A DNA stretch of 43,425 nucleotides from Acidobacteriota bacterium (GTDB taxonomy: Bacteria; Acidobacteriota; UBA6911; RPQK01; JACQSY01), in the NCBI GenBank assembly GCA_016211085.1, contig JACQSY010000077.1:1-43425 (forward strand), in the 5' to 3' direction. Every line of letters begins with the position of its first letter. Positions within the stretch are counted from its first letter, which is position 1. Of the stretch, positions 1 to 43,425 are shown piece after piece. The position numbers were made by a program, and so were the translations under genes. The notes beneath the pieces are model-generated. The model made no database searches. It had not been told where the DNA came from and saw nothing but the letters and a program-made list of their open reading frames with translations.

Positions 1-53
1 AGTACGTCAAAGAAAAACTGAAAACCGGAGAAAATATCGACCCTGAGTCTTAG
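1..53 (+). CDS. C-terminal end of an upstream gene (partial)
   Basis: An open frame runs in from the window edge and stops at TAG 51-53. The visible tail is about 16 residues, ending KTGENIDPES. It is hydrophilic and carries no recognisable motif, so no function can be given. The stop lies only about 30 nt before the first start of the LON-domain gene, so the two are probably co-transcribed. Confidence 0.4.
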   Translation, partial: YVKEKLKTGENIDPES

Positions 54-82
54 CCGAAATTAGCCCTCAAACTGGTTCGAAA

Positions 83-664
83 ATGGGGGGCAAGATCCAT
101 CTGCAGATGGTGACCCACGCTCTCTCTGCCGATCGGCGAATCGGCATGGTTCTCCTCAAGCCGGGGTGGGAGCCTGTCTATTACGAGCGCCCACCCATCC
201 ACGCGGTAGGCGGCATGGGAGAAATTACTGAATATCGACAACTCGAAAATGAAGAATTCGACATTATACTGAGAGGGCTTTCCCGATACAGGATTATCGA
301 GGAGCTGCCGGGCGGTTCTTACAGAGTCGCACGTGTGCAATTGTTGCCGGATATAGGCCCTGGATCTAAGTTCGTGGGACAGTTTGCAGGCGAACTGGTC
401 TCTTGTTTTCGAGAAGTGGTGAAAGAAAGCGTCGCTAACGAACTGAACCTGGATGTTCTCACCAGGCTCGATTTCGTCGCACTCGTAAACGCGGTTTGCT
501 CCTCACTGGATCTTGATGTCCGGGAAAAGCAAAGCTTGCTCGAGTTGGACCAGGTAAAAGTGAGGGCCGAGAGAATCTTGGTGTTGCTCAGACAGAGACT
601 TTTTCAAAAGCGCTGCTTACAGAAGTTCAATCATTTAAGGCCTCAAGATCCTCGTGTCAATTAG
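83..664 (+). CDS. LON peptidase substrate-binding domain protein, N-terminus apparently missing
   Basis: The 193-residue product matches the stand-alone LON N-terminal domain family, small proteins related to the substrate-binding part of Lon protease but with no ATPase or peptidase domain. Seen: QMVTHALSADRRIGMVLLK followed by GWEPVYYE, then GGMGEITEYRQLENEEFDI and LRGLSRYRI, the usual order of the fold, and a helical C-terminal half. Family members normally begin about 25-30 residues earlier with an LFPLP...LHIFEPRY strand. Here the frame is closed by a TGA at 44-46 and I do not see that segment in the other two forward frames. The gene is therefore either N-terminally truncated or damaged just upstream. 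Its end overlaps the GTG start of the M1 peptidase gene by 11 nt. Cellular role is unknown; cytoplasmic. Confidence 0.75.
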   Translation: MGGKIHLQMVTHALSADRRIGMVLLKPGWEPVYYERPPIHAVGGMGEITEYRQLENEEFDIILRGLSRYRIIEELPGGSYRVARVQLLPDIGPGSKFVGQFAGELVSCFREVVKESVANELNLDVLTRLDFVALVNAVCSSLDLDVREKQSLLELDQVKVRAERILVLLRQRLFQKRCLQKFNHLRPQDPRVN

Positions 665-2681
665 TCTGCTTTTCAGCCACTTTCTTTTTCCCATTCTTTT
701 CCTGACTCAGGGAATCCAAGAAGAGAATATTCCTGGATCCGGGCGCGGTGAGGCTTTAAGCGCTCGTGCAGCCAACTATCAGATCCAGGCACGGCTGGAT
801 CCTCAGGCCCGAACCATTCGGGGCATAGGGGTGATCACCTGGAAAAACCTTTCAAATCAATCCGTTGATCGCTTCTATTTCCACCTTTATCTCAATGCTT
901 TTAAGAATAACCGGTCGACCTTTATCAGAGAAAATCACTTTGATCCGCTTTGGAGTCGTGTTCGCGAACCCGATTCCTCGTATTGGGGGTACGTTCAGGT
1001 GGATGGGGTTGAAATGCTTGGCCACAGCATGCTTCCCGCTCCGGGAGCGGTAAAAACCGAATACGTCCAGCCGGACGACGGGAATTCACTGGATCAGACG
1101 GTGATGGTGGTGAGGGCGCCGATCCAGGTGCCGCCGGGCGAGGTTGCGCGCTTCCGTATCGAATTCACCTCAAAGCTGCCGCGCGGCGTAAGCCGGACCG
1201 GTTGGGCCGAGGACTACTTTTTCGCTGCTCAGTGGTTTCCTAAGATCGCTGTTCTCAAATCCGACGGATGGAACGCACACCAGTACCATCGCTCTACGGA
1301 ATATTTTGCCGACTTCGGAACCTATGATGTGGAGTTAACGGTACCGGCATCTTTTGTTGTAGGGGCCACTGGCCGTCGCGTTTCAGAGCAAAGCAATCCT
1401 GATCAGACCAAGACCGTCCGTTACCTTCAAGATGATGTGCACGATTTTGCCTGGGTGGCCGGGTCGCGGCTCCGTGAAAAGAAACGGCACATCGAACGGA
1501 CGCATTTTGCGCCGTTAGAGGTGACGCTTTTGCTGCAACCCGAGCATGAGCATCTTGAAGAGCGTCACTTCACAGCAATTCGCCATGCCGTCCGTTATTT
1601 CGGTGATTGGTTTGGCGAGTATCCTTATCCAACACTCACGGTCGTGGACCCCGCGTACGGTAGCGCCACCGACGGCATGGAGTACCCCACTTTCATTACC
1701 GGAGGCACCCATTTTTGGGCGCCTCGTTCCGTCCTGTCTCCTGAAGGAGTGACGGTTCACGAATACGGCCACCAGTACTGGTACGGCATGGTTGCTAACA
1801 ATGAGTTTGAGGAGTCGTGGCTGGATGAAGGAATCAATTCCTGGGCAGAAGCACGGGCGCAAAAGCACGCCTATGCTCCCAGTGCTTTCTTAAGGCGTTT
1901 TTTTGGTGGGATCCCTTTTGTCGCAAACTCGGTGCGTATTCCTTTTGAGACTTCCTCTTTACCCAATTTGCGTGCCGATGGAACCGCAGATGAAATGGTC
2001 CGCCCGGGCTGGCTGTACAAAGACCGCGCCAGCTATCGTGTGAATTCGTATTACAAGCCGGAACTTATTTTATGGACCCTGGAGCGCCTGGTGGGGGGGA
2101 AGAGAATGCTCCGGGTGATGCAGACCTTTCAGACCCGTTATCGGTTTCAGCACCCTACGACCGCGGACTTCGTGGCTACGGTCGAAGAGGTGCTGGGACA
2201 GGAAATGGACTGGTTTTTCGATCAAACGCTCTTTAGTTCTGAGGTAATGGACTTTTCCATCGAAACAGCCAGTTCCAAGCCGCTTCCGCCGCGAATCGGC
2301 TTTTTCGATCGCAATGGAACTCCCAGCTACCAGAAGGAAAAGCCTGCGCAAAAGGCCATTTACTGGACTGAAGTCGTGGTGCGGCGGTTGGGAGGAATCC
2401 AATTCCCGGTGGAGGTCTTGATGGTATTTGAAAATGGTGAAAAAGTCCGCCACCGTTGGGATGGCAACTACCGTTGGAAAAAATACCATTTCGAAAAGCC
2501 AAGCCGGCTTAAATACGCAGTGGTGGACCCGGAACGTAAGCTGCTCCTGGATATCAATCCCGTGAACAACTCCAAATTTGTTGCCGGGAACTCCAATCCG
2601 GTCCCCGCGGTATGGAAATGGGCTTCCAAATGGCTGTTCTGGGTTCAGAACTTATTGGAGACACTGGCATTTGTTGCGTAG
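654..2681 (+). CDS. Exported M1-family zinc metallopeptidase
   Basis: A 675-residue protein with a GTG start and a signal peptide (hydrophobic residues about 4-20). The gluzincin signature is clear: HEYGH at residues 369-373 and, 18 residues later, the third zinc ligand E392 within SWLDEG. GMEYP at 341-345 corresponds to the GxMEN exopeptidase loop of M1 aminopeptidases but is not identical to it. An N-terminal beta-sandwich occupies roughly residues 35-270. This supports a periplasmic or surface metallopeptidase acting on peptides; substrate specificity cannot be read from sequence. It overlaps the preceding LON-domain gene by 11 nt and the following membrane-protein gene by about 11 nt, which suggests one translationally coupled operon. 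Family assignment is firm, function is generic. Confidence 0.93.
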   Translation: MSISLLFSHFLFPILFLTQGIQEENIPGSGRGEALSARAANYQIQARLDPQARTIRGIGVITWKNLSNQSVDRFYFHLYLNAFKNNRSTFIRENHFDPLWSRVREPDSSYWGYVQVDGVEMLGHSMLPAPGAVKTEYVQPDDGNSLDQTVMVVRAPIQVPPGEVARFRIEFTSKLPRGVSRTGWAEDYFFAAQWFPKIAVLKSDGWNAHQYHRSTEYFADFGTYDVELTVPASFVVGATGRRVSEQSNPDQTKTVRYLQDDVHDFAWVAGSRLREKKRHIERTHFAPLEVTLLLQPEHEHLEERHFTAIRHAVRYFGDWFGEYPYPTLTVVDPAYGSATDGMEYPTFITGGTHFWAPRSVLSPEGVTVHEYGHQYWYGMVANNEFEESWLDEGINSWAEARAQKHAYAPSAFLRRFFGGIPFVANSVRIPFETSSLPNLRADGTADEMVRPGWLYKDRASYRVNSYYKPELILWTLERLVGGKRMLRVMQTFQTRYRFQHPTTADFVATVEEVLGQEMDWFFDQTLFSSEVMDFSIETASSKPLPPRIGFFDRNGTPSYQKEKPAQKAIYWTEVVVRRLGGIQFPVEVLMVFENGEKVRHRWDGNYRWKKYHFEKPSRLKYAVVDPERKLLLDINPVNNSKFVAGNSNPVPAVWKWASKWLFWVQNLLETLAFVA

Positions 2682-3729
2682 AAATTATCTAGGCCTGGGG
2701 ATTCGACTGCTGTTGCAGCACAAGAAGGCTGTTGTCTTTTTTTACCTCTCAAGCCTGCTGGTGGCGGCGGTGCTGACCGTTCCCTTGTTGCAAGCACTTC
2801 AAGACTCCCTGGGATCGAGCCTTTACCGCGAGACCCTGCTGCGCCGCATGGATTACGATTGGTGGCGCTTATTTCAAGACCGTGCTTCGGGTCTGGTCGC
2901 CATGTTCAGTCCAACGGTGCTTGGGCTCGGTCCCTTCGCTGAATCGCTCGAGATACTTCTCGACCGTTCCTGGACGACTCTTCCGCGATCCCTTCTCGCC
3001 ACCGGCGTACTGTACCTTCTGATTTCCAGTTTCTTTACTGCAGCGTCCCTGGGATCATTTGCCTTCGATCCAGCTGGGACGAGCATCCGTGAGTTTCTTC
3101 TTCAGGGATCCCGTCTCGCGGGACGTTTCTTCCGCATCGGCATTCTGGCGCTTGCAACCTACGTGGTGCTGGCGGCTGTAGTCTTTGCTCCTATGGGAAC
3201 ACTCGAATCGTATCTGAAACAAAGAGCGTCAAATGATGTCATCGCCTTTTCGTGGAGCTTCATCCGCTACTCACTGGTTCTCCTGATTCTGTTAGTGACC
3301 AACATGGTGTTTGACTATACGAAAATTAAATCAGCGGTAGAGGACCGCACCAGCGTCGTTCTTTCTTTCCTTTCGGCCTTGACGCTGTGTATCAGCTATT
3401 TCTCCTCCACCTTCGGCCTTTACTTGCTCGTGCTGGCGTTCGGGACCGCATGGGTGCTGGTTTATGGAGCCGTTGAGTACCTGATTCCGCAACAGTCCTG
3501 GATGGGAATCGTGGGAGCGTTTTGTTGGCAGCAGATCTTTATAGCGGGACGGCTAGGTTTGAAGCTGTTGTTTTACGGATCTCAGATGCAATTGGTGCTG
3601 GAGTTGGAAAAACCTTATCGCCCCCTCAAGCTTCGAGACGAAGTTTTTGCCAGCCAATCCGCTACGGTCACTGGATCCCTTCGTGAAGGAGGTGATCAAT
3701 CTCTTCAGCCGTATATTCGCCTGCAATGA
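2671..3729 (+). CDS. Polytopic membrane protein of unknown function
   Basis: About 352 residues from a TTG start at 2671 (TTG 2674 is also possible). GGAG at 2657-2660 lies at good distance; starts further upstream would give an arginine- and proline-rich leader unlike a real N-terminus. Hydrophobic segments are visible near residues 19-41 (FFYLSSLLVAAVLTVPLL), in the middle (LATGVLYLLISSFF, LALATYVVLAAVVFAP, LVLLILLVTNMVF) and near the end (TFGLYLLVLAFGTAWVLVYG), so roughly five to seven membrane spans. I recognise no family motif. The tight overlap with the M1 peptidase gene suggests the two products are made together. The last 62 nt overlap the end of the convergent gene at 3668-4204. Confidence 0.7.
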   Translation: MLRRNYLGLGIRLLLQHKKAVVFFYLSSLLVAAVLTVPLLQALQDSLGSSLYRETLLRRMDYDWWRLFQDRASGLVAMFSPTVLGLGPFAESLEILLDRSWTTLPRSLLATGVLYLLISSFFTAASLGSFAFDPAGTSIREFLLQGSRLAGRFFRIGILALATYVVLAAVVFAPMGTLESYLKQRASNDVIAFSWSFIRYSLVLLILLVTNMVFDYTKIKSAVEDRTSVVLSFLSALTLCISYFSSTFGLYLLVLAFGTAWVLVYGAVEYLIPQQSWMGIVGAFCWQQIFIAGRLGLKLLFYGSQMQLVLELEKPYRPLKLRDEVFASQSATVTGSLREGGDQSLQPYIRLQ

Positions 3730-4204
3730 TCAAATCGAAGAGATCCTCGAAACTCCAGTCTTCTTCCAATTGGAGCCTTTGCCGGAGATACTCCCGATTC
3801 ATGGGGTGCTCGTAGTCCATGACCATGGCTTCCAGGTGATGGATGTCCTGAGCGCCGTGAGGACAATGTTCTATGTGAATGGGGAGGACACACCCTTTCA
3901 GAACATAGGCCGTTTTCTCGCTTATAAAGCCCATATACTCCTGTTCTTCTGCAGGTGGCCCGTAGCCAGAGTAAGGAATTTTTTGAACTTCCACGAAAAC
4001 TCCTTTTTTCTTTTCAAAGAGACGATAAAATTCTGCTTCGGAGAGACGGTCTTCAGGGATTACTGCCAGGAGGCCTTGAGGTTCGGCTCCACCGTCATCA
4101 AAAAGGTTCTTGCCGGCAAAGCCGGTCTCGCTAAGAACGGAGCGAGCTTCATCTAGATTTTTGTATTTAATGGCCTTAAGAGTTTGAGCTGTGTTGACAG
4201 TCAT
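3668..4204 (-). CDS. Conserved-looking hypothetical protein
   Basis: A 178-residue, acidic, soluble-looking protein with no signal peptide or membrane segment. It contains a compact C-terminal helical region rich in E and D (EEDWSFEDLFDLIIAGEYTA) and a His/Cys patch in the middle, IHIEHCPHGAQDIHHLEA, which could bind a metal, though no known motif fits. The opposite-strand reading of the same DNA has a less protein-like composition, so I prefer this strand. There is no obvious Shine-Dalgarno before ATG 4204. The start faces the start of the exported protein at 4232, with promoter-like sequence shared between them. The gene ends inside the tail of the membrane-protein gene. Function unknown. 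Confidence 0.6.
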   Translation of the reverse strand: MTVNTAQTLKAIKYKNLDEARSVLSETGFAGKNLFDDGGAEPQGLLAVIPEDRLSEAEFYRLFEKKKGVFVEVQKIPYSGYGPPAEEQEYMGFISEKTAYVLKGCVLPIHIEHCPHGAQDIHHLEAMVMDYEHPMNREYLRQRLQLEEDWSFEDLFDLIIAGEYTAEEIDHLLHEGIQ

Positions 4205-4224
4205 TGATTGGTCCAGCTTAAAAT
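4194..4224 (+). promoter_or_regulatory. Candidate sigma70-type promoter for the gene at 4232
   Basis: TTGACA at 4194-4199 and TAAAAT at 4219-4224, separated by 19 nt (longer than the ideal 17). The predicted transcription start falls at about 4231, right at the ATG at 4232, implying a leaderless mRNA. The -35 overlaps the start codon region of the divergent gene ending at 4204. Confidence 0.45.
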
Positions 4225-4231
4225 ACGTGTG

Positions 4232-4939
4232 ATGCGATTCGCGATACGTTCGGCGGTTTTTCTATGTTTCATTTGCTTCTTTGCCAATCTGGATGCCCAA
4301 GTGTACCGCAGTCGTGCCGCCCAACCATTCTGGGATTATAAAACTACCGAGATTTCGTTGGATGATGTGAGCCTGGAACTCTTGCTTGCGCACGCCAGCA
4401 GGAGAAATCCCGGGATCTCCGAAAAGGAGCTGCAAGATCGCGTGGCCTCTAATTTCCGGTTTATCTTGTTTAACAGCCTCAACAAGAAAAACTTCCTGAT
4501 ATCCCCTGACCCACAGACAGTAGTGGAGAAAAGCGTGGCGGTCCTGGAACTGCACGAGCAGCTTACTGGACTTCTGGAGGAGGGAAGGCGCCTGGTGCGT
4601 CATGACGGCAGCGCGGAGAAAAAGGAAGAGCTTGTGGCCAGGATTGGTGAAACAGCCCGAGGGCTCCGGCAAACTTTTCGCCATTATTTTCTGGACTCCC
4701 ACCCCATGTCCTATGTGATGCATTTTTATGTGTTCGGAAACGAGAGAGCTCAGTTTGTACATTTCTTGATTCAAACGGAAAAAGTCAATCGGATGCTCGC
4801 TCGGGAGTTGGATCATTACTTTTTTAATCCTGCACCGGGTTCGGTCGAGTTATCGGAATTCAGCAGCTTCTCCATACCGGCTCTTAGCGAGTCGATCGCG
4901 AAACTGAGTGATCTTACCCGGAAGAAGCTGCGCCCGTGA
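4232..4939 (+). CDS. Exported hypothetical protein
   Basis: 235 residues from ATG 4232 (GTG 4229 is directly adjacent). The N-terminus MRFAIRSAVFLCFICFFANLDAQ (written here in parts: positive MRFAIR, hydrophobic VFLCFICFF, likely cleavage after DAQ) is a signal peptide, so the protein is periplasmic or secreted. The mature part is mostly helical, with charged heptad-like stretches around residues 95-160 (LHEQLTGLLEEGRRLV, KKEELVARIGETARGL). No known domain is recognised. It is followed without a gap by the M28 peptidase gene (stop TGA 4937-4939 overlaps ATG 4939), so the two are probably one operon. Confidence 0.7.
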   Translation: MRFAIRSAVFLCFICFFANLDAQVYRSRAAQPFWDYKTTEISLDDVSLELLLAHASRRNPGISEKELQDRVASNFRFILFNSLNKKNFLISPDPQTVVEKSVAVLELHEQLTGLLEEGRRLVRHDGSAEKKEELVARIGETARGLRQTFRHYFLDSHPMSYVMHFYVFGNERAQFVHFLIQTEKVNRMLARELDHYFFNPAPGSVELSEFSSFSIPALSESIAKLSDLTRKKLRP

Positions 4940-6786
4940 TGTTTTCCCTGAAGGATTCCTGCTTCAGTAAAATGATCAAAACGCATCAAAGCCAATATAT
5001 ACGGCGAGTGGCGTGCCTGGTCTTTACGGCCTTGGTGTTTTCGCTGCCGGTGTTTGGTGGCGCTTCAGCGAACAGCAGAGAGTTCGTAAGGCACCTGCGT
5101 TACCTTTCCTCGGACGAATTGAAAGGGAGGGGCAACAGTACTCCTGAAATCCACAAAGCGGCTGAATACATTGCCGAAAATTTTAAGGCACTAGGCCTCA
5201 GACCGGCCGGGACGGATGGCTATTATCAGCATTTTGAGGTCACCACCGGTCACCATCTTGGCCCCGGGAACTGGATTAAAGCAGCCACTCCTGGAAATGC
5301 CTACCAGTTCGAGATGAACAAAGATTACGTGCTGCTCTCCTTTGGGCCGGATGACGGGATTGCGGGGACTGTCGTATTTGCCGGATTTGGGATTACCGCC
5401 CCGGAATACCATTATGACGATTACGCCAGTGTCGATGTGCGGGGAAAAGTGGTGCTCATTTTCGAGCACGAACCCCAGGAAGAAACTGAAACCGGACCGT
5501 TCGGCGGAAGGCAATTGACGCCTCATTCGGCCGTCAGTTCCAAGGCCTTGAACGCGAAGCATCACGGTGCGATCGGGGTCTTGATCATGCCGGACTCCTA
5601 CAATCATTCCAAACAGCCGGCCCCTCCAGGCCTGCCATCGAAAGCGGTCCTGGAAGATTTTGGAGTCCCAACGGCTTACGTCACTGAAGCGGCCGGACAA
5701 CGACTGATTGAAGCCAGCAGACGAAATTTGCCGGAGATTCATCGCTCTATCCACGGTCATCTAACCCCTTACTCTTTTGGCCTCAGCGGAGTTACCGCAG
5801 AATTCGGAGTTGATGTCACACGGGTTCGCTCTAAAGTTGAGAATGTTATGGGGCTGCTTCCCGGAGAAAGCGACCAGTACCTGATTTTAGGAGCTCATTA
5901 CGACCATTTAGGCCTGGGTGATTCCAGTTCACTCAGCCCGGATCGCATGGGTGAAGTTCACAACGGCGCTGACGACAATGCCTCAGGCACCTCCGGACTG
6001 CTGCAGCTTGCCCAGGATTTTTCCGGTCTCCGGTTAAAGCGCAATCTCCTCTTTATCGCCTTTGCGGGGGAAGAAATTGGCTTGTTGGGGTCCCGCCATT
6101 TTACGGAACACCCCACCGTGCCTCTAGAAAAAGTTATGGCCATGATCAACATGGACATGATTGGACGCAGCCAAGGAAAACTGGTGATTGGCGGTGTAGG
6201 GACAGCGGAAGAATTCAAGCAGATACTGCAGGAGCTGGAAGGAACCGTTCCTCTTGAATTCAATTACTCGCAGACCGCTCGCGGAGCCAGCGATCATTTC
6301 TCATTCTCACTCAAGAAAATTCCTGTGCTTTTCTTTTTTTCCGGCCTTCATAGCGATTACCACAAACCCACTGATGATTTTGAAAAAATCGAATTGGAAC
6401 GGACCGAGCAAATTCTCAGTGTAATAAGGCAGACGGTGACAAGTGTGGCCGAACTTACAACCCCGCTCCACTATGTGGATCTGGGAAGTGAACCGGCAAT
6501 CCCCTCTGGCCCCAATCGGGGTTATGGCCCTCGCTTTGGTTCTTTACCTGACATGGGGTGGGAGTCAGGAGGTGTTCGCTTTTCCGACGTGACCGCGGGG
6601 AGTCCGGCGCAGAAATCGGGAATACACGCTGGTGACATCCTGGTGGAATTTGATGGTAAGAAGATTGACAATCTGTACGATTTCACTTATCTGCTGCGGG
6701 CAAAAAACGCGGGCGACACGGTTCAAGTTGTCGTCCTCAGAGATGGAAAGCCCCTGAAGGTGTCGGTCACGCTGGAGAACCGTTAG
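4939..6786 (+). CDS. Exported M28 zinc aminopeptidase with PA and C-terminal PDZ domains
   Basis: 615 residues. A signal peptide lies around residues 22-45 (LVFTALVFSLPVFGGASA). A PA (protease-associated) insert occupies roughly 145-265, the M28 catalytic domain about 285-500, and a PDZ domain about 545-610 (GSPAQKSGIHAGDILVEFDG). The di-zinc site is readable: H320 in GAHYDHLG, D346 in GADDNASGT, E379 in FAGEEIGLLGS with E378 as general base, D406 in NMDMIGR, and H475 in SDYHKPTDD. This is the order of the M28 aminopeptidase family. Likely role: trimming of peptides in the periplasm or at the cell surface; the PDZ domain may present or anchor substrates. Two adjacent starts are possible (GTG 4936, ATG 4939). 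It follows an exported protein gene with a one-base overlap. Confidence 0.93.
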   Translation: MFSLKDSCFSKMIKTHQSQYIRRVACLVFTALVFSLPVFGGASANSREFVRHLRYLSSDELKGRGNSTPEIHKAAEYIAENFKALGLRPAGTDGYYQHFEVTTGHHLGPGNWIKAATPGNAYQFEMNKDYVLLSFGPDDGIAGTVVFAGFGITAPEYHYDDYASVDVRGKVVLIFEHEPQEETETGPFGGRQLTPHSAVSSKALNAKHHGAIGVLIMPDSYNHSKQPAPPGLPSKAVLEDFGVPTAYVTEAAGQRLIEASRRNLPEIHRSIHGHLTPYSFGLSGVTAEFGVDVTRVRSKVENVMGLLPGESDQYLILGAHYDHLGLGDSSSLSPDRMGEVHNGADDNASGTSGLLQLAQDFSGLRLKRNLLFIAFAGEEIGLLGSRHFTEHPTVPLEKVMAMINMDMIGRSQGKLVIGGVGTAEEFKQILQELEGTVPLEFNYSQTARGASDHFSFSLKKIPVLFFFSGLHSDYHKPTDDFEKIELERTEQILSVIRQTVTSVAELTTPLHYVDLGSEPAIPSGPNRGYGPRFGSLPDMGWESGGVRFSDVTAGSPAQKSGIHAGDILVEFDGKKIDNLYDFTYLLRAKNAGDTVQVVVLRDGKPLKVSVTLENR

Positions 6787-6800
6787 CGCCTGCCCCCGAG

Positions 6801-7325
6801 TTAGATAAAATCCTCCCCATCTTGCGCCGAATGGGCGACCGGCGGTTGCTCCTGTGTGAACAGCTTGAGCAGTATGGCTTTAAATCCCTGCAACGCAGCG
6901 GACACCTCAAGGGCCGGGTGCATTACCACGCGGTGAACCTGGTAAGTCGCATGAAGGAAATTGCTGAAAACTTGCTCCAGACTGCGGTCAATTCGGTTGA
7001 GCGCTGCGCGTAATCTCTCCAATTTTGTAGACAGCTCCTGGCCGGTGTGTGCAGCAAATGCCTCTGTGGCGCGGAGGATGGATAGAACTTCCTTCTCCAT
7101 TTTAGGCAAGGCTTCTGTTAATGGTTGGAGCAGAGAGGCAAGGGGATGAAGGAGATGAGTCAGTTCTCTGGAGTGTACTATCAGCCGTAGAAGCAGATTT
7201 TCGGCTGAAGAAATCGCCCGGTGAAGAAACACAAGCGTAAACGTCCACACAAGGGCCTGCAGCAGTACCAGCACAGCCAGAATCGTGATCAGAACAGCCG
7301 CCAAGTCCGGATTTTCCAAAGGCAT
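6801..7325 (-). CDS. Membrane-anchored helical protein, unknown function
   Basis: 174 residues with an N-terminal membrane segment (residues about 8-34, LAAVLITILAVLVLLQALVW) followed by a long amphipathic helical region with leucine-rich repeats of heptad type (LLHPLASLLQPLTEALPKME, LSTKLERLRAALNRIDRSLE). The layout resembles DUF948-like single-pass proteins with a cytoplasmic coiled coil, but I cannot assign a family. It is convergent with the M28 peptidase gene, the ends being 14 nt apart with no clear terminator between them. Likely envelope-associated; function unknown. Confidence 0.65.
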   Translation of the reverse strand: MPLENPDLAAVLITILAVLVLLQALVWTFTLVFLHRAISSAENLLLRLIVHSRELTHLLHPLASLLQPLTEALPKMEKEVLSILRATEAFAAHTGQELSTKLERLRAALNRIDRSLEQVFSNFLHATYQVHRVVMHPALEVSAALQGFKAILLKLFTQEQPPVAHSAQDGEDFI

Positions 7326-7472
7326 ACGTCAAAAATAGCATACCGCAAGAGAGTTATCCACCGGGTCAGTCTGCGTTGCGCGCGCGGGAAAGGCATACCC
7401 CTGCGTTAAATTAAACGGTGATCAATCTTCAATGCTCACTTCTTTTCTTGCCGCAACAACTGAGATCCACAC

Positions 7473-7949
7473 ATGAAAGCAAAAACAGTTTCAGAATCCA
7501 AAACCACCGTCACTGAAGTAGTATTGCCTAACGACGCCAACACGCTTGGGAATATACTGGGCGGCCGTGTCATGCATTTGATGGACATTACGGGAGCCAT
7601 TGCCGCATTTCGGCATTGCCGCCAGCAGGTTGTCACTGCTTCCGTCGACTCGCTCCACTTCCTGCATCCAATTCGGATTGGCCAACTGATTATCCTGGAG
7701 TCTTTCGTCACTCGCGCTTTTCAGACTTCCATGGAGGTGCAGGTGGAGATATTTTCGGAGGACCCACTCACCGGAGAACGGCAGAAGACCAGCAGAGCTT
7801 ACTTGACGTTCGTAGCTGTTGACGAGAGCGGCCGGCCGAAAGAAGTTCCGCCTCTGAAAACACGAACCAAAGAGGAAAGAGGGCGTTATCGCGAGGCATT
7901 GCGCCGCCGCCGTCTTCGATTGCAGGAAGTTGTGAAAAAACCAAGCTGA
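7473..7949 (+). CDS. Hotdog-fold acyl-CoA thioesterase
   Basis: 158 residues of the YciA/BFIT type of acyl-CoA hydrolase. Seen: TVTEVVLPNDANTLGNILGG followed by RVMHLMDITGAIAAFRH, the hotdog helix with the conserved N-x-xGNIxGG...D pattern, then VVTASVDSLHFLHPIRIGQL and the strand LESFVTRAFQTSMEVQVEIF. Known activity of the family: hydrolysis of acyl-CoA thioesters to free acid and CoA in the cytoplasm, chain-length preference variable. The C-terminus is a basic tail (RGRYREALRRRRLRL). Neighbours give no pathway context. ATG 7473 is the best start; no strong Shine-Dalgarno precedes it. Confidence 0.9.
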   Translation: MKAKTVSESKTTVTEVVLPNDANTLGNILGGRVMHLMDITGAIAAFRHCRQQVVTASVDSLHFLHPIRIGQLIILESFVTRAFQTSMEVQVEIFSEDPLTGERQKTSRAYLTFVAVDESGRPKEVPPLKTRTKEERGRYREALRRRRLRLQEVVKKPS

Positions 7950-8100
7950 TGTTGCGTCCAAATACGGGCACCTTTGTGGATGGGGGCTTGCGAGGTGAAG
8001 CCAAGGAGAAGAAGGCGGGAATTGAGTCGCCGCCGCGAAAGGGCATCGCGCTCGCAATAAAGTCGAGTCGCGGGTGACGCAATCTTGATGGTGTGAAAAG

Positions 8101-8280
8101 GAGAGGGTGTAAGTTGGTTTCTGTCAAGAGACCGACCTTTCAGAGAAAGGAGCTTACACCCATGAAAAGAGTAGTTCCACTAACCGAGCAGTTCCGGCAT
8201 TTCCTGAGCGAGGTCAAGGAGAGCTTTTGGGGAGACCTTTACGGTCGGACCCGGCGCTTATCGGACGCAACACTTGGAAA
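8101..8280 (+). mobile_element. 5' remnant of an IS256-like (mutator-type) insertion element
   Basis: From ATG 8162 the frame reads MKRVVPLTEQFRHFLSEVKE then SFWGDLYGRTR, which from memory matches the N-terminus of IS256-family transposases common in acidobacteria. After about 31 residues the similarity stops and the frame runs out at 8362 inside the nfu gene. The leader carries a perfect inverted repeat, GGGTGTAAG 8105-8113 with CTTACACCC 8153-8161, and an inner one (GGTTTCT/AGAGACC, one mismatch), consistent with an element end plus a hairpin in front of the transposase start. Only the left end survives; no right end or target duplication is visible. The exact 3' limit of the remnant is uncertain. 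Confidence 0.55.
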
Positions 8281-8324
8281 TTTCCGTGATAAAATGAGCC
8301 CACCCTATGTAAAGGAGAAGCATA

Positions 8325-8567
8325 ATGGATTTTCGAGAGCAAGTGGAATCGGTTCTCGATAAAATCAGGCCCGCAGTTCAAATGGATGGCGGCGATATCG
8401 AACTGGTGGATGTAAACGAAGAAGAAAAAAGCGTCAAGATCCGCATGGTTGGTCATTGCGTCGGCTGCCCAAGCTCTCAGATGACATTGACTTACGGCAT
8501 TGAACAAGCGTTGAGAGAAGAGATCCCTGAGTTCGGTTTTCTCATTCCTATTTCCCCGTTTGAATAA
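8325..8567 (+). CDS. NifU-like (Nfu) Fe-S cluster scaffold domain protein
   Basis: 80 residues, a single Nfu domain. Seen: VLDKIRPAVQMDGGDIELVD at the start and the cluster-binding pair C45 and C48 in GHCVGCPSSQMTLTYGIE, the hallmark CxxC of the family. Nfu proteins carry a [4Fe-4S] cluster at a dimer interface and pass it to apo-proteins in the cytoplasm. AGGAG lies just upstream of ATG 8325, so the start is secure. A TAAAAT box at 8290-8295 may be its -10. The first 38 nt overlap the decayed reading frame of the IS remnant, so the gene now sits directly behind the debris of that element. A plausible intrinsic terminator follows at 8588. Confidence 0.92.
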   Translation: MDFREQVESVLDKIRPAVQMDGGDIELVDVNEEEKSVKIRMVGHCVGCPSSQMTLTYGIEQALREEIPEFGFLIPISPFE

Positions 8568-8587
8568 ACTTGTTCCCCGTGTCCCCT

Positions 8588-8614
8588 GCTGACTGACAAC
8601 TTTCAGCGTTTTTT
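8588..8614 (+). terminator. Candidate intrinsic terminator after the nfu gene
   Basis: GCTGA 8588-8592 pairs with TCAGC 8603-8607 across a 10-nt loop, followed by G and six T residues (8609-8614). The stem is short, so this is a moderate call. Confidence 0.45.
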
Positions 8615-8646
8615 CTTATCTTAGATGGTGCGGTGTCATAAGCGCT

Positions 8647-9195
8647 GTGTATGATGCGCTCAACGCCATTGAAGGTTTTTGGCCCATGGATTTTTCAGAA
8701 AATCACACCATTTTTTTTCGGAACCTTACCGGACGGGCCTTGACTCAGTCGTCGCTCTCCGATAAGGACCTCCTCCTTTACCTTTCCGATCTCCTGATCG
8801 ATTTCATGTACATCGATCACTTATACCGCCTGCGTGATGAGAAGGGCCGTCCTCTTGAGTACATCGTAGACATGTTGATGAAAGCTGAGGCGGCCGTGCC
8901 TCACGAAAAAAAATCCCACTACAAGCAGATCGGTGATTACAGTCTCTTCTTATTGGGAATGTTTCCCGAGAGCCTGAGCCGCGGCAAGAGGATGATTCCC
9001 CAGTCTTACTACGCTGACGCAGGCAAGCGTTCGTATATTACGGCCAGTGAGCTGGAGGGAGATTCTTACAACACCACTGTTTTCCGAAAACTGGCTGAAA
9101 AATTCGAGGGCTGCGTTTTGTCCTTGCACTGGGTCCGCGAATACAGCCATGATCCGTTCTACCAGTACATGTTTCGCCAATTCGGCGTGACGTGA
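8647..9195 (+). CDS. Hypothetical protein, unknown family
   Basis: 182 residues from GTG 8647. No signal peptide, no membrane segment. Dense in aromatic residues and Asp/Glu: EGFWPMDFSENHTIFFRNLT near the N-terminus, LLIDFMYIDHLYRLRDEKG around residue 60, and a C-terminal HDPFYQYMFRQFG. It looks like a folded, mostly helical cytoplasmic protein; I do not recognise the family. It lies between the nfu gene (terminator between them) and queG, whose own promoter-like box starts 30 nt after it, so it is probably a single-gene unit. Confidence 0.65.
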   Translation: MYDALNAIEGFWPMDFSENHTIFFRNLTGRALTQSSLSDKDLLLYLSDLLIDFMYIDHLYRLRDEKGRPLEYIVDMLMKAEAAVPHEKKSHYKQIGDYSLFLLGMFPESLSRGKRMIPQSYYADAGKRSYITASELEGDSYNTTVFRKLAEKFEGCVLSLHWVREYSHDPFYQYMFRQFGVT

Positions 9196-9244
9196 TTGCC
9201 ATTTAATCTCAGCAATCCGTACTTGCTATACTCAAACCCAAAGC

Positions 9245-10405
9245 ATGGTGTGTGCTGAAGAGCTCACCCGGCAGGTCAAGGACAAAGCTGGCGAACTGGG
9301 TTTTTCTGCAGTAGCGGTGACGCCTGCAGTTTGCGGACCAGAAGAGCTGTTTCTACAGTGGTTGGCCCGCGGCTATCACGGCGAAATGGCCTACATGGCG
9401 AGAAATCCCGCAAAACGGGTGGATCCCCGCCAGATCTTGCCCGGCGCGCGCTCAATTGTCTCAGCCGCGTTGAATTACCATCACCCTTATTCACTCCCTT
9501 ACCGCACACCGACGCGAGGTGCTATTTCGCGTTACGCGTCGGGGGAAGACTACCATGGTGTCCTGGAACAAAAGCTCTCATTGCTGCTGTCGTGGGTGAA
9601 ACAGATCAGACCAGGCAGCAACGGAAGATGCTCCGTTGATTCGGGAACGGTACTGGACAAATACTGGGCACAAAGAGCCGGCATCGGGTGGTTGGGAAAA
9701 CATACCAACGTCATTCGAAAAGGATTAGGTTCGTGGTTTTTTATCGGGGAATTGATCTTGGATTGCGAGATGGTTTACGACGTCCCGGCAGCAGACCATT
9801 GCGGTTCATGCCGGCGTTGCATCGATGCCTGTCCCACAGGGGCCATTGTTGAGCCTTATGTGCTCGACAGCCGCCGTTGTATTTCCTACCTGACCATCGA
9901 GCTGCGCGGAGACATTCCTGAGCACCTGCGTGAGCCGATGGGGAACTTAATTTTGGGATGTGATATCTGCCAGGATGTCTGTCCATGGAACAGGAAAGCT
10001 CCGGTCAGCCCGATGGAGGAATTTGCTCCGCTCCGGGAAAATCGTGCACCGGAATTACAGGAGCTTGCCCGCCTGAATCCGGAACAATTTCGTGCGCGCT
10101 TTAGAAATAGCGCCATCCGCCGCGCCAAGTGGAGCGGCCTGCTGCGCAACGTCGCCGTTGCTCTGGGCAATAGTAAAGACCCGCAGGTGCTTCCGGAACT
10201 TCGGCAGTTATTGAAATGTGAGGAACCCGTGGTGCGCCGGCATGCAGCCTGGGGACTTTATCAGCTCGGAGGCGAGGAAGCGTACCAAGCCATCCAGCAA
10301 CGAATCGCGGTGGAAACGGATCTTGAGACGCTTAAAACTTTAGAAAACCTCCTGTTCCGCCCATGGAATCCAGAAAAGTCCGCTCATGAACGACTTCAAT
10401 CTTGA
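9245..10405 (+). CDS. queG: Epoxyqueuosine reductase
   Basis: 386 residues, cobalamin-dependent reductase catalysing the last step of queuosine synthesis on tRNA (epoxyqueuosine to queuosine). Seen: the N-terminal reductase part with KTAHTN-like WLGKHTNVI; a bacterial ferredoxin fold with one cluster motif C186, C189, C192, C196 (CGSCRRCIDACPTGA) and the second cluster from C212, C239, C242 and C246 (CDICQDVCPWNR); then a C-terminal HEAT-like segment (RRHAAWGLYQLGGEEAYQAI). TATACT at 9227-9232 is a likely -10, giving a very short 5' leader. Its last 74 nt overlap the end of the convergent eRF1-like gene. Length and motifs are those of complete family members. Confidence 0.96.
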   Translation: MVCAEELTRQVKDKAGELGFSAVAVTPAVCGPEELFLQWLARGYHGEMAYMARNPAKRVDPRQILPGARSIVSAALNYHHPYSLPYRTPTRGAISRYASGEDYHGVLEQKLSLLLSWVKQIRPGSNGRCSVDSGTVLDKYWAQRAGIGWLGKHTNVIRKGLGSWFFIGELILDCEMVYDVPAADHCGSCRRCIDACPTGAIVEPYVLDSRRCISYLTIELRGDIPEHLREPMGNLILGCDICQDVCPWNRKAPVSPMEEFAPLRENRAPELQELARLNPEQFRARFRNSAIRRAKWSGLLRNVAVALGNSKDPQVLPELRQLLKCEEPVVRRHAAWGLYQLGGEEAYQAIQQRIAVETDLETLKTLENLLFRPWNPEKSAHERLQS

Positions 10406-11450
10406 CGTTCCTTGCTTCAGCCATTTTTTCCAAATGACTTCGCAGATCACCGACTTCCTCAATGGCTCCATTACAGTAGGTGCACCGGCTGCTCTTTCGG
10501 CCAAAGAAAAATCCGCATTTCTTGCAACGGAAGCAGCGGCCGTTTAAATTGCTGCTCACAACAATCCTGTCAAGCTTTCCCATTTGCAAATGGGAGAGAG
10601 TTTCCTCCACTCCCACCACCGCCTTGTAGTCGTGGGTCAGGCAGTCGTAAAGTTCCAGCACAACCTGGCCTGAGTCGCCCTGTTTCTCTATTTCCTTTTT
10701 CAGTCGGAGAACCACTTCAGAACTCGTGAGGTCGGCGGGTGCGTTTTGGACCAGCGAGACCTTTTTTTTCACCTCATGGGAAAGATGTTTGCGAAATTCA
10801 GAAACATTCTCCTGAGTGCCGAGCAGCGCAATGTTATCCGGCTTCTCTTTTCGCACGAATTTCTCGAGCAGGTCCGCCAGATCTTTCATGAAGTGTTGAA
10901 TAAGGTCATTGCGATGACGCTCGAACCGCTTCTGTGACCATCCTCCCATCTTGAAGCGGCCAGGCACCAGAGGGTCCTGCAGTTCGCGGCTTTCCAGAAT
11001 GTCGTAGAGGTAAACACTGTAGATCTTTCCGGAGTGTTGATCCAGTTGCACGATGCAATAATGCTGGTTTCCTTCCGCCAGTTCAATAAGTGCGTCCAGA
11101 CTGGGGGAGCGGCCGGCCGAAACTTTGTTCGGCAAGGGAACAGGGAGCTGAAAAGCACGATAAAAACTGCGCCCCGGACTCGCAAACAAAACCACGCCTC
11201 GAGTTTCCTCGTGGAGTTCTGCGGTGAGATAGCGGCGGAACCACTCTAGAGATTCCTTGAGCTGGCGCAAATCCTCAGTGGCATTGTGGTCACGGGATTC
11301 ACGCATCAGCTCACGCAACTTTTTGTTGAGAAAAGTTAAATGAGTCCTCCTCCCCTCCTGGTTCACAGTGGTGTTGAGGTAAACAGAAAGAAAAAGCGTG
11401 TCTCGCTCTTCGAGATCGAGCAGTTCCTGGAGGGCTTCCTCGAGTTTCAT
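10332..11450 (-). CDS. Bacterial archaeo-eukaryotic release factor-like protein (baeRF/Vms1 type)
   Basis: 372 residues from ATG 11450, which has a strong AGGAGGGG Shine-Dalgarno at 11455-11462. The order of parts is that of bacterial eRF1 homologues (probably baeRF family 10): an N-terminal helical/beta domain, GGWSQKRFERHR at residues 169-180, which occupies the place of the catalytic GGQ/GxxQ loop of eRF1 and Vms1/ANKZF1, an eRF1 domain 3-like middle (NIALLGTQENVSEFRKHL), and a zinc-ribbon insert with C309/C312 and C323/C326 (RCKKCGFF, RCTYCNG). The typical GG-x-GGFLKF tail is present. By family analogy it may release peptides from tRNA on stalled ribosomes, but that is inference. It overlaps queG tail-to-tail by 74 nt. 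Confidence 0.85.
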   Translation of the reverse strand: MKLEEALQELLDLEERDTLFLSVYLNTTVNQEGRRTHLTFLNKKLRELMRESRDHNATEDLRQLKESLEWFRRYLTAELHEETRGVVLFASPGRSFYRAFQLPVPLPNKVSAGRSPSLDALIELAEGNQHYCIVQLDQHSGKIYSVYLYDILESRELQDPLVPGRFKMGGWSQKRFERHRNDLIQHFMKDLADLLEKFVRKEKPDNIALLGTQENVSEFRKHLSHEVKKKVSLVQNAPADLTSSEVVLRLKKEIEKQGDSGQVVLELYDCLTHDYKAVVGVEETLSHLQMGKLDRIVVSSNLNGRCFRCKKCGFFFGRKSSRCTYCNGAIEEVGDLRSHLEKMAEARNVKIEVVHERTFLDSMGGTGGFLKF

Positions 11451-11556
11451 GCTGCCCCTCCTGTGATAAATGGTGGTTTCCCTAGCCCGATTATACAACA
11501 GTCAAGAAGCGTGCAGGAGAGACAATTAGAGCATTGGCTCATGCTAAAATAACGGC

Positions 11557-12813
11557 GTGAAAGACGTCTTAGGCATCGTCCTTGGCGGGGGGAAAGGAAC
11601 GCGTCTTTTCCCGTTGACTCTGGTACGATCCAAGCCGGCGGTTCCACTGGGCGGAAAATACCGCATCATCGATATCCCCATTACCAACTGTTTGAACTCC
11701 GATGTGAACAAGATTTTTGTGCTGACCCAGTACAACTCCGCGTCTTTAAACCGCCACATTACACAGACCTACAAGTTTGGCACCTTCTCGGAAGGCTTCG
11801 TGGACATTCTTGCTGCCGAACAGACGCCGGAAAGCGCCCATTGGTTTCAGGGAACCGCAGACGCAGTCCGGCAGACGCTTCGTCATTTCTTGAACTACAA
11901 CGCCCGCGACATTCTGGTTCTTGCAGGCGATCAGCTGTACCGTCTTGACTTCCGCCTTTTGCGGGAGCAGCACCGGGAACGTAAGGCGGATATCACCGTC
12001 TGCGTCCGCCCGGTGGAGATTGAACAGGCTTCACGCTTTGGAATCCTCAAGATGAACAGTGATTTTCGCATCTCAGAATTCCATGAGAAACCAACCGACA
12101 AGAAATTGATCCAAAACCTGCAGCTTGAACGCACTGCTTTGAGACGAATGGGGCTGGATGAGAACCGCCCTTTAATGTCTTCCATGGGAATCTACATGTT
12201 CCGTACAGAGGTATTGGTGGACGTCTTGAAAGATGAAACAACGAATGATTTTGGCCGCGACGTCATCCCGGCTGCGCTCTCAAGCCATTCAGTAGTGGGC
12301 TATGTTTTCAGCGGTTACTGGGAAGATATTGGAACCATAGGTTCCTTCTACAGGGCCAACATGGATTTGACTACCCCCAACCCGTCTTTTAACCTTTATG
12401 ACTCCGGCTTTCCAATCTATACGCGTCCCCGTTTTCTTCCGGCCAGCCGGATTGAGAACTGCCGCATCGAGCAAAGTATCATCTCTGAAGGATGCTCGAT
12501 TGCAAACTCCCATATTTCGCACTCTGTCATTGGAATTCGAAGCGTGATCCGAGAAAATACGCGCCTTTTAAATACGCTGATGATGGGTGCGGATTTTTAC
12601 GAAGCGGACGGCGCCTGCAGCATCCCGGTCGGAATTGGCGCTAACACCCACATTCAGGATGCTATTATCGACAAGAATGTCCGGATCGGTGACTGCGTTC
12701 ACATTGTCAATGAGAAGAAACTAAGGGAACACGACGGGGGAAATTACTTCATAAGAGAAGGGATTGTGATCATTCCCAAGAACGCTGTGATGGAGCCGGG
12801 AACCCGAATTTAG
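11557..12813 (+). CDS. glgC: Glucose-1-phosphate adenylyltransferase
   Basis: 418 residues, GTG start. Makes ADP-glucose from glucose-1-phosphate and ATP for glycogen synthesis. Seen: nucleotide-binding loop LGGGKGTRLFPLT, KPAVPLGGKYRIIDIPITNC, FQGTADAVRQTL, the metal-binding LAGDQLYRLD, EFHEKPTDKK, the sugar-binding SMGIYMFRTEVL and FGRDVIP, GYWEDIGTI, and a C-terminal left-handed beta-helix from about residue 300. All active-site motifs of the family are intact. TAAAAT at 11545-11550 ends 6 nt before the GTG, which suggests a leaderless transcript. No other glycogen genes lie nearby. The head-to-head neighbour is the eRF1-like gene. Confidence 0.96.
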   Translation: MKDVLGIVLGGGKGTRLFPLTLVRSKPAVPLGGKYRIIDIPITNCLNSDVNKIFVLTQYNSASLNRHITQTYKFGTFSEGFVDILAAEQTPESAHWFQGTADAVRQTLRHFLNYNARDILVLAGDQLYRLDFRLLREQHRERKADITVCVRPVEIEQASRFGILKMNSDFRISEFHEKPTDKKLIQNLQLERTALRRMGLDENRPLMSSMGIYMFRTEVLVDVLKDETTNDFGRDVIPAALSSHSVVGYVFSGYWEDIGTIGSFYRANMDLTTPNPSFNLYDSGFPIYTRPRFLPASRIENCRIEQSIISEGCSIANSHISHSVIGIRSVIRENTRLLNTLMMGADFYEADGACSIPVGIGANTHIQDAIIDKNVRIGDCVHIVNEKKLREHDGGNYFIREGIVIIPKNAVMEPGTRI

Positions 12814-12897
12814 TGTCGGGTCGTCGCTTCGGAATCAGGCCGTCTCGCCGCACAAAATTCAACGGATTTGGAGGGAGGGCCACGAGGAGTTCCCGGG

Positions 12898-13296
12898 TCA
12901 TTTTGGTGGCTGTTCCTTTGTTTCGCGTGACGGGTTCACGTCATGGCTGAGAGTGTCAAAAACTTCACCTACGAACTCGGCGGACTGGGTCCACGCCTTT
13001 AAGATTTTGCCCGTTTCCGGATCCCGGTACCACGACTCGCCCCAGGTCTTGTGATGATCGAACAGCCAGTTGACGATCTGCCCCTTTTCGTAAGCCATCC
13101 GCGCGGGAACGGCTTCCACTTCGCGCAGTGTTTCCGCGGGATCTTCACAGATCAGCAGCAAAAGTCGCGCCTCGGGAACTTCCTTTTCACATTTCGAATC
13201 ACTGTAAAACGTTAGTCCGGCATGGAGGATTCGGAAAGGGCTGATGGGTCGAAGTGCTGTGGTCTTGGGCTGCGAGGTCTTTATCGATGAACTCAT
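12898..13296 (-). CDS. Hypothetical protein
   Basis: 132 residues from ATG 13296. An earlier in-frame GTG at 13326 is possible, but it lies inside a TAAAAT-like -10 box (13317-13322 on this strand), so the later ATG is preferred. The protein has no membrane segment. Features seen: ARLLLLICEDPAETLREVEA near the middle and an aromatic stretch, WLFDHHKTWGESWYRDPETG. I do not recognise a family. It is transcribed divergently from the ATP synthase operon and convergently with glgC (ends 84 nt apart). Confidence 0.55.
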   Translation of the reverse strand: MSSSIKTSQPKTTALRPISPFRILHAGLTFYSDSKCEKEVPEARLLLLICEDPAETLREVEAVPARMAYEKGQIVNWLFDHHKTWGESWYRDPETGKILKAWTQSAEFVGEVFDTLSHDVNPSRETKEQPPK

Positions 13297-13350
13297 ATTC
13301 CCGAAAACGGTTGAGTATTTTAACACATGGTTTGCGTCAGGTCGCGCTCC

Positions 13351-13380
13351 TTGACCGTTCCAATGAATACATGCTAAAAA
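13351..13380 (+). promoter_or_regulatory. Candidate promoter for the ATP synthase operon
   Basis: TTGACC at 13351-13356 and TAAAAA at 13375-13380 with an 18-nt spacer, about 50 nt before the first gene (ATG 13430). A second TTGACA at 13390-13395 has no good -10 partner. Confidence 0.35.
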
Positions 13381-13429
13381 ACATACTTTTTGACAATGGG
13401 TCTAGAGCGGAAGCCGTCCTTTAAAGTTA

Positions 13430-13852
13430 ATGATTAACGTAGATTGGACCCTGCCGGTGGCGGCAGGGATATTTATAGTTACTTTGGTTGCCCTCAACCA
13501 ACTTCTCTTCAAGCCTCTGTTCCGCGTTCTGGAGGAGCGTAAATCCAATACTTCCGACCAGCGCAATTTAGCGCAGAGCATCCTATTACAGTATCAGTCT
13601 CTTCACGATCATTATCTGGAAAAGCTAAAGACAGAACGCCAGATAGGTTATAAGCTGGCTGAATCCGTCCGTGAAGACGCGCTCCAGCAACGCCAGGCGC
13701 GGCTCATGGAGGCTCGCCAAAAAGCAGAGGCGCTGGTCGATGAGGCCAGATTGCAAGTTCACAGCGAACTGGAGACTGCGCGTGGACAACTTCGTAGTGA
13801 AGTGGATGAGATCGCCAGAAGTATCGCATCCAAGATTCTCGGCCGAGTTTGA
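13430..13852 (+). CDS. F0F1 ATP synthase subunit b' (second b-type stalk subunit)
   Basis: 140 residues. One N-terminal membrane helix (residues about 8-30, VAAGIFIVTLVALNQLLFKP) and then a long charged coiled coil (RQARLMEARQKAEALVDEA) ending SIASKILGRV. This is the b/b' peripheral-stalk architecture; with a separate b subunit encoded next door it is best called b'. It holds F1 still against the rotating c-ring. First gene of the operon; no Shine-Dalgarno precedes ATG 13430. The gap to the next gene is 67 nt. No a or c subunit gene lies upstream within this window. Confidence 0.88.
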   Translation: MINVDWTLPVAAGIFIVTLVALNQLLFKPLFRVLEERKSNTSDQRNLAQSILLQYQSLHDHYLEKLKTERQIGYKLAESVREDALQQRQARLMEARQKAEALVDEARLQVHSELETARGQLRSEVDEIARSIASKILGRV

Positions 13853-13919
13853 GGCGGCAACACGCGAGGCCGGAGTCGTCTTAAGTTAAGCGCATTCGTC
13901 AGTGGGAGAGCAGGTTCCG

Positions 13920-14503
13920 ATGAAAAAAATGGCCGTCCTGACCTTGGCTTTTTGTTGCATGATGCTGTGGGTGGCGCAGCCGGCCAGCGCTGCTGAAGAG
14001 GCAGGGCCGGGGTGGGGCATATGGGAAGGGATCGGCCGCTTCATCAATCTTTTTATTCTTTTCGGGGTCATCTTTTATTTCACCCGAGAGCCTTTGAAAA
14101 ACTTCTTTGATCAGCGCAAGCAGCAAATTCAGCAGGATATTCAGGAGTCGCGAAGGATACGTGAAGACGCCCAGCAGCGGCTAGCAACCATGGAAGAGAA
14201 GATGAAGAGTCTTGATCAGGAACTGGTCGGCTTGCGCAGCGAATCGGAAAAAGAGGCCCGCATGGAGTACCGCCGCATTGTGGAGCAGAGCGAGCGGGAT
14301 GCCGAAAAAATCATGGCTGCTGCTGAAAGAGAGATTCAAGGTTTGATCCGGACAGCGCGCAAGCAGCTTCGCGAGGATGCCGCAGAACTGTCGGTCCGGC
14401 TCGCCAAGGAACGGCTGCAGTCGGAATTTACCGCTGCGGACCAGCGCCGCGTCGTGGACCGGTTTTTTCTGAGCATTGATCCTGCAGCACGGAGAGAAAG
14501 CTC

Positions 14504-14507
<4 letters not shown>
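13920..14507 (+). CDS. atpF: F0F1 ATP synthase subunit b
   Basis: 195 residues from ATG 13920, with GGGAG 10-15 nt upstream. An earlier GTG (13902) would only add six residues. The N-terminus looks like a cleavable signal peptide (MKKMAVLTLAFCCMMLWVAQ, then PASA), followed by a second hydrophobic helix at about residues 36-58 (FINLFILFGVIFYFTREPL) and a long coiled coil (RKQQIQQDIQESRRIREDA). Subunit b proteins with such a leader occur in deltaproteobacteria and related phyla. It forms the peripheral stalk with b'. The stop overlaps the atpH start (ATGA at 14504-14507). Confidence 0.92.
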
Positions 14508-16608
<2,101 letters not shown>

Positions 16609-16616
16609 ATCGAGTT

Positions 16617-17492
16617 ATGCCAGGTGGAAACATCCTCGACGTCCGCAGACGCGTTCGTTCCGTAAAAAACATCCAGCAGATCACTCGGGCAATGAAGTTT
16701 GTCGCAGCATCAAAATTGAGGAGGGCGCAGGACCGTATTTTTGCAGCCCGCCCATACGCTCAGAGGATGCTGGCAGTTTTGAATTCGCTGGCGACCCGTG
16801 TCGACCCTTCACAGCATCCGCTGCTGACTGAGCGCGAAACACGGAAGGCAATGCTGGTGGTCCTCACGGCCGATAAGGGTCTTTGTGGCGCTTTCAATAA
16901 CAACATCATCAAGCGTGCGACACAGTACATCGAAGAAGAACGCCTGAACGAGGCGCTCACCCTGACGCTGGTGGGACGCAAAGGAGTAGATTGGTTTCGA
17001 CGACGTCGCTGGCCGGTGCGTCATCAATATGTGAACATCATGAGCCGCGTGGAGTATCGCTACGCCCAGGAAATTGCGCAAAGCCTCATCAATTACTATG
17101 CCAGTAGTGATCTGGACGCTGTCTACTTGGTTTATAACGAATTTAAATCCGTCATTCAACAGCGGGTGGTGGTCGAACCGCTACTCCCCATACGGCGGCT
17201 GGAAGGTGAATCCCATGTGGTTTTTCTCGATTACATCTATGAACAGCCTCCGCAAGTTATTTTTGACCGGCTGCTGCCACGACATGTCGAGACTCAGGTG
17301 TTCCGAGCCATGCTGGAATCGGAGGCGGCAGAACATGGGGCCCGAATGACGGCGATGGACGCAGCCACACGAAATGCCAAAGAGATGATTGAGAGCCTCA
17401 CGCTTCATATGAACCGGTTGCGCCAGGCAAAGATCACCAAAGAGCTCATCGAGATTGTTAGCGGAGCAGACGCCTTGAAAGGAGCCGAATGA
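16617..17492 (+). CDS. atpG: F0F1 ATP synthase subunit gamma
   Basis: 291 residues, the rotating central shaft. Seen: the N-terminal helix RRRVRSVKNIQQITRAMKFV with AASKLRRAQ, the Rossmann-like middle with VVLTADKGLCGAFNNNI, and the C-terminal helix SEAAEHGARMTAMDAATRNA followed by NRLRQAKITKELIEIVSGA. These are all conserved positions of the family. The gene is followed by an unusually long 181-nt gap before atpD. Confidence 0.97.
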   Translation: MPGGNILDVRRRVRSVKNIQQITRAMKFVAASKLRRAQDRIFAARPYAQRMLAVLNSLATRVDPSQHPLLTERETRKAMLVVLTADKGLCGAFNNNIIKRATQYIEEERLNEALTLTLVGRKGVDWFRRRRWPVRHQYVNIMSRVEYRYAQEIAQSLINYYASSDLDAVYLVYNEFKSVIQQRVVVEPLLPIRRLEGESHVVFLDYIYEQPPQVIFDRLLPRHVETQVFRAMLESEAAEHGARMTAMDAATRNAKEMIESLTLHMNRLRQAKITKELIEIVSGADALKGAE

Positions 17493-19095
<1,603 letters not shown>

Positions 19096-19160
19096 CGCCG
19101 GTTTATGAGTCGGTGGCCGGTGATGATTGGGCGATGCCGTTCTGACGAAGAAGAGGAACC

Positions 19161-19583
19161 ATGGCTGAGGATTTGCCAAAATCTATTCACCTGACTATCG
19201 TTACCCCGGATCGGCTTCTCTTTAACGGCGAGGTCGACGCGGTAACCGTCCCTGGATTAAGAGGATACCTGGGCATCTTGCCGGGTCATGCGCCTCTTTT
19301 ATCGGAATTACGGGTGGGGATGATCTCGCTGGTTCAGGAAGGACGCGAAAATCATCTCTTTTGCACCTGGGGCTTTGTCGAGGTTCTCCCGGATCGCGTC
19401 TCCGTCCTGGTTGAGCAGGCGGAACTGCCGGAGGAAATCGACCCGGAGAAAGCCAAGGTTGAGAAGGAAAGAGCGGAGCTCTTGCTTCGATCGAAGGATC
19501 CCAAGACTAATTACGAGCAGGCACTGTTTGCTCTGGAGGAGGCAGTCAACCGTATTCAGGTGGCTTCCCGGCGCACCGCGTGA
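19161..19583 (+). CDS. atpC: F0F1 ATP synthase subunit epsilon
   Basis: 140 residues. N-terminal beta sandwich (LTIVTPDRLLFNGEVDAVTV, GYLGILPGHAPLLSELRVG) and a C-terminal helical hairpin, the regulatory part that can inhibit ATP hydrolysis. GAAGAAGAGG lies before ATG 19161. Last gene of the operon; a weak GAGGA/TCCTC hairpin overlaps its stop, but there is no convincing terminator before the tRNA. Confidence 0.95.
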   Translation: MAEDLPKSIHLTIVTPDRLLFNGEVDAVTVPGLRGYLGILPGHAPLLSELRVGMISLVQEGRENHLFCTWGFVEVLPDRVSVLVEQAELPEEIDPEKAKVEKERAELLLRSKDPKTNYEQALFALEEAVNRIQVASRRTA

Positions 19584-19689
19584 GGACTCAAAAATCCTCT
19601 TGAATACTTACCCAGCTGCGGTTCTTCCTTTCCTGCACGGCTTTTTCTGACTTAACTCTGCTCGGGGCACCCGTGGGCTGGGGAACTGC

Positions 19690-19695
19690 TATAAT
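19690..19695 (+). promoter_or_regulatory. -10 box of the tRNA-Gln gene
   Basis: A perfect TATAAT, about 22 nt before the tRNA 5' end. The matching -35 position (19667-19672) is not close to TTGACA, so only the -10 is supported. Confidence 0.5.
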
Positions 19696-19717
19696 AAAAA
19701 TTTTTTGCCGGTTTTGC

Positions 19718-19791
19718 TGGGGGATGGTGTAACGGCAACACGCGTGGCTCTGGACCACGTTATCGGGGTTCGAATCCCTGTCCCCCAGCCA
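19718..19791 (+). tRNA. tRNA-Gln (anticodon CTG), CCA encoded
   Basis: A complete cloverleaf can be drawn. Acceptor stem TGGGGGA (19718-19724) with TCCCCCA (19781-19787); D stem GTGT/ACAC; anticodon stem CGTGG (19743-19747) with CCACG (19755-19759) and loop CTCTGGA, giving anticodon CTG at 19750-19752; T stem CGGGG/CCCTG (one G-T pair) with the TTCGAAT loop. Discriminator G 19788 is followed by an encoded CCA (19789-19791), then a run of seven T residues within AATTTTTTTG that may end transcription. It reads CAG codons for glutamine. Confidence 0.97.
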
Positions 19792-20007
19792 ATTTTTTTG
19801 AGGGGCGGTTTTAGCGACCAAGTCGAAGGGCGACTGAAAAAACAAACAGTTCGGTCATTGAGCAGAAAGTTCGAGCCGCAATTTTTGAGAAAGGCTTTCT
19901 GGGCGGGGTACTTCTGGAACCTCCCAAGTCTATGAGCCTACAAGCCACGACCTACCCGGCAAACATGGGCGATCGTATTTAAGAAAGCTATAAGACGGAT
20001 GTGGTTT

Positions 20008-20406
20008 TTAAAGCCATATTACCTTGATATCTTTTTCGACTTCCCTAAATTCCGGATCCCCGGTATAAACATCCGCTTTCTTTTGCTTTGCTAATGCCAC
20101 AGCAAAACAATCGGCTAGGGACATCTTCTTGGAAGCCTTGATCTCACCGGCGAGTTCGGCTAGAGCCTGATCTGCAGGAACGATTTCAATCGGTAGACCG
20201 AGCAGTTTTGAGCGTGTTCCCTCCCATTGTGTCCTGCCGACTTTCCGCTCGATCATATATCGAACCTCTGCCCAGTTTGGAACAGCGATAAACACCATAT
20301 GGTCCACCTCAGCAGCCTTCTCAAGAAGTCCAGCGACTCTTTCTGACCCCTTTTCATTGAAAAGAAATGCTAGGACAGCATAGCTATCGAGCACCGAATT
20401 TCTCAA
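20008..20406 (-). CDS. vapC: VapC-type PIN-domain toxin
   Basis: 132 residues. PIN-domain ribonuclease with the four acidic metal-binding residues in place: D7 (SVLDSYAVLAFL), E47 (NWAEVRYM), D99 (MSLADCFAVALA) and D117 (VYTGDPEF). Family members cleave tRNA or rRNA and stop growth when freed from the antitoxin. It overlaps the upstream antitoxin gene by 23 nt, the normal antitoxin-then-toxin order, so expression is coupled. Complete length for the family. RNA target unknown. Confidence 0.92.
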   Translation of the reverse strand: MRNSVLDSYAVLAFLFNEKGSERVAGLLEKAAEVDHMVFIAVPNWAEVRYMIERKVGRTQWEGTRSKLLGLPIEIVPADQALAELAGEIKASKKMSLADCFAVALAKQKKADVYTGDPEFREVEKDIKVIWL

Positions 20407-20647
20407 GCCTTGTCTCCTCCCGTTCCTTGTCCCTCGCTCGTTCCTTAAGCAATTCCTGGGTTATCGAAGTATCGCTTTTAAGCATGCCACGCACGTTCCG
20501 GATAAATTCCTTAGTTACTGGCTGAAACAGAATTTCATGGTCTCGTTCAATAAAGCAGATCCTGGTCCCCGGCTTAATACCGTATTTCCTACGAATTCGC
20601 GCGGGAACGACCAACTGTCCCTTACTTGTAACATATGCTGTCTCCAT
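20384..20647 (-). CDS. AbrB/MazE-type antitoxin
   Basis: 87 residues. The N-terminal swapped-hairpin DNA-binding domain is readable: YVTSKGQLVVPARIRRKYGI and KPGTRICFIERDHEILFQPV. The C-terminal half is charged and probably disordered, the part that wraps and inhibits the toxin. GGAGGAAT (20655-20662 on the minus strand) lies at good distance from ATG 20647. Such antitoxins usually bind their own promoter, and an imperfect palindrome sits between the -35 and -10 boxes here. Confidence 0.9.
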   Translation of the reverse strand: METAYVTSKGQLVVPARIRRKYGIKPGTRICFIERDHEILFQPVTKEFIRNVRGMLKSDTSITQELLKERARDKEREETRLEKFGAR

Positions 20648-20677
20648 AACGACTATTCCTCCAATATTTTTATTTTC

Positions 20678-20706
20678 ATCTTACTGTATATGATAATGTA
20701 AGTCAA
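20678..20706 (-). promoter_or_regulatory. Promoter and probable operator of the toxin-antitoxin operon
   Basis: On the minus strand, TTGACT (20701-20706) and TAAGAT (20678-20683) with an ideal 17-nt spacer. An imperfect palindrome with arms CTTAC/GTAAG spans 20680-20702, filling the spacer and touching both boxes, as expected for autorepression by the antitoxin. Confidence 0.7.
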
Positions 20707-21092
20707 TATTAAAAAGTGTGATGTCATTTTAAAAATACGGTGGGGCGAGGGGATTAAGTATCCTAGCTTCTGCTTTCAGGGGTGGGGAAGTCCCCCAAAC
20801 CTGGGGGAGGGCAGCTCTGCGGGCTCGCCGAGCCACTGCCAACGGCGAGGCGGGTTCGCCGGAACGAAAGGCAGAGCGGGGAGCCCCCGACCTGGTGCGG
20901 GCGGGGCTGAAGGTGCCTTCTTCAGAAAAAAGAAAAGAATTGGCGGCGGCCCATATAAATAAATCTTCAGAACCGCCCGCAGGCGCGGGTCTCACAGTGA
21001 GGACTTGAGTCGCTCAGCTGGAAGCGCCAAAGCGGTTCTTGACCTTGCTCCACTTCCGCGACATGATCAAAGGGGGTTCGCAAACCGGGGCC
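20707..21092. other. Gene-free GC-rich stretch with a predicted three-way junction
   Basis: No gene is supported here. Seen: a perfect hairpin CCCCCA 20792-20797 / TGGGGG 20802-20807; then an outer stem GCTCTGC 20814-20820 / GCAGAGC 20871-20877 enclosing two hairpins, GGCTC 20822-20826 / GAGCC 20830-20834 and CGGCGA 20843-20848 / TCGCCG 20856-20861. The sequence just before and after this fold is an imperfect direct repeat (around 20783-20812 and 20878-20903). It may be a small mobile repeat or a structured RNA; nothing decides between them. Confidence 0.45.
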
Positions 21093-21998
21093 ATGCGGAT
21101 CATCATTACGGGAGCCACAGGTTTCATTGGATCGTTTCTTTGTCCGTTCCTCGAGAAGGAAGGACATGTGCTGGTCGTGCTTTCCCGTGACCCGCAGAAG
21201 GCCAGGGAACGTTTTCCAACAGCCGAAGTTTTTCGCTGGGAGGCGCGGAGTGGCCCTCCTTCTCCGGCTGCATTGGACGGGGCTGCTGCCGTCATTCACT
21301 TGGCCGGAGAGTCCATCGCCGGCGGCCGGTGGACGCGGGCGCGAAAATCCGAACTTTACCGCTCAAGAATCGAAGGCACGCGCAATGTGGTAGAGGGATT
21401 GATGTCTCTGTCGGGTGTCAGAAGCCTCCTCAGCGCTTCGGCAATCGGCTACTACGGCACACGGCTTGAAGGGACGGTTGACGAGTCGGCGGCGCCGGGT
21501 GCAGATTTTCTGGCCCGCTTGTGTTACGACTGGGAACAGGAGGCGCTTCGCTTGAAACGCTCCGGAAGCAGGGTGGTTTTACTACGGACCGGGCTGGTCC
21601 TACATGGTTCGGGGGGGGCGCTTGGGAGGATGCGCTTTCCCTTCAAGCTTTTTGTGGGGGGGCGCCTTGGGAGTGGGAAACAGTGGGTCTCCTGGATTCA
21701 CATGGACGACTATATTCGAGCGATTCGATACCTGCTGCTAGACTCCCAAACAGAAGGGCCGGTCAACCTGGTTTCCCCCTCGCCGGTGACCAATGACGAA
21801 TTGGCCAAGACCATGGGGAGAGTTCTGCGGCGGCCTGCGCTGTTTCCCGTTCCGGCTACCGTTTTGAAGCTGCTTTTGGGAGAAATGGCGGAGACGGTGC
21901 TACTCTCGGGCCAAAAAGTAATCCCGGCTGTACTTCAACGTTCTGGTTTTCAATATCGCTTTGCCGACCTGGAACCGGCGTTGCGAGATCTTTTGTAA
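21093..21998 (+). CDS. TIGR01777-family NAD(P)-binding epimerase-like protein
   Basis: 301 residues from ATG 21093 (GGGG upstream; earlier in-frame starts would put extra residues before the Rossmann strand). Seen: nucleotide-binding MRIIITGATGFIGSFL, VIHLAGESIAGGRWT, SASAIGYYG with the YxxxK-type position replaced as usual in this subgroup, and the family signature GSGKQWVSWIHMDDYIRAIR. Members include E. coli YfcH; the reaction is not established. The C-terminal DUF1731-like part (VPATVLKLLLGEMAETVLLS) is present, so the protein is complete. 25 nt separate it from the next gene. Confidence 0.9.
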   Translation: MRIIITGATGFIGSFLCPFLEKEGHVLVVLSRDPQKARERFPTAEVFRWEARSGPPSPAALDGAAAVIHLAGESIAGGRWTRARKSELYRSRIEGTRNVVEGLMSLSGVRSLLSASAIGYYGTRLEGTVDESAAPGADFLARLCYDWEQEALRLKRSGSRVVLLRTGLVLHGSGGALGRMRFPFKLFVGGRLGSGKQWVSWIHMDDYIRAIRYLLLDSQTEGPVNLVSPSPVTNDELAKTMGRVLRRPALFPVPATVLKLLLGEMAETVLLSGQKVIPAVLQRSGFQYRFADLEPALRDLL

Positions 21999-22023
21999 AC
22001 AAAACATTTGGCAGGAGGATGTG

Positions 22024-22530
22024 ATGCAGAAGACGTTAATCGCGATGTTGCTTTTTACCGTGACCCTGGTCAATGCACAACAGCGCGGTCCCCGCGGTAA
22101 TACCGAGATCAAACTCGGTGGGAAGAAGATTGCCATTGAATACGGACGTCCCGCCTTGCGTGGCCGGGACATGCTGAGCCGTATCAAGCCGGGGGACACG
22201 TGGAGGATGGGTCTGGATGAAGCGACATCGCTTCAGACTGAAACAGACCTTCACTTTGGTGCTGTAAAAGTTCCCAAGGGATCCTACACACTTTTTGCAA
22301 AGAACATGGGTCCGGGCCAATGGGCCCTGCTGGTAAATTCGGCCACCGGCATTTGGGGCACGGATTACGACGAGAAAAAAAATATTGCCGCCATCCCCCT
22401 GGAAACTGTTGCAACGAATTCCAGCGTTGAGCAGTTGACGATTGACTTGAAAGCCCTGAACGATCGAGCCGGGGAATTTTCAATGTCCTGGGGTACGCTG
22501 AGCGTACGCACCGGTTTTGACGTGAAGTAG
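22024..22530 (+). CDS. Exported DUF2911 protein
   Basis: 168 residues from ATG 22024, with AGGAGG at 22013-22018. The signal peptide is MQKTLIAMLLFTVTLVNAQ. The DUF2911 core is clear: IEYGRPALRGRDM, PGDTWRMGLDEATSLQTETD, VPKGSYTLFAKNMGPGQWAL and NSATGIWGTDYDEKKNIA. The family is common in Bacteroidetes and Acidobacteria, is predicted periplasmic and has no known activity. It is probably co-transcribed with the epimerase-like gene upstream. Confidence 0.88.
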   Translation: MQKTLIAMLLFTVTLVNAQQRGPRGNTEIKLGGKKIAIEYGRPALRGRDMLSRIKPGDTWRMGLDEATSLQTETDLHFGAVKVPKGSYTLFAKNMGPGQWALLVNSATGIWGTDYDEKKNIAAIPLETVATNSSVEQLTIDLKALNDRAGEFSMSWGTLSVRTGFDVK

Positions 22531-22599
22531 CTCCCTTCAGGCGACGGGTGTCCTTACCCGGCGTGGTAGAATCTCACAGAATAGTTTCGCAGAGGAATT

Positions 22600-23046
22600 A
22601 TGAAAGAATTTTTTTTCTTCTTCCTGATGGGCGGCATGTTGGGTGCGGCGGGCGATAATTTCACAGATGCGCTCTTCCATAACTACTTCCTCATTCAGGA
22701 AAACCTCTCCAAGGACGCTACTGAAGGCAACAAAACGGCTGCGGCTGGGTTAATTCAGGCGGCATCGAAAATCAGTCCTAAGAGCCCCGAACAGAAAAAG
22801 TTGTTGGCGCAAATTAACCAGGCCGCTGCTGAGGTTGCAGGGGAAAACCTTGACAAGGACCGATCCGCGTTCGGAAGCTTGTCCAAGTTTCTTCAGCAGT
22901 ACCTGGCAGCTTTTGCCGCGGCCAGTCCCTACCCCGTTTACCACTGCAGCATGATCAACAAGACCTGGATACAACGGGAAAAGGGGATCAAGAATCCTTA
23001 TTACGGCAAGAAGATGCTCACTTGTGGGGAGCAGATCAAGCCTTAG
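22600..23046 (+). CDS. Small exported DUF3347-like protein
   Basis: 148 residues. Short hydrophobic leader (KEFFFFFLMGGMLGAAG). The C-terminal PVYHCSMINKTWIQREKGIK followed by NPYYGKKMLTCGE matches the end of DUF3347, a domain found alone or in heavy-metal efflux adaptor proteins, where the HC..M and M..CG residues may bind copper or another soft metal. The helical middle (EGNKTAAAGLIQAASKIS) is also typical. AGAGGAA lies before ATG 22600. A metal-related role in the periplasm is inference from the family. Confidence 0.8.
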   Translation: MKEFFFFFLMGGMLGAAGDNFTDALFHNYFLIQENLSKDATEGNKTAAAGLIQAASKISPKSPEQKKLLAQINQAAAEVAGENLDKDRSAFGSLSKFLQQYLAAFAAASPYPVYHCSMINKTWIQREKGIKNPYYGKKMLTCGEQIKP

Positions 23047-23061
23047 TACGCCAATTGATAA

Positions 23062-23158
23062 ATACGGTAACGTTGGTTGTGAGCGCGACGGCGGCCAAAG
23101 GCGCTCCTCCTCTCTCCTGGACCTTGCCTCGCAGGCCCCCTTGCAAACGTTACCGTAT
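23062..23158. repeat. 97-bp inverted-repeat element between convergent genes
   Basis: Perfect 13-bp terminal inverted repeats, ATACGGTAACGTT 23062-23074 and AACGTTACCGTAT 23146-23158, enclose 71 nt that contain an inner hairpin GAGCGC 23081-23086 / GCGCTC 23101-23106. There is no coding sequence and no clear flanking target duplication. It could be a MITE-like element or a bidirectional terminator/structured RNA. It lies 15 nt after one gene and 75 nt from the end of the opposing one. Confidence 0.6.
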
Positions 23159-23233
23159 GGATGAATGAGGATACTGAGGCGCCAGCTGCTTTCTTTCTTG
23201 TTGTCGGTTGAAAAATGACCCGGCGTTCTCAGT

Positions 23234-23728
23234 TTATTCTTTTTCGAGTTCGACGTCCAGGACGATGGTGCGATTCGGTACCACCTTGAGCTGGCTCTCA
23301 AAAGGCTTGTGCCCGGGGTATTCCAGTCTCAGGCGGTGATTACCGTCAACCAGAGTAAAGCTCTCCTTCTCGGTAGCGAAGTCATTCGCGTTCCCCACCA
23401 GCTTGCCATCGATATAAACCAGAGACTTGTCGGGGATGACATTTAAAACCAGATCAGACGTGTTGGCGCGGACGATTTCATTTCCCGCCGGACTGTTGAT
23501 CCAGAATTGGTAAGCACGTAGGGGCTTTGAGCTTACAAAGCCCGGGACGTGTCCGTAGTCCTCAGGAGGACAATACGGAACCACCACCCGGGGAATATAG
23601 ATGGGCCCGTAAACATAGAGCTCGGGTCGAAAATGAAACAAGGTCCGAGGGGGAAGAAAGAAGTGCTCTCCTAGGACTGTGTGGGTCACAGCCGAGCTCA
23701 GAAAGAAAAGAACCATTGCTCTTTTCAT
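23234..23728 (-). CDS. Exported PEGA-domain protein
   Basis: 164 residues. Signal peptide in MKRAMVLFFLSSAVTHTVLG. The C-terminal PEGA-type beta domain is seen in DKSLVYIDGKLVGNANDF, LVDGNHRLRLEYPGHKPFE and VVPNRTIVLDVELEKE (V-x-ID-G-x-x-VG, G-x-H-x-x-x-x-x-x-G). PEGA domains are found in surface-layer-like and carbohydrate-linked proteins; they have no catalytic role. The segment between signal and PEGA is rich in aromatic residues and proline. TATAAT lies 8 nt before the start. Convergent with the DUF3347 gene. Confidence 0.85.
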   Translation of the reverse strand: MKRAMVLFFLSSAVTHTVLGEHFFLPPRTLFHFRPELYVYGPIYIPRVVVPYCPPEDYGHVPGFVSSKPLRAYQFWINSPAGNEIVRANTSDLVLNVIPDKSLVYIDGKLVGNANDFATEKESFTLVDGNHRLRLEYPGHKPFESQLKVVPNRTIVLDVELEKE

Positions 23729-23736
23729 CTCGCCTC

Positions 23737-23742
23737 ATTATA
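23737..23742 (-). promoter_or_regulatory. -10 box 8 nt before the PEGA gene start
   Basis: A perfect TATAAT on the minus strand. The predicted transcript start is at or next to ATG 23728, so the mRNA is either leaderless or carries only GAGGCGAG. No good -35 is seen. Confidence 0.45.
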
Positions 23743-23775
23743 CCATTGGCCGGTCATTACACCATGGCCGGCGCT

Positions 23776-24456
23776 TCAACGGGCGATCCGGTTCCCGACA
23801 AGAAAACCAATGGCCGAACCGGTCACCACATCAGAAGCCACGTGGTTGCCTGAGGTGACCCGCGAGAAACTGATCATTCCTGCCAGAGGATAGACCAGCC
23901 ACGGAACCCATTTCTTCTGCTGAAAATGCTGGGCAGTAGCAGCTGCCAGGGCCCAGGCCACTGCTGAATGCCCCGAGGGGAAGGAGTTTCCTCCATTCCA
24001 GAATCCCGAGCGCTTGCCCCGGTGAGGGCGGGACCGCTGAGTGATCAGCTTCAGCGACTTGGAAAGAAAAAACGCGTTGACGACGGCCTCACTTGAGACC
24101 CATCCAAAATCAATCAGGCGCGGATTTCCGGCAGCGTACCCGCTTAACGCCACTGCCATGGGGAGGGTTGCCAGCAACAGATCGAGTTCACGAGAAGTCA
24201 CTACGCTGTTGAACTGCGTCACATCGCTGGTACGCAGTTCTCGTGAAACAGAGCCATCCAGTGCCTGCGAACCCATCACCAGGCCCAAAAACAGCCAGGG
24301 ACGGGCTGATTGCCATTGGCTCTTTTCAAATGGAACACTCCAGATTCTCGCCTGATCTCGTACCAGGTGAGCAAATAGATTCTTAGGAGAATGTTCCTGG
24401 GCGCCAAGAAAGCAAGTGAATGAAAGAAAAAGCAGAGTAAACCTGAACAACATCAC
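23776..24456 (-). CDS. PAP2-family membrane phosphatase
   Basis: 226 residues. The three phosphatase motifs are intact: KLITQRSRP, SFPSGHSAVAWA (motif 2 with PSGH) and SRVTSGNHVASDV (motif 3, SRxxxxxHxxxD). An N-terminal signal or anchor helix (LFRFTLLFLSFTCFLGA) and further hydrophobic segments place it in the inner membrane, with the active site facing the periplasm. Family members dephosphorylate lipid phosphates such as undecaprenyl pyrophosphate or phosphatidic acid; the substrate here is unknown. Last gene of a three-gene minus-strand operon; its ATG overlaps the stop of the second WYL gene by 4 nt. Confidence 0.92.
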   Translation of the reverse strand: MMLFRFTLLFLSFTCFLGAQEHSPKNLFAHLVRDQARIWSVPFEKSQWQSARPWLFLGLVMGSQALDGSVSRELRTSDVTQFNSVVTSRELDLLLATLPMAVALSGYAAGNPRLIDFGWVSSEAVVNAFFLSKSLKLITQRSRPHRGKRSGFWNGGNSFPSGHSAVAWALAAATAQHFQQKKWVPWLVYPLAGMISFSRVTSGNHVASDVVTGSAIGFLVGNRIAR

Positions 24457-25418
24457 ACCACCGCCTTACTTTCGTACATTTGGAGTACCTGCCGCGCGTC
24501 CTTGTGCACTTTTTCGATCAGCTCAGGAGGACTGAGCGGACGCGCATGGGGGGCAAAATTCAACACGATCCGGGAGGGGAATTCCATGGTCTCGCTGAAC
24601 AGCGTTAAGATAACACCTCCATTCTTCTCCTTTCTGACCGACGTGCCCCACTGCTCTGCAACATAAGAGGCAACTGCTGGATCGAAGTGAATTTCAAACT
24701 TTCTTGGTCCGGTGGATTTCAAGAAAGACTGCTTGTATTTCTCGACATCAAGGTTCGTCGGCGGAGGGAAGCTTTCGTTCAGGACATTAAGCGAAAGCAG
24801 GCGCTCGAATTTAAACGTGCGCACGTCCTTGCGCAGTTCGCAATAAGCAGTCAGATACCAGTAGCCCAGGTATTTGGTGAGGAAGTAGGGATGCACGACG
24901 CGGCGGGTGCGACGGTCCCGCGTCAGAGAGTAGTAGTCGATCTCTACCTTACGCTGGTCCTCGATGGCGTCACGGATTCCCCTGAATTTTTCGGATACGG
25001 GGCGCGAGGGCTGGTCAAAGACCACACTGTCCTCCAGTCGGCCGGCAGGGTCGAGCGAACTGGAAACAGCCCGCTGGATCTTTTCCTTGAGGGATTTCAC
25101 CGCGGCCGGATTGACTTCCGGATCCAGGAGCTGCAGCGAGATCAGCAGGGCCATCGCTTCCGGCCGTGTGAAGCGCAACGGCCGGTTAAGCATCTGATCA
25201 AACTCAATGTATACTCGCTGATCCTCGACGTAAATGTCTACGTAGTCATCAGGCCGAAAAGGCGGCTTGCCGATCAGGAGCATGAAATCCAGCTCCTTGA
25301 GAAGCTGGCGCGGGCGCATTCCGACCTGCCGGGCCAGCACATCGACCGTCACCCCCTGGTTCTGGGAAACGAAGCTCATGATAAACAGGATCCGATTGAT
25401 ACGCTCGGTGATGTTCAT
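24453..25418 (-). CDS. WYL-domain transcriptional regulator (second of a tandem pair)
   Basis: 321 residues. N-terminal winged helix (RINRILFIMSFVSQNQGVTV, VGMRPRQLLKELDFMLLIGK) and a central WYL domain (VEIDYYSLTRDRRTRRVVHP, then YFLTKYLGYWYLTAYCELR), followed by the C-terminal WCX part (EIHFDPAVASYVAEQW). It starts at ATGA overlapping the first WYL gene. The arrangement resembles PafB-PafC of actinobacteria, which act together in the DNA-damage response by binding a nucleic-acid ligand; that this pair has the same role is inference. Confidence 0.88.
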   Translation of the reverse strand: MNITERINRILFIMSFVSQNQGVTVDVLARQVGMRPRQLLKELDFMLLIGKPPFRPDDYVDIYVEDQRVYIEFDQMLNRPLRFTRPEAMALLISLQLLDPEVNPAAVKSLKEKIQRAVSSSLDPAGRLEDSVVFDQPSRPVSEKFRGIRDAIEDQRKVEIDYYSLTRDRRTRRVVHPYFLTKYLGYWYLTAYCELRKDVRTFKFERLLSLNVLNESFPPPTNLDVEKYKQSFLKSTGPRKFEIHFDPAVASYVAEQWGTSVRKEKNGGVILTLFSETMEFPSRIVLNFAPHARPLSPPELIEKVHKDARQVLQMYESKAVV

Positions 25419-26389
25419 AACAAGTTTTGAAGCACCTCGCGAAGCTGGTCGCGTATTTCAGGCGGTTCCAGGACCTGCACATCTGTCTTCTGGGCCAGAA
25501 CCCATGAGAGCAGCCCTGATCGATTGGTGACCTTCAGCTTGAAGTTTTGTTCGTTCAAGGCCTGAGCGTGAGCCAGCTGCGGTCTCAGCTCGGGCAGGCG
25601 ATGGCGCGACACGCGTATGGTCACCTCAATCGGTTCATGATACTCAAACTCCCACTGTTGCTGATTTTGATAGCGCCTCAGGGAAAAATCGGCTGGCACT
25701 TCGTAATCGGGGCTTCCCGGGCGTTTTTGGTTGATCTCCAAATCTCGAATGCGGGTCAGAACAAACGAGCGAAAGTCCCCGCGCAAGTGGTCCCAGCCAA
25801 TCATAGTCCAGTTGCCTTTGCGAAAAATCAGGCCGTAGGGATTGACTTTACGCCGGGTGGTCTCGCCGGTGCTAAAGGCATGGTAAAGGAGTTCCACTGT
25901 TTTTCTGCGGTCCAGAGCGTCCTGGATTTCATGGATCCACTTGGAGCGCTCCGACGCCAAGATTGGATTGGAGAAGTGTATAGAGAGTTCAGCGGGAGGA
26001 GCGTTGTTCTGGTGTTGGATACTGATGATCTTATGGAGGGCTGACTCCAACTGATCTCGATACGGAAAGCTTTCATTCTCGAGCACTGCGCCGGCGGAAA
26101 GCATCAGCAGCGAAGACTCCTGAGGTGTGAACTCGATTGCTGGAAGAAAAAACTTTTCCTTTTCTATGAAGTAACCTTCTTTTTTGATCTCAGGCCCACT
26201 TTGATATTCTATAGGTATACCAAGAGAGATCAGTTCAGCTTTGTCGCGTTCGAATTTGCGCTGGTTGGATTCTTCTACGCCGCGTGCATAATCTTCCGGA
26301 AAGTGATTCTTAATGTCCTGCCAGCTCACCGGCTCTTTGGCATTCAAAAGGTAAGTAATCAGGTCGAGCAGGCGCTCAGTGCGGTTCAT
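25415..26389 (-). CDS. WYL-domain transcriptional regulator (first of a tandem pair)
   Basis: 324 residues. N-terminal HTH RTERLLDLITYLLNAKEPVS with the PafB-like continuation RKFERDKAELISLGIPIEYQ, the central WYL domain (VELLYHAFSTGETTRRKVNP, YGLIFRKGNWTMIGWDHLRG) and a C-terminal WCX domain (EVTIRVSRHRLPELRPQL). Begins the three-gene operon WYL-WYL-PAP2, each junction being a 4-nt overlap. CGGAGA lies just before ATG 26389. Probably forms a heterodimer with the next product. Ligand and target genes are unknown. Confidence 0.88.
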   Translation of the reverse strand: MNRTERLLDLITYLLNAKEPVSWQDIKNHFPEDYARGVEESNQRKFERDKAELISLGIPIEYQSGPEIKKEGYFIEKEKFFLPAIEFTPQESSLLMLSAGAVLENESFPYRDQLESALHKIISIQHQNNAPPAELSIHFSNPILASERSKWIHEIQDALDRRKTVELLYHAFSTGETTRRKVNPYGLIFRKGNWTMIGWDHLRGDFRSFVLTRIRDLEINQKRPGSPDYEVPADFSLRRYQNQQQWEFEYHEPIEVTIRVSRHRLPELRPQLAHAQALNEQNFKLKVTNRSGLLSWVLAQKTDVQVLEPPEIRDQLREVLQNLL

Positions 26390-26889
26390 TGTCTCCGAGT
26401 TTATGGAAAAAATTCGCAGGTTTCAACCAGGGTTCTCAAACTCAAGGCGTGCTTCTGCGGCCCGTAACGCTGTTACCGATCGCACAATACCCAAGCAGGC
26501 GCCGCGTTGTTCTGACCAGAGATTGCCGTTCCCGAGAATAGATTGAATTCTGACGGCGAGGCTTGCAGCCGAAATCGCAACCGACAGCGAACCAGAGGTA
26601 AGACCATCGGCGGTGTCGGGGCGGCCAAGAGTTCGCCCCCATCTCCAGCGGGAAAATCAGGGCCGTCTGCCACAACAGAATTCAACCTAATTCGCAGACG
26701 GGGCCCCACTCCAATGTCCCTCTGCTTTTTGCCCCGGGTTTGGCAGTAAACAGCGATGCAAGCTTCTGCTACCTGTGGGCAAAATTGACGGAATTTGCTC
26801 TTGTATTAACCCGATGTTTTTGGTTAATGTTGGAGGGCCAAGATTGGTATATACGAGGATAGGCACGATTTAACAGGAGGCTACACAGT
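26390..26889. other. 500-nt intergenic region with inverted repeats
   Basis: No gene is supported; the short open frames here look like chance. Two perfect inverted repeats are seen: TTGAATTCTG 26543-26552 with CAGAATTCAA 26676-26685, and CCGTCTGC 26663-26670 with GCAGACGG 26694-26701, the second crossing the right arm of the first, so only one can form at a time. Near the right end lie TATATA (around 26848) and the ribosome site AACAGGAGG of the ferredoxin gene. The region separates divergent genes and must hold both promoters. Confidence 0.45.
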
Positions 26890-27156
26890 ATGGCTTATAT
26901 CATCTGCGAACCGTGCATAGGGACCAAGGACACCGCCTGTGTTGACGCGTGTCCTGTGGATTGCATTCACCCGCGAAAGGATGAGCCCGAGTTCGAGAGC
27001 GCCACTCAGCTTTACATCGATCCTGAAGAATGTATTGACTGCGGCGCCTGCGTTCCTGAATGCCCGGTTGAGGCTATCTTTCCGGAGGATGAAGTTCCGG
27101 AACAGTGGCAAAACTATATCGAAATCAACTATAGCCATTTCGGAAAAACCAAGTAA
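26890..27156 (+). CDS. 7Fe (3Fe-4S/4Fe-4S) ferredoxin
   Basis: 88 residues. The first cluster region CEPCIGTKDTACVDACPVDC contains the spaced cysteines of a 3Fe/4Fe site; the second region CIDCGACVPECPVEAIFPED is a classic CxxCxxCxxxCP. The layout and the acidic tail after the second cluster (EVPEQWQNYIEINYSHF) are those of FdxA-type ferredoxins, soluble electron carriers. A strong AACAGGAGG Shine-Dalgarno precedes ATG 26890. The redox partner is not encoded nearby. Confidence 0.94.
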   Translation: MAYIICEPCIGTKDTACVDACPVDCIHPRKDEPEFESATQLYIDPEECIDCGACVPECPVEAIFPEDEVPEQWQNYIEINYSHFGKTK

Positions 27157-27201
27157 ATACTGTCGCCACCGCGCCTCCGCGGCGTGATGGCGTTATGGTT
27201 C

Positions 27202-27234
27202 GGCCCCCGGTGGCCATGCCGGACACCGGGGGCC
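27202..27234. terminator. Perfect 11-bp GC hairpin after the ferredoxin gene
   Basis: GGCCCCCGGTG 27202-27212 pairs perfectly with CACCGGGGGCC 27224-27234 across an 11-nt loop, 46 nt after the ferredoxin stop. There is no T-run, so it is either a hairpin-only terminator or an mRNA-stabilising end. Confidence 0.5.
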
Positions 27235-27292
27235 TGCTCTCGCCTGCAAGATCCTTACACCCCAATTGATTTTCCTGAAAGGGGGCTCCACC

Positions 27293-27712
27293 ATGAAAGT
27301 TCTTACCGAATATCTGAGCTTTAACATCCCTAAACGCCGTGACTATGTGAACATTACGCGCCCGGTGGAGGAACTGATACGGAAGAGCCTCGTAAAGGAA
27401 GGATTTTGTCTGGTGAACGCCATGCACATCACCGCCAGTGTTTACATCAATGACGATGAGAGCGGGCTGTTCATGGACTACGACGATTGGTTGGAACGTC
27501 TGGCTCCCCATGAGCCGGTATCACGATACCGGCACAACCGCACTGGAGAGGACAACGCCGATGCCCACCTCAAGCGCCAGATCATGGGCCGCGAGGTGGT
27601 AGTCGCAATCACGAAGGGAAAGCTGGACTTTGGCCCTTGGGAGCAGATCTTCTATGCGGAGTTCGATGGCAGACGCGCCAAGCGGGTGCTTGTGAAAATC
27701 ATTGGCGAGTAG
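27293..27712 (+). CDS. YjbQ/UPF0047-family protein
   Basis: 139 residues from ATG 27293, with AAGGGGG just upstream. The family pattern is intact: [38 protein letters not shown], the histidine-containing [20 protein letters not shown], and [21 protein letters not shown]. coli YjbQ has weak thiamine-phosphate synthase activity in vitro; the physiological role is not settled. Cytoplasmic, complete. Convergent with the nicotinamidase-like gene. Confidence 0.9.
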
Positions 27713-27825
27713 GGGCCTTTATTGGCGGCAGGAGCGCTCATTGGCATTTGCGCCTCTGATCACTGTGCTTGTGATGACACACTCATGCTGCGCTTCAGAG
27801 GCGCGCGCGAAGCGGGCGCTCGTGT

Positions 27826-28497
27826 TTAGTGGCGGCGAGGTGCCGCCGGAAAAGCGCAGCCTTGTAGGACTTCCTCCGTGGTGATGATACGAACGCCCCG
27901 GCTTCTCCAGTCATTCAGAAGCTGAGGCCGTTTAGCCTCGTCGATGGCTTTCGAGGCATCCTCAACCAGAGCAATTTCCGCTCTGCCGTTTCTGATCAGG
28001 CCTTCGATCGCGTAGCGGTTACAAACGTCCAGGGCTACTCCGTAGACGATCACGTGTTCCGGATTAAGCACAGCCAGCACTTTTTCGGTGTTGGGATTGA
28101 GAAAGACATCAAAGCGGTTCTTGCGGATGATGATTTCTCCGACATGAGAGGTGATCTTGCGGCGGAGCGTCTCCTGGTCTTCAGCAACGAGATCAATGTA
28201 AAGGGGATTGACCGGCCGGGTCTCGCGCACTTTCTCCTGACCGCCCGTACCATGCAGGCAATGAGGCGGGTAGGTGCTCATGAAATCGGGCTCTGCTGAG
28301 ATCTCTTCATCTCCAAGGGTGTGGTCGTCGACGGAAGCCACTATCTGGATTGCCGCCTGGCGGGCGTACTGGGTTAATCTTTCCAGGTTGCCGAGAATGG
28401 CCTCTGCTCCCGGGATAGCCAGTTTCCCGTCTTTTTTTATAAAGTCGTTTTGGGTGTCAACATCCCAAAAAATGGTGGATGTTTTTCTCATGGCCAT
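27826..28497 (-). CDS. Nicotinamidase/isochorismatase-like cysteine hydrolase
   Basis: 223 residues. The catalytic triad of the family can be placed: D14 in DVDTQNDF, K126 in IIIRKNRFD, and C159 in VYGVALDVCNRYA. The PPHCLHGTGGQE segment (residues 77-88) resembles the P-x-HCVxGTxGAE loop of nicotinamidases, so nicotinamide deamidation for NAD salvage is the likeliest reaction, though other amides are possible. TAGAAT lies 7 nt before ATG 28497, suggesting a leaderless transcript. It follows lysA on the same strand with 33 nt between. Confidence 0.85.
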   Translation of the reverse strand: MAMRKTSTIFWDVDTQNDFIKKDGKLAIPGAEAILGNLERLTQYARQAAIQIVASVDDHTLGDEEISAEPDFMSTYPPHCLHGTGGQEKVRETRPVNPLYIDLVAEDQETLRRKITSHVGEIIIRKNRFDVFLNPNTEKVLAVLNPEHVIVYGVALDVCNRYAIEGLIRNGRAEIALVEDASKAIDEAKRPQLLNDWRSRGVRIITTEEVLQGCAFPAAPRRH

Positions 28498-28504
28498 TAA
28501 ATTA

Positions 28505-28510
28505 ATTCTA
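28505..28510 (-). promoter_or_regulatory. -10 box 7 nt before the nicotinamidase-like gene
   Basis: TAGAAT on the minus strand ends 7 nt before ATG 28497. No strong -35; the spacer region would run into the end of lysA. Confidence 0.35.
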
Positions 28511-28530
28511 ACAGTTAAACCGCTTTGGAA

Positions 28531-29775
28531 TTAAGGCAGAAGCGACTCGCCCCGAATCAGATCTTCGAAGCCTTCCCGGCTGCGGATCACGTGAATTTGT
28601 GAGCCGTGGACCAGGATTTCGGCGACCCGGGGACGAGAATTGTAGTTGGAGGAGAGAACAAAACCATAGGCGCCGGCGTTCATGACCGCCAGGTATTCCC
28701 CTGCCTGCAGTTGAGGAAGGACGCGGTCCTTGGCAAAAAAATCTCCTGATTCGCAAATAGGTCCCACCACGTCGGCCTGAATCCCTTCCTTTTCGCTTTT
28801 CTTTACCGGCAGAATCTCGTGATAGGACTGATACAGGGAAGGCCGGAGCAGGTCGTTCATGGCGCCGTCCACTACGATAAAGCGTTTAGCCTGGCTCACT
28901 TTGTTATAGAGGACCTGGTTCAGCAACACGCCTGCGTTGCCCACGATAAAACGTCCAGGCTCAAAAATGATCTGGTAACCGTTCTGGTTCTCTTTGAGGA
29001 ATTCAGCATAAGTGGTGAGTCTCGGCGGCGTTTCGGAGCGATAGGGAATGCCGATGCCGCCTCCGAGATCGAGGTGGACCATGGCGAAGCCGCGCCTGCG
29101 CAGCGCATCAGCCAACTCTCTCAATTTCAAAAAAGCATCCAGGAAAGGCTGCACGTCCAGAATCTGCGAGCCAATGTGGCAGGACAACCCCGTCAACTCC
29201 AGTTGAGGGCGGGATTGCAGGGCCCGAATGATGTCCTCGAGTTCCTCCAGATTGATTCCGAATTTATGCTGTCGCAGGCCCGTGGCGATGTAAGGATGTG
29301 TCAGCGCGTCCACGTCGGGATTGATCCGGAACGAAATGTGCGGCTTGATTCGTTTCCTGACGGCAACGTGAGTGAGGAGCTCCAGTTCTTCCAGCGATTC
29401 CACATTGATGATTCCTATACCAATCTCAAGCGCCGCCTCCAGTTCGCCAACGGTTTTGCCAACTCCGCTGAAGATCACCTTGCGTGGGTCGACGCCTATT
29501 TTTTCAAGGCGGTACAGCTCTCCTGCCGAAACCACATCGAAGCCTGACCCTTCCTGGTTCAAAATTTGCAGGACTGCCAAGTTGGAGTTGGCTTTCACTG
29601 AGTAGCAAATCAAGGGGTCGACTTCAATAAAGGTCGTACGAAAGGAGTGAAAATTCTCGATTATTGCCGAGCGGCTATAGACATAGCAGGGGGTGCCCAC
29701 CTGGCGGGCCACCGCCTCCAGAGGGGTTTCCTCACAGTAAAGCTGGTTTCGCTGGTAATGAAAGTGGCTGCCCAT
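28531..29775 (-). CDS. lysA: Diaminopimelate decarboxylase
   Basis: 414 residues, PLP enzyme converting meso-diaminopimelate to L-lysine. Seen: the PLP lysine K61 in CYSVKANSN, GFDVVSAGELYRLEK, the HIGSQI motif in GLSCHIGSQILD, phosphate-binding GGGIGIPY, EPGRFIVGNAGVLLNQV, and the substrate-binding GPICESGDFFAKDR (cysteine from the other subunit). Complete. TACAAT (around 29790-29800, minus strand) may be the -10. No other lysine genes are adjacent. Confidence 0.97.
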   Translation of the reverse strand: MGSHFHYQRNQLYCEETPLEAVARQVGTPCYVYSRSAIIENFHSFRTTFIEVDPLICYSVKANSNLAVLQILNQEGSGFDVVSAGELYRLEKIGVDPRKVIFSGVGKTVGELEAALEIGIGIINVESLEELELLTHVAVRKRIKPHISFRINPDVDALTHPYIATGLRQHKFGINLEELEDIIRALQSRPQLELTGLSCHIGSQILDVQPFLDAFLKLRELADALRRRGFAMVHLDLGGGIGIPYRSETPPRLTTYAEFLKENQNGYQIIFEPGRFIVGNAGVLLNQVLYNKVSQAKRFIVVDGAMNDLLRPSLYQSYHEILPVKKSEKEGIQADVVGPICESGDFFAKDRVLPQLQAGEYLAVMNAGAYGFVLSSNYNSRPRVAEILVHGSQIHVIRSREGFEDLIRGESLLP

Positions 29776-29901
29776 GGATGTGCTTCAGGAGCAGGGATTG
29801 TAGCAAAAGTAGATCTCCAAAATACACTTTGCTAAGATTTTGGGAGTGGGTTGCGCTGACGGAAACGCTTTACACATCTATGGATTAATCCCAATCCCTC
29901 G

Positions 29902-30897
29902 ATGGCAGAAGCAGCCATCCGGAAACAGTTAATCATGGCAAAATCGGACTCTTTTAATGTCGTGACTGGAGGGGCAGGCTTTATCGGTTCTCACCTGACC
30001 CGGGCGTTGCTCCGAAGGGGCGGCAGAGTCCGCGTGATTGATAACTTCTCTACCGGGAAAAGGGAAAACATGGCCGAACTCATGGAGCAATTTCCGGACA
30101 CGCTCGAATTATGCGAGCACGACATTCGAGATCTTGAAGGATTGCAGAAGCTTTTCAGTGGAGGTGAGGTCATTTTTCACCATGCGGCAATCCCTTCGGT
30201 GCAGAAATCGGTGGAGAATCCGTTGGAGAGCAATAGCGCCAATGTGGAAGGAACACTAAAAGTGCTCATAGCAGCCCGATATTCCAGCGCGCGCAAGGTG
30301 ATTTATGCAGCCAGCTCTTCAGTGTACGGCAATTCTGAGGAGCTTCCGAAACATGAAGGCATGAAGCCCCAACCCATGTCTCCCTATGCCATTGATAAGT
30401 ACGCAGGAGAGTTGTACTGCAAGGCCTTTTCTGACATCTACAAGCTGCCGACGCTTTCCCTCCGCTACTTTAATATTTTTGGTCCCCATCAGGATCCTGA
30501 TTCTCCGTATGCCGCCGTGATCCCTCGTTTCATTGCCCGAATGCTGGCTGGCAAGCCTCCGGTAATTTACGACGACGGAGAGCAGAGCCGCGATTTTACT
30601 TTTGTACATAATGCGGTGATTGCGAATTTGAAGGCATCGGAATCAAAAGCTTCCGGTATCAGCATGAACATCGCTTGTGGCGACCGATTTTCGTTAAATG
30701 AAGTCGTGCGTCTCCTCAATGAGATCCTGGGAACGAGCCTTAAACCCGTCTACGAGCCGTCCCGGCTGGGAGACGTGCGCCACTCGCAGGCCGACGTTTC
30801 TCTGGCGGAATCCGCGATTGGATTTTTGCCGGAGGTCGGTTTTAGGGAAGGTTTGCGCCGCACTGTGGAATGGTTTCAGAAAAAGACGCTCGATTGA
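29902..30897 (+). CDS. NAD-dependent nucleotide-sugar epimerase (SDR)
   Basis: 331 residues; ATG 29935 is an alternative start that would give a more typical N-terminus. Seen: NAD-binding VVTGGAGFIGSHLTRALL, VIDNFSTGKRENM, HHAAIPSVQKSVENP, the active-site Y-x-x-x-K in SPYAIDKYAGELY, and YFNIFGPHQDPDSPYAAVIP. This sequence type is closest to UDP-N-acetylglucosamine or UDP-glucose 4-epimerases (WbpP/GalE). It would supply UDP-GalNAc or a related sugar to the polysaccharide made by the following genes. Starts the polysaccharide cluster. Confidence 0.9.
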   Translation: MAEAAIRKQLIMAKSDSFNVVTGGAGFIGSHLTRALLRRGGRVRVIDNFSTGKRENMAELMEQFPDTLELCEHDIRDLEGLQKLFSGGEVIFHHAAIPSVQKSVENPLESNSANVEGTLKVLIAARYSSARKVIYAASSSVYGNSEELPKHEGMKPQPMSPYAIDKYAGELYCKAFSDIYKLPTLSLRYFNIFGPHQDPDSPYAAVIPRFIARMLAGKPPVIYDDGEQSRDFTFVHNAVIANLKASESKASGISMNIACGDRFSLNEVVRLLNEILGTSLKPVYEPSRLGDVRHSQADVSLAESAIGFLPEVGFREGLRRTVEWFQKKTLD

Positions 30898-31096
30898 TTT
30901 GACCGTAAAAATGGAAATACAAGTCAACCGACGCACCCTCCGATGCAAAACAAGGAAATCTGAGGGCTGTCATCCGGCGAGATGGGCAGGATACGCACTT
31001 GTCATTGGGCGGTCTGCGTTTACGAGAAGTGTGGCGCTGTTATTGCTCGGGTCTGTTCATTGCCTGCCGGGACCTGCATTTCCACAGGAGGATTAG

Positions 31097-32389
31097 ATGG
31101 GACTCAGAGAGAAGATTCTTGCCAAAAAAGCAGAAATCGGGATCGTGGGCCTGGGCTATGTCGGCCTGCCTCTGGCAATGGAATTTGTGCGCAGCGGGTT
31201 CTCGGTGCATGGCATCGACATTGATGAACAAAAAGTATGTGAAATCAACAGGGGAAATTCCCATGTGCTGGACATCAGCAATGAGGTCCTGGGTGCCGCC
31301 CTTCAAAGCGGACGCTTTCGGGCCTATTCTGATTACGGGGTGGTTGCGCGCCTCGACTGTGTGTCCATTTGCGTCCCCACTCCCTTGCGCAAAACCAAGG
31401 ATCCGGACATCAGCTACATCATCGATGCTACTCAGAACATTCGTAAGCATGTGCACGAAAATATGCTGGTCGTTCTGGAAAGTACAACTTACCCTGGAAC
31501 CACTGAAGAGATTCTGATCCCCGAATTCATGAATGGTCAGTATCAACTGGGCAAGAACCTTTTTGTGGCCTTCTCACCGGAACGTGTGGATCCCGGCAAC
31601 CCTGTCTACAATACACGGAACACTCCCAAGATCATTGGGGGGGTCACTCGCGAGTGCACCGAGCTGGCCCGGCTTTTGTATGAGCAGGTGATTGATAAGG
31701 TGATTCCGGTTTCATCGACAGCAGCGGCGGAAATGGTGAAGCTTTTGGAAAATACCTTTCGGGCGGTCAACATCGGTCTGGTCAACGAAATAGCGATCAT
31801 GTGTGACAAGTTGGGGGTGCCGGTCTGGGAGGTCATTGATGCGGCAGCCACCAAGCCTTTCGGCTTTATGCGTTTTACACCGGGCCCCGGCCTGGGCGGT
31901 CATTGTATTCCTATTGATCCGCTATACCTTTCCTGGAAGCTCAAGATGCTCAATTACAATGCCAGATTCATAGAGCTGGCCAGTGAAGTAAACGCACATA
32001 TGCCGGAGTACTGTGTGCAGAAGATCACTCGTGCTCTCAATCACGTAAAGAAATGTGTCAACGGGTCGAGAATTCTCATCCTGGGCGTTGCTTATAAGAA
32101 AGACATCAGTGACGTGCGTGAGTCGCCTGCGCTCGACATCATGCGACTGCTCGAACAGGGAGGGGCATCGGTGGACTATACAGATCCTTACGTGAAGGAA
32201 TTGAGGATGGACGGACAATTGCGCAGAGCTATTGAACTGAGCCCTGAGGCCGTCCGTAGCTACGACTTGGCGGTAGTTGCCACTGACCATTCACTCTTTG
32301 ATTATGAGATGATACAAAAGGCTGCGCCCTTGATTTTCGACAGCCGTAACGCCTACAAGGCAAGCTTTACAAATGTGATCAAGCTGTAA
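31097..32389 (+). CDS. wbpA: UDP-N-acetylglucosamine 6-dehydrogenase-type nucleotide-sugar dehydrogenase
   Basis: 430 residues. NAD-binding IGIVGLGYVGLPLAMEF, CVPTPLRKTKDPD, the STTYPGTTEE segment, FSPERVDPGN, and the catalytic C270 in PGPGLGGHCIPIDPLYL. The GLGGHCIP form and the TYPGTTEE block are typical of WbpA/WbpO-type enzymes that oxidise UDP-GlcNAc or UDP-GalNAc to the uronic acid. Full length. ACAGGAGG sits before ATG 31097. The 199 nt before it carry no gene. Confidence 0.92.
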   Translation: MGLREKILAKKAEIGIVGLGYVGLPLAMEFVRSGFSVHGIDIDEQKVCEINRGNSHVLDISNEVLGAALQSGRFRAYSDYGVVARLDCVSICVPTPLRKTKDPDISYIIDATQNIRKHVHENMLVVLESTTYPGTTEEILIPEFMNGQYQLGKNLFVAFSPERVDPGNPVYNTRNTPKIIGGVTRECTELARLLYEQVIDKVIPVSSTAAAEMVKLLENTFRAVNIGLVNEIAIMCDKLGVPVWEVIDAAATKPFGFMRFTPGPGLGGHCIPIDPLYLSWKLKMLNYNARFIELASEVNAHMPEYCVQKITRALNHVKKCVNGSRILILGVAYKKDISDVRESPALDIMRLLEQGGASVDYTDPYVKELRMDGQLRRAIELSPEAVRSYDLAVVATDHSLFDYEMIQKAAPLIFDSRNAYKASFTNVIKL

Positions 32390-32441
32390 GGCCATTTTTT
32401 CTCTTCAACAATCCCCGCGAGTACGCTACAGGAGGGCGGTG

Positions 32442-32470
32442 TTGCCACCCGCCCGTGAATCTAGTACAAA
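32442..32470 (+). promoter_or_regulatory. Promoter placing a transcript start at the aminotransferase start codon
   Basis: TTGCCA 32442-32447 and TACAAA 32465-32470, spacer exactly 17 nt. The -10 ends 6 nt before GTG 32477, so the message would be leaderless. Confidence 0.5.
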
Positions 32471-32476
32471 TTCCTC

Positions 32477-33580
32477 GTGAAAATTCCATTTCTTGATCTT
32501 TCATTCCAAACCCGTGCAGTACTCAAAGATTTTCTTCAAGCTGCTGGAGAACTGGCAAGCAACAACAGTTTTGTAGGAGGCGAGCCGGTGCAGGCCTTCG
32601 AGCGACTTTTTGCCGAATTCTGTAAAAGCCCTCACTGTATTGCGCTTAACAGTGGAACGGATGCGTTGTCATTCGCGCTACAAGCCATGGGCGTGAAAGG
32701 GAACGATGAGGTTATCACCTCGCCGTTCACCTTTATAGCAACTGCCGAAGCCATTCGCCGGCATGCCAGGCTGGTCCTTGCCGACGTTGACCCCGACACT
32801 TTCACAATTGCGCCTGACGAGGTGGAGGAACGGATTACCGCGCACACCCGTGTGTTAGCTCCGGTGCATATTTTCGGCCTTCCTGCCTCCATGACGGAAT
32901 TGATTTTCCTGGCGCAACGTAACGACCTGGTCATCGTGGAGGACGCCTGCCAGGCCCACGGGGCGTCGATTTTTAATCAAAGGGTCGGCACCTTCGGAGA
33001 ATGTGCGGCCTTCAGCTTTTATCCGACGAAAAATCTGGGAGCCTTTGGGGATGCGGGAGCTGTCACCACCGGTCAATCAGAAACTGCCGAAAGGATACGG
33101 CTGCTCAGAAATCACGGGCAGACCGGTCCATACGAGCACGAGCGGGAAGGCTGGAATTCACGCATGGATGCGTTGCAGGCCTCGCTGCTCAGCTTGAAGC
33201 TCAAGTTTATCGATGCATGGATTGGGGAGCGCCGGCGCCTGGCAGGTTTGTTTCGGAAAGGGTTGCAAGGAGTGGGTGCAGTCTCTTTTCAAAAGGAGCC
33301 GGAGAATTATCTACATGTTTACTACATGCTGGCGGCGCGTGTGGAACGGCGGGAAGAGTTGATGGCTCATCTCTTGAAAGCACAGATCGAAACTCGAGTT
33401 GTGTACCCTTTCCCGCTCCATCTGCTGAAAGCATACCGCGATCTCGGGTATCATTGCGGAGATTTTCCGGTTGCAGAAGCACTCTGCAAAAATATTCTCA
33501 GCTTTCCGTTGTACCCAGGACTGTCTGATGAGCACGTTGGAGAGATTACCCAGGTGGTGCGCCGATTTTATGGAGAATAA
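32477..33580 (+). CDS. DegT/DnrJ/EryC1/StrS-family sugar aminotransferase
   Basis: 367 residues, PLP-dependent. Seen: CIALNSGTDALSFALQAMG, DEVITSPFTFIATAEAI, VEDACQAHGA (PLP-ring D156 region), and the PLP lysine K185 in FYPTKNLGAFGDAGAV. The family transfers an amino group onto keto-sugars of nucleotide sugars (WbpE and relatives). The gene starts with GTG at 32477; no Shine-Dalgarno is seen. In this cluster it would act on a 3- or 4-keto sugar, but the matching dehydrogenase and acetyltransferase of the WbpABDE route are not in the window. Confidence 0.92.
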   Translation: MKIPFLDLSFQTRAVLKDFLQAAGELASNNSFVGGEPVQAFERLFAEFCKSPHCIALNSGTDALSFALQAMGVKGNDEVITSPFTFIATAEAIRRHARLVLADVDPDTFTIAPDEVEERITAHTRVLAPVHIFGLPASMTELIFLAQRNDLVIVEDACQAHGASIFNQRVGTFGECAAFSFYPTKNLGAFGDAGAVTTGQSETAERIRLLRNHGQTGPYEHEREGWNSRMDALQASLLSLKLKFIDAWIGERRRLAGLFRKGLQGVGAVSFQKEPENYLHVYYMLAARVERREELMAHLLKAQIETRVVYPFPLHLLKAYRDLGYHCGDFPVAEALCKNILSFPLYPGLSDEHVGEITQVVRRFYGE

Positions 33581-34784
33581 GCTTCTGCGCGGGTTGCTGG
33601 TGTGTGCTGTGATCGCGCCTGTCTTCTCGGTGTTCGCGTTCCACGTGTTTTACACACTGGCGCTTCTGTCCTGGGTCACGCTTTGCGTGAGGGAGCGCAG
33701 ATTATTTTTGCGAAAACCGCCTTTCTGGCTTTTTATCGTCCTTCTGGTTATTACAGTCCTCCTCTCCATACTTTTTTCTGTCGATGCCGTGGTGAGTGCC
33801 GGTTACTTAAGGAAGTTGCCTCGCTTCTTTCTTCCTTTCCTTATTTATACTTTCCTGAGTCCGCGCGACATAAGAAAAGCCATGATCGGTATTGTTTCCT
33901 TGATGTCGGCGAGTGCCATGCTGGGAATTACACAGTATTACTGGCTGATGGACGTGGATTTGCTGAACCGGATACACGGTTTCATGGGCCACTGGATGAC
34001 TTTTTCCGGGCAGCTGATGCTCACCGCGACGATGCTGCTTTCCTGTTTGTTGCATTGGAAACCTCCTGGGGACACAGCAGGGTTGGGCGTCGGCCCGCGG
34101 TTTTGGTCCAGGTACGCTCAGCCAGCGGGGTGGCTAATTCTGGGTGTGATCTTGTGGGCTTTGCTCTTGACCATGACCCGCAATGCCTGGCTGGGTACCG
34201 GCGCAGGATTCGTAGTGATTCTCTGCCTTTTCAGTCGCCGCGCTGTTCTGGCTTTTGCAGTGATGCTGGTGCTGTTGTTTTGGTTAGTTCCTGGAGATTT
34301 TAGGGAACGGCTTTACTCTGGAATGAACGTGGATGATGAGACCACTCGGGTCAGAATTGAGTTGCTGCAAACCGGGAAAAACATGGTATGGTCACGTCCC
34401 TGGACAGGAGTGGGGCCCCGCATGGTCCCGCGAGTATCGACTGAATACCGCGCCAATAGCAAGTTTCCCGATTGGATCTATCAGCACTTGCACAACACCC
34501 CACTGCAGATCGCAGCAGAGACAGGTCTGCTCGGTCTGGGTGCCTGGCTCCTGTTGTGCCTGGCATGGGTGTACGGACCGATCCGGCTTTTGCGCACCGA
34601 TTGTCTGCATGAAGGAAGCGGCATTTGCCAAGCCCAGGCGATTGCAGCAGTAGCTGCAGTAGCCGCATTATTCGTGGCAGGGCTGTTTGAATATAATTTC
34701 GGTGATTCAGAGATTTTGGTCCTTTTGCTTTTCCTGGTGACTGCGCCGCATGTCTTCTCTAGTTCCACAGCGAAAATTGCTTAA
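33570..34784 (+). CDS. O-antigen ligase/polymerase-like membrane protein
   Basis: 404 residues from ATG 33570, overlapping the aminotransferase gene by 11 nt. About ten membrane spans (LVCAVIAPVFSVFAFHVFYT, FWLFIVLLVITVLLSILFSV, LILGVILWALLLT, VLAFAVMLVLLFWLVP). The Wzy_C/WaaL region is seen as TMTRNAWLGTGAGF and a large loop ending HLHNTPLQIAAETGLLG, where the conserved His lies. Members either join O-antigen to lipid A core (WaaL) or polymerise units (Wzy). With an ABC exporter in the same cluster, ligase is the more natural reading, but sequence alone does not decide. Confidence 0.85.
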   Translation: MENKLLRGLLVCAVIAPVFSVFAFHVFYTLALLSWVTLCVRERRLFLRKPPFWLFIVLLVITVLLSILFSVDAVVSAGYLRKLPRFFLPFLIYTFLSPRDIRKAMIGIVSLMSASAMLGITQYYWLMDVDLLNRIHGFMGHWMTFSGQLMLTATMLLSCLLHWKPPGDTAGLGVGPRFWSRYAQPAGWLILGVILWALLLTMTRNAWLGTGAGFVVILCLFSRRAVLAFAVMLVLLFWLVPGDFRERLYSGMNVDDETTRVRIELLQTGKNMVWSRPWTGVGPRMVPRVSTEYRANSKFPDWIYQHLHNTPLQIAAETGLLGLGAWLLLCLAWVYGPIRLLRTDCLHEGSGICQAQAIAAVAAVAALFVAGLFEYNFGDSEILVLLLFLVTAPHVFSSSTAKIA

Positions 34785-35877
34785 AATCGCCATTCTGGGC
34801 ACCCGGGGGATTCCAGCAAATTACGGAGGTTTTGAGACTTTTGCAGAAGAACTCTCCGCACGTCTGGCCGAACGAGGCCACCAGGTCACGGTCTATGGGC
34901 GGCCGAAATACTCCTCAGGCCTTTCCAGCTATCGAGGAGTACGGCTCATAGTGGTTCCTTGCTTGCTGCATAAGTACCTGGAGACGGTCACGCACACCGC
35001 ATTGTCCATCTGGACCGCTCTGCGTGGAGGGTACGATATTGCGCTGGTGTGCAACGCCGCCAACGCTTTTCTTTGTTTTCTACCCCACTTGGCGGGGCAA
35101 AAGGTGGTCCTGAATGTCGACGGTATTGAACGGTTGCGCCGAAAATGGAACCGGCTGGGTAAAACCTTCTATCGACTGGGAGAATTTCTCAGCACGCAGT
35201 TGCCCGACGCCACTGTAAGCGATGCTCGGGTGGTCCGGGATTACTATCTTCGTGAATACGGTCTTGCCACGCGGTTCATTCCCTATGGCGCTCCTGTTTC
35301 CCGAACTGCGGATTGTGCTGCTGTTCGCGAACTGGGGCTCCATCCAGGTGGCTACGTTCTGTACGTGAGCCGGTTGGAGCCCGAAAACAATGCCAGGCTG
35401 GTCCTGGATTCCTACCTGGCAGCCCGATTGACCATTCCCCTGGTCATGGTTGGAGATGCTCCTTATAACGAGGGTTACATCGCCGAATTGAAAAGAATTG
35501 CACCGGGGAACAATGTCCTGTTCCCGGGAGCCATTTATGGATCAGGGTATCGACAGCTCCTTTCTCACTGCCTGTGCTATGTTCACGCCACCGAGGTCGG
35601 GGGAACGCATCCTGCATTGATTGAGGCCATGGGTGCGGGTTGCCTGGTGGTGGTAAATGATACGCCTGAAAATCGGGAAGCGGCAGGCACAGCCGGTATT
35701 TTTTACGAGTTCAATGATTTAGAATCGCTGCGCAAGATCTTGGTCGATGTCTGCTCCTACCCTGAAAGGTTCGAACATTTTCGCGTGCTTGCCCAGGAGC
35801 GTGTTCGGCAGGAATATGACTGGGAACGGGTTACGGATCAGTACGAAGATTTATTTTATGAGCTCATCGATGAGTAA
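34750..35877 (+). CDS. GT4-type glycosyltransferase with N-terminal DUF1972 domain
   Basis: 375 residues. The start of DUF1972 is unmistakable: KIAILGTRGIPANYGGFETF then AEELSARLAERGHQVTVYG, the form seen in rhamnosyl- and related transferases of capsule and O-antigen clusters. The C-terminal half is GT-B: YVLYVSRLEPENNARLVLDS, ATEVGGTHPALIEAMGAGCL with the donor-binding E-x7-E pattern. Cytoplasmic, adds one sugar to the growing chain. Overlaps the previous gene by 35 nt and the next by 20 nt, so it is translated as part of a tight block. Confidence 0.9.
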   Translation: MSSLVPQRKLLKIAILGTRGIPANYGGFETFAEELSARLAERGHQVTVYGRPKYSSGLSSYRGVRLIVVPCLLHKYLETVTHTALSIWTALRGGYDIALVCNAANAFLCFLPHLAGQKVVLNVDGIERLRRKWNRLGKTFYRLGEFLSTQLPDATVSDARVVRDYYLREYGLATRFIPYGAPVSRTADCAAVRELGLHPGGYVLYVSRLEPENNARLVLDSYLAARLTIPLVMVGDAPYNEGYIAELKRIAPGNNVLFPGAIYGSGYRQLLSHCLCYVHATEVGGTHPALIEAMGAGCLVVVNDTPENREAAGTAGIFYEFNDLESLRKILVDVCSYPERFEHFRVLAQERVRQEYDWERVTDQYEDLFYELIDE

Positions 35878-36694
35878 GGCACCGCTCGCAAGAGCCGCTA
35901 TTATCGGCGAGAACTTTATTCGCAAGATCATCGTACAGAGATACCTGATCTTTAATTTTGCGCTGCGTGATTTGCGCGGACGGTATGTTGGCTCGCTGAT
36001 GGGTTTTTTCTGGAGCGTGATCCATCCGCTGGTTCTGCTCATCAGCTATACGTTTGTATTTTCCGTGGTCTTTCGCATTCGCCCGCCGCTTGAAAATGTA
36101 CACAGCTACCCCCTTTTCTTATTTTGCGGGATTCTGCCCTGGCTGTACTTTCAGGACACGTTGTTGCGCTCGTGTAATTCTGTAATAGAACACGGCAATT
36201 TGATCCGGAAAACTATTTTCCCCTCAGAGATCCTTCCCATTAGCATCGCGCTTTCCAACCTGGTGACCCATGTAATTGGGCTGGGGTTGCTGCTTCTGCT
36301 GTTGTTGTTTTTTGGCGACCTCGGATGGTCCTTGCTGATATTGCCGGTTCCGCTGGTGCTGGTGTTCATTTTGGCTCTTGGGTTGGGCTGGTTCTTGGCA
36401 GCGCTTCAGGTCTTCTTGCGAGACACGGCCCAGATCGTTTCGGTTCTGCTGGTCCTCTGGTTTTGGTTCACACCCATTTTCTACAAACTGGAGATGGTGC
36501 CCCCCTGGCTGCGCCCCTGGGTGGCTGTGAATCCCCTTTCATCCGCCGTGATCAGCTACCAGACGATCCTGTTGCAGGACAGTTTTCCACCCGTGAAGCT
36601 CCTGGCATACCTGGGGGTTTCGGCAAGCCTCGTGGCAATTATCGGCGGTCTGGTTTTTCGAAATACCAAGAGAGAATTTACCGATGTCCTCTGA
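35858..36694 (+). CDS. wzm: Polysaccharide ABC exporter permease
   Basis: 278 residues from ATG 35858 (ATG 35870 also possible). Six membrane helices of the ABC-2 polysaccharide-export type. Seen: FNFALRDLRGRYVGSLMGFF and WSVIHPLVLLISYTFVFSVV near the start, and the conserved FWFTPIFYKLEMVPPWL near residue 210. Forms the channel that carries the undecaprenyl-linked chain across the inner membrane together with the ATPase encoded next. Overlaps both neighbours (20 and 11 nt). Confidence 0.94.
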   Translation: MSSSMSKAPLARAAIIGENFIRKIIVQRYLIFNFALRDLRGRYVGSLMGFFWSVIHPLVLLISYTFVFSVVFRIRPPLENVHSYPLFLFCGILPWLYFQDTLLRSCNSVIEHGNLIRKTIFPSEILPISIALSNLVTHVIGLGLLLLLLLFFGDLGWSLLILPVPLVLVFILALGLGWFLAALQVFLRDTAQIVSVLLVLWFWFTPIFYKLEMVPPWLRPWVAVNPLSSAVISYQTILLQDSFPPVKLLAYLGVSASLVAIIGGLVFRNTKREFTDVL

Positions 36695-37961
36695 TGCCAA
36701 ACCGGCGGTATTTCTAAGGCAGGTTTCCAAGAAGTATCCGATTTACGACCACCCAAGTCAGAAGCTCCTGGAACTGCTCAGTTTTCGAAGGAAGCAGTTT
36801 CACAGGGAGTTCTGGGCATTGCAGGATGTCGATCTGGTGGTCATGCCGGGCACCACGCTGGGAATTGTGGGTCAGAACGGTTCCGGGAAGAGCACGCTGC
36901 TTCAGATCGTGGCCGGCATTTTGAAGCAGACACGCGGCGATTGTTTCATCAAGGGGACGGTGGCGGCCTTGCTTGAGCTGGGCTCCGGATTCAATCCTGA
37001 GTTCACGGGACGAGAGAATGTATTCATGAGCGGCGCGATCATGGGCATGCGGCACGACGAGATCCGCAGGCGCTTCAAAGAAATCATCGATTTTGCGGAA
37101 ATTGGGGAGTTCATCGACCGACCCGTCAAAACCTACTCTACCGGAATGTTCATGCGCCTGGCCTTTGCAGTGGCCATTCATGTGGACCCGGAAATCCTTT
37201 TGGTGGATGAGGCACTCGCGGTTGGTGATTTGATTTTCCAACACCGCTGCATCAATCGAATCCGACGAATGCGGGACCAGGGAAAAACCATCCTTTTTGT
37301 CACGCATGACCTCCAGGCGATGACACGTTTTTGCGACCGGGCCATTCTTCTGGACGCGGGACGCAAATTGGAAGACGGCTCTCCGGAGCATGTCAGCCAG
37401 AAATACCAGGCCTTGATATTCGAACGGGAGAGGAAATCGATTGGAGCTGACCAGGTATGGCAGGGCAATGGTTCTGCTCAGGAACTGCCGGTTGTGAGCA
37501 CCATTCCTTATGTGCATCACCGTTATGGAAATGGAAGCGCCCGGATTTCCGGCATCATTCTTTACTCAAAGGATGGGAAAGTGGCCAATGAGGTAAAAGC
37601 CGACCAGGAAGTCCTCCTGGTGATTTCCGCACGCATTGAAAGAAGTCTGGAGCATCCTATCATTGGTTTCACCGTCCGTGATCGGATGGGCGTGGAAATC
37701 ACTTCATCGAATACCTCCTATGAGGGGCTGCACCTTCCTGCCGCAGCGCCGGGGTCCGTCATTACTGCCGGCTTCAGGATGCACATTCCCATGCTCCGTC
37801 CGGGAAGCTACTCGATTTCACCCGCCATTGCACAGGGAAATATCTGGGAGCATTCCATCGAGGACTGGATTGACAATGCGTACATCATCGACGTCCTGGA
37901 AACCGGTTTGATTTACGGCGCAATGCGCTGGCCGGTTGAGGTCAGTTTCCGGATCTCTTGA
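36684..37961 (+). CDS. wzt: Polysaccharide ABC exporter ATPase with C-terminal Wzt domain
   Basis: 425 residues. ABC domain: Walker A GQNGSGKST at residues 63-71, a Q-loop region (ALLELGSGFNPEFTGRENVF), a signature YSTGMFMRLAFAVA in place of canonical LSGGQ (normal in this family), Walker B EILLVDEALAVGD, and the H-loop VTHD. From about residue 280 follows a beta-sandwich Wzt C-terminal domain (ISARIERSLEHPIIGFTVRD, PMLRPGSYSISPAIAQG). Such a domain recognises the finished chain end and couples it to export, so the exported polymer probably carries a terminal modification. Confidence 0.94.
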   Translation: MSSDAKPAVFLRQVSKKYPIYDHPSQKLLELLSFRRKQFHREFWALQDVDLVVMPGTTLGIVGQNGSGKSTLLQIVAGILKQTRGDCFIKGTVAALLELGSGFNPEFTGRENVFMSGAIMGMRHDEIRRRFKEIIDFAEIGEFIDRPVKTYSTGMFMRLAFAVAIHVDPEILLVDEALAVGDLIFQHRCINRIRRMRDQGKTILFVTHDLQAMTRFCDRAILLDAGRKLEDGSPEHVSQKYQALIFERERKSIGADQVWQGNGSAQELPVVSTIPYVHHRYGNGSARISGIILYSKDGKVANEVKADQEVLLVISARIERSLEHPIIGFTVRDRMGVEITSSNTSYEGLHLPAAAPGSVITAGFRMHIPMLRPGSYSISPAIAQGNIWEHSIEDWIDNAYIIDVLETGLIYGAMRWPVEVSFRIS

Positions 37962-38130
37962 TCCAAAGGGCGAGAGATCCAAGTGCGGCTGCAAGGAGCG
38001 CTCAGCTCAAATGCCCCTGGGAACAGACGCAAGCGCTTACTGCGCCTTGCTCCGTGCGCTCCGGCCACATAGCGGCATGGCAAAGGATGATGATCTTGCT
38101 CGCGCTGACTGCGGTTTTGGTCGATGCGTG

Positions 38131-39018
38131 TTAAGGGCGCAGTCCTGTATTCAAACGCTGCCACAGTGACGAAAGCAAGGTCTTACCCTGTGACAGGCTC
38201 CCCTGCGGTTCGTACCAGCTTAGAAAACGTCGTATGCGTCGCTCACGGCGTTCACCAGGCTGCAAAAGTTCGAAATAACGATCCAGAAAAATCTTCTTGA
38301 GCTCAGCACCGGCAGAAGAAAGCGAAGCGAACAGCTGGATCAAATCACGCGCGCTTAAGAGGTCGCGTATCAACGGTGGACAGTTCGGAATATGAAGACA
38401 CTTCTCGAGATCAACAAAATAAAACTTCGGGTTGGGGATGCCGTCGGCGCTAACCAGAATGTGTCTCGTCTTGAGATCGCCGTGATAGAAGCCGTTCTGA
38501 TGGAATTTGCAAAGTTCGCCGGCCAGAGCAAGGGCCAGGGTCTCCGAGAAGAGCGATATGGGATGGATATGGAAAATATGAGTGCCCGCTGCCTCCAGTT
38601 CCTGGACTCCGGAAATTTCTTTGGCAATGATGGTGCTATGCCAGTTCAGAAGTTCCCCTCTTTTCTTAAGGGCAGCCAGTATCTGCAGCGTTCCGATTTG
38701 TGATTGGGTGAGTTTGTTTGCAGCCTGCCGGGTACGAAAAGCGTACGATCGGCGGAAAGCACGGTTCCAGGAATTGTTTTTAAAGAAATAAACAAAACAC
38801 GGAGTGAGCTGCCCGTCCAACAGCAGCGAAATGCGGGAAATTTCACGTCCCTCACAATCGAGCACACATTCGGCTCCCGGCATCTGCGACACCTTTTCGG
38901 GGAATTCCAATACCTCGGAAGGAGGGGCAAAGTCAGCGTGCACCCAGCCGTAATAACGTGAACCTGAATATTGGCGGAGGATCATCAGTATGCAACATCT
39001 TAACTCAAGAGGCGACAT
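38131..39018 (-). CDS. Lipopolysaccharide-kinase-like (WaaP/InaA-type) protein
   Basis: 295 residues from ATG 39018; longer starts would run into the divergent glycosyltransferase gene. The kinase core is visible: catalytic loop FYHGDLKTRHILV (HGDLK in place of HRDLK) and FYFVDLEKC, the DFG equivalent with the metal-binding Asp. Upstream, SRYYGWVHADFAPP and LDCEGREISRISLLL form the N-lobe. Family members phosphorylate heptose in the lipopolysaccharide core. It is the only gene of the cluster on the minus strand, so it is probably regulated apart. Substrate inferred from family and neighbours. Confidence 0.8.
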   Translation of the reverse strand: MSPLELRCCILMILRQYSGSRYYGWVHADFAPPSEVLEFPEKVSQMPGAECVLDCEGREISRISLLLDGQLTPCFVYFFKNNSWNRAFRRSYAFRTRQAANKLTQSQIGTLQILAALKKRGELLNWHSTIIAKEISGVQELEAAGTHIFHIHPISLFSETLALALAGELCKFHQNGFYHGDLKTRHILVSADGIPNPKFYFVDLEKCLHIPNCPPLIRDLLSARDLIQLFASLSSAGAELKKIFLDRYFELLQPGERRERRIRRFLSWYEPQGSLSQGKTLLSSLWQRLNTGLRP

Positions 39019-39064
39019 AGGATAAACTCGCCCAGCCGACTGGTTTGGCTGTTTCCATTTTTCC

Positions 39065-39916
39065 ATGAATCTGAACATCGTGATCGTCAACTGGAACAGC
39101 GGCCCGTTGCTCGCGAGGCTGCTTCACTCGCTTCGCCCTCTTGCGAACGAGACCAGAGGTGTTGTGGTGATCGATAACGGCTCAGAAGATTGGAACCAGG
39201 AAAGCTGGCCGCAGCTTCCCGGCTTGCGCTGGTTCCGGCACGATTCCAACCGCGGTTTTGCAGCAGCCGCAAATCATGGTATCTCCTTTTCAGAAACGGA
39301 TTTCGTGCTTCTGCTCAATCCCGATCTAGAACTGAATGCAGATGCGGTGCATAAACTTTATGCGGTGGCTTTGCAAAATCCCCGATGTGCGGTTGCGTGT
39401 GGGCCGCTCAGGGACTCCCGCGGACGTCCTCAGGGGAAATTTCAGGTCCGGCGCTTTCCAAGTCTCTGGAGCATTCTTAGTGACGTATTGTTTCTGGACG
39501 AGCTAAGAAACCTGTTTGGCAAGGCTGACGGCCGCCGCGACTTTGAGCAGGAAGCCGTACGGGAGGTGGAACAGCCGGCCGCCGCCTACTGGCTGTTGCG
39601 AAAAGAAGCCTGGCAGTCCGTCGGCGGTTTTGACGAGGCTTTCTATCCGGCGTGGTTCGAGGATGTCGATTTTTGTAAACGCCTGCACAATGCCGGCTGG
39701 AAGATTCTGTATGTTTCCGCTCCAGCGGTTCTTCACCACGGCGGATCTTCGTTAAAAAAGCTGGGCTATCGCCAATTCACCCGGATTTATTACGCCAATC
39801 TTCTTAGATACGTGCAAAAACATCACCCCTTCTGCTATCCATGGCTCTGGTTGCCGGTACAACTGGGCGTGTGGGCGCGCCTGACTTTCTACCGAAAATG
39901 TTCTCTCTTCTGGTAA
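39065..39916 (+). CDS. Family 2 glycosyltransferase
   Basis: 283 residues. GT-A fold: IVIVNWNSGPLLARLLHSL, VVVIDNGSEDWN (nucleotide-binding), FAAAANHGISFSETDFVLLL with NPDLELN (the D-x-D-like motif), AAYWLLRKEAWQSVGGFDEA and WFEDVDFCKRLHNAGWKILY (acceptor ED). The pattern is that of rhamnosyltransferase-type GT2 enzymes. Cytoplasmic face of the inner membrane. Its end overlaps the next glycosyltransferase start by 19 nt. Confidence 0.93.
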   Translation: MNLNIVIVNWNSGPLLARLLHSLRPLANETRGVVVIDNGSEDWNQESWPQLPGLRWFRHDSNRGFAAAANHGISFSETDFVLLLNPDLELNADAVHKLYAVALQNPRCAVACGPLRDSRGRPQGKFQVRRFPSLWSILSDVLFLDELRNLFGKADGRRDFEQEAVREVEQPAAAYWLLRKEAWQSVGGFDEAFYPAWFEDVDFCKRLHNAGWKILYVSAPAVLHHGGSSLKKLGYRQFTRIYYANLLRYVQKHHPFCYPWLWLPVQLGVWARLTFYRKCSLFW

Positions 39917-40890
39917 GCCTGGTCACTTGTAACGATGAATCCTTTCTGCGAGGCTGCCTGGAATCGCTGCATCGGCAATCTGTACCTCTAAAGATCCGCA
40001 TTTTCGATAATGCTTCGGTGGACAGGACCGTCGAGATTGCACGCAGCTTCGATGCGGAAGTTCATTCGTCCGCCCAAAACAGGGGGTTTAGCTTTGGCCA
40101 CAATCGAAACCTTGAGAAAGGCGACTTTGATTTTTGCCTGGTGCTGAATGCTGACACGGTCCTCTATCCGGACTGCGCCGAACGCTTGCTTCAAGCGCTG
40201 CATCAAGTCAAGACCGCGGGAATGTCCGGAGGAAAACTTTTTCGCATGACCACTGAGGGCAGGGCGATCATAAGGAACGGCTACGGGGTGCTGGACAGCA
40301 CTGGAATATTTTTCACTCCCTCGCAGCGCCATTTTGATCGCGGCGCTGGAGAAGAGGACAGAGGACAGTATGAACGCCGCCAGCTCGTCTTTGGAATTAC
40401 CGGGGCCATGATGATGTGTCGCAGAACCATGCTCGAAGAGTTGGTCTTTGAGGGAGAATACTTTGACGAAGATTTTTTCACCTATCGCGAAGATGCGGAC
40501 CTGGCCTGGCGGGCCCAGCTAAGAGGTTGGAAAGCGGTGTACGAACCCTCCGCGGTGGGGCTTCATTTCAGAAAGGTTACTCCGGAAGTCCGCCGATCGC
40601 TCCCTGAAGCGATTAACTATCATTCGTTAAAAAATCGCTACCTGATGCGCCTAAAAAACATGGATGCCGCGGTACGGCGGCGATGCTTTCCCTACATGTG
40701 GTTTCGTGACCTAGGGATACTGGCTTACACCCTGTGCCGGGAACGCAGCTCTTTGCCTGCTTATTGCGAGATATGGAAATTGCGGCGGAAATTTCAAACC
40801 AAGCGCCGCTTGGTTCAGGAGTCGCGGCGCACGCGGCCAGCCGACGTGGCGCAGTGGTTCTCTTTTCAACCGCAGGCTCAGGATTTGTAA
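39898..40890 (+). CDS. Family 2 glycosyltransferase
   Basis: 330 residues from ATG 39898, inside the end of the previous gene. GT-A motifs: LLVSLVTCNDESFLRGCLES, RIFDNASVDRTVEIARSFDA, FCLVLNADTVLYPDCAERLL (with NADT in the metal-binding place), GAMMMCRRTMLEELVFEGEY and EDADLAWRAQLRGWKAVY. A positively charged C-terminal tail (WKLRRKFQTKRRLVQESRR) may bind the membrane. Last gene of the polysaccharide cluster; a 282-nt gap without a supported gene follows. Confidence 0.92.
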   Translation: MFSLLVSLVTCNDESFLRGCLESLHRQSVPLKIRIFDNASVDRTVEIARSFDAEVHSSAQNRGFSFGHNRNLEKGDFDFCLVLNADTVLYPDCAERLLQALHQVKTAGMSGGKLFRMTTEGRAIIRNGYGVLDSTGIFFTPSQRHFDRGAGEEDRGQYERRQLVFGITGAMMMCRRTMLEELVFEGEYFDEDFFTYREDADLAWRAQLRGWKAVYEPSAVGLHFRKVTPEVRRSLPEAINYHSLKNRYLMRLKNMDAAVRRRCFPYMWFRDLGILAYTLCRERSSLPAYCEIWKLRRKFQTKRRLVQESRRTRPADVAQWFSFQPQAQDL

Positions 40891-41172
40891 AAACTGATCA
40901 CGCTGCTTGGTGTGTATAGAGTTTCCTTCATTATATATGGCTCACGATCAACGGTATCGCTCCAAAGTAATGATTTCAGATCCCTGAAAAACACCATCTT
41001 CTGGTATTGAGACAGGCTCTTCGCTGGCGCTCTGTGCGCGCCTCGGATTGGCGCTTTTGATTCTGATTCAGGGTGGTGCTAAAGCTCGACTCATCATGTG
41101 GCATGACGGATCCGCTCCTGAAGCAATGTACAGAAACGGTTACTCCGGCGCTGCGTTCACAGGCGCCGATTC

Positions 41173-42201
41173 TCACAGCGTCAAATTGGGATCGGCGGTG
41201 AGGTCCCACGAATCCGCGTCTCCCTGAGAGAGTCGCGCATACCCCGCTGCAGCAATCATTGCAGCATTGTCTGTGGTCAGCGAAGGCCTGGGGAAATAAA
41301 CCGGAAGCCCATGAGATTGAAACAACTGTGCGGCATCGTTTCTAAGGCGGCTGTTGCATGAGACCCCGCCGGAAATATGAATGGAACGGACATCACGCGC
41401 TTCGGCAGCCCGTTGTAGACGATCCAGCAGCTGCAGGATGATGGCCCTTTGATAGCTGGCCAGCAAATTGAGCACGGGTTGTGGCACATGATCCAGCTCG
41501 GTGACTCGGGACAGTTTTCGTTCCTCGATGTGGCGCAATGCCGCGGTTTTGATTCCACTGAAACTAAAATCAAGTTTCCGATCGGTAATTTTGGGGAGCG
41601 GGAAATTGACTGCACGATCATCACCGTAGGGAGCAAGACGGTCGATGACCGGGCCTCCGGGGTAGCCCAGGCCCAGGAACTTGGCCAGTTTATCCAGGAC
41701 TTCACCGGCCGCATCATCACGAGTGCGCGCAATTTCACCATAGCGTCCGGGTTTTTCAAGATAAAAAAGACTGGTGTGTCCTCCGGAAACTACTAGAGAC
41801 AAAGCAGGGAGTTCTGCCTGGGGATGATCCAGAAAGATTGAATAAATATGTCCTTCGACGTGGTTGACGCCAACATAGGGCACCGAGAGACAGTACGAGA
41901 GCGCCTTGGCATAAGCCAGGCCCACTAGTAAGGCTCCCACGAGGCCCGGGCCTCGCGTGACGGCAACTCCGTCGATGTCGCGCCACTGAACCGGAGTTTC
42001 CGATGCTGCTTGGCGCATACAGTGCTCAACAACAAAGCCAATGTTCTCGATGTGTTCCCGGCTCGCCAGTTCTGGAATCACCCCACCGAATTGAGAATGG
42101 ATGAGTTGCGAGGTGACCACACTGGAAAGGATAGTGTGGCCGTCCTGCAAAAGGGCTGCAGCGGTTTCATCACAACTCGATTCGATACCCAATACAATCA
42201 T
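41173..42201 (-). CDS. tsaD: tRNA N6-adenosine threonylcarbamoyltransferase
   Basis: 342 residues. Makes t6A37 in ANN-decoding tRNAs together with TsaB, TsaC and TsaE. Seen: IVLGIESSCDETAAALL, IPELASREHIEN, the metal ligands H114 and H118 in GVNHVEGHIYS, SLVVSGGHTSLFYLE (nucleotide loop), GEVLDKLAKFLGLGYPGGPV, DFSFSGIKTAAL, and TTDNAAMIAAAGY carrying the third ligand. All motifs intact. Transcribed after mtnA with an 18-nt gap, probably one operon. Confidence 0.97.
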   Translation of the reverse strand: MIVLGIESSCDETAAALLQDGHTILSSVVTSQLIHSQFGGVIPELASREHIENIGFVVEHCMRQAASETPVQWRDIDGVAVTRGPGLVGALLVGLAYAKALSYCLSVPYVGVNHVEGHIYSIFLDHPQAELPALSLVVSGGHTSLFYLEKPGRYGEIARTRDDAAGEVLDKLAKFLGLGYPGGPVIDRLAPYGDDRAVNFPLPKITDRKLDFSFSGIKTAALRHIEERKLSRVTELDHVPQPVLNLLASYQRAIILQLLDRLQRAAEARDVRSIHISGGVSCNSRLRNDAAQLFQSHGLPVYFPRPSLTTDNAAMIAAAGYARLSQGDADSWDLTADPNLTL

Positions 42202-42219
42202 TGTTTACCCATGTTCTCA

Positions 42220-43245
42220 CTAAAAAAGCCTAGGCAGTGTTTCGCGATAATCGGGGCGGGCAATCCCGGCTTCGGTGATAATAGCGGTAATCAGCCGCGC
42301 AGGCGTTACGTCGAAAGCGGGATTGGCGACTTCGACGGAGGCTGGAGCCACCGGCTTTCCCAGTATTTCAGTTACTTCAGCCCTGCTGCGCTCTTCAATA
42401 GGAATGAATTCCCCCGATGGGGTCTCTAGATCAATGGTGGAAAGGGGAGCCGCCACGTAAAAGGGAATGCCGTGTTCCCGTGCCAGAACGGCGACGCTAT
42501 AGGTGCCTATCTTGTTGGCAGTGTCTCCGTTTCTTGCAATGCGATCCGCGCCGACAATGACCGCCTGAATCGCTCCTGATTTCATAAAATGACCCGCCAT
42601 GTTGTCCGTGATCAATGTGCAGGGAATGTTCTCCTGAACCATTTCCCATGCAGTCAGCCGGCTGCCTTGCAGGAAAGGCCGTGTCTCATCTGCGAACACG
42701 TGAATCTTTTTTCCTTTGGCCACGGCCGCTCGGATCACGCCCAGCGCCGTGCCATAACCTGCGGTCGCCAGGGCCCCGGCATTGCAGTGCGTCAAAACTG
42801 TCTGCTGGGGTCCGAGTAGAGTTTGACCTTGCTCTCCAAGACGGCGGTTGATCTCGATATCTTCACAATAAATTTGTTGCGCTTCGTTCTTAAGTGCCGA
42901 TTTCATCTCCTCCAGCGACTTCCCCCGGTTTTTTTCGAAGGCTTTTTTCATACGCTCAACAGCCCAAAACAGGTTGCGCGCTGTGGGACGTGTGTTCTGA
43001 ATTTCCGCACAGATGTCGGCAAACCGCTGCTCCACATCGTCTTTAGAAGGGATTTGCTGAACGCCGAGCGCAATTCCCATGGCAGCTGCCACTCCAATGG
43101 CGGGCGCACCTCGCACTACCATATTGCGGATAGCATCGGCAACCTCTTCCGCAGTTTTGAATGTCAGATACGCCTCTTCGGATGGAAGGAGGCGCTGGTC
43201 GATCATAACAATTCCATCATCTGTCCATTCGAGCGTACGTATCAT
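42220..43245 (-). CDS. mtnA: Methylthioribose-1-phosphate isomerase
   Basis: 341 residues from ATG 43245, matching the family N-terminus ([20 protein letters not shown]); a TTG at 43281 with GGGAG upstream is the alternative. Methionine salvage enzyme that isomerises 5-methylthioribose-1-phosphate to the ribulose form. Seen: [17 protein letters not shown], the catalytic cysteine in [38 protein letters not shown], the catalytic aspartate in [20 protein letters not shown], and [20 protein letters not shown]. Complete. Very close relatives act on ribose-1,5-bisphosphate, but the motif set fits MtnA. Confidence 0.95.
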
Positions 43246-43312
43246 GGCTTCAAAATACACCAGCGCGGGAGAAGCAAACAATAGGCACTCCCGGACTTAG
43301 TACCCCGATTCA

Positions 43313-43425
43313 GTGCGCCGTGAAAGGCGCAGATCTCTAGTGGGTGCAAAACCCACCCGGCAACTATCGCTCCAGCCGGTAGCAACGGGAGCGGTGATGG
43401 AGGTAACAACATCACCGAAGCCTCC
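43313..43425 (+). mobile_element. 5' end of a group II intron (cut by the window edge)
   Basis: The stretch begins GTGCG, the conserved 5' end of bacterial group II introns, and then shows only RNA-like structure with no coding sequence. Perfect stems: TGCGCC 43314-43319 / GGCGCA 43326-43331; GTGGGT 43340-43345 / ACCCAC 43351-43356; CCGGC 43357-43361 / GCCGG 43375-43379; CGGTGATG 43392-43399 / CATCACCG 43410-43417. The GTGGGTGCAAAACCCAC and AGCAACGGGAGC blocks are familiar from domain I of such introns. The reverse transcriptase and 3' end would lie outside the window. It points away from mtnA and starts 68 nt before that gene's ATG. Confidence 0.7.

Follow-up and report, generated by a model that had tools for sequence, protein, structure and literature searches.

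The window analysed here, a 43,425-nucleotide contig (C63) of the 152-contig, 87% complete assembly of an Acidobacteriota bacterium, ends in the 5' end of a group II intron that is present in at least 11 copies in this genome, all of them inserted at the same place within the terminal inverted repeat (TIR) of a short, dispersed repeat resembling a miniature inverted-repeat transposable element (MITE). With a probability of roughly 0.88, these copies represent a multicopy mobile intron which, together with a reverse transcriptase/maturase, recognises the MITE-like TIR by EBS–IBS pairing, reverse-splices into it and is copied into DNA. The behaviour is best read as retrohoming of an endonuclease-less intron into transposon-like repeat ends, with retargeting from genome to genome.

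The intron occupies positions 43313–43425 of the window and is interrupted by the contig end at 43425. A sequence-only reading had placed a GTGCG boundary followed by four perfect stems at 43313 and had interpreted them as domain I of a group II intron. Boundary and stems are present exactly as described: GTGCG, of the GUGYG type, starts at 43313 and recurs in 11/11 copies, and the stems that follow are GCGCC..GGCGC, GTGGG..CCCAC, CCGGC..GCCGG and GGTGATG..CATCACC. The 113-nt intron start folds at -47.1 kcal/mol (z -3.2), a value equalled by 2 of 200 shuffled sequences. The search against Rfam group II models that had been proposed as a check returned the covariance model group-II-D1D4-4 (RF02003) at 43338–43425 with 66.3 bits and an E value of 1.7e-12, above the gathering cut-off of 49 bits; the match is incomplete at the contig end and covers just 88 of 138 model positions, whereas relatives of the intron match the model over its full length. 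The stems and the RF02003 match show that the feature is real and that its identification as a group II intron holds. The identification is further supported by AY-ended domain V/VI 3' ends elsewhere in the genome and by relatives that carry a reverse transcriptase/maturase.

The insertion adjoins an mtnA-like gene that is transcribed away from the intron (Table 1); the gene name combines the sequence-only call with a reading of the sequence by eye. The distance of 68 nt between intron and mtnA start, as given in that earlier reading, is correct for the minus-strand ATG at 43245, but would be shorter if the in-frame TTG at 43281 is used.

Table 1. Coordinates of the intron, its target and the neighbouring gene in the window
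Feature	Position	Strand	Basis
Empty MITE-like element, both ends, intron-free	23042..23179	+	Similarity match 23042-23103 and inverted partner 23146-23178
mtnA-like gene (S-methyl-5-thioribose-1-phosphate isomerase)	42220..43245	-	ORF 42220-43281, internal ATG 43245
Outer end of the MITE-like TIR, CTTAGTACCCCGATTCA, including the likely IBS2	43296..43312	+	Motif at 11/11 intron 5' ends
Putative IBS1 GATTCA, final six bases of the 5' exon	43307..43312	+	Location; complementarity expected from seven relatives
Intron 5' end (boundary GTGCGCC, start of domain I)	43313..43425	+	RF02003 and ten more copies with the same boundary

The copy number follows from contig ends. The same intron 5' end closes ten other contigs, and in each case unrelated upstream DNA joins the intron at the identical base. 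Matching 3' ends, recovered in two rounds of searching, the first with a domain V motif of the relatives and the second with the sequence that this motif had retrieved, are found on eight contig ends. They contain the lower part of domain V (GCGGGAAATCCGC..TGTCCGGTTCGACGAGCGGG) and an extended stem of domain VI, with AC as the last two bases (...CTCGACTCTAC, ending in CTCTAC), are 100% identical over their shared parts and terminate in ...CCACATCTCGACTCTAC / CGCGCCACATCTCGACTCTAC. The domain V model RF00029 made no call on these eight ends, in which domain V is only partly assembled. C95 and C124 are bounded by intron ends on both sides. The occurrence of 5' ends on 11 contigs and 3' ends on eight indicates that a multicopy intron broke the assembly, and shows why the intron disrupts short-read assemblies and appears as an isolated fragment.

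The middle of the intron, with the EBS loops and the reverse transcriptase, was not found in this assembly. A search with the AH-259-G07 relative as query returned only the same 11 ends, and an exact-pattern scan for the domain I core in collections of genome contigs and viral contigs gave no match. The loss of the middle fits the expectation that a collapsed high-copy repeat drops out of a short-read bin. Two candidates for the missing part were rejected: the domain V at C97:32362 differs in sequence and belongs to another intron, and the reverse transcriptase at C58:5140 shares 41% identity with the lineage protein over a short stretch. C97 carries at ~32240-32440 (L012:4240-4440) a second, unrelated group II intron, which looks short and frame-less and has an RF00029 domain V of 44.4 bits, while C58 (L011:3299-4612) carries a third, of another lineage, whose 437-aa reverse transcriptase/maturase is intact and scores 385 bits against TIGR04416.

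All 11 copies sit 14-17 nt inside the TIR of a MITE-like repeat of roughly 130-280 bp (CTTAGTACCCCAATTCA/TAAATACGGTAACGTTTG...). The outer repeat end forms the 5' exon in every copy, so that position and direction of the intron relative to the repeat end are constant, and left and right ends are both occupied. The motif CTTAGTACCCCGATTCA precedes the intron in 11/11 cases and is weakest at C62. Mean identity between copies reaches 86% in the 14 nt before the intron, compared with 23%, the chance level, in the outer flanks. Joining the 5' and 3' flanks predicts the empty site CTTAGTACCCCAATTCATAAATACGGTAACGTT. This uninterrupted target occurs at 16 places with up to three mismatches, and a reversed control pattern at none; a longer joined-flank query gave 44 similarity matches, with E values of up to 10. 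At least 24 distinct repeat ends are empty, including both ends of the element at 23042-23179 of this window.

Many of these ends face each other in inverted orientation at a distance of 137-282 bp; their terminal 35 nt are near-perfect inverted repeats, and the interval is free of genes. The element in the window folds as a hairpin (z -2.3). The repeat thus fits the description of a MITE: it is short, has terminal inverted repeats, contains no gene and occurs in many copies. CTNAG stands at many repeat ends, yet the two sides of one element often disagree, and the target-site duplications that were inspected are not consistent. An unsystematic look revealed no transposase-bearing partner. As an inverted repeat stands at both ends of a dispersed element, the repeat offers dozens of equivalent sites, of which at least 11 are filled.

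Related introns are present in four genomes of the same order (G001, G013, G014 and G015) and in one of the same class (G037), within a class-level sample of 38 genomes. The protein of the lineage also occurs in Acidobacteria bacterium AH-259-G07, Bryobacterales, Edaphobacter, a Phycisphaerales bin and Aromatoleum. Full proteins of the relatives comprise 438-476 aa with reverse transcriptase and maturase domains; those of L048 and L051 match RVT_1 and GIIM, score above the TIGR04416 cut-off and gave no match to an endonuclease (HNH) domain. Absence of that domain is the mark of the endonuclease-less classes C, D, E and F.

The target differs between hosts. AGYCCGCATTTCTCR precedes the introns of G001, G013, G014 and G015, with GG in place of AG in one G013 copy. 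AGYCCGCATTTCTCR is itself a dispersed inverted repeat with 11-29 exact copies per genome (controls 0) and builds short closed elements; the joined flanks of the intron on G013:C18 match an empty 244-bp element on G001:C14. The introns of these four genomes thus share the habit, while the target sequence is different. The G037 copy has a different flank, unlike either repeat.

Some relatives have themselves been hit by other elements. In the AH-259-G07 intron (G015:C214; L043:1-1180) the reverse transcriptase is split by a frame that by eye looks like a serine recombinase, and a minus-strand frame resembling a transposase gene interrupts a G013 intron (L040:1727-3514). In Aromatoleum anaerobium LuFRes1 (L051:552-3600), the intron is apparently split by transposase-like frames in two identical 373-aa copies.

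Pairing between intron and target can be followed in the relatives, in which the EBS1 loop lies ~220 nt into the intron on a conserved hairpin. Across seven relatives, 39 of the 42 base pairs that EBS1 could form with the six exon bases preceding the intron are present, and both partners change together: TTAACA occurs with TGTTAA, TTAACG with CGTTAA and TTCTCA with TGAGAA. As good a pairing was reached in just 6 of 5040 re-pairings of a permutation test, a number to be read in the light of the choice of the EBS1 position by alignment and of the close relationship of several of the introns. An EBS2-like AATGCGG stands opposite CCGCATT in the relatives L040 and L041.

Among the 11 IBS1 sequences of this genome, positions -1 to -4 are invariant, and variation at -5 and -6 is confined to A/G. 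Such variation is expected opposite U, and EBS1 of these copies is therefore predicted, by analogy with the relatives, to be TGAATT or a G-U variant. Two intron sub-types can be distinguished by base 19 (A or T); position -5 of IBS1 is A in 5/5 copies of one and 2/6 of the other, and although these numbers are small, the sub-types may perhaps prefer left or right repeat ends.

In the proposed mechanism, the intron RNA and its reverse transcriptase/maturase would recognise ~12-14 nt of the TIR via EBS1–IBS1 and EBS2–IBS2. Reverse splicing would take place between ...ATTCA and TAAATACGG..., followed by copying into DNA. Second-strand synthesis would probably be primed from the replication fork, as in other endonuclease-less introns, because the protein of the relatives lacks an endonuclease domain (PMC4424553, PMC5894124). 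For the copies in this genome, the protein and the EBS sequences would be of the kind seen in the relatives, and the intron is presumably still mobile.

A common position in a common repeat could also arise if the intron had entered one MITE-like element a single time and the element had then carried it by transposition to ten other places. The identical spot in all copies and the near identity of the introns would fit this history, which is nevertheless improbable. The 3' flanks are left-type ends at C26 and C121 and right-type ends at C96 and C124 (the flank at C32 cannot be assigned to the repeat with confidence, and C142 retains only the far end), and they belong to elements of differing internal length, which points to separate insertions; backbones that differ from intron to intron are already largely in evidence. 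In addition, the 14 nt adjacent to the intron are more variable than the intron itself (96% identity, lowered by one indel), and the same lineage resides in another repeat family in related genomes. A structured RNA of another kind or an array of terminators, suggested by the presence of strong stems in other non-coding RNAs too, can be set aside almost entirely in view of the Rfam E value, the sharp insertion boundaries, the AY-ended domain VI and the protein-coding relatives.

Somewhat less remote, though still unlikely, is a decayed family, in which the copies are remnants of past retrohoming and are immobile now in this organism. In its favour, no reverse transcriptase of the lineage was found in the assembly, and the copies in G013 and G015 have other elements inserted in them. 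The absence of the gene from a short-read bin is, however, what a collapsed high-copy repeat leads one to expect, and the near-identical ends on 11 + 8 contig ends, with no difference between the 3' ends over their matched part, indicate recent spread. Retrohoming by an intron that is probably active remains the preferred reading.

Group II introns need landing sites that are safe and renewable, and the ends of small dispersed repeats supply dozens of them. Conversely, insertion of the intron could block the repeat by breaking its end. A wider proposal, put forward tentatively and at somewhat less than even odds, is that a lineage within one acidobacterial order has specialised on the TIRs of non-autonomous elements, that its EBS loops re-evolve to match the abundant MITE-like family of each host, and that sub-lineages possibly prefer left or right ends. 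With 11 occupied and at least 24 unoccupied ends in a single genome, and a second target family in related genomes, the introns provide a natural data set on the evolution of target choice.

Several known introns show related behaviour. Group IIC and IIC-attC introns insert at inverted-repeat DNA such as terminators and attC sites (PMC4424553, PMC7923331), but they combine an IBS1 of 3-4 bp with a hairpin that replaces IBS2. Neither feature is found in the present lineage, which has a 6-bp IBS1 and, in close relatives, EBS2–IBS2 pairing, and whose two repeat arms are usually far apart. RmInt1 is endonuclease-less, multicopy and homes to the repeated mobile element ISRm2011-2 (PMC5894124); its natural target lies inside an IS630-family element, whereas here it is an inverted-repeat end. 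A review of prokaryotic MITEs makes no mention of introns (PMC10969869), and a literature search, with most subscription journals outside its coverage, found no group II introns in MITEs. The closest precedent in behaviour is RmInt2 of Sinorhizobium meliloti, for which both inverted repeats of ISRm17 serve as targets (PMC5894124). ISRm17 is an insertion sequence, while the repeat targeted here is short, has no recognised gene and is present in dozens of copies in a member of the Acidobacteriota; in contrast to RmInt2, the present lineage targets more than one repeat family, depending on the genome. Homing of group II introns into mobile elements is thus already known; what is new is the location of all 11 copies inside the TIR of a MITE-like repeat.
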